NCBI GenBank assembly: GCA_008729055.1
Contig: SDUX01000001.1
Coordinates: 496,001-560,000, forward strand
Origin: Pyropia haitanensis
Lineage: Eukaryota; Rhodophyta; Bangiophyceae; Bangiales; Bangiaceae
DNA: 64,000 bases
Direction of reading: 5' to 3'
This document shows, piece by piece, positions 1 through 64,000 of this stretch (positions are counted from its first letter, which is position 1; each line of letters opens with the position of its first letter). The position numbers and the translations under genes are program-made. Under the pieces are notes generated by a model. It saw only the letters and a list, made by a program, of their open reading frames with translations, searched no databases and was not told the origin of the DNA.

Positions 1-1919
1 CTCGACGTGTGGGCGGCGGCGGCGGCCGCCGCGGCGGCGGCCGTGACGGTGGGCACACCCCCCGGGGGGGGGGTGCGCGTGCCGCCGGGGGGGGCGCGCG
101 GCGGCCGCGTCTCGGCGCCGCGGGCGGCGCCGGCGCTCGCCACCCGCCGCGTCACGCGCGAGGCGCGCGCGTGAGCGCCCGCCCCGCCGCGCGGCTCGCG
201 TGTGCGTTGCCGCCACCGGCCGCCGCGGCCGCCGTTGCCTCGCGTGGTTGGCGTTGCCGCCTCGGCGCCGCCCTCCCCGCGCACCCCCCCGCCACGCAGA
301 CTTGCGCTGTGTCTCTGCTGCGGTGGGTACTGTACCCCCCCACGTGGTAGATACCCCACGTGCCGCACGTGGGTGGGGTGTCTGCCGCGCGCGCGCGGAA
401 CCAACCGCCGCGGCCGCGGCCGGCGCGCCACCGCAGGCGCCCACGGGGGGCGGGCGGGAAAAAAGCAACGGCCGGGCGGGCGCGTCGCGCCAAAAAAAAA
501 ACAAAAAAAAAAAAAAAAAACAGAACGAGCACGTTGGGTTGCCCACGCGCCCGTCGTGCAAAAAGACCCCAACCGTCGCCAGCGCGGGCACCCCGGCAGC
601 GGCGGGCCGTATCGCGGCGGCAACGGCGGCGGCGGCGGGCGGCGCGCGCTGCCGCCCGCCCGCGGCAGCCCGCCTGGTGGTGCCGCCACTGGCCGTTGGC
701 GCGCCCGCCTCCCCCAGCCCGCGCAAAAACGGCCGCCCCTACGGACCCGCGTGCCGCCGTCGCCGTTGCCGGCGGCTCTGCCACCCTGCGCCGCCCATTC
801 TTCCAGGGGCGGCCAGCAGGGAAAATGGGAGTGCATGGGCGTGCGGGGGAGAGAGAGGTGGGTGGGTGGAACCGCGGGAGAGGTGGCGGGGAGCGTGGCC
901 AGCGGTGCAGGGGGGTGACGGCGCGTGTCTCGGAAAGGGGGACGGCCGCCCGCGGCGCACCCGAAAACGACGGGGCAGACGACAGGCAGGCGCCGCAGAG
1001 GGGCGACAGGGGAGAGCCGATGAAGAAAGAGTGGATCGTGGAGCGACGCGGCGGGAGGCGGAGGAAGGACGGCGGGCACCCCGCGCCGACGGTGGCGCCA
1101 CGACAGCGGCGCGTCCCGCCCGCCCCCCCCCCCCCCCCCCCCCCGCGCGGTGTGGCAGCGAGCGTGGCGCGGCAAAAAAAAAAACACAGACAGCGAGATG
1201 AAAAAAAAGAAAACAAAGAGGCAGCCGCGCCGCCGCCCGCGCGCGTCGCGTCGGCCAGCGCCGACGCGGCTGCACCGCGCACGCCGCCGGCCGTCGCGCC
1301 GCCGGGCGTCCGCCCTCCCGCCCGCGCCACGGCGGCGGCGGCGAAAGGGGGGACAGCGCGTCGCGGGGAGAGGAACGACCGGGGGGTGGGCGGCGGAAGG
1401 CGGCGGCCGGTGGGCGGCGGGCGGGGGGCGGCCGCGGCGACCGGCCGACCCCGCCCGACGCGCAACGCCCAACGCCCATGTAGCGGCGGCACGCTGGCGG
1501 GCGTGGCGGGCGCGGCGGCGGCGGCGGTTCGCGCCTCCGCTCCGCCTCGTCCCGCCCCGCCTCCGCCGCCCCCACACGAGGCCACGCCGCGGGAGGCTTC
1601 CGCTGCCGCCACCCCCCCTCCGCCGCCCGCCCGCCCGCCCACCCCACCCCACGCCCGACCAGCAGCACGAATGCCCACCCGGCGACACGCCCCCCCCCCT
1701 CACCACGCCACTCCCACCCCCACCGTGCCACCGCCGCCACCACCGCCGCCGCCGTCGCCCTGCTGCCACAGAAAGTACTGCCGCGGGAAGCGGCCGACCA
1801 CGCCGTCCCCGCCCCCGCGGCCGCTCATGGCGCCCTCGCGGCGACGCGACGCCACCAACCACTGCGGCGGCGTCGCCGCCGCCCGGGCAGCACCGGTGGC
1901 CACGCCACCCGCCCGACCA
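1..1919. other. Unassigned GC-rich low-complexity region
   Basis: No recognisable gene. The stretch is dominated by GC triplet runs, C and G homopolymers and an A-rich run near 491-522 (interrupted poly-A). Long open frames exist on both strands because the sequence is so stop-poor, but their translations are Ala/Gly/Pro/Arg-rich without any conserved motif. Confidence 0.6.
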
Positions 1920-3466
1920 CTACACCACCCGCGCCGCGGCGCACCGCAACGGGTCGGCTGCCGCCGCCGCCGCGCGCCGCTGGGGCCACTCGTGCGGTGG
2001 CGGCGGCGGCGGCCAAGACAGGGGGAGGCGGCAGCGGCGGCGGCAGCAACGCTCGCGGCAGCGTGGGAGTAGAGGGGCGCGGCGGGGACAGGGCGCGACG
2101 GCGCCGCCGCCGAGCGCCCCAGCGCCGCCCAACCCCACCCGGCGGCCGGCGTCGTCGTCCGACGCGGCCACACCGACCTGCCGCGCCGGTAGCCCGTCGC
2201 CACCGCCCGCGAGCGGGCGCGGCAGCGGCCATCGACGTGGCGACCAGGCGGCGGCGCCTGCACCCCCATCCCCCCCACCCCCCCCCCTCCACACGATACC
2301 GCTCCTCGGTGGAGAATACCGCCCCCCCCCCCCCGACATCCCCCCCATTCGTTGCGTTGCAGAGTCACCCACATCGCGGCGGCGCCCCACCGCGTCATCC
2401 CCCCGGCGCCAGCGACGGCGCCATTCCCCCCACGCGCCCCCCTCCCGTATCGGCAGCCGGCGGCAACCCCCCCCCCCCCCCCCCCCCACCCCCCCCCCCC
2501 CACCCCCCCCTACCCCCCCAATCGCCACCACCCCCGACTGCGTGTACGGGTCGTCATCAAATCCCAGCGGCCGCTCCGGCGGCGGCTCCCCCCCCAGGTA
2601 GCCCGCCTCGGCCGCGGCGTGCGCGGCGAGCGCCCCCTGCACAAACGCGTCGAGGTCGGCGAGGCCCGCCGCGCCGACCGCCGCGCGCGCCGCGTCGAGG
2701 TCGTCAAACGGCGGGGACGCGTCGAGGTAGTAGGCCACCGCCGACGCCATGCGTGCCAGGTGCCCGCGGCACGCGACGGGCGTCGCCGCGCGCGTCGCGT
2801 CGTCCGCGTCGGCGGCACGCCACAGGGCGAGGAGGGTGCGCACCAGGTCCACGTCCGCGCCGAGGAGGGCGAGCCGCAGGGCGGGGCACGACACGCGGAA
2901 CGCGACTTCGACGGCCGACGCGACGAGGCCGAGGACGACCGAGTTGAGCGGGAGCCGCGTGAAGAGGCGGAGGAGGACGGGCGCGAGGCCCGCCGCGGCG
3001 AGCGCCTCGACCGACGCGGGAGCGCCAAAGTGGAGGAGCACGAGCAGCAGCTCGAGCGCCTTGAGGCGCGCCACCCCCAGCGGCGCGCCCACGTGCTGCC
3101 ACGCGGTGACGACGGGGGCGTCCACCTTGGGCGCCGCCAGCAGCGCGGTCAGCGCGGGCACCCGCGAGCGGAGGGCCTCCTCGTACCCTTCCGTCCGGAG
3201 GCCCGACAGGACGCCGCGGATGCCCGACACGGAGCTGTCCTGGCCCGTCACGGCCGTCACAAACAGGTACCGCGCGGCGGTGAGGGCGGTGGAGAGGGCG
3301 TAGCCGCGGCGGTCGCCGCCGACCGTGACCGCGTCGAGGCCCGCGTCGAGGAGCGCCAGCAGCGGCGCGGGCCGCCGAAAGACGTCGAGCTCGTCGAGCG
3401 CGTCGTTGAACGTCGCCGCAAACCCGTTGCTGCTCGTGTCGCCCGCGCCCGCGTCCTCCTTTTTCG

Positions 3467-3497
<31 letters not shown>

Positions 3498-5474
3498 CGA
3501 CGAGCCCACCCGCGACAGGCCGCCGTGGCCGCTGCCGCGGCGGCCGGTCGTGGCGCTGCCGCCGCCAGCAGCGCCCCCAGACGGGGGCCCCCCCCCCGGG
3601 AGGGTGCCGCCCGGCTCCCCCCCGCCATCGCCGCTGCTGCCGTTGCTCCCCCCGCTGCCGCGGCTCCCCCCACTGCGGCGGCCACCCACCAGGTGCGGGG
3701 GCATCGAGGTTAACCCCCCCCCCGCGGCACCACCCCCCCCACTTCCCGGCCGCACCACCCGCATGCGCGGCGTGACGAGCACCCGCAGCGCGATGCCGAC
3801 CACCACCCGCGACACGTTTTCGAGCGTCGCCGACGACGCGGCGTCGACGGGCACGACCGCCGCGGCGGCCACAAACGAGCGGACGAGGGCGGCCATGACG
3901 CCCGCGGCGGCGAGCGCCGGCACCATCCGCTTGTTGATGGGGCCAAACTTGAGCTCCGCCTGCAGCCGCACCGACGAGAGCAGGTGGAGGATGACCTCGG
4001 GCGTTTTCGCGTACGCCACGTGCGACAGGAGCACCGGCAGCACCGCGGGCGACCGCAGCACCGCGTCCGTCGCCTGGTCGGGGCTGTCCCGCAGCACCGA
4101 CAGGACGACCTCGGTGACGGAGCGGACGACGACCGCGTCGACGGCGCCGGGCGCGCCGCCCGCGGCGCCGCCACAGTCGCGCAGCGACGCGAGGAGCCGG
4201 TCCACCAGCGGCGGGCACTCGTACAGCGACCGGCGCAGGCGGATCGGCCCGTTGGACAGCAGCTGCGTCACAACGTACGGGTACCGGTGGCTCCGCACCG
4301 CCGCTGACGGGCGGTTGCTCCCCCCCGGCGCGACGCCCGGCCGCCCCCCGTGGCGCCGCGTGTTGGGCGGCGGCTCCCCCGACGCGGCGGCGACAACATC
4401 AACGGTGGTGAGGTGGTCGAGGAGCCCCCCCACCACCGCCGGCGTGCACAGGTGGCCGAGGAGCGCCTCCTTGGCGTCGGCGGGCAGCTTCTCCGACAGG
4501 TCGTACATGGCGTCGAGGAGCGCCGCCAGCGGCCGGCGGCCGGCAATGACCGCGTCGAGGACGTCCCGAAAGTCCGCGGCGGTCGTCTCGGGCGGCGCCG
4601 CCGCCCCGCCCCAGCCACCCACCGACAGGTACGCGAGCGAGCCGCCCACCGACGGGCCGCCGCCGTCGCCGTCGCCGCCGCCGTCGCCGCCGTCCGCGGC
4701 GGCGGCCGCGGCGCCGCGGCGGCGGCCGCTCGACACGGCGCGGCTGCCGCCGAGGCCGAGGGAGGTGCGGAGGTTTCGCCCGCCGCCCACCACCCCGTGG
4801 CCGCCGTGGCCGTGTCCACCGCCGCTACCACCTTCCACGCCGCCCCCACCCCCCGCCCCTCCGCCCGCGGCGTCCCCCCCGATAGACCGCCGCACCTCCT
4901 CTACCGCCCGCGACGACCCCCGCCCGCGGTGGTTGTGGCGGTGGTGGTCATGCCGGCGCCCCCCCCCCGCACCCCGCCCGCCGCGGCCGTCGGCAGCCGC
5001 CCCCCCCCCGCGCCACCAACTCCGCCGGCGCCGGCGGCGCCGCCGCCGGCGCCGCCACCGCCACTGTGGGGGGCGTGCAGCGCCCGCTCCGACCGGTGGT
5101 TGCTGCCGAGCGACACGAGGCGGCGGTGGAGGTGGTTTTGGCGCCGCGACTTGCCGTCGGCGGCGGCCGCCGCGGCCGCCGCGGCCGCCGCCGCCGACGC
5201 CGCGGTGGGAACCCCGCCGCTGCCGCCGCCGCCGCGGCCATAGCCGTCCACGCCCGACGCGCCGGCGGCGGCGGCCGCCGCCGCCGCCACCGCCGCGTCC
5301 TCGTCCGCCTCATCCGGCAACGCGGCGCGGCGGCCGACGCGGGGCAGCTTGCCGAGGCTGGGCGGCGAGGAAAACACGCGCTTGGGCAGCGCCCGCGACG
5401 CCCCCCGGGAGCCCACCGGCGGCGCAAACGTGTCGCCGCCGCCATTGGCGGTGCCGCCGCCCCCCCCCCCGCCG

Positions 5475-5505
<31 letters not shown>

Positions 5506-5678
5506 CACCGCCGAGGCCAACGCCGCCCGCCTCGCTACCGTCGCCGCCCATACCACCGCCCGCCGCCGCCGACGACGCCGAGTCGCCCGCCGCCGACGAC
5601 GCGCGGCTCCGCCGGCGGGGCGCAAACGAGCGGCGCAGCTTGCGCCACAGCCCACCACCGCCCGGCGTGCCGCCACCC

Positions 5679-5719
<41 letters not shown>

Positions 5720-6487
5720 CCCCCCCGGCCGCGGGAGCTCCTTATCCCGCTCCCGTGCCCTGGCGCCCGCCGAGCCACCCGGCGCGCTCCCGCCGCCGCC
5801 CGTCACCGCGTCGGCGCTGAGCGACGCGCGGGAGCCAACGCCGTCGGGCGTGCCAAACGCGGCCGACGAGACCGGCAGGCCGCCAAAACCACCGCCGCCG
5901 ACGCTGCTGCCGGCAGGCCCGCCAGAGGCGCTGGCCAAGCCCAACGCCGCCGCCGCCCGGCGGCGCCCTTCATCTATGGGCGGCGGCGGCGGCACCTCCT
6001 CGTCGGCCGCGTGCCGCCGGCTGCCGTGGGGCTTGCGGCCAAACAGGCGACGCCGGCCGCCGCCGCCGCCACCACCGCCGCCACCGCCACCGCCGGCTGC
6101 GCCAGCCGCCTCTGCTAGCCCCGCGACGACGGCGCCGCCCGCGGCAACACCGCCCCCGCCAGCGCCAAACCGGCCCGCCGCGTCGCCGCGCGTGACCGTC
6201 GGCAGTTGCCGAAAGCTGCTGTCGTCACCGGCGGCACCCCCCCCGCCCCCCACGGCGGCGGCGCCCAACAGGCCGGCGGCGGCACCCCCTAAGCCACCCC
6301 CCCCCCCCCCCCCAGCCCACCTGCTGGTGGGTGCAACGACAGCCCGCGGACGGAGCGGGTGGCCGGCCCGTCCCCAAAGACGCTGGCGTGCCCCCCCGCG
6401 GCGGTGCCACCGCCGCCAACGCCGACCGCCAAAGACGGCGTCAGCCGCCGCCGGACGGGGGAGAGGCCCCCACCGCCGCCGCCACCG

Positions 6488-6552
<65 letters not shown>

Positions 6553-6870
6553 GCCACCACCGCCGCCACCGACGGCCGCTGCCACGCCCGAGCCGGGCCA
6601 GTGCCGCTGCGGCGACGGCGTCGGGGACATGCGCCCCGTGGGCGCCCCCCCCGGCGGCGCCGCCGCCCGCGGGGAGGTGGGTGTGGCGGCGGCGGCGGCG
6701 GCGGCGCCCGCCGCAACGGGCGCCGCGACCGCGGCGCCCGACGCGGCGGCGGCGGCGGCCGCGGCGGCGGCGGCGGTGGCGGCGGCAACGCCCGGCGTGG
6801 CCGCCGCGGCGGCGGGAGTGGCGGCGGCGGCGGCGGCCCCCCCCCCCGGCTTGGCCACCGCCGCGGCCAT
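1920..6870 (-). CDS. SAPS-domain protein, PP6/PP2A-type phosphatase regulatory subunit-like (interrupted model)
   Basis: The segment at about 2525-4600 encodes an alpha-helical domain resembling the SAPS family (Sit4/PP6-associated regulatory subunits). It has an N-terminal block with LDAMYDLSEKLPADAKEALL, an RYPYVVTQLLS segment matching the family's F/Y-K-Y-P-Y motif, and helical repeats including SVTEVVLSVLRDSPDQATDA and AKTPEVILHLLSSV. Such proteins target the catalytic phosphatase to substrates. I place the start at the ATG at 6870, which has a C-rich leader and opens MAAAVAKPGGG. The N-terminal ~700 codons are Gly/Ala/Ser/Arg-rich and probably disordered, with basic patches such as LWRKLRRSFAPRRR. 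The frame changes near 6298-6312 (C run) and near 4903-5010. At the second, the apparent stop is part of a GTAG|AGG that could be an intron acceptor. The C-terminal ~200 codons (1920-2520) are low complexity and may not be translated. The family call is moderate; the exon structure is uncertain. Confidence 0.6.
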
Positions 6871-7046
6871 GGCCGCGGCGCGGCGGTGGGGGTGGGGGGG
6901 GGGGGGGGGAGTGCTCGCCCGCCCACCCCGCTCGGCGGGCGACAAGGGGCGTGGCCGCCGGTCAGCGGCCCCCCCCCCCCCCAAGCGCGACGCCGCCGCG
7001 CGGGGACGCCAACCGCAGCGGCAACGGCGGCGGCGGTAGGGGCAAC

Positions 7047-7077
<31 letters not shown>

Positions 7078-7307
7078 GCGGCGGCGGCGGCGGCACCGCC
7101 GTGGCCACGGTCGGACCGCCGCGGTGACCGCGGTGGCCACGCGGTGAGGGCGGCGCGGCGGCGGGGGGGGGGGTGGGTAGCGGCCGCCGCCCGCCGACCG
7201 CAACGCCCGCAGCCGACGACCGTGATGCGGGGAGGCGGCCGCGGCAGAGAAAAGAAGACAAAGAAGAAAACAAAACGGGTCCACGCCAGCACGCGGCGGC
7301 GGCGGGA

Positions 7308-7345
<38 letters not shown>

Positions 7346-7584
7346 AGCGTCCGCAGCGTCGGTGTCGGCCACCAGCGGCGGCGGCTGGCCGCGGCTGCCG
7401 CGTGGGCGGCGGCCGCCGGGCAGGCAGGCGAGCGGCCGAGCGGGCGGGCGGGCGGGCGACGGGCGGGCGTGCCGTCGGCGCGGGCGGTTCCCCCCCCCGG
7501 TCGGCCGACGCGGCGCTGGCAGTGGCACCCGCCGCGGCGTCCCCCCCCCCCCCCCCCCCCCCCCAACCCGCGGCGGGCGGCGCA

Positions 7585-7646
7585 GCGCGCGCGCGCGCGC
7601 GCGCGCGCAGGCGCCGCCGCCGTCTGCGCGCGCGCGCGCGCGCGTG
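7585..7646. repeat. (CG)n dinucleotide tracts
   Basis: Two near-perfect alternating CG tracts are separated by a short GC-rich spacer. Alternating CG is the classic sequence for left-handed Z-DNA, so this is a potential structural site; no function can be assigned from sequence. Confidence 0.85.
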
Positions 7647-7930
7647 CGCGTGGGGTGGGTGGCGGCGGCGACACCAGGAGGGGGGAAGGAGGGGCGGGAG
7701 GGGGGGAGGGGGGGGGGGGAGAAAGACCGCGGCGGACGCGGCAGCGGCCGCCGCCGCAGCGGCAGCAGCAGGCGTAGCGAGCGGCAGCGGCGGCGTGGGC
7801 GTCGCACACGCCGCCGCGACGGCGGCGGCGGCGGCGGCCGCTCTTGCACCAGGCGCGACGCCCAGCGACGCACTCCCCCAGGGGCGGCACCGCCCCCCCT
7901 CCCACGCTTCCGCCGCTACCGTCAGCCGGG

Positions 7931-8024
7931 GTGGCACCCACCCACCCACCCACCCACCCACCCACCCAACCCACCCACCCAACCCACCCACCCACCCACC
8001 CACCCACCCACCCACCCACCCAGC
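7931..8024. repeat. CCCA tetranucleotide microsatellite
   Basis: About 23 copies of the tetramer ACCC/CCCA in tandem, with two interruptions reading CCCAACCC. On the opposite strand this reads GGGT, giving runs of G triplets that could form G-quadruplexes. It is similar in spirit to telomere-like repeats but has a 4-bp period and is interstitial. Confidence 0.9.
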
Positions 8025-8502
8025 CACACCCCCCCCACTCCCACCCTCCCCCCCCGACGCACCAGCAACCAATCACCCCCCCCCCCCCCTCCACGCAGAG
8101 AGCGTGAAAAGGACGGGGGAATACGGGCGGCGGCGAGCAAACGAAAAAAAAAAAAAAAAAGACCAAAGGGGCGGACAGACCACCGACGCCAGCGACGCGG
8201 CAACAGGGGGGGGGGGGGGAGCGAACCGCGGACAAGGCCGACGCGGCCGGCAGCACGGCCGCACGGCACCACCGAGGGGGGGGAGGGGGGGAACCGCAAG
8301 GTACGCGGCCGCCGCACCGGCCGGCACGCGCCGCCGCCGCCGCCGCCGCTGCCGCCGCGGCCGCCGCCGCTGCCGCTGCCGCCGCCGCCGCTGCCGGCGG
8401 CGACGGGCGGACCCCCCCCCCCCCACGCCCCCCTCCCCCCACACACCCCCCCCCGCGCGCGCCGCGCGCGCCGGTCGCCGCGCCGCCCGCCGCGCCACCG
8501 CC

Positions 8503-8556
<54 letters not shown>

Positions 8557-8820
8557 TCTGCCGCGTGCGCCGCGGGGCGCGCGCGCCCGCGGGGCGGCCG
8601 ACGACGGGTGCCACGCCGGCGGCGCGTGGCCAGTGGCGGGGGGAGGGGGGGGGGGGGGGGTTGGGGGGGCGCCGGTGGGGGGGGGGGGGGGCGCTCGCCG
8701 CACCGTCGGCAGGCAGGCAGAGCGGAGGGGTGGGGGGGGTGGGGGGGGGGGGGGGGGGACGGAAGGAGGCAGCGGCTCGCCGCCGCGCCCGCGCCGGCCG
8801 CCGGCGTTGCCGCCGCCGCC

Positions 8821-8851
<31 letters not shown>

Positions 8852-11016
8852 CCGCCACCGCCGCCGCCGCCGCTGCTGCGGCCGCCGCTGCTGCGGCCGC
8901 GCGCGCGTGGCGCGGGGCGGCGGCGCGTGCGCCCGCGGGGCGGCGGCGGCGGGCAAGCCCAAAACGGGGGCGAGGAGGGGGTGGGGGGGGGGGGGGGGGG
9001 GGGGGGGGGGACCCGCCGCCCGTGGCGGTGGCCACACGCCGCGCGGCGGCGCGCGCGCGGCGGCGCGGGTGCCGCTGGCGCTCCTGACGGCGGTGGCGGG
9101 GGGGGTTTGCTTGGGGGGGGGGTGTGGGGGGGTGGGTGGGTGGGGGTGGGGGGGGGGGGGGGGGGGGGACACGGTCGACCCAGCCGTCGACGCTGGTGGG
9201 GGGGCGTGAAGCGTGGGGGGGGGGGACGGGCGGGGGCGGGAAGGGCGGGGTGGCGGCGGCGGGGGGGGGGGGTGGGGGGTGGGGGGGGGGGGGGGTGCCC
9301 AATCGGCCGCCCTCGTGCCGCCCGCGCGCCGCCACGCGCGCGGCCGCCACGGCCGCGGGGACACGGGCGGCGCCGCCGCCGGCGGCCCGGCGTTGCCGCT
9401 CGCGGGGCGCCGCCGCCGCCGCCGCGGCGGGCGGCGCCCCTTTCCAGCACCCCCCCCTGCACGCCGGCGGTGGCCGCCGTGCCGGCCATCTGGCCACCGC
9501 CGCTGCCGCGGCGCCACCGCCCACGCCGCACGTATTCGCCGCGGGAGACCTCCCCCCCCGCCCCGCCCCCCCCCCCCCCGCCGCACCCTTGCGCCGCCGT
9601 TTCCGCCGCGGTAGTCCCCCCCCCCCCCTTCTTGCCCCCGCTTCACCCCCCAGCGTCCCTACAGGGACGGATGGCCCCCCCCCCCCCCCCTGTTGCTGCT
9701 ATTCTCCCTATTTGTTGGGGGGCGTGCCCGCGCGCGGCGCGACGCAACGGGACCCCACGGGGGCGGCAGGCCCCGCGGCGGCGGCACCCCCTTGGTCGCT
9801 GCCGCGTTGGCGCGGTGTTTTTTTTTTTGTTTTTGTGTTTTTTTCTCCCGTTGACGCCGCCGCCGCCGCCGCGGCCTTGCCCGCCGCCGCCGACGCGGCG
9901 CCGCGCGCCGCGTCGCGGTGGCCCTCGCGACGACCGTGCGGCCGCGGATCGTTTCCCCCCCCCCCTTCCCCCGTTCATCGTCTGCCACGCGGCGAGGCCC
10001 CGCGCGAGACGGGGCCCGACAGACGGCCGCGGCAGCCAGTGGTGGGGTCTTTGGGGGGGTCGGTGGGGGTGGGTGCGCGCGCGCGCGAGCGCGGCGCGCC
10101 ACAGTGTGGAGGGGGGGGGGGGGGGGGGGGCGGCTCGTCGCGCGCGGGGGTGTGTGTTCCCTGGCACCGGTCGGCGGTGTGGCGCCGGTGGGGCCCCGCG
10201 TCGGCCGAGGGCCTCGCGGCGGCTGGAAGGTGGGGCCACCCCGGCCGGCGGTTGCCCAATCGGGGGGCGGCGGCGGCCGCCCTCGTGTCTGGTGCCGCGC
10301 CCCCCCGCCGTAGACGGGCGAGTCCCCCCGCCCGCCCGCACTCGACGCCACCACGGCTTGCCGTCGACGCGGTGCGCGCGCGCGCGGCGGTCGCGCTCCC
10401 GCCCCGCCGCCGCGGCCGCCGCCGCCCACCCCGCTCTTTTCCAGTGTGGACGCAGACAAACGCGGCGGGCGGGTTGCAAAACCCTGGAGCCCTCTGACCA
10501 CCACCCACCGCCGCCCTCCCCACCGTGGGGGAGGGGGGGGGGGTGGGGGGGGGGGGTGCGCAGCAGTGGAGAGGAGTGGTGGGAAGGGGGGGGGGGGGGG
10601 GGACAGAGGCGGACGGACGCCACGACGAGGGGGGGGCGCCGCCGCCCCACGTGGGATCGTGCGCCGCCCAGACGGGTGCCGCCGCCGAGGCGCCGCGCGG
10701 CGGGGCTGTCAGCTGCGCAGCGCGCGACCAAAAACGGCGCCCCCGCCAGAGGAGCACGCCGCCGCGCCGCGCCCACCCCATCCCGTGAGACCTCCCGCCG
10801 CGCCCGCGCCGGTCGCCGGTGGCCCGCCGCCCGCCGCCGCGGCCGGCCGGCCGGCCGGTCGGCGGCGGGCGGGCGGGGCGGGGCGGGCGGGGCGGGCGGC
10901 CGGTCTGGCGGCCGGGCGGGCGGCCGGGCGGGCGGGCGGGCGCGGCCGCCGCCGCCGCCGCCGCCTCCCGTCCATGGGCAACCCGCCCGCCGCCCAACCG
11001 CCGCGGCCGCGACGGC

Positions 11017-11048
<32 letters not shown>

Positions 11049-11412
11049 CGCTCCCAGCGCTCGACGCTCGCGGACCGCGGCGGCCGCGCCCCTGCGGCGC
11101 CCGCCGCCGTCGGTCCATGGCGGCGACGGTGCGCGCGCGGGGGGGGGGGGGGGGGGGGGGCGTGCGCCGGCGACGGCGCCAACGGCGGCGCCCGTTTTGT
11201 GCCGCGTTTTTTTTTTTCCCCCAGCGCACGGCGCGCGCGCCGCGCGGGGCGCACGTTGGGCCCGCCCGCTGGCGGCGGTGGGCCCCACCGCCGCCAGCGC
11301 GATGCGGCCGCGTCGTCGGTGGCGGTCGCCACCAGACGGGTTGGCCGTTGCGTGCGGACCATGCCCGCCGTTGGTGGCGGTGTCGAGAGGAGCGGGGCGG
11401 CCCGGGGGGAGG

Positions 11413-11448
<36 letters not shown>

Positions 11449-11887
11449 CAGGGTCGATTGCCGTCGACGCCGGCCGCCGCCTCCGGTCGGGTCCGCCTCC
11501 GACCGTCGCCGTTGCGATCGCCGCCGTCGCTGTCGCTCTGGTTGCGGCGCTCTGTTGGGCGCCGCCGTGACCTCTGCTGGCGGCGGGCCAGTGGGCGGCG
11601 CCGTTGGGTGGCGGAGGGCAAAGGGGGACGACACCCGCTGCTGGTGGCGCGGCTTTGGGATGGCTCCACGGCTCGCGGGGGGGGGGGGGGGGGGGCGCGT
11701 GGGTGGGACGGGACCTTGCCCAGGCTGGTTGCCTGGGGAGGGCGTGTGGTAGGTGGAGCGCCAGGCATCCGTTCGGGGGTGGTCGCTTTGTAGATGGCTG
11801 CCGCTCAGCAGGCGCCGGTCACGCTGCCGCTGGGGGCCCCCGCCGTCGCTTTGCCCGAGCCGTCGGTCTACGCAGCGGCCCCCTCCC

Positions 11888-12856
11888 CTACTGGGAGTGG
11901 GGCCGGGTCCGTTTACCGCGAGCACCCTGTTCCCCCAGCCCCCCTCGGTCAGATCCCCCTCCCGACCAGCACACTCGCTTTCGTCTCTGCGGGCACCCCC
12001 GTCTGGCTCTGGCGTGTCTCCCGGCCCCCCAGCACACGCCGGCATGCCGCGCACCCTCACATCCCCGCGTGCCCCGCGCCGCCAGCCCCCCCCCGCCCAG
12101 GGCGCGCACCATCCCCGCCAGGCTGCCCGCCGCCAGCGCCTGCGCAATGAGCGGCGGCGGCGTCGGCGCGGTGGCCTTGGCGGCCAGCGCGCAGCGGACG
12201 TCCCCGTTGGACAGCTGCAGCGCCGGCACGCCCGACGCGACGAGGAACGTCCACTGCGCGTCGTTGAACGACGCCGCCCCGCACGTGATGGGCCCGTCGA
12301 GCACAAACGCGATCGCCGCGTTTGGGTCTGCGCGGAGGAGGGTGTTGATGTTGGCGCCCGCGCGGGTGGCAATGTCGATGAGCGTGGCGCCAAAGACGCC
12401 AAACAGCTTGGCCTCGGCGGTGCTGCCGACGCACGCGACGCCGCCAATGGTCAGGCGGGGGGGCTCCACCGCAAACGTGCCGTTGTTGGTCGTCAGCGGG
12501 CCGGCAATGGCAATCGACGTGGGGCAGCCGAGGCGGGTGTCCGCCTCGTCCAGCAGCGTGTAGGTGCCATCGGTGAGGACCGAGACGTCGTCGGCAAGCG
12601 GCCGGCCAACGGACGGCAGCACCCCACGGATGACCGGGGGGGGCGCCGCCGCCGCCGCCGCCGCGACGGCGGCGGCGGCGGCAGACGCCCACGGGCCGCC
12701 CGCCGCGGCCGGCTCGACGGCGGCACCGCTGGCTGTACGCGCCGTGGGGGCGGCGGCGGCGGTGGCGGCCATCACCGCAACCGCAATGATCACACTGGCG
12801 GCAGCGGCGGCGCTGCACCGGCCTGACCGCGGGGACGGCCCCATCCGCGGCGCCAT
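11888..12856 (-). CDS. Unknown Ala-rich secreted or membrane-anchored protein, paralogue A
   Basis: From the ATG at 12856 this gives 322 codons. A basic N-terminus is followed by a hydrophobic stretch (ASVIIAVAVMAATAAAA), which suggests a signal peptide or anchor. The middle holds a compact conserved region of about 160 residues shared with the gene at 15748-16521: the blocks SVGRPL-D, LTDG-Y-L, GCP-S-IAGPL, DGPITCG and WTFLV align in the same order, with conserved Cys in GCP, VAC/TGC, ITC and the C-terminal C. I recognise no named family. The C-terminal ~60 codons are Gly/Arg-rich and may lie past the real end. The ATG is preceded by a pyrimidine-rich leader on the coding strand, typical of this window. 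Confidence 0.6.
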   Translation of the reverse strand: MAPRMGPSPRSGRCSAAAAASVIIAVAVMAATAAAAPTARTASGAAVEPAAAGGPWASAAAAAVAAAAAAAPPPVIRGVLPSVGRPLADDVSVLTDGTYTLLDEADTRLGCPTSIAIAGPLTTNNGTFAVEPPRLTIGGVACVGSTAEAKLFGVFGATLIDIATRAGANINTLLRADPNAAIAFVLDGPITCGAASFNDAQWTFLVASGVPALQLSNGDVRCALAAKATAPTPPPLIAQALAAGSLAGMVRALGGGGLAARGTRGCEGARHAGVCWGAGRHARARRGCPQRRKRVCWSGGGSDRGGLGEQGARGKRTRPHSQ

Positions 12857-15747
12857 GTCTCTCTCGCAAGGGCGGGGAAAGAAGGGGCTGGGAGGAAGGA
12901 AGGAGAGGGTGGACACGAGGAACAGAATAGGCGGGTGGAGGCACTTGCAACGACGTGAGGAGCAAGCACGACACAGCACGGAAGGCGCCGGCGGGTGGGT
13001 ACGTTGTTGTGACCTCGGTGGAGGCCGGCCGGGTCTGGAGGCCCACCCCAGAGTGGGGCGGCTGTTTAGTACCCTTTCCTTCCTGTCGACCCCGCAGGGG
13101 AACCGTCCGCCAGACCTCCTCGGTGAGTCCTCCTGCAGGCCTCCCCCAGTTCCACGTGCAGCGCACCGTGTGCGTGGGACGGTGTCGCACCATGCCAGGC
13201 CGCCCTGCCGCCCGCGCCTGCGTTGACAGGCCGCAGACCCCCCTGCTCCGTGGCAGTCTCTTGCCGGCACCGCCCACTCCTCGCGGTCTGCCAAGTAGGT
13301 GGGAATGATGGGGCCGGGGAATAGGGGGGGAGGGGAGGCCCAATAACGCGGGCGTGTGGCCCTGTCGAGAGGCTCGTGGCTCACCTTACCACAGACCCCA
13401 CAGGCGCGCCACCCCTGCACGCACCCCCGGCGGTGCAGGTGTCCGGGTACGGCGGGCGACCACCCGCCATGTCAGACGACACCGTACATAGATGATGGCA
13501 CCCCGGGAAGACCCGCGACGAAGAGGGGTGCGCTGGCGACCCGTGTACCGCGGCGGGACTGGTCGCTCGGGGCAGGGGAGACTGACTGCCGCGCGAAGGG
13601 GGTTGACCTCCGCCCGCCACGCCTGGCGCGGCGGGGGGTGCCGGCGCGGAAAGTGGCGTCCCAGGCCCGCCCACACGCACCGCCGGGGTGAGGGGACTCG
13701 ACGTCCCGTTTACCGAGCATGGACGCGCCTTGCCAATCAAGGCCACGGAGCAAGTCGTCGCTGGCAGCGCGGCCAGCGCAGACGTGCGAGGGGGAAGGTG
13801 CGCCCTGGCGCCCGTCCGCCCGGAGCGGCACCGGTCGTACGGCGGAGAAGATAGCTTTGTCGTGGGAGCGGGGATGTTCCCCCCGCCCGCTGCACCAAGT
13901 GCGGGGGGGATGACGCCGCGGGGTGCGGCCGTATCGGCGCGCCCGCGGGCACACCCCTGGGGTGCAGGGTCGTCTGCGTGCGTCGGGGGGGTACCCGCCA
14001 GGTCTACCCGAGAAATGCTCGTCGATGGCGGCGGTCAGCGTGAGCCCCGTGAGAGGGGGGCGGTCTGCGCTGGCGCCCGTGCGCCGCGGCGGGACTGGGT
14101 CGTATGGCGGGCAATCCCCCGTGGCCGCGCCACGAGGAGACACGCGGGGAGTGGTGTGCGCTGGCGTCTGTGTGCCTCTGTGGGAAGAGCGAGGCACCGC
14201 ACGCGCCGTAGAGCAGGGGGCTTGTCAGCGGGCCTATCACCCGGTATTTGGCAGGGGGCCTGGCAGGCGGTGGCCCTGACCAGAGGGGTGCTGGCACGCC
14301 CGCCGGCGCCCCCGCGGACGCGCGTCCCTCCGCACCTGTCGCCGTGGCTCGCCCCACGCGGTGCCGCCGCACCGACTCGCCGCACGCCACGCCGTCGTCC
14401 GCGGCCCGTGGCGGCGCGCGGCGCGAGCGGGACGAGGAGGGCCCGCGGCGGGTCGCCGCGCGGCGGGTCGGCCGCCGACCGGTTGCAGCCCGTGACACCG
14501 CCCGCCCGCGGTCTTGGCGGCGACCCCCCTTACCGATGCACCGCGCGTCTACCGATAATTGTCGTGTGCCAGGCGGGTGCAGCGTTTGGGCGGGAGGCAC
14601 GCCGGGCGGGCGCGGCGCGCGGGCAACCGCACGGGACGGCGGGGGTCGCGCTCCATACCGCGTGGCCCCGCGGCGTGTTGGTGCATGCTTCTCCATCCAT
14701 GCAGATCTCCGCGCTGTGGTGAGGACTCAGTTGCAAACGGCGTGGGGCGCCTCCAATCCTTGTCATGGGAGGTCTTGGCCGCGGTGGGTTCGCCAAAAAA
14801 AACCAAGCTTACAGTACTAACGGGGGTACCTGCAAAATGTGGAGGCTATTTTTCGTGTCGTGGTGCCAGGCTGGAGGTGCACCAAACTCCCGCCCGCGTC
14901 GCGCCCCGGTGTCGAGCATAGGGGCGAGGGATCCGCCGCCGGGCCGCTGCTGTTGGTGTGGCGGAGGCGGCGGCGGCGGCGGTGGTTGCGGCAGTGGCGG
15001 CGGCCTTGGCAGCGACGGCAGCGGCGCCGCCGCCGCAATGGCAGCGGCAGCGGTGGCTGCGACCTTGGCTTTGGGCGTCGCCCAACGGCCAGGGTGGCCA
15101 ACGGCGGGCGGGGGACCCCACACAGCACCCTCACGCAGCGCCCCTCCCGTGGCGCCAAGGCCGATACGCGCTGGCCCGTGGTCGCGCGCGGGGGTCACGA
15201 CCGGCACGCCATGCTTCCCTTTGCTCTGAAGGGGTTGTGCCACACCACGGAGGGCTTGGGCGGAAGAAGAGCGACGATGGGTGGCCAGTGGGAGGGTCGT
15301 TTGAGTGGGGAGAAAAGGGATGGGGAGGGCGCCTCAGCTGGGGACGGCGCTGCTGTGTACCGCTGGCAGCGGCTTGGGGGGAGGGGAAGGCGGTGCGTGG
15401 GCGAGACGGCACCCCTGGCCGTCCGTCCCAAGACAGCACCCCTCAGGAGCGCCCTGCATCCTGACGAGCGGGCCTGCGGCGGTCCCCCGCGACGCGCTCG
15501 GCGTCGACCGAGGGAGCAACACGTTGTGGCTGCAGGCGGCTGTGGCCGCCCCATTCCACGCCGTCCTCTTATCTCACATCCCCTTGGCCTCGTTCGCCTC
15601 CCTCCGGCCCGCACCTGTCTCGACGTCTCGGCGGGCATACCCCGTCTGGCTCTGGTGCGTCGCCTGGACCCGTCCGTCCCCACTTCCCTCCCCCATCCCA
15701 TCCCAGCTCCCACCCGGGAGATCCCGTTCACACCCCCATCCACCCGG
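12857..15747. other. Spacer between the two paralogues, with degenerate tandem repeat
   Basis: No conserved gene. It holds the leader of paralogue A, a degenerate ~270-bp repeat at about 13480-14200 (separate entry) and unique GC-rich DNA up to the 3' end of paralogue B. Confidence 0.5.
13480..14200. repeat. Degenerate ~270-bp tandem repeat
   Basis: A motif of the form TGCGCTGGCG(C/A)CCGTG followed by GGCGGGACTGG-TCG recurs near 13528, 13798 and 14068, 270 bp apart each time, with a weaker trace near 14156. Surrounding bases align loosely (a CGTCG-TGGC block upstream, an AxTGCTCG/GAGCATGG block at the junctions). The copies are well diverged, so this is an old duplication if real. Confidence 0.35.
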
Positions 15748-16521
15748 TCATGTCCGCCACCTCCCCATCCCCTGCGCGCGCCGCGCCACCCCCCCCCCGA
15801 CCCGGATCGACGCCGGCGCCTGCGACGGCGGCCGGTGGAGCAGCGTGCACCCCACCGTCGGGTCGTCCCCGTCAATGAGCACCAGCAGGGGCACGTCCGC
15901 CACGACCAGGAACGTCCACGACGCGTCCACAAACGCCACCCCAGGCCCGCACGTGATGGGCCCGTCGCGCACGCCCGCCACCGCCGCCGCCGCGTCGAGC
16001 GTCTGCAGGGCCGTAATGGGCGACGTTGCGCCCGTCGCGTTGGCCGCCGCGAACAGCGCGTCACCCGTCAAGCCCGCCACCACCGAGCTGTTGGTCGTGC
16101 CCGTACAGCCAGTCCCGTTGACGGTGAGGCTGGCGGGCGCGATGGTGAAGGAGCCGCTGGTGATGGCCAGCGGGCCGGCGATGGTCACCGACGGGGGGCA
16201 GCCAAAGCGGGTCTCAGCCGCGTCGACCAGCGCGTACAGGCCGTCGGTGAGGATGGAGACGCCGTCGACGAGCGGGCGGCCCACCGACGCCAGCTCCCCG
16301 CGCACCGTGGCGGAGACCACCGCCGCGGCGGCCGCGGCGGCCGCCCACGCGCCGCCCGCGGGTGTCGCTACCGCCGCGCCATCGCCACCGCCCGCCACGG
16401 GCGCCACGGCGGCGGCGGCGGCGACGGCGGCCACCGCCGCGACCGTGAGCGCGACCGCGGCGGCGGCGGCGGCGGTGGTGCACCGGCCCGCCCGCGGGCC
16501 CCGCCCCGTCCGCAGCGACAT
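15748..16521 (-). CDS. Unknown Ala-rich secreted or membrane-anchored protein, paralogue B
   Basis: From the ATG at 16521 this gives 257 codons. It opens with MSLRTGRGPRAGRC, close to the opening of paralogue A, followed by a long Ala/Val hydrophobic segment suitable as a signal peptide or anchor. The conserved core contains SVGRPLVDGVSILTDGLYAL, FGCPPSV-IAGPL, DGPITCGPG and DASWTFLVVADVPLL, collinear with paralogue A about 3.7 kb away on the same strand. Asn-Xaa-Thr/Ser sites in the core would suit a secreted glycoprotein. No known family is recognised; function is not assigned. The duplication is local, and the low-complexity tails differ while the core is kept, which argues that the core is the functional part. 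Confidence 0.65.
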   Translation of the reverse strand: MSLRTGRGPRAGRCTTAAAAAAVALTVAAVAAVAAAAAVAPVAGGGDGAAVATPAGGAWAAAAAAAAVVSATVRGELASVGRPLVDGVSILTDGLYALVDAAETRFGCPPSVTIAGPLAITSGSFTIAPASLTVNGTGCTGTTNSSVVAGLTGDALFAAANATGATSPITALQTLDAAAAVAGVRDGPITCGPGVAFVDASWTFLVVADVPLLVLIDGDDPTVGCTLLHRPPSQAPASIRVGGGVARRAQGMGRWRT

Positions 16522-18009
16522 GTCGACAGCGATCGTCGGCGGGAGGGGGGCGAGCCGGGGAGGAAAGGCGGTTGGGGGGGGGAGCGGGAGCGGTGGCGTA
16601 CGCAGCAAAAGGAGGACGACCCCGCACGACGAGAACAGCAACACACGCTACGGCGCGGCGGCGGATGGCGGATTTTGTGGAGGCCGGAGAAGGCGGGGGG
16701 TGGGCGTCGCCCCCCTCACGCCCGGACCGGCCGTTTATGGAGCGTACCCCCCTCCACGGGCGTTGCTGCCCCTCCTCCCGTGCACCTCGCTGGCGCCCCA
16801 ATCCCGTGGGCCGCCCGCGGTGCAACCCCGCCGCGCCCGACGCTCGCCCCTTGAGCCCGCGAGCAGCACGCAGCCCCCTCCGCGGCAACCACCCACCCCC
16901 CCCCCCCCCCAGCCCAGAGGAGAGGGGACCCCCGCCCCGGTCCGGGCACGCCCCGTGCTGGGCACAGCACACCCCCCCGCGGGTCCTCCCGCCGTGGACG
17001 GCGGGAGATCCACCCCGTGGGCGAGGTGCCGCCGCGGACGCGCCGGCGCGGCCGCGCCCGGCGGGTGCGCTGGCGCCACGCCCACGCGGGCGTGCGCTGG
17101 CGGCGGGCGGCGGGCGGCGTCTGCCGCGCGGGGTGCGGCACCACCGGCGCGGGGCGGGGGTCTCCGCGCTGGGGGGGGGGGGGGCACCGCAGCGGGGTGC
17201 CCCGACGCGGGGCCGCGTGAGGGCGGGAAGCGCCCAGCCAGGGCCGCGCGCCTGCGCGGCCGCCCGGCGTTGGTGGCGCGGCCTGCTCCCTCCCCTCCTC
17301 CCCGCCGGGCGGCAAGCCTTGGTTGTCCCACGCTACTTTTGTACGCCACGCAACGTCCGCGGCGCTTTGGGGGGAGGAAGGTCAGGTCGCGGTGTCGAGT
17401 AGCGCCGCCGCGGCGCGTGCGGAGCGGCAAGGCGCCAGCGGCTTTGCACCGCTCGCCGCCCACCCCCACACCCCCCACGCACCAAGCCGCCCCCCAATCG
17501 CCCCGCCCTCCCCACCGCCCAGTACCCCTCGCTGTTTGTACCCCTCCCACCACTGGACGGGTGCAGCCCCCATGGCAGCGCCGCTGTAGCGCCCAGACGG
17601 GGACTCGAGCGGAACGCGGGCGCGTGTGGTGTCTGTGTTTCAATAGGAGGTGGTATCCTCATACGGCGAGGAGTCTGGTTGTTTTGTGTGCAGCGACGGG
17701 CGGGGCCGCGTCGCGAATTCGCTTCTTCATCCCGTGGTCGACGGGCTTGACTTGTGACCAACTGTTCGTTTGGACATGTACGACGTACTTGTTTGGAATC
17801 TACTTGAACAGCATGGATCCCGCCGTGGAGCGCCCCAGCTGGCCGCGGTCACCCGAGCTCCATTGACCGCGCATCGCCGCGGCCACCGCCCATCGTTGCA
17901 GACCCCACCGATACGCCCATCCATTCCCCGGCGACCCCCCCCCTCGTCCGCACCCCCCTCTCGGTTTTCCGCGCTTCCATTCATCCCCGTGCCGCCCCCT
18001 CGGGCAGTC
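16522..18009. other. Intergenic, divergent promoters of paralogue B and the propeller gene
   Basis: No conserved gene seen. The last ~90 bases before 18010 are strongly pyrimidine-rich on the + strand, as is usual upstream of start codons here. An in-frame ATG at 17776 would add 78 low-complexity codons to the downstream gene and is less likely to be the start. Confidence 0.5.
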
Positions 18010-18419
18010 ATGGCCCCTCCACTGGGGGCGTTTGTCGGCGCCGCGGCGGGCGTTCCGCTGCGGTCCACCGCCGCCGCCGCGGCAGCGTCCGCCGCCGCCG
18101 CGGCGACGGGCGCCGCGGGCGGCGGCGGCGGGCCCCCCCGCTGCCGCCCCTCGCGGCGGCGGTCTGGGCGGGCGTGGCGGCGCGGGTGGACCCCCCCCCG
18201 CCCCCCCCCCCCAAACGCGCTGCACATCCTCTCCCCGTCCGATGTGGCGGACGCGCTGCCCCCGTCGGCGGACTTTGTCGACGACGGCTCGAGCGTCTGG
18301 TGGGACGCGGGCGTCGGCCTGACCGGCGGCGTCGTGCGGCACTTTCCGGAAAACGAGGCGGGCGAACCCGACGGGCCCCCCGCGTGGCTCATGTGGTACT
18401 CGGCCGTGCCCGGCGGCGG

Positions 18420-18457
<38 letters not shown>

Positions 18458-19017
18458 GCAGCGGCAGCGGCCGCGGCGGCGAGGAGGGGGGGGGCGGGGG
18501 ACCACCGCGGGGCGGCGCGATTGGCGTCGCCACCAGCGCCGACGGCTTGACGTGGACGCGCCACCGGGGCGGCCTCGCCGGCGGGGCGGTGCTGACGCCC
18601 AACGCCGACGAGTGGTGGGCGTTTGACACGGCGGCGGTGGACGTGGCGGACGTGGCGGTCGGCACCAGCCCCGTCGTGCGCGCCGAGGGCGGCGTCTTTT
18701 TTTTGTACTACACGGGCGCGTGTGGGGAGGTGGACGCGGCGGGCGTGCGGGGGGGGCGCTCCCGGGTGGGGGTGGCGCTGTCCAAGGACGGCTGGGTGTG
18801 GTCGCGGGTGGAGGGCGCGCACCACTCGGGCGCGCTGTTTGACACGGGGGGGGGGGGCGGGGGGGGTGACCCGGCTTGGGACGCGGGCGGCATTGGGGGG
18901 GCGTCCACCCTGCGCCTGCGCGACGGGTCGGTGCTCATGTACTATACGGGGCGGCCCGCACCGGCGGGCGCCGCCACCGACGGCGGCGACGGCGACGGCG
19001 GCGACGGCGACGGCGCG

Positions 19018-19052
<35 letters not shown>

Positions 19053-19724
19053 CCCCCCCCCCGCCATTGGCCTCGCCACCTCCCCTGACGGGCTGACGTT
19101 TTCCAAGTCCGCGCGGTCGCCGCTCCTCCCCGCCGCCGCCGCCCCCTCCGTCGCGTACCACGAGCCCACCGCCACGCACTACCTCTTCCACGAGACCCCC
19201 GCCGCGGACGGGCGGCCCGCCATTGGCGCCGCCACCTCCCGCGACGGCGGCCTGACGTGGACGCGCGTCGGGCGGGGCGGCGGCGCCGACGCCGCGGCGG
19301 CGGCCGCCGCCGCCGCCGCCGCCACCGCCGCCGCCGTCACCACCGGCGCGGCGGCCAATACGACGGCGGCGGCGGCGGCGGCGGGCGGCGCCGCGGACGC
19401 TGCCGCCCCCCCTCCCCCCCGTCCCCCGTCTTTACCGCGCCGCCCGCGGGCGACGGCGGCGGCGGCGGTGGCGGCGGCGGCGGCGGCTGGGACGCTGGCG
19501 GCGTCGGCCGGCCGTGTGCGGTGCCGACGCCCGACGGCGGGCTGCGGCTCTACTACCGGGGCGTCCCGGCGGGCGCGCCGTGGGCGGCGGGGGGGGCACT
19601 CGGCGTCGCGTTTGCGCCCGCCGCCGACTGGACGGCGCTGCGCCGGGAGCGGCCGCTGGGGGAGGGGCTCTGGGCGCCGGGGGGGGGGGGTGGGGGGGGG
19701 GGGGGGGCGTCGGCGGCGGCGTAG
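18010..19724 (+). CDS. GH43/arabinanase-levansucrase-invertase-like five-bladed propeller protein (frame break)
   Basis: Repeated propeller motifs typical of this glycosidase superfamily appear in order: SSVWWDAGVGLTGG and PAWLMWYSA; IGVATSADGLTWTRH; GTSPVVR and FFLYYTGACG; VGVALSKDGWVWSRV; STLRLRDGSVLMYYTG; IGLATSPDGLTF; IGAATSRDGGLTWTR; and finally a VGRPCAV block with GLRLYYRG and LGVAFAPAADW. These are the D-G-x-T/S-W and Y-Y-x-G strands of successive blades. Gly/Asp/Ala-rich linkers separate them. Whether it is an active glycosidase is not clear, since I cannot place the three acidic catalytic residues. The last blade lies in a different frame; the change occurs near the C runs at 19406-19425. 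No AG dinucleotide occurs between 19260 and 19560, so a canonical intron cannot repair it. Confidence 0.6.
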
Positions 19725-23477
<3,753 letters not shown>

Positions 23478-24110
23478 GGGTGGTGGTCGCGGTGGGGCGG
23501 TTGGAGGGTCCGCTCCCCCGTGGGTGGCGGTGCGATGACGGCTGCGTGGCGGGCTGGGGCGGCGGCGGGAGGCCCGCCGCAGGCGCGTGGGGGTGCGTTG
23601 GCGGGGGAGGGGCATTAGTGGCGGCGTGCGCGCTTTTTAGGGCTGCGTACCTTCTTTTTATCACGAGCAGCGCAAGCACACGGGGGTCCACGGCCAAAAC
23701 AAAAACACCAATCGTTCTACCGCCCGTTCACTGCTTGTGGTGGTGGAGCATGGACGTCGGGTGAGGCCCGGTCCACAACGGCGCAAGCTGTCCGCCTGCG
23801 TGTCCGTGCCGGTACTACCACTCCATCCAGCTGTACAGCAACTGCCCAGCCGGCCGCAGCAGCGAGGTGTTGCCGGATGCCTCAGGTGACTGCCGGCGCC
23901 TGCCGCGGGCCAGCGACAGCCCCAGATGGCACACATCACAGTGGGCAACAGCCTGGCCGCCAGGCGCCGCCCCAGCCCGACCAGGCCACCAACGGTACGT
24001 TGCGCGGGCGCCCCCGTGGCGGGCGCCGGTCACACCACACCGCCCCCCCTCCGCCGCCGTATGCACGCCGCACAAGAATAAAAGCGCCTGTCAGACGGCG
24101 CAGCGACCGC
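23478..24110. other. Convergent 3' intergenic region
   Basis: Lies between the 3' ends of the kinase (+) and NBP35 (-). Somewhat more AT than its surroundings; presumably both 3' UTRs. No gene seen. Confidence 0.5.
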
Positions 24111-25302
24111 TTAGCCTGGCGGCGCCACCCCCGCGGGCGCCGCCCCACCCCCCCCCGTCGCCTCGGCCGCCGCGACCGCCGCCTTCACCGCCCCCACCAG
24201 CGACCGCAGGGCGGCGACGCCCGGGCTGCTCCCCCCCCCCGCAAACGCCGACACCCCCTTCTCCCCCGCCACACCCAGCGCCGGGTCGAGCGGGATGCGG
24301 CCGAGGAGGGGCACCCCCGCCGCCGCGGCAAACGCGGCGGCCCCCCCCGACGACGCGGGGAAAATGTCCGTGCACTTCGTGCAGTGCGGGCAGACAAAGC
24401 CCGCCATGTTTTCCACAATCCCAAGCACCGGCAGGCCCGCCTTGACGCAAAAGGAGAGGCCCTTGCGGACGTCGAGGAGGGACACCTCCTGGGGGGTGGT
24501 AACGATGAGGGCGGCCGTCACGCCGCCGCCGTCGGTCGCGGCGGCGGCCGGCACGCCACCCCCACCACCCTCGGCGGTGGGGGGGGGGCGGCGGGCTTGG
24601 CCATGAGCGCCTGCACCAGCGAGATGTGCTCGTCGCTGGTGCCTGGCGGCGCGTCGACGACGAGGTAGTCGAGCTCCCCCCACGCCACGTCGCGGAGGAA
24701 CTGGCGGATGAGGCCGGTCTTGCGAGCGCCCCGCCAGATGATGGCCTCATCCGACGATGGCAGCATGAACCCGATGCTCATCACCGCCAAGTTGTCCGCC
24801 GCATAGACGGGCTCCCAGCCACCCGCCGTCTGCCGCACCTCCGCGGCCGAGACGCCCAGCAGGTGCGGCGCCGACGGGCCACAAATGTCCACGTCCAAAA
24901 GGCCCACCTCCAGCGGCTCTTCTTCCGCCTCTCTGCCGTCGCCATTGACGTCGCCGCCGCCGCCGCCGCCGCCGCCGTCCATGGCCGCCGCGGGTGGCGA
25001 CTCTGCCCCCCCCCCCCCGCCGCCAACGCCATGGCCAGCTGCGCGGCGAGGGTGCTCTTGCCGACCCCCCCCTTGCCACTCAGGACGAGCAGCTTGTGGC
25101 GCACCCGCGCCATGCGGGCGGCGAGCGCGACCGCCTCGGCGTCGGGCGCGCCGCCCGCCGCCGCCGCCGCCGCCGACCCCGACGCGCACGCGGTGGCGTT
25201 GGGGCACCCGACGCACGCGTCGGTGGTGCCAGCTGCCTCAGACGTGGTGCCAGGGCACGCGGGGGGGGCGTCAGCGGGCACGTCCGACGCGGCGGGCGCC
25301 AT
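24111..25302 (-). CDS. NBP35: NBP35/NUBP1-type cytosolic Fe-S scaffold P-loop ATPase (interrupted model)
   Basis: From the ATG at 25302 the N-terminus carries Cys16-x13-Cys30-x2-Cys33-x5-Cys39, the ferredoxin-like cluster motif specific to NBP35 and absent from CFD1. The deviant Walker A ([11 protein letters not shown]) follows, then [43 protein letters not shown] and the bridging-cluster motif FVCPHC. The protein assembles 4Fe-4S clusters for cytosolic and nuclear apoproteins together with CFD1. The reading frame changes twice. The first (near 25007) is removed by a phase-compatible intron 24933-25027 (GC|GTTGGC ... GGCAG|AG), which restores near-normal spacing between QLAMA and VGLLD. The second (near 24580) sits in a C/G run and has no convincing intron. 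The ATG is preceded by a C run on the coding strand. Confidence 0.85.
24933..25027 (-). other. Possible intron in NBP35
   Basis: 95 bp, GT at the upstream end and CAG at the downstream end. Excising it restores the frame and removes a Gly-rich insert that family members lack. The donor (GTTGGC) is weak; the alternative is an indel in the 13-C run inside it. Confidence 0.45.
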
Positions 25303-26342
25303 GGCGGGGGGGGGGGGGGGTGTAGCGAGCAGGGAGCGTGGGCCGGGGGTGGGGGGGGGGTGGCGGCGAGGGGCAAGAGGAGAGGCGCAACTGGCGGACA
25401 ACCAGTCAACGGCGCAGAACAATATCAACAAAAGGACGCGGAGAACAGGAAGGGGGGGGGCACGACGTCGAAGGAGGGGCGGAAGCGCCGCGACTGGCCT
25501 TCAGCAGGACGCTGCCTGCTCCGACGTGCCGCCTCGCACGTGGACCGACCGGCGGCCAGCGCGGCGGAGCCATGGCACTTCTCACAAAAAAATTGTCACC
25601 GCGACAACAACAAGAGGCGTGAATGGCTGCAAGGGAGAAAATAACAGCCAAACATGAAGATAGTTTGGTACCAACTACGCGGAATCTGGGGAGGGTCGAA
25701 CGGCCTTCCCGGCGCTGGAGTCGTTTCGAGGCGCTCTGGGCGTTCCAGGCCAGGAAATTCACTAAAGAGCCCCCGCTTAAGCCGACACACTTTCTGTGAA
25801 CAGTCCGCAGCGGGAGGACGCTGCGCCTGCGCATGCCCCGCGCTGCACGACGCGCCGCCCGCGCCACCGTCAGCGTCTGGCGCCGTGCGGCCGCCGCACG
25901 GACCGTTGCCGGCCACCGCGTCCGCGCCCGCCGCCGCCGCTGCCGCGAGTGCGCCCCGCGGCACACGCGCGTGCCGCTTGCCGCTGGCGTGGCCGCCCAC
26001 GCGCGGGGGACCGTCTGCGGACGGGCGGTTGGAAGGGGCGTCGGTGACGCGCCGCCGGGGTGGACCTCGTGAGCTGTGTGAGCTGCCGCCTACCCGCTGC
26101 TGCCGGCCGCTGCTGCTGCTGTCGCCCGCGCTCCACCGCGGCCCATCCGTGGTGGTCAGCCGAGGCGCCGCCAACGGCGACCGACCTCCTCTGCCTTGCT
26201 TTCGCCTTTCCTCCTCCCGCCCTTTGCCTACCTACCCTGCCGGTCCGCCCCCCCCCCCTCCCCTACTCCCCCTTCCTCCGTCGTCCACTCCTCATCACGC
26301 CTGCCCCCTCTACGCGCTCCCCCCCCCCCACGCCCGCCCGGC
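25303..26342. other. Divergent promoter region NBP35 / PI4K
   Basis: About 1 kb between divergent start codons. C-rich leaders of opposite polarity occupy both edges: G run at 25304-25320 (C on the - strand) and C-rich 26220-26340 on the + strand. The centre (25560-25800) is less GC-rich. No gene seen. Confidence 0.55.
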
Positions 26343-29300
26343 ATGTGGGGCGTCAGCAGCGGCTCGGCCAGCCGCACCCCCGACCCGCGGCTGGTCATCC
26401 GGGACCTGGACGCGGAGCTGGTGGCGGACGAGGCGTCCGCCCCTACCGTGCGGTACAGTGGGGATGCGCGGGGGATGGGGAGCTCAGACGTGCCGCTCGG
26501 GCCTGCAGGTGGGGGGGGGCGGGGGGCGGTAGCAGTGGAGGGGGGGGGGCGGGGGGGGGTGGCGGGGGCGGCGGGGGGACGGGCTGGTTTGGCGGCGACG
26601 ACCAAGCTGGGGCGAGGGGGAAGGGACGAGACGCTGGTGGCGGTGGGGGTGGCGGCGGCGCCGCGGTAGTGCCGCCCGCCGCGGTGGCGTCCCGTGCGGG
26701 GCGCGCCGCGGCGCCCGTGCTGTCCCGGGAGCGGAGCCGGAGCACGCAGAGCCTGGAGCGGATGGCGGGGGGGGTGGGCGGCAGCGGCGGCAGAGGCGGC
26801 GGTGGTGGTGGTGGCGGCGGCGGCGGCGGCGGTGGCGGCGATAGCTCAATGACGAGGCGGTCTGGGAGTAGCCTGGGCCCCGGCGGCGGCGGCGGCGTCG
26901 GTGGCGGCGGCGGCTCGACCGGCTCCGCCCCCTCCCTGTCCATGGGGTGGCTCCTCCGGCTGTTCCGCTCTGAGTTTTTCGACGCGTGGATGGCGGTCAC
27001 GTACCTGTACCGGTACCGCCACTCGCGGGGCGTCCACGACTACCTGTGCAACGAGCTGTACCACCTGTCGGACGCGGACCTCGAGGCGTTCCTCCCCCAG
27101 CTGTGCAACCTGCTCGTGTACCACGCGCGGGACTCGCCCGCCCTCGAGCGCTTTGTCATGGACAAGTGTGCGGACAGCATGCACTTTGCGCTGCAGGTGT
27201 ACTGGTTTCTCCACGCCGCGGTGGACGACGCGGTGCGGGAGCTCAACCGGGACGCGGAGGCCCGCGCGCGGCTGCTGCGGACGCGCTGCGAGACGGCGGC
27301 GGTCAACGGGTCGCCGCACATTGGGTTTTTGGCGGCCGCCGCGCGCGACGTCGCGGCGGCGGCGGCGGCGGCGGCGGCGGCCGGGGGGACGGCCGGCGGC
27401 GACGGTGGCCCACCGCCGCCTGCCGCCGCCGCTGCCACCGCCGCCGCCACCGCCGTCGCCGCTGGCGGTGGTGGTCGTGGCACGGACGGCCCCGCGCACC
27501 CGCCGGTGCCCGCGTCGCTGCTCACGGCGGGCTCCCCAGCGTCGAGCCGTGATGCGGCTGCGGGGGCGCCGCTGTCGCCTCGACGGAGCGGTGGCTCCCA
27601 CACCCGCTCTTCCTCCGAGCCGCCGGCGGGCTGGGCGGCCGTGGCGGGCGCCCTGCCGGGCGGCGACGCGGCCGAGGCGGACGGAGAGGGGGGCGGCGAC
27701 GGCGGTGGCCGTGGCGGTGGCGATCGGGGGCGGTCGTCCCCGCCGGGGGGGTCGTCGGGCAGCGGCGGCGGTAGCCGTCCGCGGGTCGATGCGGCAGACG
27801 ACCAGAGGGGGGGTGGTGGTGACAGCGGCGGCGGCGGTGGCGGCAGCGGCGGCAGTGGCGGCGGCGGCGCCGACGGCACGGGCGGGACGCCCACGTCGGC
27901 CAAGCGTCCGCCCGCGCCAGCGAGAAGACGGGTTGTGCGGCCAGACAAGCGGGAGGCCCTCCTCCACCGGATGGCACTGGAGCGGGACGCGGCGGCTGGC
28001 GTTGGGGGGGGGGAGGGTGGGGCGAGCGGGAGCGGGGCTCCCGCGGCAGCAGCGGCGGCTGCGCTGCCCCCACCAGGGGGGGTGGTGGTGCCGGCGGACA
28101 AGGACGTGAAGGGCGAGCCCGCAGCCCGCGATGCGCGCGTGGCAGAGGTGCTGGGCGGGCCAGACGCGGCGGTTTCGCAGCCCGCATCTCCCGACGGGCG
28201 GGGTTCGCAGCCGCCGCTAGTGTCGTCAGGGGCGGTGGCCGAGGAGGCGGCGGCGCCCGCCGCTGCGTCGCCCCCCCGCGCGACGGCGGCACCCGCGGCT
28301 GAGGCCACCTCATCAGCTGACGCGCTGGCCCTGCTGACGATGAAGCAGGAGCGGTTTGACTACTTCAACGACACTCTCACCATCGTCAAGGCGTTTGTCA
28401 AGCTGTCGCTGTCCCTGCGGGAGTTGCCCGTGGAGGCCCGCGCGGTGCACCTGCGGCGGGGCCTCCTCCGCATCAACGACCTGCTGCTCGCCCGGATGGC
28501 GGGGTCGTCCTCGTCGCCGTTTGGCAACGCCACCGTCCCGACGGCGGGGGAGGTGGCGGCGATGGGCGAGGCCGCCGCCCTCCGGTCGGTGCACCTGCCG
28601 CTGGCGCGGGCGTCGGAAGCAGCGCTGCGGATCCTGCGGGTGAGCCCCGACGAGGTGACCATCCTCAACTCGCGTACGAGGGCGCCCTACATGATCTGCA
28701 TCGAGGTCCTCGAGACGCCCGCCCTCTGCGCTGACCCGTTCCTGTTTTGCCACCACATCATTGCCGAGACGCTCACCGCGGGGGCTCCGGAGGGTACAGG
28801 AGGCAGGGCACCCGCTCGTGGCAAGGCCGTGGTCACGCCATCGGCACCTCCGGGCAACCTGGCGGCCGTGGTGGCCGAGCAGGCCGCAGCGATGGGCATG
28901 TCGGTCGCTGCCCTCTCGCGGCGGCCGTCTGCGGCGGTGGCGGCGCCAACGTCAGCGGCGGGCACGCCCACCCACAAGGTGCCCCCGTCGGCAGAGTCTG
29001 CTGGGGCGGCCGCACCCGTGCCTTCCCCGTCGGGCAGCACCACATCCATCCACCGGTCGGGTTCGTCTGGCAGTGTGGCGGACCTGACGCCTGCGGACCG
29101 GTTAAAGCTCAACGTCCGCAAGCAGGTGTACGGCGCGTCGGCGGCCAAGGTGCAACCGTTTGACGATGACGGCGGTGGTGGCCTGCGTTCCGTTGACGCG
29201 GGCCTGTCGCCCGAGGCGGCGGAGAATGCGGCCAAGTCGCGGCAAGCGGCGCTGCTAGCCGTATATGGCGAATTGTGGGCGTGGAAGGAGGAGCGGGTGC

Positions 29301-30157
29301 TGTTGGCTTCACCGTTTGGCAAGATGCACGGCGCCAAGCTGGTGCCGTTTATTGTCAAGGCTGGAGACGACCTTCGACAGGAGCAGCTTGCCATCCAGTT
29401 GATTGCCCAGTTTGACGCCATTTTTAAGGAAGAGAGCCTCGATCTGTACCTGCGGCCGTTTACGGTCATGTGCGTGAGCGCCGACTCGGGGCTGATTGAG
29501 ACGATTGCCGACGCTGTGTCGCTGCACGTGCTGAAGAAGCGGACGCCCAACTTTTCTTCCTTGCTCAACTACTTTGAGCGCGCCTATGGGCGGGTGGGCA
29601 CGAGTGGCTTCCACCAAGCGCAACGGCGGTTCATCCAGTCCATGGCCGCCTATTCGGTCGTGACGTACCTGCTGCAGATCAAGGACCGACACAATGGCAA
29701 CATCATGCTGGACGCCAACGGTCGCATTGTACATATTGACTTTGGCTACATTCTCAGCAACTCGCCCGGGGCCATCAAGTTTGAGTCGGCGCCGTTCAAG
29801 CTCACGGACGAGTTTATCGACGTGATGGCGGGGCGGCCTGGGGCGGCCGACTCCGCGGGCTTTGCCGACACGCCAGGGTGTCGCTACTTCCGGGAACTGT
29901 GCGTCCTTGGCTTCCTCGCGGCCCGCAAGCATTCGGACCGGCTGACGACCCTGGTGGAGATCATGCTCGAGGGCACATCCATGCCCTGCATGACGGGCGG
30001 GCTGGCGGTGGTGGAGGGCCTCCGCCGCCGCTTCTTCCTCGGCGTCCCCGAGTCCCAGTGCGTCTCCAACGTGCTTGGGCTGATTGCGGAGAGTACGGGC
30101 AACTCTCGCAGCAAGCTGTACGACAGCTTCCAATACCTGACCAACGGCATCATGTGA
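26343..30157 (+). CDS. Phosphatidylinositol 4-kinase, type III beta class
   Basis: The C-terminal ~290 residues are a complete PI3/PI4-kinase domain: PFGKMHGAKLVPFIVKAGDDLRQEQ, catalytic loop KDRHNGNIMLD, activation segment HIDFGYILSNSPG and the exact type-III-beta ending LYDSFQYLTNGIM. An N-terminal helical 'lipid kinase unique' domain lies at 26940-27240 (WLLRLFRSEFFDAWMAVTYL ... LPQLCNLLVYH). The long middle is Gly/Ser/Ala-rich and probably disordered. The enzyme makes PI4P at Golgi/TGN membranes. The start ATG at 26343 opens MWGVSSGSASRTP. With an intron at 26509-26669 the phase is restored and the product is 1,217 residues; without it the 5' exon would end at a TAG at 26667. Stop TGA at 30155. 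Confidence 0.95.
26509..26669 (+). other. Predicted intron in the PI4K gene
   Basis: 161 bp with donor CTGCAG|GTGGGG and acceptor GCGGTAG|TGCC. Exon 1 (166 nt) ends in phase 1 and exon 2 resumes in exactly the phase of the long kinase frame. The intron is unusually G-rich with no polypyrimidine tract, so an indel in its G runs is the competing explanation. Confidence 0.55.
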
Positions 30158-30881
30158 GGGGGGAGTGTATGCTGCGGGGGGGAGGGGGGGTGGCGGGTGG
30201 TAGGTGTAAGGCCAGTTGGGGGAGGGCGGGGGGCGCACCTCTTCAAGGGTGGCTAACTCTGTGTTGCGGCTGAGTGGGAACTCCTTTTGACAGCGGGTTG
30301 GCGGGGGTAGGCGCAGAGCTGTTGGCGTTGGGAGGCGAGGAGGGCCACGTTCGAGTGCTCACTGGCATCTCTGGACCTGGTGGAGACACCAGAGAGTTGA
30401 CAACGCGACGCCGAGCGAGAGAGAACAAAAACAGGCACACTGCCAACATTTGCTTGGCACATCGCAACGCTGCTCACTGACAGCACCGAGCCCGTTCCCG
30501 CAGAGCGTCGGAGAGCACCAGCGCAGGACCGCCTGGCCAAAGGATGACCCCGCACGCTTTCGCGCCCGTGTATGCCAAGGGCACGCGCTTCGATAGGAAC
30601 ACTACGACGGGGAGGCAGTGCTCAACTGACAGGCGACATGGCGCCGCTCGCAGGGTGCAACACTGGTTCAGGGTGCGCCATCGCAGGACCTGAGCCTGAC
30701 GCGGTCGCCAGCGCACAAGAAAAAAGTCGAGAGCACTCCACCGCACCAACAAAAAGCACCAGCGATCACCCCGCCGAGCCAAACGCCGCCAAGAAAGAAA
30801 GAGCCTCACCAGGCACAACCTACAACCCCACCAACCCCTACGCCCCCCCCAAGCCTCGGGCAACTGCCAAGCCAGTGGTGC
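30158..30881. other. Convergent 3' intergenic region
   Basis: Between the 3' ends of PI4K (+) and plastid L10 (-). Less GC-rich than most of the window. No gene or RNA recognised. Confidence 0.5.
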
Positions 30882-31580
30882 CTATGCCGACGCGGGCTCG
30901 CCATCGTCGTCGTCTGGGCACTTGGCAAGCTTGATGGCGCGGCCAAGCTTGGTCGGCACCGCCTTGACGGAGCGGGCCACCTTGGTCGGCACCATCTGGA
31001 TGAGGCTCGCAATCTTCCCGTACAGCTCCTGCTTGGAGGGCATCTCCGCAATGGCCAGCACGCCCTTGTTGTCAAACACCTCGCCGTCGAGGACGCCGCC
31101 CAGCGGGGTAAAGCTCTTCAACTTGTTCGCCTTGGCAAACGCCTTGAACGGCTCGACGGTCTCCTTGATATCCCCCTGCACAAAGAACCACATGTTGCTG
31201 CCCGACGTCAGCGACTCGGCCGACTCAAACGAGGACCCCGCAATGGCCTTGCGCATCAGCGTGTTCTTCACGATCATCACCTTTGTGGACTCGGGCATCG
31301 AGTTCTTCAGCTGCGACACCTGCGCCACCGTCAGGCCGGGCAGCGGGGCGGAGAAGAGGAAGGACGAGTCGGCGAGGAGGCCCTCGACCGTGTCAATGAC
31401 GCCGGCCTTGCCCGTCAGGTTGGCGGGGTTGCCCAGCCCTTCCATCCTCAGCGCAGCGCGCCGGGGGGGGGGCGCGACGCAGGGGAGGCCAGGCCGGCCG
31501 CAGCAGGGGGCGGCCGCCGCGGCGGGGGCGGCGCCAAACATGCCCCGGACGGGCACCGCCGTGGACGCAAAGGCCGCCAT
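30882..31580 (-). CDS. Plastid 50S ribosomal protein L10, nuclear-encoded precursor
   Basis: 232 codons from the ATG at 31580. The first ~45 residues are Ala/Pro/Arg-rich and lack acidic residues, as expected of a plastid transit peptide. The mature part is bacterial-type uL10: KAGVIDTVEGLLADSSFLFS, LTVAQVSQLKNSMPES, KVMIVKNTLMRKAI and FTPLGGVLDGEVF, ending in an acidic tail. uL10 anchors the L7/L12 stalk that recruits translation factors. The plastid-type sequence, not the eukaryotic P0 type, shows that the cell has a plastid. Intronless; the leader on the coding strand is pyrimidine-rich (CTCCCCCCCCCTTTACCCCT just before the ATG). Confidence 0.9.
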   Translation of the reverse strand: MAAFASTAVPVRGMFGAAPAAAAAPCCGRPGLPCVAPPPRRAALRMEGLGNPANLTGKAGVIDTVEGLLADSSFLFSAPLPGLTVAQVSQLKNSMPESTKVMIVKNTLMRKAIAGSSFESAESLTSGSNMWFFVQGDIKETVEPFKAFAKANKLKSFTPLGGVLDGEVFDNKGVLAIAEMPSKQELYGKIASLIQMVPTKVARSVKAVPTKLGRAIKLAKCPDDDDGEPASA

Positions 31581-33573
31581 GACGAGGGGGTAAAGGGGGG
31601 GGAGCGGGCAAGCCAGAGGCGGGAAGGAGTTGCGGCAGGGGGGCGGAAGAGTGCAGAGGGGGGATGGGTGACAGGGGATGCGTCGGGCAGCGGGGCGCGG
31701 ACGGGGGTGGCGGCGGCGATGCGGTGCAGCGGGAGGTTGGTGCTCGGCAGAGCTCGGCGGACGGTGACGGCGGCACGCGGAGGGAGTCCTCGGGCGACGG
31801 CGCGAGATTGGCTGGCTACTTTCCGAGATGGACTTGACAAATGCAATACCAGGCAGGTGCGAAGACGGTCGACCATTCGAAAGACTCAATACTTTCATTT
31901 CATTCGGTGCATCCTATTCAGTACAGATTCGAGAGAAATCAGTATGGCAGTTGGATTTTTATCAATTGACCGAGGTAGTCTGCGTTTGGCTGAGCGACTG
32001 ACGCGGACGGGGAGGGCGCGCTTGTTGCCAACGTCGCGCGGCACTCGTCTCCCGCCCACCAGTTGACAGAAGTGTCAGAACCCCGCCACTCCGGCTCGGC
32101 ATGCACCTGGCACGTGGGAGCACCCGGTCCTCAACCGGCTGGCGTCCACCTCCCGCCGCTAGTCGCCGGCCGGCCCCGCATCGGGCGCGTCGATCGTGTC
32201 GGGATTTGGTGCGGCACCCGCCGCCCCCGCCGCTGCGCCACGGGCGGGCCCGCTGGCGGGTGCCGCGGCCGCGGGGTTGACAGCGGCACCCAAGGTAGAC
32301 AAGCCACCCCAACGCTGGGCGCCACGCACCCACCGAGGGGCGGCTGCACCCCGTCGTGTGCCATTGGCCGACCCTCTCCACGCCCTGCCCTCGCATCGCG
32401 GTGGCCGTTTGCCGGGTGTCAACCCCCGTCCCGGCGCGGTGGGCCCGCCTACGCTTTTCTCTCATGCGCACGGCCTGGAGAGCGCGCGCGCGCGGTGGCT
32501 GCGCCAAGGAAGGGGGCGGGCGGTGCCATCCGGCGCCACCGCACGCGCCCTTGATGCCACGCTGTACTTGGCACGCGGGGGGCGGTGGACCCCCCCCACG
32601 GGCGCCTGGGTGGCGCGTGTCCCCACGCGTGCCGCCCGCCCGCCTCCCCGCGATGGTGGGCTCCGCGCATGGCTGGCAGCTCCCACAGGGCGCAACGTTC
32701 CCCCCGCTTGCCGCCCTTCCCCCCACGGTGCCCCGGCGACGGCTGGTGGCACCGCTGCGGGAGGGGCGGCGGCGGGCGGCGGCGGCGGCGGCGGCGGCGG
32801 CGGCAGACCCACAGACGATGGTCCCTGCCGTCGCGGTACACCTCCCTGGGGGGGGGGGTGCCGCCCCAACTTACACGCCCGCCGTGCCGCGGACGCCCCC
32901 GTGCCCCGGCAGTCGTTTGGTGGCTGTCAAGCGACCGGTCTCTGCCGCAAGACAGAGGCGGAGGCAGGCGGTGCAGGCGAGCAGACGCCGTCCTCATGGC
33001 ACCCGACTCCATTGGCGAAAGCGGGCACCCTTCCCCCCCACCGCGCGCTGCCGCCGCGCCGCGCGCGGCGCGCGTGCAGCGCGGCCCCTCTCCAGCCGGC
33101 CGGGCGCCACCGCCCGCGTGTGCCTGCCGCGGGCCGTGGCGCCGCGCGGCCGCCCCGCCACGGGCATTGAAGACGGGCGGCCCCGCGCGGTCGACGCGCA
33201 GGCCGGCAGATGAGCAGCGACCGCGTGCGGGGAGCCCAACGTAGTCGCCGCCCACACCGTCGGGGCGACCAACCCCCGGCGACCGACCGGCAGCCGCGTC
33301 GGCCACCCCTTCCTCCTCCCCCCCCCCCCCACCCCCCGGCCTGCCGCCCCGTTTGCGCGCTCCCCATTCCCCCGTGCGGCCGCCGGCTTGACGACTTGGC
33401 CTGGCACCGCCGCGGCTAAAGGGGGGCCGTCGCCGTCGGCGGCGCCGCCGTCGCGCCGCCGCCCGCGGGCGTCTGCGGCTCGCTTCGATCCCGCCCGCGT
33501 CCGGCGCGGCGCTCCCCCACCCGGCTGCGTCGGTGGCGGTTCCCACTTCCCCCCCCCCCACCCCCCCCTTACC
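31581..33573. other. Divergent intergenic region, plastid L10 / secreted multidomain gene
   Basis: No conserved gene. A relatively AT-rich patch at 31840-31990 is a candidate core promoter for L10. The right edge (33541-33573) is an almost pure C leader abutting the next ATG. The long minus-strand frame across 32449-35772 is the antisense shadow of the downstream gene. Confidence 0.5.
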
Positions 33574-34182
33574 ATGGCCCCCCGTCCCCGGCCGGTGGCC
33601 CGCCTCGCCGCGGCGGCGGCGGCGGCGGCGGCGGCGATGGCGGCGGCGCCCGCCCCCACCGCCGCGGCGGTGCTGCGGTGGAACGCTGGCGGCGGCGGCG
33701 GCAGCGGCGGCGGCTTTGCCGCCGACACCCCCCCGGGCGTGACCGTCTCGGGCGGCTGGGCGTACGCGTCGGGCAAGGCGATTGCGCGGACGCGCGTCGA
33801 CGGGATGTACGCGTCGCACCGGGCGGGCACGTTTGCCTACACCGTCGCGGTCAAGCCCGGCACATACGCGCTGCGGCTGCACCTGGCCGAGACGTGGGCG
33901 CCCAACTACCGGGCGGGCGCGCGGGTGCAGACGCTCCTCGCAGGGGATGGGCTGACCGTGACGGGCCGGGCGGAGCGGGTGGACCCGTACGTGCTCGCGG
34001 GGGGGGGGGCACGCGCGGTGGTCGTGACGATGCCGGCGGTCAAGGTGGGCGGCAGCGGCAAGCTCATCATCCGGTGCGTGTCGGTGGTGCAGCACTGCAT
34101 GCTGAGTGGGGTGACGGTCAGCACCCGGTCGGCGGGGGCGGGCTTCCTCTCGGACCAGGGAGGGGGCGGTGGTGGCGGCGGT

Positions 34183-34224
<42 letters not shown>

Positions 34225-36789
34225 GGCGGCGGCGGCGGGAACAATGGGGGCTTTGACCACCGGGCGCACGCGGTGCCTGGCGCGGCCTATACCGCCCTGG
34301 ACTTTGACGGGAACGGCCAGGAGGTGGTGGAGCTCGACGGCGGCGGCTCCCACACCCACTATTTTAACGCCGCGAGCGGGACGGGCGGCAAGATCGTGCG
34401 GTATCTGTGGACCAACGCCGCGACGGGCGCGGTACTGGGCACGGGCGTCAAGGTGTCGGCGGCATTCCCGCTCGGCACGACGACCGTCAAGCTGGTCGTG
34501 ACGGACAACACGGGCGACTCGGCGGCCGACACGACGACGGTGACGGTCGGCAGCGGCGCGGCGGGCGGCTGGTGGTGCTACTGGGTCGCGGGCATCAGCC
34601 GGCTGCCGCCACGGTGGGTCACCGCCGCGCCGCGGCCAGTCTACGCCGCCCCCGCCGCGGCGATCCGGTTTGGGGCGGGCAAGTACGGCTGGGCGGGCTT
34701 TTCCAACCCGTGGGTCAAGGGCTGGGGCGTCCGCTGCGTCGGGTACGTGACCGTCCCCGCGGCTGGTAAGTACCCGTTCCAAGTGCACGCAAACGGCCCC
34801 GTCGGCCTGTACGTCGGCACCAAGGCCGTGCTGTCGGCGCCGTCGGCGGGGCCCGCGACGGTGACGTCGACCAAGACGGTGACGCTGGCGGCGGGCGCCA
34901 ACCTGGTGACCGTCGTGCACTGGCACAAGTACGGCAACTTGGGCGTCCTGGACGTGACCACCCCCGCAGGAGCGGTGGTGTCGCACCCGTCCCAAAAGCT
35001 CCTCCCCGTCATCGTGGCGCTGTCCAAGAGCACGGGGAACCCGGAGGGCGGCGCGACGGTCAAGCTGACGGGCAGCGGCTTCTTCAACGGCGAGGCGGTC
35101 TACTTTGGGACCAAGAAGGCCACCATCATCAATGACGGCGGCGGCGTCTCGTCCGACTCGATCTACGTCAAGGCCCCGGCGGGGACGGCGGGCTTTACCG
35201 TGTCGGTGACGGTGCACACAAAGAATGGCATCAGCAACGCGCTGCCCTTTACCTACGTCGGCGGCGGCGGGGGTGGCGGCGGCAGCGCCGGCAGCACGGA
35301 CGTCAAGTACGTGTCCACGTACTTGAAGAACAAGGGCGGCACCAAATTCACGGCCGTGCCGCTGGCCACGTCCATTGCGCTCGGCGCGGACGGGCTGACG
35401 TACTTTGTGGGCTCCCTCACCGGCCACGTGTACGCCGTGCGCATGATCAACCACCACTCCATGACGGTCGGCTCCTACTGCAAGGGCCCCTGGTCGGGCA
35501 AGCACCGCGTGATTACGGGCGTGAGCGTCAACCCGGCGCGGACCGACGGGAACTATGTGTACGCGTCGTCTTCGGTCATCAACTATAGGAACCCGTCGAT
35601 CGGGTTGTCCATTGCGGACGGCTGGGCCAATGGGCGCGTCGAGCTGTACGCGGTCGGCGGCAAGAACTGCATGGCCAAGGTGGACGACGTCATCACGGGC
35701 CTGCCCGTGTCGGCGCACGACCACACGATCAATGGCATGGCGTGGACAAATGATGGGGACTTGCTGCTGCACGCCGGGTCGTCAACAAACGGCGGCTACA
35801 ACGGTCCGGGCTCGGAACGGTCCGGCGGCGTGGACGAGAGCCCCCTCTCGGCGGCGACGCTCATCGCGTACACGTCCAAGGGCAAGTCGTTTAATGGCAA
35901 GATCACGTACAACCAGATGGCCAACCCGGCGACCGCCAAGCAGACTGGCGGCGACGTGGCGGTCTACAGCGCCGGCGTCCGCAACGCGTTTGGCATCGTC
36001 CGCCACTCGAGTGGCCACGTGTACGCCCTGGACAATGGCGGCAACAACGGCTATGGCGACGTCCGCACGGGCTGCGGCGCGGCCGCGCACGTGCCGTGGG
36101 CGGGCGCGGGCAACCCCAAGGACTCGGTGCTGCTGCTGAAAAAGGGCGCCTACTATGGCCACCCCAACGTCAACCGCGCCCGCACCGACGCGCGGCAGTG
36201 CGTGTACCGGCAGCCGTCCGACGCGTCGGGCGGCCGCACCCCCGCGCTGGCGACGGTCAGCCCGTCGACCAACGGCATCACCGAGATGCGGTCGTCGGTG
36301 TTTGACGGCGCCCTCAAGGGCCAGCTCTTCTTCACCAAGTACGTGGGCGGCGCCGCCGGCGCGACGGGCTTCATGTCGACGGCCAAGGTGACGGCCGGCG
36401 GCGGCATTGGCGGCATCAGCTTCTTCTTCAAGTCGGGCGGCCTGTCGGTGACGGCCAACCCGATGGGCGCCTTTATCATGACGCGCACGCAGCAGGGCTT
36501 CTTCGCCGCCGCGACGCCCGTCTACGCGCCCGGCGCGGGCGCCAAGGTGATGGGCGTCGCGCCGCGGCGGGGGCCAAAGGCGGGCGGCTACCGCGTGTAC
36601 GTGGCGGGGTACAACTTTGGCGCCACGCCGGCGGTCAAGGTGGGGTCCAGCCCGTGCGGGGGCGTCAAGGTCGTGTCCAAGTACGGGCTGACGTGCACGG
36701 TGCCGGCGGGGGCGGCCAACGCCAAGGTGGCCGTCACTGTCAACGGGTCGCCCACCTTTGGCTTTGACTTTGAGTACATGGCCGTCTGA
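33574..36789 (+). CDS. Secreted multidomain protein: malectin-like, PKD, PA14, IPT, sorbosone-dehydrogenase-like propeller, IPT
   Basis: 1,071 residues, one uninterrupted exon. Residues 1-28 form an Ala-rich signal peptide. Residues ~30-190 resemble a malectin carbohydrate-binding domain (GTYALRLHLAETWAPNYR). A pure Gly/Ser linker spans ~195-222. A PKD domain is at ~225-329 (IVRYLWTNAATG, GTTTVKLVVTDNTGDSA). A PA14-like domain is at ~332-472 (GYVTVPAAGKYPFQVHANGP, VGLYVG). IPT/TIG domains are at ~475-564 (GATVKLTGSGFFNGEAVYFG) and ~989-1071 (GYRVYVAGYNFGATPAVKVG). Between them (~575-985) is a glucose/sorbosone-dehydrogenase-like beta-propeller (TSIALGADGLTYFVGSLTGH, YSAGVRNAFGIVRHSSGHVY, PNVNRARTD). 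Extracellular location, probably cell wall or matrix, with sugar binding likely. Whether the propeller is enzymatically active cannot be told. Confidence 0.85.
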
Positions 36790-37155
36790 GGCGAGCCCGC
36801 GTCCGTCGGCCGCCGCCGCCGTCGAGGCGTCTGTATCGTGGAGCGCTGACCCTGCCCCATTAACAAGAACCAAAAAAAAAAAATAGACTGTACCGACGAG
36901 CCACCCATACGGCGCGCCCGCCAACAGCCCCACCGTGGTCTGCCACAGACAAACTGTCTCGAGCCGGGCGGGCGCCGCTTCTGACAAGAGCCCACAGGCA
37001 CTGCCGGGCACGCCCGCTTGGTGGCCGTCGGTCACACCCCCCGCTGGGAGACACCCCCCCAGTGGCAACCCGTTGGCGGGGCTGCCGCCCCGCAGCCCGG
37101 CCGCCCATCGCCAGCCGCCACTCGCCGTCCCGCCAGCGACCACACGCCGCCGCCG
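36790..37155. other. Convergent 3' intergenic region
   Basis: Contains an A run at 36871-36882 shortly after the stop of the secreted multidomain gene. No gene seen. Confidence 0.5.
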
Positions 37156-38967
37156 TCAGTCGGTGAGCCAGCGGCGCGCCCCCCCCCCCTTGTCGGCCAG
37201 CCCCAGCCCCCCCCCCCCCCCGTGGCGGCCGCCGCGTCGGCCGCGGCGGCGTCGACGGCCGGCGGCGGCACGCCGTCCACCCCCCCCCCCCCCCCGCGCG
37301 GAGCGCATCGGCGAGCCAGCCGCCGACGACGCGGACGACCCCCCCCCCCCCCCCGGGTCCTCCCCCCCCCCGCAACGACAAACGCGTGCCCCACGCCCGG
37401 CACCGTCGTGACGGGCACCCCCCACGTGGCGCGGAGCGCCGCGACCGCCGCCGCCCCGCACCACCGGTCGCCCGGGACGGCCAACACGCGCAGGCGCCCC
37501 GCCGCGGCGAGCGCGGCGGTCACCCCGTCGCCGCGGACGGCGCGGATAACGGCGGCCTCGTCCCACACCAGGCCGAGCACGTTGGCCGCGAGGCCGCGGC
37601 CGCCGCCGCCAACGCGGATCGCCTCGGCCGTCGTTGCCGCGTCGGTGTTGTACGTGGCGGTGAGGCGGGCCGCGAGGCGGGCCGGCAGCGCCGCCGCGGC
37701 GGCCGCCGCGGCGGCCGCCACGAGCGGTCGTAGCAGCGGGGAGGCGAGCGGCAGTGCGAGCGGCGGCGCGGCGGCGGCAACCTCGTGGACGGCGGGCATG
37801 AGCAGGTGCGCGTGCGCGCGGGCGAGCACGCCAGGGGGGGCGTGCCGGAGGGCGGTGAGCGCGAGGAAGGCGCCAAACGAGTGGCCCATGAGGATAATCT
37901 GCGGGGGCGGGGGGGCGTCCCCACCGGGGGGGGGGGGGGGGGGGGGGGGACGCCGGCGGGGAACCCGCCCGCCCGCCGCCCCCGCCGGCGCCGCCCGCCG
38001 GCGGCGGCGGCGCCAGCACGTGGGCGCACAGGTAGTCGACGACGCCGAGCGCCTGGTCGGCCACCCCAAACACGCGCCCCGCGTTGAGGCCGCCGCCGCC
38101 GCCGTCGCCGCCGGCGGTCGCGTCGTGGCCGAGCAGGCCGAGGCCGTGCACCTCGACGCCGCCGCCCGCCAGGCCCGGCGTCGCGGCGATATCCGCCGCG
38201 AGGCGGCGGAGGAAGGGGGTGTAAAAGCCAATGACGCCGGGGTTGCCAGGCAGGAACACCACGTGCGCCGCGGGGGGCGGGGGGGGGGGGGGGGGGGGTA
38301 CCCCCGCCGCCGGCCGCCGCCGCCGCCACCCCGTCCGCCGTGGCGGCGGCCGCCGCCGCGGTGGCCGCGTCGGCCGCCGCCGCCGCCGCCGCCGCCGCCG
38401 ACGGCGCAGGGGCGGGGGGAGCGGCGGCGCCGCCGGCGACGGCGGCGGCGCCCCCCCCCGCGGCGGCCGCCGCCGCGGCGGCGCCGCCCGCCGGCGGCAC
38501 CGAGATGCGCACCGCCTGCCGGCGGAGCCCCGTCGCCGCGTCGGTCACAACGCCCGCCCACACGGGCGGCAGCGGCGCGGCGGGCGGCGGGTCGAGGCGG
38601 GGCCCCCCCCCCCCCCAGCCGCCGCCGCCGCCGCCGACGCTGTCGCCGCCGCCGCCACTGGCGGTAGCCCCCCGCCGCCGCCCGTGGCGGCCGCGCCGCC
38701 GCCGGCGGTGGCCCACAGCCGCCGCCGGCGGGCCGCCGCCGCGGCGGCGGTGGCGGCGGCGGTGGCGGCGGCGGTGGCGGCGGCGGCGGCGGCGGCGGTG
38801 GCGGTGGCGGTGGCGGCGGCGGTGGTGGTCGGGGCGGCACCAGCGGCGGCGGTAGCCCGCGCGGCGGCGGGCCGCAGCCGCGGCCGCTTGACCACCCCGC
38901 CGCCGCCAAAGGCCGCCGCCGCCGCCGCCGCCGCCGTCGCCCGCCGCCCCGCCGCGGCGGGCGCCAT
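37156..38967 (-). CDS. LDAH-type lipid droplet-associated serine hydrolase (interrupted model)
   Basis: An alpha/beta-hydrolase with the LDAH (C2orf43) signature: VVFLPGNPGVIGFYTPFLRRL at the oxyanion region, GVEVHGLGLLGHD, the nucleophile elbow ILMGHSFGAFLALTALR, then VLAVPGDRWC (acid region) and PGVGHAFVV supplying the His. The N-terminus from the ATG at 38967 is Ala/Arg-rich. The gene changes frame several times at C/G runs. One break is resolved by a phase-compatible intron at 37899-38019 with a strong acceptor. The one at 38279-38299 has no usable AG nearby. The one near 37339-37353 separates GHAF from a plausible C-terminal helix (VVRVVGGWLADALR). The family acts on lipid droplets. Family call strong; exact exon ends and stop uncertain. 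Confidence 0.7.
37899..38019 (-). other. Predicted intron in the LDAH-like gene
   Basis: 121 bp. The acceptor is a long C tract ending CCCCCGCAG|ATTATC, immediately before the GHSFG elbow; the donor is CCCAC|GTGCTG. Both sides are phase 0, so the frame is restored. The acceptor is convincing; the donor choice is less certain. Confidence 0.55.
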
Positions 38968-39811
38968 GCCCGACAGCGCCGCGGCGCTGTGGCTGCGGCG
39001 GAGGCCGACGGGGAGGACTGCTGGGGGGGGGGGGGGGGGGTGTAGGCCGCCGCGACGGGGGGGGTGCCGCCCGCGGCGGCGGCGGCGGTGGCCGCGGCGG
39101 TGGGGGCGGCGGCGGCGGCGGTGGGGGCGGCGGCGGCGGCGGCGGCCGGCCGGCGCGCGGCGGCGGTGGCGGCGGGGGAGCAGCGGGGGATGGGCAGCAT
39201 GGGTAGCGGCGGGAGGAGAACGATGACAAAAAGGCGGCGGGACACCGCCGCAGTGGGGGGGGGCCAAGGCAGGGGGGGGGGGGGCGGTGAGGGGCAGGTC
39301 GACGGTCGCGGGGGGGGGGGGCGCCGCGGGGACGGGGGGGGGGGTGCGCGCGTGTGTTGGCGGCGGCGGCGGCGGCGATCCGCCGCGGGGGTGGCGGCCG
39401 CGGCGGGCGTCGGGAATCTCGACGTGGCCAGTGGGGGGGAGGAGTCCCCCGGGCGTCCCGTCGCGATCGCCCCACGTGGGCGACGCGACGGCAGACGCCC
39501 CGCCACCGCCGCGCCGCGGCGGCTGTGGTTGCATTGGCGGGCGGCGGCGCGCTCCACCCCCCCACGCCTGCCGCGTCGCGTCTGCGGCGCGTCTGTCTTC
39601 CCGCGGTCCCCGTCCCGCTCCGTGTGTGTGGCGTGGTCGCGGGTGCGGTCGGCCGCCCATCCCCACCGCCCCGCGCCCTCCCCTCACACGCACGGTGGTC
39701 ACCGCCGCCGCCCCCCCCCCCCCGTCCCCCACCCGCCAGTCCCGTGCTCCCGCCGCCGCGGCGGCCGCGGCGGCGCCGCGGCGTCCCGCCATTGGCCACC
39801 GCGGCGGCGCC
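38968..39811. other. Divergent promoter region, LDAH-like / NDUFAF5
   Basis: About 840 bp. Begins with G runs (C-rich on the - strand) belonging to the LDAH leader and ends with a C-rich + strand leader for NDUFAF5 (C run 39709-39723). No gene seen. Confidence 0.5.
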
Positions 39812-39898
39812 ATGGCCGCCGCCGCCGCCCGCGTCGTCGGCCGTGGGCTCTGCGCGCGGGCACCCCCCCCCCCCCCCGCGCCCGCGGGTGGGCGTCGT

Positions 39899-39929
<31 letters not shown>

Positions 39930-39986
39930 GTCGGCGCCCGCCACGGCGGCGACAGCGGCGACGGCGACGGCGGCGACGGCGACGGC

Positions 39987-40017
<31 letters not shown>

Positions 40018-40549
40018 GCGGCGGCGGCGGCGGCGGCCGCGGCGGCGGGGCGCCCCCCCCCCCCACCGCCCGCCCGCGGGCGCCGCGCATCTTTGACGAG
40101 GCGGCCAAGGCGGCGCAAAAGGGCGCCGCCGCCGCCGCCCCGGACGCGGCCGCGTATGACTATGTGCGCGACGAGGTCGCCGCGCGCGTCGTGGAGCGGC
40201 TGCACGACATGGCGCGGCGGTTCCCGCGGGTGCTCGACTATGGGTGTGGGGGGGGGCACGTGCTGCGGGCGCTCGACCGGGAGGGGGGGGGGGGGGTGAC
40301 GGCCCACCCGCGGCGGCGGCGGCGGTGGCGGGGGGGGCGGCGGCGGCGGCCGCTGCCACCGGCGGGCGTGCCGTGCCGGGCGGCATTGAGCACCTGACCA
40401 TGGCCGACGTGCACCCGGCGGTGGTGGACCGCGCGCGCGCGACGGCGGCGGCGGCGGCGGCGGCGGGCCGCCTGCGCCTCACCACGGACTTTGCGGTTAG
40501 CACCCCGTCGGACGACGCGGACGCGGTGCTGTCGCCTCCCTCCGGTGCG

Positions 40550-40594
<45 letters not shown>

Positions 40595-41037
40595 TCCCCC
40601 CCCCCTCCCTACGACGCGGTCCTATCGTCCATGGCGCTGCACTGGACCAACGACCTGCCCGGCGTGCTCGCCCGCCTCGCCTCGCGCCTCCGCCCCGACG
40701 GGCTGCTCGTTGCGGCGCTCCCCGGCGGGCGGACGCTCGAGGAGCTCCGCATCTCCCTCCAGCTGGCCGAGGTGGAAGCCCGCGCCGGCGCCGCCGCGCG
40801 CGTGTCGCCCTTCATCGCCGCCCGCGACGGCGGGGCGCTGCTCGGGCGGGGCGGCTTTGGCCTCACCACCGTCGACGTGGAGCTGCTGACGGTGCCCTAC
40901 CCGGACCTCGCCACGCTCGTGCGGCACCTGTGGGGGGCGGGCGAGGGCGCCGCGCTCGTGGGGGGGGGGGGAGCCGCTGGGCGGGGCGCGGCGTCCGCGC
41001 GCGCGCGGAAGAGATTTACTGGGAGCGCTTTGGCGTG

Positions 41038-41075
<38 letters not shown>

Positions 41076-41235
41076 GGCGGGGGCGCTCGGCCCGGCCGAG
41101 GCGCCCTACCTGCCCGTGACGGTGGAGGTGGTGTACCTGACGGGCTGGAAGTTTGACGCGGCGCAGCCGGTGGCCAAGGGGCGCGGCACCGCCACCGTGT
41201 CCATGCGGGACATCCCCGCGGGGGGGGGGGGGGGG
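39812..41235 (+). CDS. NDUFAF5: NDUFAF5-type mitochondrial complex I assembly factor, SAM-dependent fold (interrupted model)
   Basis: Family motifs occur in order: IFDEAAKAAQKGAAAA, YDYVRDEVAARVVERL, the SAM-binding VLDYGCGGGHVLRAL, YDAVLSSMALHWTNDLPGVL, GGRTLEELRISLQLAE, VSPFIAARDGGALLGRGGF, YPDLATLVRHLWGAGE, AEEIYWERF and VVYLTGWK ending GTATVSMRDI. In animals NDUFAF5 hydroxylates an arginine of NDUFS7 during complex I assembly. The ATG at 39812 opens MAAAAARVVGRGLCARA, a good mitochondrial presequence. Three frame changes lie at homopolymers: C run near 39867-39880, G run near 40283-40296 and G run near 40962-40972. The middle one is removed by a phase-0 GT-AG intron; the outer two have no evident intron. 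The 3' end is approximate. Confidence 0.8.
40296..40390 (+). other. Possible intron in NDUFAF5
   Basis: 95 bp from GGG|GTGACG to ATTGAG|CACCTG. Both boundaries are phase 0, so splicing joins the SAM-binding strand directly to the next strand (HLTMADVHP) as in homologues. A GAG acceptor without pyrimidine tract is atypical; an indel in the G run is the alternative. Confidence 0.4.
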
Positions 41236-41956
41236 CGCCGCCGGGGGGGGGGGGGCGCCGCCGGGGAGGGGGGGGGGTGGGGGGGGGGGGGGCGAGAGGG
41301 GGGGTGGTTGAGAGAGGGGGGGGGGGTGCGGATGCCGCCGGGGGCGGGTGGTCTGGGTGATGTGCCCTGCGTCGCACAGCGGGTGGGTGGGTGCAGGCGG
41401 GGAGAGGGGGGGGGTGGGGGAGGAACGTGCGGCCGGCTGCGGTGCGCGGGCGGCCGTTGGGGGGGGTGCGCATGGTGGGCTGGTTTTACTTGGGGAGGGG
41501 GTCGGGCGGAGGAGGGTGGGCGTGCCACGCCACCGCCGTTGCCGCCGCTACCGCCGCCGCGGCCGCCGCGGCGCCGCGGCGTGGGGCGCCGAGCTCGGGA
41601 TGCGTCGCGCGTGCCTCGAGCGGCGCGCACGCGTCTCTGAGGCGATGGCGGCCTGGCACCGCTGGCTAGCAACGTGCCCCAGGACCCACGGCCGCTGCGC
41701 GCGCGCGACTGTGGGGTGGTGGCCAAGCACACGCAGCCGTGCGCGAGGGAGACCATCTCAATCTCACACGCAACGCGACCCGCTGTACACCCCCTCGCTT
41801 GACCTACTGGTGCGCCAACCACGGCACGACGAGCACGCTCCCCTGCTGCTCCACGGGCGCCTCGAGCTGCGTCCTTTCCCCCCCTCCCGCCCCCTCCCCC
41901 CTCCACCCCCCCCCCCACAACTCTACTCCTGCTGCGTCTATCAACCTGCCGACCGC
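41236..41956. other. Convergent 3' intergenic region
   Basis: G-rich homopolymer DNA followed by a C-rich stretch. Lies between the 3' ends of NDUFAF5 (+) and the large disordered protein (-). No gene recognised. Confidence 0.5.
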
Positions 41957-44900
41957 TCATACGCGGAAAATGCCGCTCTGCCTGCCGCCCTCTGCCCCGT
42001 CCCGCCGCCCATGCCGCCGCCGCCGCCCGTCGGCCGCGTCGGCCGCCCGCGCCTTGCGCTCCCGCCGCTCCGCGCGGCCGCCGCCCCAGCCGCCAGACCG
42101 GTGGCGACGGTCGTCGGCAGCGACGGCCGGGGCGGCCGCGCCGTCTGCCGCGGTCGAGCCCGCCTCGCGGCGCGCCGCGGGCGCCGCCGGCCCGGCGGCG
42201 GGCCCGTCGGGCGCGGCACGGTGCCGCTCCTCTGTCGAGCCGCGCGGCGTCACCTCGCCCGACCGGCGGCGCTCGCGTGCGGCCGCCTCGGCGGCCGCAC
42301 GCTCGCGCTCCTTGCGGTCTCGGCGGCGCTCCTTGGTCGCGCCGCCGGCGGCTGGCTCCCGCGTGGCACCCACGTCGTCGGTGCCGCCGTCGTCGCCGCG
42401 ACCGCGGTGGCGGCGGTGGCGGAAGAAGGTGGAGCCAGACCGAGGCGCCGCCGCGTGCCCGTCAGCACGGCTGCCTCCGCCGGTCTGGGCGTCGTCCACG
42501 CCGCTGGGACGGCGGCGGCTGAAGAGGCGCGCAGACAGCGGGCCGCCCTCCCCGCCGCTGGCCGTACCCGACGTGGCGCCTTCGTCCCCGCTGACGCCGT
42601 CACCACGGTGCGTGCCGCTGGGGCGGCGGCCGGCAAACATCCGACCGAGACGGGCACCCCCCCCTCCCCCACCGTCTTTCTCGTCACCAGCCGTACCCGA
42701 CGTGGCGCCTTCGTCTGCGCTGACGCCGTCACGACGGTGCGTGCCGCTGGGGCGGCGCCCCGAAAACATCCGACCGAGCGGCGCACCCGCCTCTGCCCCG
42801 CCTTCTTTCCCGTCGCTGGCTGCAGCGGACGTGGCGCCCTCGTCACCGCTGACACCGCTGCGGCGGCGGCGGCCAAACAGGCCGTCGAGGCGGCGGCCAC
42901 CGCTGCCCTCCTCCCCGCTCGTCTCCCCAGATCGGCTGGTGTCCGTGGCACCGGCACGGCGCGTCAACCGCGACCGCGAGCGGGGGGCTGTGGCGGGCGG
43001 TGCCTGACCGCCCGGCGGCTCGCGGAACGCTTCCGCCGCGGCGCCGCTGAGTTCGCCGCTGCGGCGCGCCTCCCGTCGCCGGGACCCCGGCTCGTCGGCC
43101 TCGGGCCCCGCCGCCGCCGCTGCCGCCGCGTCCGACTTGCGCGGCCTCCGCTCCTTGTGGTGCCGCCGCCGCCGCGTGGACGGCCGCGCGTCGTCATTCG
43201 TGGCTGCGGCTCGCCGGGCCGCCGCGGCGTCCTCCTCCTCGCGCCGCCGGTCCAGCTCGGCGCCAACCTCCCGAAAGTCGGCCAGCCCCGACACGTCGAC
43301 GCTCACGTCGCGGCCGCGGCCGCGGCCCGACCCGCCCCCGCCGTCGTCCCCGCCAAACCAGCGGAGGCGGCCCGACACGGAGCGCCACAGCTCGGCGCTC
43401 TTGCGGCGGAGGTCGCCACTGACGCGCAGGCCCCCCGAGTTGCGCTCCTTGCGTGCCTCGGCAGACACGGCGCGGCTGCTGCGCGTGCCCGTGTCGGCGG
43501 GGACGGCCACCCGCGGCACGCGCGGGGACTCGATGAAGACGCCGGGAGCAAGCTCGGGGGCATCGACGGGCGCGGCAAAGGACACCTTTTGGGGTGGGTG
43601 GATGCGGCTCGAGGGGGGGTGCGCGCCGGGCCAAACGCCGCCGAGGGGCGCAGGCTGTGTCACGGGCGACGACGATGATGACCCTGCTGCCGTGCCTCCC
43701 TTGGCGGGCGGTGATGCCGCCGCTGCGGCCGCGCCTCTCTGGGGTGAGGGCGTCCCCTGCGCGCGGGCGCCGCCGATCAAGAAAGCAGGCGGGGGGGCCT
43801 TGACAGCCACGGGCCCCGACGGCGGGGACGTCGTAACAGACGGGCGGGTGGGTGGGGCAGAGGAGGCGCGCGGCAGGTCGCTGGCACGGGTGCTGCTCCC
43901 CTCAACAACGCCAATACCACGAAGACCACTGCCGCCACCCGCGCCACTCCGGGATGCGCTCGTGTGGCCGCGTCCGCTGGACGGCGACTTGTCGTCACTT
44001 GTCCTGCCGTCGCCCTTTCCATCGCCTTCCACTGGCCGCCGATGCCCGTGTCGGCGGCGGCTGCTGCTGCCGCCTCCCGCCCCACCCTTTCCGTCGGCAC
44101 CGTCGCGGTAGCGCGATGCGTGGCGGGTGGGCATGGACGGGCTCGCATCCGCGATCGACACGTGCGTGGCCGCCAGTGGCGGCGAATCCTCCATCAGCGG
44201 TGACGGTGGCCGCGGCGGGTGCGGCCGGGGCAGCTCATCAACGTCACGGCTGCCACTACTGGCGTCACGGGGGAGTGGCGCGTGCCGGCGGCGGCTGCGG
44301 TCCGAGGCAGGAACCTTGGCATGCCCGCTATCGCCGCCATTGGCCCCGCCGGTGTCACCGCTCCGCCCTGGCGACATCCCCCGCGGGATGGCACGCTCAC
44401 GCGACGGCGACGCGCCCACGGGCGGGGCTCCACCGCCGGCGGAATTGGCCGGGGCCGCTCGCAAAGCCGCTGCGATGCTGCTGCTTGCAAGCTTGCTGTC
44501 GGCGGGGCGCGGGGCAGGCTCCTGTGTGCGTGCCGCGGAAGCTGCCTTTGCTGCGGAAGCAGCCGCAGCTGCCTGCATGGCTACCCACGAGGACGTGCGG
44601 TCGGCCGCTGGGTCCTCACGGGCAGCCATGGACGGCGCTTGCAGCACAGCATTGGTGAGCGTCAGACTGCCGCCTTGGCCCCCGCCCTCTCGGCCCGCAC
44701 CCGGCATGCCCGGCTGCGGCTGCGGAGCGCCGCCAACGTTGCGGTCGTGCACCCGGGCTGGCCCCTGGCGGTGCTTGTGGTCGTCGCCACCGTCAGGGAG
44801 GGAACGGCGACGCTCGTCGCCGGCGCGGCCATCGGGCAGCCCGACTTCCTCCTCGCGGAACAGCGTGGGTGGCAACGCCTGCGTCAGCGTGGGTGGTAGG

Positions 44901-46420
44901 TCTACCCAGGCCGACGGCCGGCCGCCAGCCCGCCCTCTGTCGTCAGCGGGGACGGGTGCTGGGCGCTGGCCCGCGGGCGCCGCACCCGACGGCTGCGGCG
45001 GCAAGGACGCGAGCAACGACGCCGCCGCGTCGGTCCGCCGCAGCGCGGGTGGGCCCGCGTCCAGCTCCGTCGTCCCCGCCGTGCGGACAACGCCGCCGCC
45101 TCCGCCAGCCACCGTCGCACGGCCGCCCGGCGGGCGCGCGCCCGCCGTTCGGGGCAGGTCTGGGGCGGCGGGCCGCGACAGGGGCAGCAAGCTGACATTC
45201 CCCGCCGCGGCGTCCCCATGCCCCGCGCCACCCGCCACAGCGCCCTGGCCAACCGGCGGGGCACCGTCGACCCGCCCGCCACCGTGGCCCGCTTTGGACG
45301 ACGCTGCCGCCGCTGCCGCCTGCCGCCGCCGCCAGTCGGCCGCCGCCGCCGCCTCGGCCGCGCGCGTCCGAGCCGCGGCGCCCTCCCGCACCCCCCGCAT
45401 GACCGCCGCCGTTGACGCGGACGTGTGGCTCGTGGCCGCCGACGCGGACTCAGAGTCGCGGCGGTCCAGCGACGCCATGCTCATGACCGGCGCCAGCACC
45501 GCCCCGGCCGGCTCGCGGGCGTCGTCCAGGGCTGCCAAGCCGCCGCCGCCGCCGCCACCCGCGCGGTAAAACGGCGCCGCGGCGGTCACTTGGGGAGGGG
45601 CGGCGGGCCGCCCGTCGGGCGCCGCGGGCCTCGCGACGCCGTGTCGGCCCGTGGGCGGTCCGGACGGAAGCGGACGCGAGGTAGCGGGCGGCGGGGGCGG
45701 TGGGGGTGGTGGCGGCGCCGACGGCGGTGGCGCCGCCACTTTGGCAGCCCCTTGCTCCACGGGGCCAACGTACACCACCCGGTGACGGCGGACGAGCTGC
45801 TCCTCGTACCCACCGTCGGCCGCCTTGCGCCGGACGACCACGTCCCCGTTGGTCAGCATCCGCAACGGCCGAACCTTGATGCGCGCTTCCGGGGTGCCCG
45901 CGCGGGCACTGCGGCGGATGATGACCCAGGCGGGCAGCGGGAGGGGCACCTCGCCGCCCCCGCCACTGCGCGCCGCGTCGCCAACCCCGCCGCCGCCCAT
46001 CCCGCCGCCGCCGCCGCCGCCGCCGCCACCGCCGTCGCCGCCGCCGCCGCCGCCGCTGCCGCCGCCGCCGACAGTTACGTCTGGCGGGTTTGGGTGCGCG
46101 GGCGGCGGCAGGCCGCCGCGAGCCGCCATCCCCGCCGGTCGCGAGTGCAGCATCGCCTCGACCGTCTGGGCCGCTGACAGGAAGCGGGCGCCCGCAGCGG
46201 CGCCGTCGCCGCCGTCGTCCCCCCCCCCCCCCCCCCCCCCCCTGGCGGTAGCGGCGGCGGCAGACGCCAAGTGCGCCGCGGCGGGCACGGCGCGCAGGTC
46301 GCCCACGAGCACCCCCTGCGAGCGGGTGAAGGCGGCGCTCGGCGGCGGGCGGCCGCTCGACGGCGCGGGCGACCGCCGCGGGGGCGGCGGGGGGGGCAGC
46401 GTACCCGGGGCGGCCGCCAT
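41957..46420 (-). CDS. Large unknown, mostly disordered protein with C-terminal tandem repeats
   Basis: A single uninterrupted frame of about 1,487 codons from the ATG at 46420, which follows a C run on the coding strand. Survival of so long a frame across several G/C runs without a break supports it as a real gene. Near residue ~170-235 there is one compact, ordered-looking module (WVIIRRSARAGTPEARIKVR, NGDVVVRRK, VRRHRVVYVGP), reminiscent of a small beta-barrel but not assignable. The remainder is rich in Ser, Pro, Arg, Ala and Gly. Toward the C-terminus a 43-residue unit containing GRMF-GRRPSGTHR and SGDEGATSG repeats about four times. The C-terminus is very basic (ERRRDRKERERAAAEAAARE), suggesting nucleic-acid binding or a charged helix. 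No function assigned. Confidence 0.6.
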   Translation of the reverse strand: MAAAPGTLPPPPPPRRSPAPSSGRPPPSAAFTRSQGVLVGDLRAVPAAAHLASAAAATARGGGGGGGDDGGDGAAAGARFLSAAQTVEAMLHSRPAGMAARGGLPPPAHPNPPDVTVGGGGSGGGGGGDGGGGGGGGGGGMGGGGVGDAARSGGGGEVPLPLPAWVIIRRSARAGTPEARIKVRPLRMLTNGDVVVRRKAADGGYEEQLVRRHRVVYVGPVEQGAAKVAAPPPSAPPPPPPPPPPATSRPLPSGPPTGRHGVARPAAPDGRPAAPPQVTAAAPFYRAGGGGGGGLAALDDAREPAGAVLAPVMSMASLDRRDSESASAATSHTSASTAAVMRGVREGAAARTRAAEAAAAADWRRRQAAAAAASSKAGHGGGRVDGAPPVGQGAVAGGAGHGDAAAGNVSLLPLSRPAAPDLPRTAGARPPGGRATVAGGGGGVVRTAGTTELDAGPPALRRTDAAASLLASLPPQPSGAAPAGQRPAPVPADDRGRAGGRPSAWVDLPPTLTQALPPTLFREEEVGLPDGRAGDERRRSLPDGGDDHKHRQGPARVHDRNVGGAPQPQPGMPGAGREGGGQGGSLTLTNAVLQAPSMAAREDPAADRTSSWVAMQAAAAASAAKAASAARTQEPAPRPADSKLASSSIAAALRAAPANSAGGGAPPVGASPSRERAIPRGMSPGRSGDTGGANGGDSGHAKVPASDRSRRRHAPLPRDASSGSRDVDELPRPHPPRPPSPLMEDSPPLAATHVSIADASPSMPTRHASRYRDGADGKGGAGGGSSSRRRHGHRRPVEGDGKGDGRTSDDKSPSSGRGHTSASRSGAGGGSGLRGIGVVEGSSTRASDLPRASSAPPTRPSVTTSPPSGPVAVKAPPPAFLIGGARAQGTPSPQRGAAAAAASPPAKGGTAAGSSSSSPVTQPAPLGGVWPGAHPPSSRIHPPQKVSFAAPVDAPELAPGVFIESPRVPRVAVPADTGTRSSRAVSAEARKERNSGGLRVSGDLRRKSAELWRSVSGRLRWFGGDDGGGGSGRGRGRDVSVDVSGLADFREVGAELDRRREEEDAAAARRAAATNDDARPSTRRRRHHKERRPRKSDAAAAAAAGPEADEPGSRRREARRSGELSGAAAEAFREPPGGQAPPATAPRSRSRLTRRAGATDTSRSGETSGEEGSGGRRLDGLFGRRRRSGVSGDEGATSAAASDGKEGGAEAGAPLGRMFSGRRPSGTHRRDGVSADEGATSGTAGDEKDGGGGGGARLGRMFAGRRPSGTHRGDGVSGDEGATSGTASGGEGGPLSARLFSRRRPSGVDDAQTGGGSRADGHAAAPRSGSTFFRHRRHRGRGDDGGTDDVGATREPAAGGATKERRRDRKERERAAAEAAARERRRSGEVTPRGSTEERHRAAPDGPAAGPAAPAARREAGSTAADGAAAPAVAADDRRHRSGGWGGGRAERRERKARAADAADGRRRRHGRRDGAEGGRQSGIFRV
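42500..42930 (-). repeat. 129-bp in-frame coding repeat
   Basis: A GACGTGGCGCC(T/C)TCGTC block recurs near 42570, 42699 and 42828, 129 bp (43 codons) apart, with a weaker fourth unit on the 5' side of the gene. The period keeps the reading frame of the large disordered protein. Confidence 0.75.
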
Positions 46421-48638
46421 GCGGGGGGGGGGGGGAGGCGTGGCAGCGGACGTGGGACGGTGGGGGGTACCGACGGCCACGGGCGGTCGGGTGGCGCCAG
46501 CGCGGGCACCGCCCGCTGCAGGGGCGGCGCTTGGCGGCGGCAGGGCGTGTCAGCGGGGGGTCAGACGACGGCCGGCAACGTAGAAGCAGTCGCACCCACC
46601 ACGGCGGCGAGGGCGCGCACAGCGGGCGGGCGGGTGTGGGCTGGTGTGGGCCACGCCAGCGCGGCCCGACCAAAACGCAGGGGCGCAAGGGCGGCAACGA
46701 CCCGATGTGGGCGGCGGCGGCGGCGGTCGGGGGGGGGACGCGCCGCGTCTGGCACTCGACAGACCCAAAAACTGGCGCGGTCAGGCAGGCGACGACGGCC
46801 GCCGCGGCACAACCGCCGCGTGGAGGGGAGGGAGAGGGCACCCACACCGCCTTATTCAAACGCCTGCGGCAGCCGGCGCGCGTGCGGGGAGCAGACCGAC
46901 GGTGAGAGCGGCGGCGCCGATCCAGCGCGGCCGGCAGCGCGCGCTGCGGCCAGCCGCTCCCACCCACCCACGCGCGCAGCGCTGGGCCGCCGGCAGGGCA
47001 CGCGGCCTCCACGCTGTGGATCGACGCCCGGCCGCCGCCACCGGTGCACGCGCGCGCCACGGCCGTCGCGCGCCAACGATGTGAGGCAACGCCCGCGGCT
47101 GGGGGCGCGGGTGTGTGTGCTTGTCTGTGCCTGTGTGCTGCCCGCCGGTTGGTCAGTGTGAAGCAAGGGCGCAGCGGCAACGACCGGCCGGGCCTGTTTC
47201 ACGCACTGTTGCCGCGCCATCTCTCTTTCCTTTTTTTTTTTCCACAAATCAGACGGCGTGGCAGCGGGCTCCACTCGGGCGGGCCTCCCGTGACGCCGAC
47301 AGGGCGTGCCGACACAAGCGGGCAGCCTATGGGTGGGCGTTGCCAAGCGTGATCACAACCAGCCGCCTGGCATTTGAGGGGCCCGCTCGCGGCGGCGATG
47401 AAGAGCCCCGCTCGATGGCCTCCGCGGACACCCACGCGCACCGGCTGCTGGCTGGTCTTGTCACGATCACGGCCATGGAATCTGGCTTACCGCCGGCAGG
47501 GGACCGACCCCTCGGTGAAAATCCTCGCTCTCGCCAAGACTCTCATCTCCGGAGATAATGAACATCCGACAATTACCCGCATTGCGGCTCGTCGGAGAGG
47601 TGGAGCTGGCAGCCGCAGGCAACGGCGGGGGGGCACCCCACGTGAGCACCGCGGTGTTGAACCGTCTCACGCCAGAGGTGCCACCCCGCCCCCATCTGCG
47701 GCCGCGTCGTCCCCCTCACCGCTCGCCGCGACCAGCGCGTCAGCCGGTGCCCGCCCCGCGCAGTCCGGCTGCCCACCGGCAGCTCGCGCGGCCTCCTCCC
47801 CCCCTCGTCATCTTCCATCCTTCCCTCCTCTCCCGCGCCCCCCCCCCTCATCCCCCCCCGCCCCCCCCCACCGTACCGTCACGGCGCGTCGGCCACGGCC
47901 ACCACGCACCCCACCCACACCACGGCCGCTACCCCCCCCCCCCATACCACCCACCGCAACACCCCACTCCGGGTTACGGCCCCCCCGGACCCCGCCCCCG
48001 GCACCCGACGGCGCCAGCGCCGCCCCGATGTGCTCGATGGCGGGCGGGGCGGCGGGGGGGGTCGCCGCCGCCGCGCCGGAGCTCGTCGATGGTCTCGCCG
48101 TCGCGGCGGCCGCCCCGCTGGGGACGCCCGCTCGGGAGGAGGAGGTCGCCGCAACAGCCGCGGTGGTGGGGGCGGTGGAGCGGCTGGCGGCCGTGTCGCC
48201 GGCGGTGACGGCGGCCGAGGCAGCCGCCGCGGAGCTCCCGACGCTCGTCGCCCACCCGCCGGCGCGCCGGGGGGGGGGGGGCGGGGGGGGGGGGGGGGGG
48301 GGGGGAATGTGAGACGCGGCCGGGGAAGGGCGCCGCCAAGGGGGGGGGGGGGCGTGCCGGGCTCCTCAGCGCTGCGAGGGCGCGGCGAGCGCAAAGACGA
48401 TGGGAAAGACGGCCGAGAGCGGATCTGTGCACGCCCTCCCCCCCCCCCAATGGCCAGAACCAGCGATTACCTTGGTGCAGACAATGCCAGCAGACCAGCC
48501 TACGCGGGAGCCTCGTGGCACCGTGAAGTCGGCTCGTCGCACTTGTTGGACACCCGCCACGCCCCGGGCTCCACAGCGGGACTTGAGGGGTCATGTTCCG
48601 ATGTACGGACAAATTCTTTGCTAATATGAACTTGAATC

Positions 48639-48682
48639 AGCTGGTCCCCTGACGCTTAGAGGCCAGATCCCAGGGGACCAGG
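48639..48682. other. Hairpin-forming inverted repeat just outside the transposon pair
   Basis: CTGGTCCCCTG and CAGGGGACCAG form 11-bp arms around a ~22-base loop. TGGTCCCCT occurs again in direct orientation on the far side of the transposon pair at about 59045. The copy on the right suggests that the target itself lay inside an older palindromic element. Confidence 0.55.
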
Positions 48683-48727
48683 GGGGGGGCCGATTCCAAG
48701 CAATCCAGGGGGGGGGCCGATTCCAAG
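48681..48727. repeat. Direct repeat at the insertion target
   Basis: The segment G9-CCGATTCCAAG-CAATCCA occurs, then G9-CCGATTCCAAG again, where the element begins. The interrupted second unit continues as ATTCCAAG-CAATCCAG9 at 59021-59044 beyond the right end. The pre-insertion site was therefore two ~27-bp direct repeats. Confidence 0.75.
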
Positions 48728-49089
48728 GGCTCCCGTCCCATGCACACACGAGGGACCGGTTTCATCCCACCAATAGATTTCGAGGTGGAGACGATCCGTG
48801 GTGTAACTGATGGATGGGAGCGCAAGCGCTCGACCGTTCTCAGCCGCAGCCTGTATGTAGCGGCGCACAGCGCTCGGGCTCCAAACAGCATCAGCCAACA
48901 GAACCCTTGGGATACACGACTTACAGCTCCCTTGCAGCGTTGTCAAGCTTTCTGAAAGATGGCATGGAAGCTGAACACGTTGCTGACGCACGGTGCTTTC
49001 TTGAAAGTCAAGACTCTTTAGTAGCAACACAAGCAGACGACTGCTGTTGCGCACTTGTCGTGACAGATGGTCAACTCTTTGAGAACTTG

Positions 49090-50625
49090 GCCTGCCGGCT
49101 GGCGGCGCCGCCCCCCCCCCCACGACGGCGGCATGTTGTCGCTGATGGCGGCGGCGCCTGCCAGCTGGCGGCGGTGCACCCCCCCCCCCGACGGCGGCGT
49201 ATTGCTGGTGTTGGCGGCGGCGGCTACCGGCTGGCGGCCGTGCTCCCCCCCCCGCCGACGGCGCCAAGATGTCGCTGTTGGCGGCGGCGCCTGCCAGCTG
49301 CCGGCGGTGCCCCCCCCCCGCCGACGGCGGCATGTTGTCGCTGATGGCGGCGGCGCCTGCCAGCTGGCGGCGGTGCACCTCCCCCCCCGACGGCGGCGTA
49401 TTGCTGGTGTTGGCGGCGGCGGCTACCGGCTGGCGGCTGTGCTCCCCCCCCCGCCGACGGCGCCAAGATGTCCCTGTTGGCGGCGGCGCCTGCCAGCTGG
49501 CGGCGGTGCCCCCCCCTCCCCGACGGCGACGTGTTGCTGGTGTTGACGGCGGCGGCTGCCGGCTGGCGGCGGTGCGCCCCGCCCCCCGACGGCGGCAAGT
49601 TGTCGCTGTTGGCGGCGCCCACCGGCTGGCACCACCGCTACCCCCCCGACGGCGGCAAGTTGTCGCCGTGGGCGGCGGCCGCTCGCTGGCGGTGCTGCGC
49701 CCCCCCTCACGGCGGCAAGTCGTCGCCGTGGGCGGCGGCCGCTCGCTGGCGTCGCTGCCCCCCCCCCGACGGCGGCAAGTTGTCGCCGTGGGCGGTGCCC
49801 GCCGGCTGGCGGCACTGCCCTCCCCCCCGACGGCGGCAACTTGTCGCTGTTGGCGGCGCCCGCCGGCTGGCACCACCGCCACCCCCCCGACGGCGGCAAC
49901 TTGTCGCTGTTGGCGGCGCCCGCCGGCTGGCACCACCGCCACCCCCCCGACGGCCGCAAGTTGTTGTCGTGGGCGGCGGCCGCCGGCTGGCGGTGCTACC
50001 CCCCCCCAGACGGTGGCAAGTCGTCGCCGTGGGCGGCGGCCGCTGGCTGGCGGTCCTGCCCCCCCCCGACGGCGGCAACTTGTCGCTGTTGGCGGCGCCC
50101 GCCGGCTGGCACCGCCGCCCCCCCCCGACGGCCGCAAGTTGTCGCCGTGGGCAGCGGCCGCTGGCTGGCGGTGCTGCCCCCCCCCCGACGGCGGCAACTT
50201 GTCGCTGTTGGCGGCGGCCGCTCGCTGGCGGTGCTGCCCCCCCCCCGACGGTGGCAAGTTGTCGCCGTGGGCGGTGGTCGCCGGCTGATGCGCCGCCTCT
50301 GCTGATGTTGGCGGCATGTTGCTGCTGCTGGCGTCGGCGCTTGTTTTTTTTTTTCCTGTCTGGGCGCATCCTGTTTGCAGGCGGCGCCCCCCGTCCCCCG
50401 ACGGCGGCAAGTCGTCGCCGTTGGCGGTGCCCGCCGGCTGGCACCACCGCCACCCCCCCGACGGCGGCAACATGTCGCCGTTGGCGGTGGTCGCCGGCTG
50501 GCGTCGCCGCCCCCCTCCCGACGGCGGCAAGTTGTCGCCGTGGGCGGCGGCCGCTGGCTGGGGGCACTGCCCCCCCCCGACGGCGGCAAGTTGTCGCCGT
50601 GGGCGGTGGTCGCCGGCTGATGCGC
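49090..50625. repeat. ~60-bp minisatellite, transposon copy 1
   Basis: About 23 units, mostly 60 bp (variants 65-67 bp at the left end, where a three-unit higher-order period of ~200 bp is visible), interrupted at about 50290-50385 by a T-tract segment that is repeated again at 50626-50695. Each unit has a C run followed by GACGGCGGCAA-TTGTCGCCGT, an imperfect 10-bp-arm inverted repeat. Confidence 0.9.
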
Positions 50626-50992
50626 CGCCTCTGCTGAGGTTCGCGGCATGTTGCTGCTGCTGGCGTCGGCGGTTTTTTTTTTTTTTTTCCTATCTCTTTG
50701 CCGGTCACTACGCTCATATACGGCGCTGCTCGCACCGGCTCTCTCCTCGGTCCCCCGCCCGCGCACACACACACACACACCTATCTCGGTGCCCCGCGTG
50801 CAGGGCAGACCCACACCACACTACAGCCTCAGCTCGCCCGTCCTCGCGTCCGTCCTTGCCCGGCCTCGCCGTGTAGCCAGCGCGCTGCCCCCGTGCCCCC
50901 GCCGTCAGTGGCGGTACGCCACTCGCCGACCGCCAAGGTGCCCGCCGGCTTGATCCGCTCCGCTCAATCCGCACCCCCCAGTGCCGCCCGTT

Positions 50993-51213
50993 GATTGGCC
51001 AGATCGATGGCAACACATTTACCATTGGCCAGATTGATGGCAACACTTTTACCATTAACCAGATCGATGGCAACACTTTTACCATTGGCCAGATCGATGG
51101 CAACACTTTTACCATTGGCCAGATCGATGGCAACACTTTTACCATTGGCCAGATCGATGGCAACACTTTTACCATTGGCCAGATCGATGGCAACACTTTT
51201 ACCATTGGCCAGT
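50993..51213. repeat. 30-bp minisatellite, transposon copy 1
   Basis: Seven tandem 30-bp units of the form AGATCGATGGCAACACTTTT + ACCATTGGCC with only four substitutions among them. The unit contains ATCGAT and TTGGCCA...TGGCAA, a short inverted repeat. It is open in one frame as the decapeptide IGQIDGNTFT, but there is no sign this is expressed. Confidence 0.95.
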
Positions 51214-51499
51214 CGCGTGCCGCACCGTCAACCGCCCCCGGCGTGGCGCCCGCGCCATAGACTGGCATGGCCCCGCCACCCAACGGGGCGCCCCGCCCCG
51301 CCCGGCCCCCAGGGCTGCCCTAGTGCCCCACACCAAGCGGGGCCGACGTAGGGTAAGCCCCGTCTGTAGCGGCCCCGCCTACGGGCGTCCCGCCGTGGTC
51401 GGCGGCATCGTCCGCGTCGTCCGCGCTGCGCGTAGCACCGCCCACGTCCGCTGACACCCCAGCGTCGGGGGGGGCAGATGCAGTGCCCTGCGCGCCCGC

Positions 51500-52375
51500 C
51501 AACAACCACCACCGCCACCGTGTCGAGGTGGTGGTGCGCGGGGCGGGCACACCCCCCACTCGCCGCCACCCCCAACCCACCCACCACCACCACCTGGGTG
51601 CGGCGGCGTGTGGGGGGAGCTGGTCTCCCGCCGCCCCACCACCACCACTGCCACCATGTCGGGTTGGTGGTGTGGAGGGTGGGCGCAGTGGCCTCTCGCC
51701 GCCACCCGCCGCCCAGCCACCACCACCAGCTGGGTGCGGCGGCGTCCGGGGGGAGCTGGTCTCCCGCCGCACCACCACCACCACTGCCACCGTGCCGGGT
51801 TGGTGGTGCACCGGGCGGGCACACCCCCCGATCGCCGCCACCCCCCACCCACCCACCACCACCAGCTCTGCGGGGCGGCGTGCGCGGGGGCTCGGCCTGG
51901 CGCCGCCCCACAACCACCACTGCCACCGTGTCGAGGTGGTGGTGTGGAAAGTGGGCGCAGTGGTCTCTCGCCGCCACCCCCCACTCACGCACCACCACCA
52001 GCTGGGTGCGGCGGCGTGCGCGGGGGAGTTTGTTAGGGGCCGCTCTACCACCACCACTGCCACCGTGTCGGGGTGGTGGTGTGGACGGCGGGCACAATCC
52101 CCCCTCGCCGCAACACCCCACCCACCCACCACCACCAGCTGGGCGCGGCGGCGTGCGCGGGGGCTCGGCCTGGCGCCGCCCCACCACCACCGCTGCCACC
52201 GTGTCGGGGTGGTGGTGTCGAGGGCGGGCACAAGCCCCACTCGCCGCCTCCCCCCACCCACCCACCGACCATCTGCAGCTGGGTGCGGCGGTGTGTGGGG
52301 GGAGTTGGCTTCCCGCCGCACCACCACCACCACTGCCACCGTGTCGGGCACCTCCCCCACTCGCCGACACCCCGC
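51500..52375. repeat. 135-bp minisatellite, transposon copy 1
   Basis: About seven units. The anchor CTGCCACCGTGTCG recurs near 51515, 51650, 51785, 51920, 52055, 52194 and 52333. Each unit has CCACCACCA upstream and GTGGTGGTG downstream of the anchor, forming 8-9-bp arms. The last unit is truncated. Confidence 0.9.
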
Positions 52376-52463
52376 ACCCACCCACCACCATCAGCTGGGC
52401 GCGGCGGCGCGTGGAAGCAGCTGGCCTCCCCCCGCATGCAAGCGCCTAGGGACGATCTCCACC

Positions 52464-53120
52464 ATGCCGCACGCGTGGTGCATATGCGCACCGATCTCCG
52501 CCGCTATCGATCGCTGTCCTTGCTGTTCATGTGCACTGAGTGCAGGAACCCCACCACTGACACAATTCGACCCCGACCTAGGACACTTGACTACCACGTG
52601 CCCCCTGACGCCACCTGCGACAAAAAGTGCGACACGGGCACACAGTGATGCACAGTCGAGTCGCAAGAATAGCCGGCTGCCTACGTATCTCTCCACCGCT
52701 CCCCGCTCGCTCACCTCTGGCAGCAACCCTAATCACTACCCCAGACAGTCGTTCCCTCCCCTCCAAAGCGGGCCCATCCAGTCGCCGTGGAGCAAGCCCA
52801 CTCGCGCGAGTACTCGCAGCGACGCGACAGCTGCAAAACGCAACGAGAGCGCAATGACGGCACACGAGAGGGTAATACGTGTACACGCGGGACGAGAAGT
52901 CGTGACACTCGCGGCGCGCACGAGCCACGGCCTCTGGCAGCAGGAAACGACGGAAACGCGTGCCTCGCAAGCGAAGTGCGCAATTAATGAAATAAGAGAA
53001 CAAATTAAAAATAAACTTGACAAGGAAGATAAATGGCTCCTGACGAATATGATGAGAACGCACACTATAAGCTATAGCGGAAACGAATGCAACGTGTACA
53101 CATTGTGTAGCAATCAATAG
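52464..53120 (+). CDS. Unknown 218-codon frame inside transposon copy 1
   Basis: Starts at ATG 52464; upstream the frame stays open through the 135-bp repeats. The N-terminal part is Cys-rich (CICAPIS, CPCCSC), the middle Ser/Thr/Pro-rich, and the C-terminus charged and helix-like (AINEIREQIKNKLDKEDKW). Identical in the second copy. A 206-codon frame overlaps on the opposite strand (52578-53198). Neither matches a transposase that I know. The charged C-terminus makes the + strand frame the better candidate, but it may be non-coding. Confidence 0.25.
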   Translation: MPHAWCICAPISAAIDRCPCCSCALSAGTPPLTQFDPDLGHLTTTCPLTPPATKSATRAHSDAQSSRKNSRLPTYLSTAPRSLTSGSNPNHYPRQSFPPLQSGPIQSPWSKPTRASTRSDATAAKRNESAMTAHERVIRVHAGREVVTLAARTSHGLWQQETTETRASQAKCAINEIREQIKNKLDKEDKWLLTNMMRTHTISYSGNECNVYTLCSNQ

Positions 53121-53869
53121 CGGCAGACAAGAAGACGAATTGGAACCAGGCGACCGTCGCACTAGCACAGGCCAGTTCTGCCAAGAGGAAGCCGCCACCA
53201 GTCACATATCCGCTCTCAGCGTGACTGTGTATTCCTTGTAGAAGCCGTCAAGGCTGACTTGATTAAGTGTGAATGGTGCCAGTCTCGAGGTCGGCGCACT
53301 ACCGCCAGATTGGCCTGCTCACGACCGCCGCACTCGAAAGCTAATCAAGCCAGCAATGGCTTCGGAGCTGTGGCCAGGCCATCTTGAATACACGATGAAC
53401 GGTTGGAGTCTTGTTGTTTGCTGATTGGTAAGGTACAGGAACGCGCGGTTCTTCACAGTCATCATTGCCGCTGCGTACAATCATCGCGTCCATCCCCTTG
53501 CGAGTGATATCCAACGAGTCTCTGAGACAGTCGGAAAGCCGCTGACGCAATCAAAAAGGGCACTTCAATCGGTCTCGCCCCCATCAGGGACGCAAATGTA
53601 AACCGTAGCTGGATCGCCCTTATTCAACGGCTGATTTATCGCTAATCACGTAATAAACGAGTTGTTTGCTTCGTTTTGCATCGTTTAAGTACACAAATAG
53701 CGGTATCTAGGGGAAATAGCAAAAATTAGAGGAAATTTAAGAAACATTAGTAAAAGTTATGAAACACAAGAAAAGATTAGGTAAATGTGAACTTTCTCGG
53801 CGTGTCAATCAAGTTTCAAAACAGACCCAATTCAAAAAAAAATTCTCGTGTGTGCATGGGACGGGAGCC

Positions 53870-53875
53870 TCCAAG
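53870..53875. other. 6-bp spacer TCCAAG at the transposon-transposon junction
   Basis: Abutting inverted repeats ...GGGAGCC and GGCTCCC... are separated by TCCAAG, the last six bases of the 8-bp flanking repeat ATTCCAAG. The junction is a near-perfect 56-bp palindrome. Confidence 0.95.
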
Positions 53876-54237
53876 GGCTCCCGTCCCATGCACACACGAG
53901 GGACCGGTTTCATCCCACCAATAGATTTCGAGGTGGAGACGATCCGTGGTGTAACTGATGGATGGGAGCGCAAGCGCTCGACCGTTCTCAGCCGCAGCCT
54001 GTATGTAGCGGCGCACAGCGCTCGGGCTCCAAACAGCATCAGCCAACAGAACCCTTGGGATACACGACTTACAGCTCCCTTGCAGCGTTGTCAAGCTTTC
54101 TGAAAGATGGCATGGAAGCTGAACACGTTGCTGACGCACGGTGCTTTCTTGAAAGTCAAGACTCTTTAGTAGCAACACAAGCAGACGACTGCTGTTGCGC
54201 ACTTGTCGTGACAGATGGTCAACTCTTTGAGAACTTG

Positions 54238-55776
54238 GCCTGCCGGCTGGCGGCGCCGCCCCCCCCCCCCACGACGGCGGCATGTTGTCGCTGATGGCGG
54301 CGGCGCCTGCCAGCTGGCGGCGGTGCACCCCCCCCCCCGACGGCGGCGTATTGCTGGTGTTGGCGGCGGCGGCTACCGGCTGGCGGCCGTGCTCCCCCCC
54401 CCGCCGACGGCGCCAAGATGTCGCTGTTGGCGGCGGCGCCTGCCAGCTGCCGGCGGTGCCCCCCCCCCCGCCGACGGCGGCATGTTGTCGCTGATGGCGG
54501 CGGCGCCTGCCAGCTGGCGGCGGTGCACCTCCCCCCCCGACGGCGGCGTATTGCTGGTGTTGGCGGCGGCGGCTACCGGCTGGCGGCTGTGCTCCCCCCC
54601 CCGCCGACGGCGCCAAGATGTCCCTGTTGGCGGCGGCGCCTGCCAGCTGGCGGCGGTGCCCCCCCCTCCCCGACGGCGACGTGTTGCTGGTGTTGACGGC
54701 GGCGGCTGCCGGCTGGCGGCGGTGCGCCCCGCCCCCCGACGGCGGCAAGTTGTCGCTGTTGGCGGCGCCCACCGGCTGGCACCACCGCTACCCCCCCGAC
54801 GGCGGCAAGTTGTCGCCGTGGGCGGCGGCCGCTCGCTGGCGGTGCTGCGCCCCCCCTCACGGCGGCAAGTCGTCGCCGTGGGCGGCGGCCGCTCGCTGGC
54901 GTCGCTGCCCCCCCCCCGACGGCGGCAAGTTGTCGCCGTGGGCGGTGCCCGCCGGCTGGCGGCACTGCCCTCCCCCCCGACGGCGGCAACTTGTCGCTGT
55001 TGGCGGCGCCCGCCGGCTGGCACCACCGCCACCCCCCCGACGGCGGCAACTTGTCGCTGTTGGCGGCGCCCGCCGGCTGGCACCACCGCCACCCCCCCGA
55101 CGGCCGCAAGTTGTTGTCGTGGGCGGCGGCCGCCGGCTGGCGGTGCTACCCCCCCCCAGACGGTGGCAAGTCGTCGCCGTGGGCGGCGGCCGCTGGCTGG
55201 CGGTCCTGCCCCCCCCCGACGGCGGCAACTTGTCGCTGTTGGCGGCGCCCGCCGGCTGGCACCGCCGCCCCCCCCCCGACGGCCGCAAGTTGTCGCCGTG
55301 GGCAGCGGCCGCTGGCTGGCGGTGCTGCCCCCCCCCCGACGGCGGCAACTTGTCGCTGTTGGCGGCGGCCGCTCGCTGGCGGTGCTGCCCCCCCCCCGAC
55401 GGTGGCAAGTTGTCGCCGTGGGCGGTGGTCGCCGGCTGATGCGCCGCCTCTGCTGATGTTGGCGGCATGTTGCTGCTGCTGGCGTCGGCGCTTGTTTTTT
55501 TTTTTCCTGTCTGGGCGCATCCTGTTTGCAGGCGGCGCCCCCCGTCCCCCGACGGCGGCAAGTCGTCGCCGTTGGCGGTGCCCGCCGGCTGGCACCACCG
55601 CCACCCCCCCGACGGCGGCAACATGTCGCCGTTGGCGGTGGTCGCCGGCTGGCGTCGCCGCCCCCCTCCCGACGGCGGCAAGTTGTCGCCGTGGGCGGCG
55701 GCCGCTGGCTGGGGGCACTGCCCCCCCCCGACGGCGGCAAGTTGTCGCCGTGGGCGGTGGTCGCCGGCTGATGCGC
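54238..55776. repeat. ~60-bp minisatellite, transposon copy 2
   Basis: Same array as in copy 1, unit for unit, apart from single-base changes in three C runs. Equal unit number in both copies shows that the duplication is too recent for the array to have drifted. Confidence 0.9.
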
Positions 55777-56143
55777 CGCCTCTGCTGAGGTTCGCGGCAT
55801 GTTGCTGCTGCTGGCGTCGGCGGTTTTTTTTTTTTTTTTCCTATCTCTTTGCCGGTCACTACGCTCATATACGGCGCTGCTCGCACCGGCTCTCTCCTCG
55901 GTCCCCCGCCCGCGCACACACACACACACACCTATCTCGGTGCCCCGCGTGCAGGGCAGACCCACACCACACTACAGCCTCAGCTCGCCCGTCCTCGCGT
56001 CCGTCCTTGCCCGGCCTCGCCGTGTAGCCAGCGCGCTGCCCCCGTGCCCCCGCCGTCAGTGGCGGTACGCCACTCGCCGACCGCCAAGGTGCCCGCCGGC
56101 TTGATCCGCTCCGCTCAATCCGCACCCCCCAGTGCCGCCCGTT

Positions 56144-56364
56144 GATTGGCCAGATCGATGGCAACACATTTACCATTGGCCAGATTGATGGCAACACTTT
56201 TACCATTAACCAGATCGATGGCAACACTTTTACCATTGGCCAGATCGATGGCAACACTTTTACCATTGGCCAGATCGATGGCAACACTTTTACCATTGGC
56301 CAGATCGATGGCAACACTTTTACCATTGGCCAGATCGATGGCAACACTTTTACCATTGGCCAGT
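56144..56364. repeat. 30-bp minisatellite, transposon copy 2
   Basis: Seven units, with the same variant units in the same order as copy 1. Confidence 0.95.
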
Positions 56365-56650
56365 CGCGTGCCGCACCGTCAACCGCCCCCGGCGTGGCGC
56401 CCGCGCCATAGACTGGCATGGCCCCGCCACCCAACGGGGCGCCCCGCCCCGCCCGGCCCCCAGGGCTGCCCTAGTGCCCCACACCAAGCGGGGCCGACGT
56501 AGGGTAAGCCCCGTCTGTAGCGGCCCCGCCTACGGGCGTCCCGCCGTGGTCGGCGGCATCGTCCGCGTCGTCCGCGCTGCGCGTAGCACCGCCCACGTCC
56601 GCTGACACCCCAGCGTCGGGGGGGGCAGATGCAGTGCCCTGCGCGCCCGC

Positions 56651-57526
56651 CAACAACCACCACCGCCACCGTGTCGAGGTGGTGGTGCGCGGGGCGGGCA
56701 CACCCCCCACTCGCCGCCACCCCCAACCCACCCACCACCACCACCTGGGTGCGGCGGCGTGTGGGGGGAGCTGGTCTCCCGCCGCCCCACCACCACCACT
56801 GCCACCATGTCGGGTTGGTGGTGTGGAGGGTGGGCGCAGTGGCCTCTCGCCGCCACCCGCCGCCCAGCCACCACCACCAGCTGGGTGCGGCGGCGTCCGG
56901 GGGGAGCTGGTCTCCCGCCGCACCACCACCACCACTGCCACCGTGCCGGGTTGGTGGTGCACCGGGCGGGCACACCCCCCGATCGCCGCCACCCCCCACC
57001 CACCCACCACCACCAGCTCTGCGGGGCGGCGTGCGCGGGGGCTCGGCCTGGCGCCGCCCCACAACCACCACTGCCACCGTGTCGAGGTGGTGGTGTGGAA
57101 AGTGGGCGCAGTGGTCTCTCGCCGCCACCCCCCACTCACGCACCACCACCAGCTGGGTGCGGCGGCGTGCGCGGGGGAGTTTGTTAGGGGCCGCTCTACC
57201 ACCACCACTGCCACCGTGTCGGGGTGGTGGTGTGGACGGCGGGCACAATCCCCCCTCGCCGCAACACCCCACCCACCCACCACCACCAGCTGGGCGCGGC
57301 GGCGTGCGCGGGGGCTCGGCCTGGCGCCGCCCCACCACCACCGCTGCCACCGTGTCGGGGTGGTGGTGTCGAGGGCGGGCACAAGCCCCACTCGCCGCCT
57401 CCCCCCACCCACCCACCGACCATCTGCAGCTGGGTGCGGCGGTGTGTGGGGGGAGTTGGCTTCCCGCCGCACCACCACCACCACTGCCACCGTGTCGGGC
57501 ACCTCCCCCACTCGCCGACACCCCGC
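56651..57526. repeat. 135-bp minisatellite, transposon copy 2
   Basis: Same seven units and truncation as copy 1. Confidence 0.9.
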
Positions 57527-57614
57527 ACCCACCCACCACCATCAGCTGGGCGCGGCGGCGCGTGGAAGCAGCTGGCCTCCCCCCGCATGCAAGCGCCTAG
57601 GGACGATCTCCACC

Positions 57615-58271
57615 ATGCCGCACGCGTGGTGCATATGCGCACCGATCTCCGCCGCTATCGATCGCTGTCCTTGCTGTTCATGTGCACTGAGTGCAGGAAC
57701 CCCACCACTGACACAATTCGACCCCGACCTAGGACACTTGACTACCACGTGCCCCCTGACGCCACCTGCGACAAAAAGTGCGACACGGGCACACAGTGAT
57801 GCACAGTCGAGTCGCAAGAATAGCCGGCTGCCTACGTATCTCTCCACCGCTCCCCGCTCGCTCACCTCTGGCAGCAACCCTAATCACTACCCCAGACAGT
57901 CGTTCCCTCCCCTCCAAAGCGGGCCCATCCAGTCGCCGTGGAGCAAGCCCACTCGCGCGAGTACTCGCAGCGACGCGACAGCTGCAAAACGCAACGAGAG
58001 CGCAATGACGGCACACGAGAGGGTAATACGTGTACACGCGGGACGAGAAGTCGTGACACTCGCGGCGCGCACGAGCCACGGCCTCTGGCAGCAGGAAACG
58101 ACGGAAACGCGTGCCTCGCAAGCGAAGTGCGCAATTAATGAAATAAGAGAACAAATTAAAAATAAACTTGACAAGGAAGATAAATGGCTCCTGACGAATA
58201 TGATGAGAACGCACACTATAAGCTATAGCGGAAACGAATGCAACGTGTACACATTGTGTAGCAATCAATAG
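57615..58271 (+). CDS. Unknown 218-codon frame inside transposon copy 2
   Basis: Identical in sequence and position to the frame in copy 1, so it gives no independent evidence for coding. No recognised domain. Confidence 0.25.
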   Translation: MPHAWCICAPISAAIDRCPCCSCALSAGTPPLTQFDPDLGHLTTTCPLTPPATKSATRAHSDAQSSRKNSRLPTYLSTAPRSLTSGSNPNHYPRQSFPPLQSGPIQSPWSKPTRASTRSDATAAKRNESAMTAHERVIRVHAGREVVTLAARTSHGLWQQETTETRASQAKCAINEIREQIKNKLDKEDKWLLTNMMRTHTISYSGNECNVYTLCSNQ

Positions 58272-59079
58272 CGGCAGACAAGAAGACGAATTGGAACCAG
58301 GCGACCGTCGCACTAGCACAGGCCAGTTCTGCCAAGAGGAAGCCGCCACCAGTCACATATCCGCTCTCAGCGTGACTGTGTATTCCTTGTAGAAGCCGTC
58401 AAGGCTGACTTGATTAAGTGTGAATGGTGCCAGTCTCGAGGTCGGCGCACTACCGCCAGATTGGCCTGCTCACGACCGCCGCACTCGAAAGCTAATCAAG
58501 CCAGCAATGGCTTCGGAGCTGTGGCCAGGCCATCTTGAATACACGATGAACGGTTGGAGTCTTGTTGTTTGCTGATTGGTAAGGTACAGGAACGCGCGGT
58601 TCTTCACAGTCATCATTGCCGCTGCGTACAATCATCGCGTCCATCCCCTTGCGAGTGATATCCAACGAGTCTCTGAGACAGTCGGAAAGCCGCTGACGCA
58701 ATCAAAAAGGGCACTTCAATCGGTCTCGCCCCCATCAGGGACGCAAATGTAAACCGTAGCTGGATCGCCCTTATTCAACGGCTGATTTATCGCTAATCAC
58801 GTAATAAACGAGTTGTTTGCTTCGTTTTGCATCGTTTAAGTACACAAATAGCGGTATCTAGGGGAAATAGCAAAAATTAGAGGAAATTTAAGAAACATTA
58901 GTAAAAGTTATGAAACACAAGAAAAGATTAGGTAAATGTGAACTTTCTCGGCGTGTCAATCAAGTTTCAAAACAGACCCAATTCAAAAAAAAATTCTCGT
59001 GTGTGCATGGGACGGGAGCCATTCCAAGCAATCCAGGGGGGGGGTGGTCCCCTCAGGCCGAGTGAATCCAGCTTCCACG

Positions 59080-59193
59080 ATGAGCGCAGCACCACGTGTC
59101 TATCGAGCGCTTCAGCTTTCCGCGAGCTGCGCGTGCTGCTGCTCTGTCCGCTCGCTGGCCGCGCGGCCGCGCGTGGGCAGTCGTGCGCTGTGA
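59080..59193 (+). CDS. Candidate upstream ORF or alternative first exon of serine acetyltransferase
   Basis: A 37-codon frame starting at the first ATG right of the transposon (MSAAPRVYRALQLSASCACC...). It is basic, Ser/Ala/Arg-rich and lacks acidic residues, resembling an organelle-targeting peptide, and it stops 67 bp before the main ATG. It could be a regulatory upstream ORF or a first exon whose intron I cannot place. Confidence 0.25.
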   Translation: MSAAPRVYRALQLSASCACCCSVRSLAARPRVGSRAL

Positions 59194-59259
59194 CGGCGGA
59201 CGCCGCAGCGCTGCTCGCCCGCCGCCGCTACCCGACCGCCGTGTTTGCCTGCGGGCGTC

Positions 59260-60756
59260 ATGGTCCCCCCTCCCCCCCCACTCCCGCCGTTACCGCGGCT
59301 GCACTGCCTGGCCTTTGCTGCTGCCCCGTCGCGGGTGTCTCCCTCACTCGGCTCCGAGGCGGGCCCGGCGGTCTGCCGCGGGCCGCGGCGGCCCGCGGGC
59401 GGCGGCGCCCGGCGGCGGCGGCGCCCCCCTCCCCAACCGACGATGGCCTCGTCGCCGTCCCCCTCACCGCCAGCCGGGTCGCCCGCCGCGGGCGGCGCGG
59501 TCGGTGGCAAGGCGGCGCCGTCGCGCACGTCGGCGGCGCTGCCGCCCGCCCACGCGCCGGCGCCTGTCGAGTCAGTGGGCGGCCAGCGGGTGGCCAACAA
59601 GACCGAGTACATCTGCGCGCTTCGCGCGACGCTGGGCCTGGACGGTGGCGGCGGCTGGGCGGCGCAGCCCGCCGCCCTCGCTGCGACCGACCTCTTTTGG
59701 CAGTCCATGCAGGCCGAGGCGCGGGCGGCGGCGGCCAAGGAGCCGCTCCTCGCGTCCTTCCTTTTCAACTCGGTGCTCAATCACCGGACGCTGGGCAGCG
59801 CGCTCGCGTTCCACTTGGCGAACAAGCTCGCGTCGGCGGCCATGCCCGCTACCCTTCTCGTCGAGGTGTGCCGCGAGGCGCTCGCGGGGGGGGCCGCCGC
59901 CGCGTCGGGCCACCCGGCGCTCGGCTGGGCGACCGCCCTCGGCGGCGACCCGGGCGCGGCGGCCGCCGCGGCGTCGGCTGCCGCGGCCGCGGCGGCGATG
60001 GACCGGACGCTCCGGCTGGACCTGCTGGCGGTGATGGAGCGGGACCCCGCGTGCACGCAGCTCATCGACGCGCTGCTCTACTTCAAGGGCTTCCACGCGC
60101 TGCAGGCGCACCGCGTCGCACACGCTCTGTGGACGACCGACCGGCGGCCGCTGGCCTACTTCCTCCAGTCCCAGGTCAGTAAGCGGCTGCAGGTGGACGT
60201 GCACCCCGCGGCGGTGGTTGGCGCGGGCGCGTTTTGGGACCACGCGACGGGGCTGGTCATTGGCGAGACCGCCGTCCTTGGCAACAACGTGTCGCTGCTG
60301 CACTCGGTGACGCTCGGCGGGAGTGGAAAGAAGCACGGCGTGCGGCACCCGCGGCTGGGGGATGGGGTGCTGGTGGGGGCGGGCGCCACCCTCCTCGGGC
60401 CCGTCAAGGTGGGCGCGGGCGCCCAGGTGGGCGCGTGCTCGCTGGTGCTCGAGGACGTGGCGCCACACGTGACGGTCGTGGGCGTGCCGGCCAAGGTGGT
60501 GGGCGTGCCGGGCGTGGCCGTGCCGGCGCTGCACATGCGCCACGAGCGGTGTGTGGAGGCCGAGGCGCAGCTGGCGAGCTTGGTCGTTCAAGGCAACGGG
60601 GCGGGGGCAGCGGGGAACGAGGCGACCAACCCGGGCGGGAACGGCGCAACGTCGGGGGGGAACGGCGCAACGTTGGGGGGGAACGGCGCGACGCCGGGCG
60701 GGAATGGGGCTGCGCCAGCGGGGCGCGCGGAGCCGCCGGAAGGGGGATATCTCTGA
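59260..60756 (+). CDS. Serine O-acetyltransferase
   Basis: Makes O-acetylserine from serine and acetyl-CoA, the first step of cysteine synthesis. The N-terminal helical domain (FWQSMQAEARAAAAKEPLLAS, SVLNHRTLGSALAFHLANKL) is followed by LLYFKGFHALQAHRVAHALW and the left-handed beta-helix core with VDVHPAAVVGAGAFWDHATG, LVIGETAVLGNNVSLLHSVT, LGGSGKKHGVRHPRLGDGVL and VPAKVVG. Catalytic His/Asp residues in VDVHP and DHATG are present. The first in-frame ATG (59260) adds a Pro/Arg-rich possible plastid transit peptide; a second ATG at 59443 would give a 437-residue form. The C-terminus is unusual: after the beta-helix it carries four GGNGATx heptapeptides in tandem. It lacks introns. The transposon pair lies just upstream and may alter its promoter. 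Confidence 0.93.
   Translation: MVPPPPPLPPLPRLHCLAFAAAPSRVSPSLGSEAGPAVCRGPRRPAGGGARRRRRPPPQPTMASSPSPSPPAGSPAAGGAVGGKAAPSRTSAALPPAHAPAPVESVGGQRVANKTEYICALRATLGLDGGGGWAAQPAALAATDLFWQSMQAEARAAAAKEPLLASFLFNSVLNHRTLGSALAFHLANKLASAAMPATLLVEVCREALAGGAAAASGHPALGWATALGGDPGAAAAAASAAAAAAAMDRTLRLDLLAVMERDPACTQLIDALLYFKGFHALQAHRVAHALWTTDRRPLAYFLQSQVSKRLQVDVHPAAVVGAGAFWDHATGLVIGETAVLGNNVSLLHSVTLGGSGKKHGVRHPRLGDGVLVGAGATLLGPVKVGAGAQVGACSLVLEDVAPHVTVVGVPAKVVGVPGVAVPALHMRHERCVEAEAQLASLVVQGNGAGAAGNEATNPGGNGATSGGNGATLGGNGATPGGNGAAPAGRAEPPEGGYL
60640..60720 (+). repeat. 21-bp coding repeat at the serine acetyltransferase C-terminus
   Basis: Four imperfect copies of GGNGAAC-type 21-bp units encoding GGNGATS, GGNGATL, GGNGATP and GGNGAAP. 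The period keeps the frame. Confidence 0.85.
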
Positions 60757-61148
60757 GCGGGTGTTGTCTGCGAGGCGCGGACCCGGAGGCGTTCCCGGAA
60801 CGGCCCCATGCGCGCCCCAGCCCGTGTAGCTGTGAGGTGAGGCAGACATCGTCGCGCCTTTGTGCAGTTTGTGACGTGTTGCGAGCTCTGCAGTGCCTGG
60901 GCGAGTCTCCATATGAGTGGGCGGTCCCTCTGGGAACGCGGGCTGAGCGCATGAGTGTATATTATCCAAGTGACAGGATGACTGAGCAGGAGCGTCTTGT
61001 GCTGTGTGCAAGCGTGGGGGATGTGTCTCGTACGATGTCGAGCACAAAAACGAAGAACGGCGCCTCCCTTCAGCAGGCAACCAGCGGTCCGAGTGCTACA
61101 GAGACTGCAGAACGAAACAAAAACACAGCGCCCGCAATGGCGGGACTC
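60757..61148. other. Convergent 3' intergenic region
   Basis: Between the 3' ends of serine acetyltransferase (+) and SEC13 (-). Moderately AT-rich for this window. No gene seen. Confidence 0.5.
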
Positions 61149-62412
61149 CTATTTCGTAGGTTCTGGCTCATCCAGCCGACTCAACAGCGCCCACCCCCCC
61201 TCGCCCTCTTTCCACATGGTCACGCTGCTGTCGCCCGATGCGACGCCCAGCACCCCCCCCGCGGGCGTCCACGACACGCTCCACACGGGCGCCCCAAAGT
61301 CGGGCAGTTCCTTCTTCTCCCACGGACCGCCGCTGTCCCCCCGCGTCCACACCACCACCCGCTTGTCCTGCCCACCCGACGCGACTACGTCGCGGCCCGC
61401 GCCGAGCGCGGGAGCCCACGCAACGGAGCGCACCCACTCGCGGTGGGCCGCCAGTGGCGGCCCGTCGCGCGTCCACCCCCCGTCGGCGCCCCGCGTCCAC
61501 ACCTTGACGAGCGCGTCGCAGCCGCCCGTGACGATGCGCAGCGGCGGGAGGGCGCCGTCGGGCTCACCGAGGCCGCCAAACGTGGCGGGCGCAAACGACA
61601 CGGACGAGGCGCCAAGGGCGTGCGTCTGCGCACCCCCGTCGGCCGCATCCGACACGCGGACGTCCGCCCAGGTGCCGTCGGCAGGGTTGTGGGTGACGAT
61701 GGAGACGAACCCGTCCGACGACGCGCACGCAAACGCCAGGCCATACGCGGCGGGCGCAAACGCCACCGAATTGACCGACGACGCGTGCCAGCTGTACTCA
61801 TAGGCGCGGCGCCACGCACCTGTGCCAACGTCCTCCTTCCACAGGATGACGCGGCCGTCAAAGCCGGCGGACGCGAGGAGGCCCCCAAAGGAAGGGTGGG
61901 CCCACGACACTTGCCACACGGGACCGTCGTGGCCAACCAGCTCGGCAGATAGGGTGTGCTGAGGGGGGGAGCCACCGGTAGGGGAAAAGATACGGACAGT
62001 GCGGTCTGACGAGGCGGTCGCCAGTCGGAGGCCGTAGTAGTCGAGCTGGGAGTCATGCTGCCAGCAACAAAGTGGAGCATTGAAAGCACATCAGGATGTA
62101 CACAGGGGGAAGAATAAACAGACCGAGGACAACGCAAGACAGTGATGAAAACAACGATGGTATGAACAGAAAGTCAGAAGCCATCACCGCGCGAAAGCAT
62201 ACGAACGAAACACCAAACAGCACATCAATAGGCAATCAACAGCAGAAACAAGACAGGTACCGTTAAGACCTCTCCAGGCAGAGGGCACGACCAGACGTGC
62301 GCTGGCCCCGGCGAACAAGACGTACAATCATGTCGGCATGGCCGGTATCAATGGTCGTCTGTGGCAGCGCCGGCTCACGCTCCACCACCCCCGCAGGGGC
62401 AGCGGTCGCCAT
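61149..62412 (-). CDS. SEC13: SEC13 homologue, WD40 beta-propeller coat/nucleoporin (two exons)
   Basis: Exon 1 is 62326-62412 (29 codons ending TTIDTGHADMI) and exon 2 is 61149-62057 (starting HDSQLDYYGLRLATASSDRT); joined in phase they give 331 residues, the normal SEC13 length. The six WD repeats are recognisable: RTVRIF; GPVWQVSWAHPSFGGLLASA and GRVILW; SSVNSVAFAPAAYGLAFACA; SSVSFAPATFG, GGCDALVKVW; WVRSVAWAPALG and KRVVVW; PVWSVSWTPAGGVLGVASGD and VTMWKE. SEC13 pairs with SEC31 in COPII coats and with NUP proteins in the nuclear pore. The ATG lacks the C-rich leader seen in most other genes here. Confidence 0.95.
62058..62325 (-). other. Intron of SEC13
   Basis: 268 bp, donor GATT|GTACGT and acceptor TGCTGGCAG|CATGAC, phase 0. 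It is much more AT-rich than flanking exons. It splits the conserved HADMI-HD segment found at the N-terminus of SEC13 proteins, which makes the model secure. Confidence 0.93.
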
Positions 62413-64000
62413 GATGGACCGGAATACAGGTCCAGCAAGCGGCACACGTGTGTGAAGCCGGGCGTCGGGTGGCCGACCGTCCGAAACGGATAGTCGGGCA
62501 GCACGTTGACGCGCGGGCGCGAAAGCGTGAGCGCGGCCGGCACGTCGATGGCGCGGTGGTGCCGACCAAACTCTGGCCTCGCTGCACACGCCTCACCGGC
62601 AGAACCCTGCAAAGGAGTGCTGTCAGCATTGGAGACCCATCAATTCGAAGGACGAGGTAACTCTTTCATGCGCAGAACCCGATTGCAGTAGAAATTCAGA
62701 ATGCTTATGCGGAATCTCGACATTCGGGATCGATTGTCACAGTACAGAAATAAATCGCCTGAGCAGCGGTCACTCGGTGACTTGCGCGTCAGGCGCGTCG
62801 ATGGCTGACGGCACCATGTGGCTGATGCGTCAAGGGCATCATGGGCGGCCTGAGTTGCAGCCACTCTCGGGACCTCTACCGCCGCCAACGGCGCGAAAGG
62901 GCCTCCCGACCGCGCAGCCACTCCGAGAAGCGCGTTCACCAAAACCGCCACCACCTTCCTTCGCGCGAGCCGAGACCTCTCCAAAACCGTGGCACCAACC
63001 GGTGCGGGGCAGAGGTATTCGAGTAGAGACACGAACCAGCCCGGACCGGCGGGTGTGCCTCTGCCAGAACCCGCCGTCTACTGGCTGTCGACAGAACCGC
63101 CGCCGGCATGCCTGCTCCCTCGTCCACAAACACCAGGTGCACTCTCCGTCGGCTGGGCCTGTCGCCTCCCCCATGCCCATCCGCGCCTGCTAGCGGGCGG
63201 ATCGGCCGCGGTCTGGCGGCTCCAGAAGAGCTCAGCTGCGGCTGCGTGCCGTCGCGCTGGGCAAGCGCCCGCGGGGGCGGGGTGACGGCGACGCCGCTGG
63301 CCCGCCGGCGGGTTGTTTGGTCCACAATCGGGACCGGCCCCGGGGCGCAGTCGGTGGGGTCCTGTGGTCTCCCGGCGGGGCCGAGGCCCGCAGCCCGTCT
63401 TTTGGCCACCGTAGACCAAAGGCGCAGCCCCCGGCGCAGCCCCTCCCCTCCGTGCGTGCGTGTGCCGCGGCGCGTGACGCGGCGCAGCCGCCGCGGCGAG
63501 CGCGTTCGTGGGGACTGCCTGGCTGGCGGTGGTGGCTGTGGCGGCGGTGGTGCCCCTTGGCGCTGATTGCAGGGGAGGAGGGTGGGTGAGTGAGGGAATG
63601 GAGCGTGCCGCACGCACGCGTCGCTTAAGCGTCGCCATCGTCACACGGGCGGGGTGAAAAGGCAAGGGGGGTGGGAGCTCTGGGTGGACGCGGATGCTGG
63701 TCGAGCAGCCTGATCAAGCGCCTGCAGGCGCTCGCAGCTGCACCCCACCTTTGGAGGGCGAGGAGGGATGATTGAGGGCCAAGACACGCGGACCAGCGCA
63801 CGGGTCCGACGGGACCGCGGCCAAGGACCGTCCGGCAGCCGGCGCGGAAGCGGCAGAGCCGCACGCCTCACCAGCCGGCAAGTGGGCCCAATACAGATGG
63901 GCGTGGGGGAGAGAGAGCGGGGACCGCGGACCGAGGAGGGCGGCTATTGACCAAGGAGAACGACCGTCCCCTCGGCGCGGCGGTCTGTAAGGGCCGCTGG
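62413..64000. other. Unassigned region upstream of SEC13
   Basis: SEC13 promoter/5' UTR at the left, with an AT-richer patch at 62650-62770. The rest is GC-rich with open frames on both strands but no conserved motif. No RNA gene recognised. Confidence 0.45.

Follow-up and report, generated by a model that had tools for sequence, protein, structure and literature searches.

The transposon family described here, from the red alga Pyropia haitanensis, appears to multiply repeatedly on the spot into head-to-tail arrays; comparison of the six-base spacers between its copies suggests that a transposase joins the right end (RE) of the element to the flank of a left end (LE). We analysed a stretch of 64,000 nucleotides (contig SDUX01000001.1, positions 496,001 to 560,000; hereafter the window), which holds one such array, and compared it with related copies elsewhere in the genome. 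The element is probably a non-autonomous transposon with terminal inverted repeats (TIRs) and 8-bp target site duplications (TSDs), and the window probably contains a two-copy array made by RE joining 6 nt outside LE.

Structure of the dimer in the window

The two units lie head-to-tail in the same orientation between 48720 and 59028 (Table 1), and their 25-mer termini are identical at all four ends. Unit 2 differs from unit 1 solely by three extra C residues, all in C runs, opposite unit-1 positions 49111, 49310 and 50118. The sequence ATTCCAAG occurs three times in the window (48693, 48720 and 59021), a count reached by none of 100 shuffles (mean 0.36); as an element flank it is found on the outer sides of the dimer only, and the inner spacer consists of its last six bases, the first two being absent. 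An earlier, sequence-only reading of this DNA had described a TIR transposon some 5.14 kb long, present as a head-to-tail dimer with a single outer 8-bp target duplication and three single-C homopolymer changes as the differences between copies, and all of this is borne out. The target was also found inside a 27-bp direct repeat, in agreement with the proposal that the pre-insertion site can be reconstructed from a repeat of about that length.

Table 1 Features of the window and copy numbers of the arrays (as assembled).
Feature	Position	Strand	Details
Transposon copy 1	48728-53869	+	5142 bp; LE 48728-48752, RE 53845-53869
Transposon copy 2	53876-59020	+	5145 bp; LE 53876-53900, RE 58996-59020
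Left copy of 8-bp TSD, ATTCCAAG	48720-48727	+	
Right copy of 8-bp TSD	59021-59028	+	
Inner spacer TCCAAG	53870-53875	+	TSD bases 3-8, the six bases adjoining LE
27-bp direct repeat at target	48681-48727	+	lets the empty site be read; repeat family D8
SEC13-like ORF	61149-61919	-	
Array copy numbers			window 2, L015 5, L016+L017 (C4) 12, L018 4, L019 3
Array copy numbers			L020 2, L021 5, L022 2, L023 3, L024 2

The G+C content of the window is 74%. Its SEC13-like ORF, judged from 120 of 545 matches listed, has its best organism-named matches in the red algae Chondrus, Agarophyton, Purpureofilum and Rhodosorus (54-58% identity), and a EukProt entry is closer (75% identity across 49% of the query).

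Copies and families in the genome

A genome-wide search with the 25-bp terminus, which the sequence-only reading had proposed, returned 70 exact copies in 52.9 Mb (136 contigs; reversed control 0), and the 20-bp terminus matched 167 places when as many as 3 mismatches were tolerated (control 6); 100 of these TIR-like places were listed, and some of the other 67 are known from other searches. The 42 stretches fetched around matches make up, with the window, 41 loci. Of these, 37 were readable at both ends and comprise 10 arrays and 27 single copies, with L051, L054 and the copy on C1 described below among the latter; the count of 37 insertions omits L014, L052, L053 and L055, each of which shows one end only. 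Five further TIR sites (L051-L055) proved to be short-family copies, with both ends readable at L051 and L054 and a single end in the stretches read at L052, L053 and L055; L014 is a diverged long-family copy whose stretch shows no right end.

These copies form two families, of 5.1 kb and 1.3-1.4 kb, that have common termini and about 241 bp of left end in common and whose right ends diverge past the TIR (40 of 153 candidates scored in the genome comparison); the 5.1-kb family is rich in minisatellites. An 8-bp TSD matching at 8/8 positions flanks 25 of the 27 single copies, the exceptions being L031 (6/8) and L038 (1/8), and all ten arrays, each array having one outer TSD. Two marks of a class II TIR transposon, 25-bp TIRs and a fixed 8-bp TSD at dispersed sites, are both present.

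Head-to-tail arrays account for 10 of the 37 insertions and contain 2-12 copies each, 40 in total as assembled (Table 1). Nine belong to the 1.3-1.4-kb relative, and the window dimer represents the 5.1-kb family. The view of such tandem dimers as uncommon therefore fails within this genome.

Inner junctions of the arrays

The inner spacer consists of exactly six bases at 28 of 30 junctions, and these are TSD bases 3-8 in element orientation, that is, the bases on the LE side. The remaining two junctions carry one extra base (seven in all), and both lie in the C4 array (L016+L017), the only array with diverged copies. Neither a full 8-bp TSD nor the RE-side hexamer (TSD bases 1-6) was found as an inner spacer at any of the 30 junctions. 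With 0-30 bases permitted as spacer, two pattern searches of the whole genome returned 26 and 28 junctions, all in these ten arrays; a 34-base junction pattern had no match in the prokaryote genome_contigs, nor did the 20-bp terminus in viral_contigs.

The spacers vary from locus to locus yet agree with the TSD of their own locus in all ten arrays. Random hexamers would have a negligible chance of agreeing with the local TSD at all ten loci, and the probability of ten out of ten falling on one side, were the side random, is approximately 0.002 (two-sided arithmetic). This one-sided spacer of six out of eight bases is the informative part of the structure, and one that the sequence-only reading had left unused.

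Local and recent origin of the arrays

Because each spacer equals the flank of its own locus, the arrays formed where they sit, after insertion; like the head-to-tail order, the flush RE, the six locus-specific LE-side bases and the single outer 8-bp TSD, this is read directly from the assembled letters. Eight of the nine short-family arrays, with 26 copies between them, show no differences among their own copies, and the nearest copy elsewhere is 0.07-2.2% different when the first copy of an array is taken as reference. The nearest outside copy of L018, L019 and L020 is about one substitution away, and for these three it is therefore the spacer by itself that argues for a local origin. Copies of the C4 array differ by up to 14 substitutions, with 11 of its 12 copies compared and the copy that spans two fetched stretches excluded.

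Search for a transposase

An autonomous relative encoding a transposase was sought genome-wide, as had also been proposed, and none could be tied to the element. Nineteen unspliced ORFs of at least 150 aa overlap copy 1, and the four of them that were compared with Pfam matched no family. Profiles PF10551 (MULE) and PF00872 (IS256-type) had no match in the genome, with positive controls; PF21787 gave no genome match either, but its controls were also silent. Twelve PF05699 matches mark hAT genes, and the stretches around three of them (L048, L049 and L056) lack the termini, the best agreement being 16 of 23 terminal bases; ten PF18758 matches mark KDZ genes, and the element termini are likewise absent from the stretches around three of these (L046, L047 and L050). 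Zisupton, a KDZ element, is reported to produce 8-bp TSDs (PMC12730594).

Two candidates were rejected on inspection. An 11.7-kb copy on C1, considered as the autonomous partner, is a 5.1-kb copy split by a 6.87-kb insert resembling an LTR retrotransposon, and L055, considered as a new interior, matches short-family right ends over its first 270 bases (40 of 90 candidates scored, among them C11:1235366, which is unread). The autonomous element may be among the rest of the 167 TIR-like places.

Proposed mechanism of array formation

In the mechanism that we favour, a single copy would first insert by ordinary strand transfer, giving the 8-bp TSD. A transposase supplied in trans would later free the 3' end of RE at this resident copy, exactly at the element border, and the freed end would join the same-sense strand 6 nt outside an LE. 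The recipient LE would most simply be that of the copy on the sister chromatid; alternatively, RE might join the LE of the same copy, producing a circle that would then recombine back into that copy. Repair of the joint would leave RE, the six LE-flanking bases and LE in this order, and longer arrays could arise if the step recurs or if identical units undergo ordinary unequal exchange. The transposase at the joint, the choice of chromatid, the assignment of donor and recipient roles to RE and LE respectively, and the repair are inferred.

The best reading of the joint is that it may work like the copy-out/paste-in joint of IS256-type elements, a comparison of mechanism that makes no claim of membership in that family. 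We put forward tentatively, as somewhat less likely than not, the wider proposal that asymmetric copy-out is how a eukaryotic DDE family moves or, at the least, multiplies at its own site; RE would be the obligate donor and LE the obligate recipient, the strand joint would lie 6 nt outside LE, and the arrays of up to 12 copies would be the trace left behind. Against a copy-out reading stand the variable spacer length of the bacterial elements and the use of either side by ISCth4, whereas the six bases here are fixed; the lack of a transposase tied to the element, including the empty MULE and IS256-type profile searches; and the seven bases at two C4 junctions.

A cut-and-paste transposase could also form a dimer with no copy-out, through staggered cuts at RE of one sister chromatid and LE of the other (the outer strand about 6 nt outside) followed by end joining. 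This predicts the same head-to-tail order and local spacer, and maize Ac alternative transposition is reported to make tandem duplications (PMC3744419, PMC4270019). A symmetric cut, however, should also have left RE-side or mixed spacers, and none of the 30 junctions has an RE-side hexamer. End joining usually gives joints of variable length, whereas 28 of the 30 are exactly six bases long; we consider this route unlikely.

Unequal crossover or replication slippage between the flanking TSDs would suit arrays that are local and nearly homogeneous, and slippage has been proposed for coral CMITE arrays (PMC2872659). Given an existing dimer, such events explain growth from 2 to 12 copies well. As the founding step they are contradicted, because they predict a full 8-bp TSD between units and the spacers are six bases rather than eight and come from the LE side; we judge that they founded the arrays only with very low probability.

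Duplicated or miscounted copies in the assembly are a natural concern where copies are identical, as in eight of the nine short-family arrays, since an assembly can get the count of such copies wrong; yet assembly duplication would not account for joints at ten loci that are six bases long, one-sided and locus-specific, and the C4 array is internally different, which makes an artefact highly improbable as the source of the arrays. The sequence-only reading had offered two origins for the window dimer, of which duplication after insertion stands and insertion of a ready-made dimer falls: a dimer or multimer made elsewhere would explain the one outer TSD around each entire array, but an imported dimer or circle would bring a foreign spacer, and with the local TSD hexamer in all ten arrays we give this origin almost no credence. 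A second copy inserting next to the first was also rejected on paper, as flanks that run 8, 6 and 8 bases cannot be obtained from any 8-bp target. Coupling sequences, a feature of tyrosine-recombinase elements such as Tn916, are ruled out by the true 8-bp TSDs of the single copies.

Comparison with known systems

In the bacterial copy-out/paste-in elements IS256 and ISCth4, one flank is reported to supply a spacer of about 6 bp that lies between the abutted RE and LE; its length is 6-8 bp in ISCth4 and 5, 6, 7 and 19 bp in IS256 (PMC7780238), where it is shorter than the direct repeat (PMC3299598). In IS911 and IS2, deletions in the sub-terminal DNA of the recipient end are described as altering spacer length (PMC7780238). 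Either end of ISCth4 can be the donor (5/8 versus 3/8 junctions; PMC7780238); the right end of IS2 is described as sole donor and its left end as sole recipient (PMC3299598). Copy-out spacers typically equal the TSD in length, according to PMC9587614, which counts against a copy-out reading of the six-base spacers. Unlike IS256 and ISCth4, the elements described here are eukaryotic and probably non-autonomous, and they form chromosomal arrays of up to 12 copies with spacers of fixed side and length; the PF00872 transposase of the IS256 family, moreover, is without a match in this genome. Tandem dimers of IS256 were reportedly described by Prudhomme in 2002, to judge from the title.

Among eukaryotic DDE elements, KolobokP resembles the present family in forming multimers at one site within one TSD, and its excision shows a one-sided loss of 1-5 flanking bases that its authors likened to IS3/IS256 (PMC9587614). 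KolobokP units, however, are reported to share a long terminal direct repeat and to have TSDs of 3-5 bp (PMC9587614), whereas the copies here are complete TIR elements with six of the eight TSD bases between them. The piggyBac-like MITEs of coral (CMITE) likewise form tandem arrays of full-sized non-autonomous TIR elements, but these are about 100 bp long with TTAA TSDs, and the available portions of that report propose slippage and do not mention partial-TSD spacers (PMC2872659). In maize, a transposase that acts on the ends of different Ac copies can give rise to tandem duplications, with no six-base one-sided spacer mentioned in the two abstracts (PMC3744419, PMC4270019). Spacers of six out of eight TSD bases are not described for KolobokP or coral CMITE in the accessible text of PMC9587614 and PMC2872659. 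A literature search on tandem copies, multimers, circles and alternative transposition gave no eukaryotic report of such spacers among the matches listed, which were seen in part, subscription papers being mostly outside its scope.

Implications

The usual account of eukaryotic TIR transposons is mostly one of cut-and-paste elements. If the proposed mechanism is true, spacers that record its chemistry would serve as a naturally occurring readout of an asymmetric step in transposition that has until now been dissected in bacteria, and the six-base, LE-side, local rule would predict precisely what to expect of circles, other strains and the missing transposase. Such arrays would also show how a non-autonomous element can gain copies without needing new target sites.

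Interrupted and diverged long-family copies

The split long-family copy (~5.1-kb element) carried a 6874-bp insert with ends of ~590 bp each that were 99.8% identical, and a 5-bp duplication, GTTCC, was found at the insert, which is LTR-retrotransposon-like. For the diverged copy L014, we found no right end within the stretch read; a long ORF on the minus strand adjoined this copy (L014 4489–7491), and presumably resembles exportin.

Features of the array, its neighbors and related copies
Feature	Location	Detail
Copy 1 minisatellites	window 49089–50686, 50994–51212, 51505–52348	recur in copy 2
ORF, serine acetyltransferase domains (PF06426, PF00132)	window 59245–60756	+
WD40/SEC13-like ORF	window 61149–61919	−
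Split long-family copy (L011/L012)	C1:751087–762785	interrupted by insert
Diverged long-family copy (L014)	from C4:416922 onward	
Single copy (L031)	C7:1708008–1709414	flanking octamers compared
TIR pair (L038)	C10:617720–619386	spacing 1667 bp

Array interior, adjacent genes and transposase sequences

Minisatellites with units of ~60, 30 and 136 bp made up much of the copy 1 interior. The array lies directly upstream of the serine acetyltransferase-domain ORF, followed by the WD40/SEC13-like ORF on the opposite strand. Genome-wide, we obtained 10 matches to KDZ-type transposase sequences (9 above the cut-off) and 12 to hAT-type sequences; across the two types, several are present as near-identical copies.

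Flanks of the single copy and TIR pair

The flanks of the L038 TIR pair were unrelated, agreeing at 1/8 bases, and the two TIRs are perhaps ends belonging to separate insertions. The octamers flanking L031 matched at bases 3–8 and differed at bases 1–2 (AT vs GA), the same two bases missing from the array spacers; this mismatch may be a repair scar adjoining the right element end, or may have arisen by chance.
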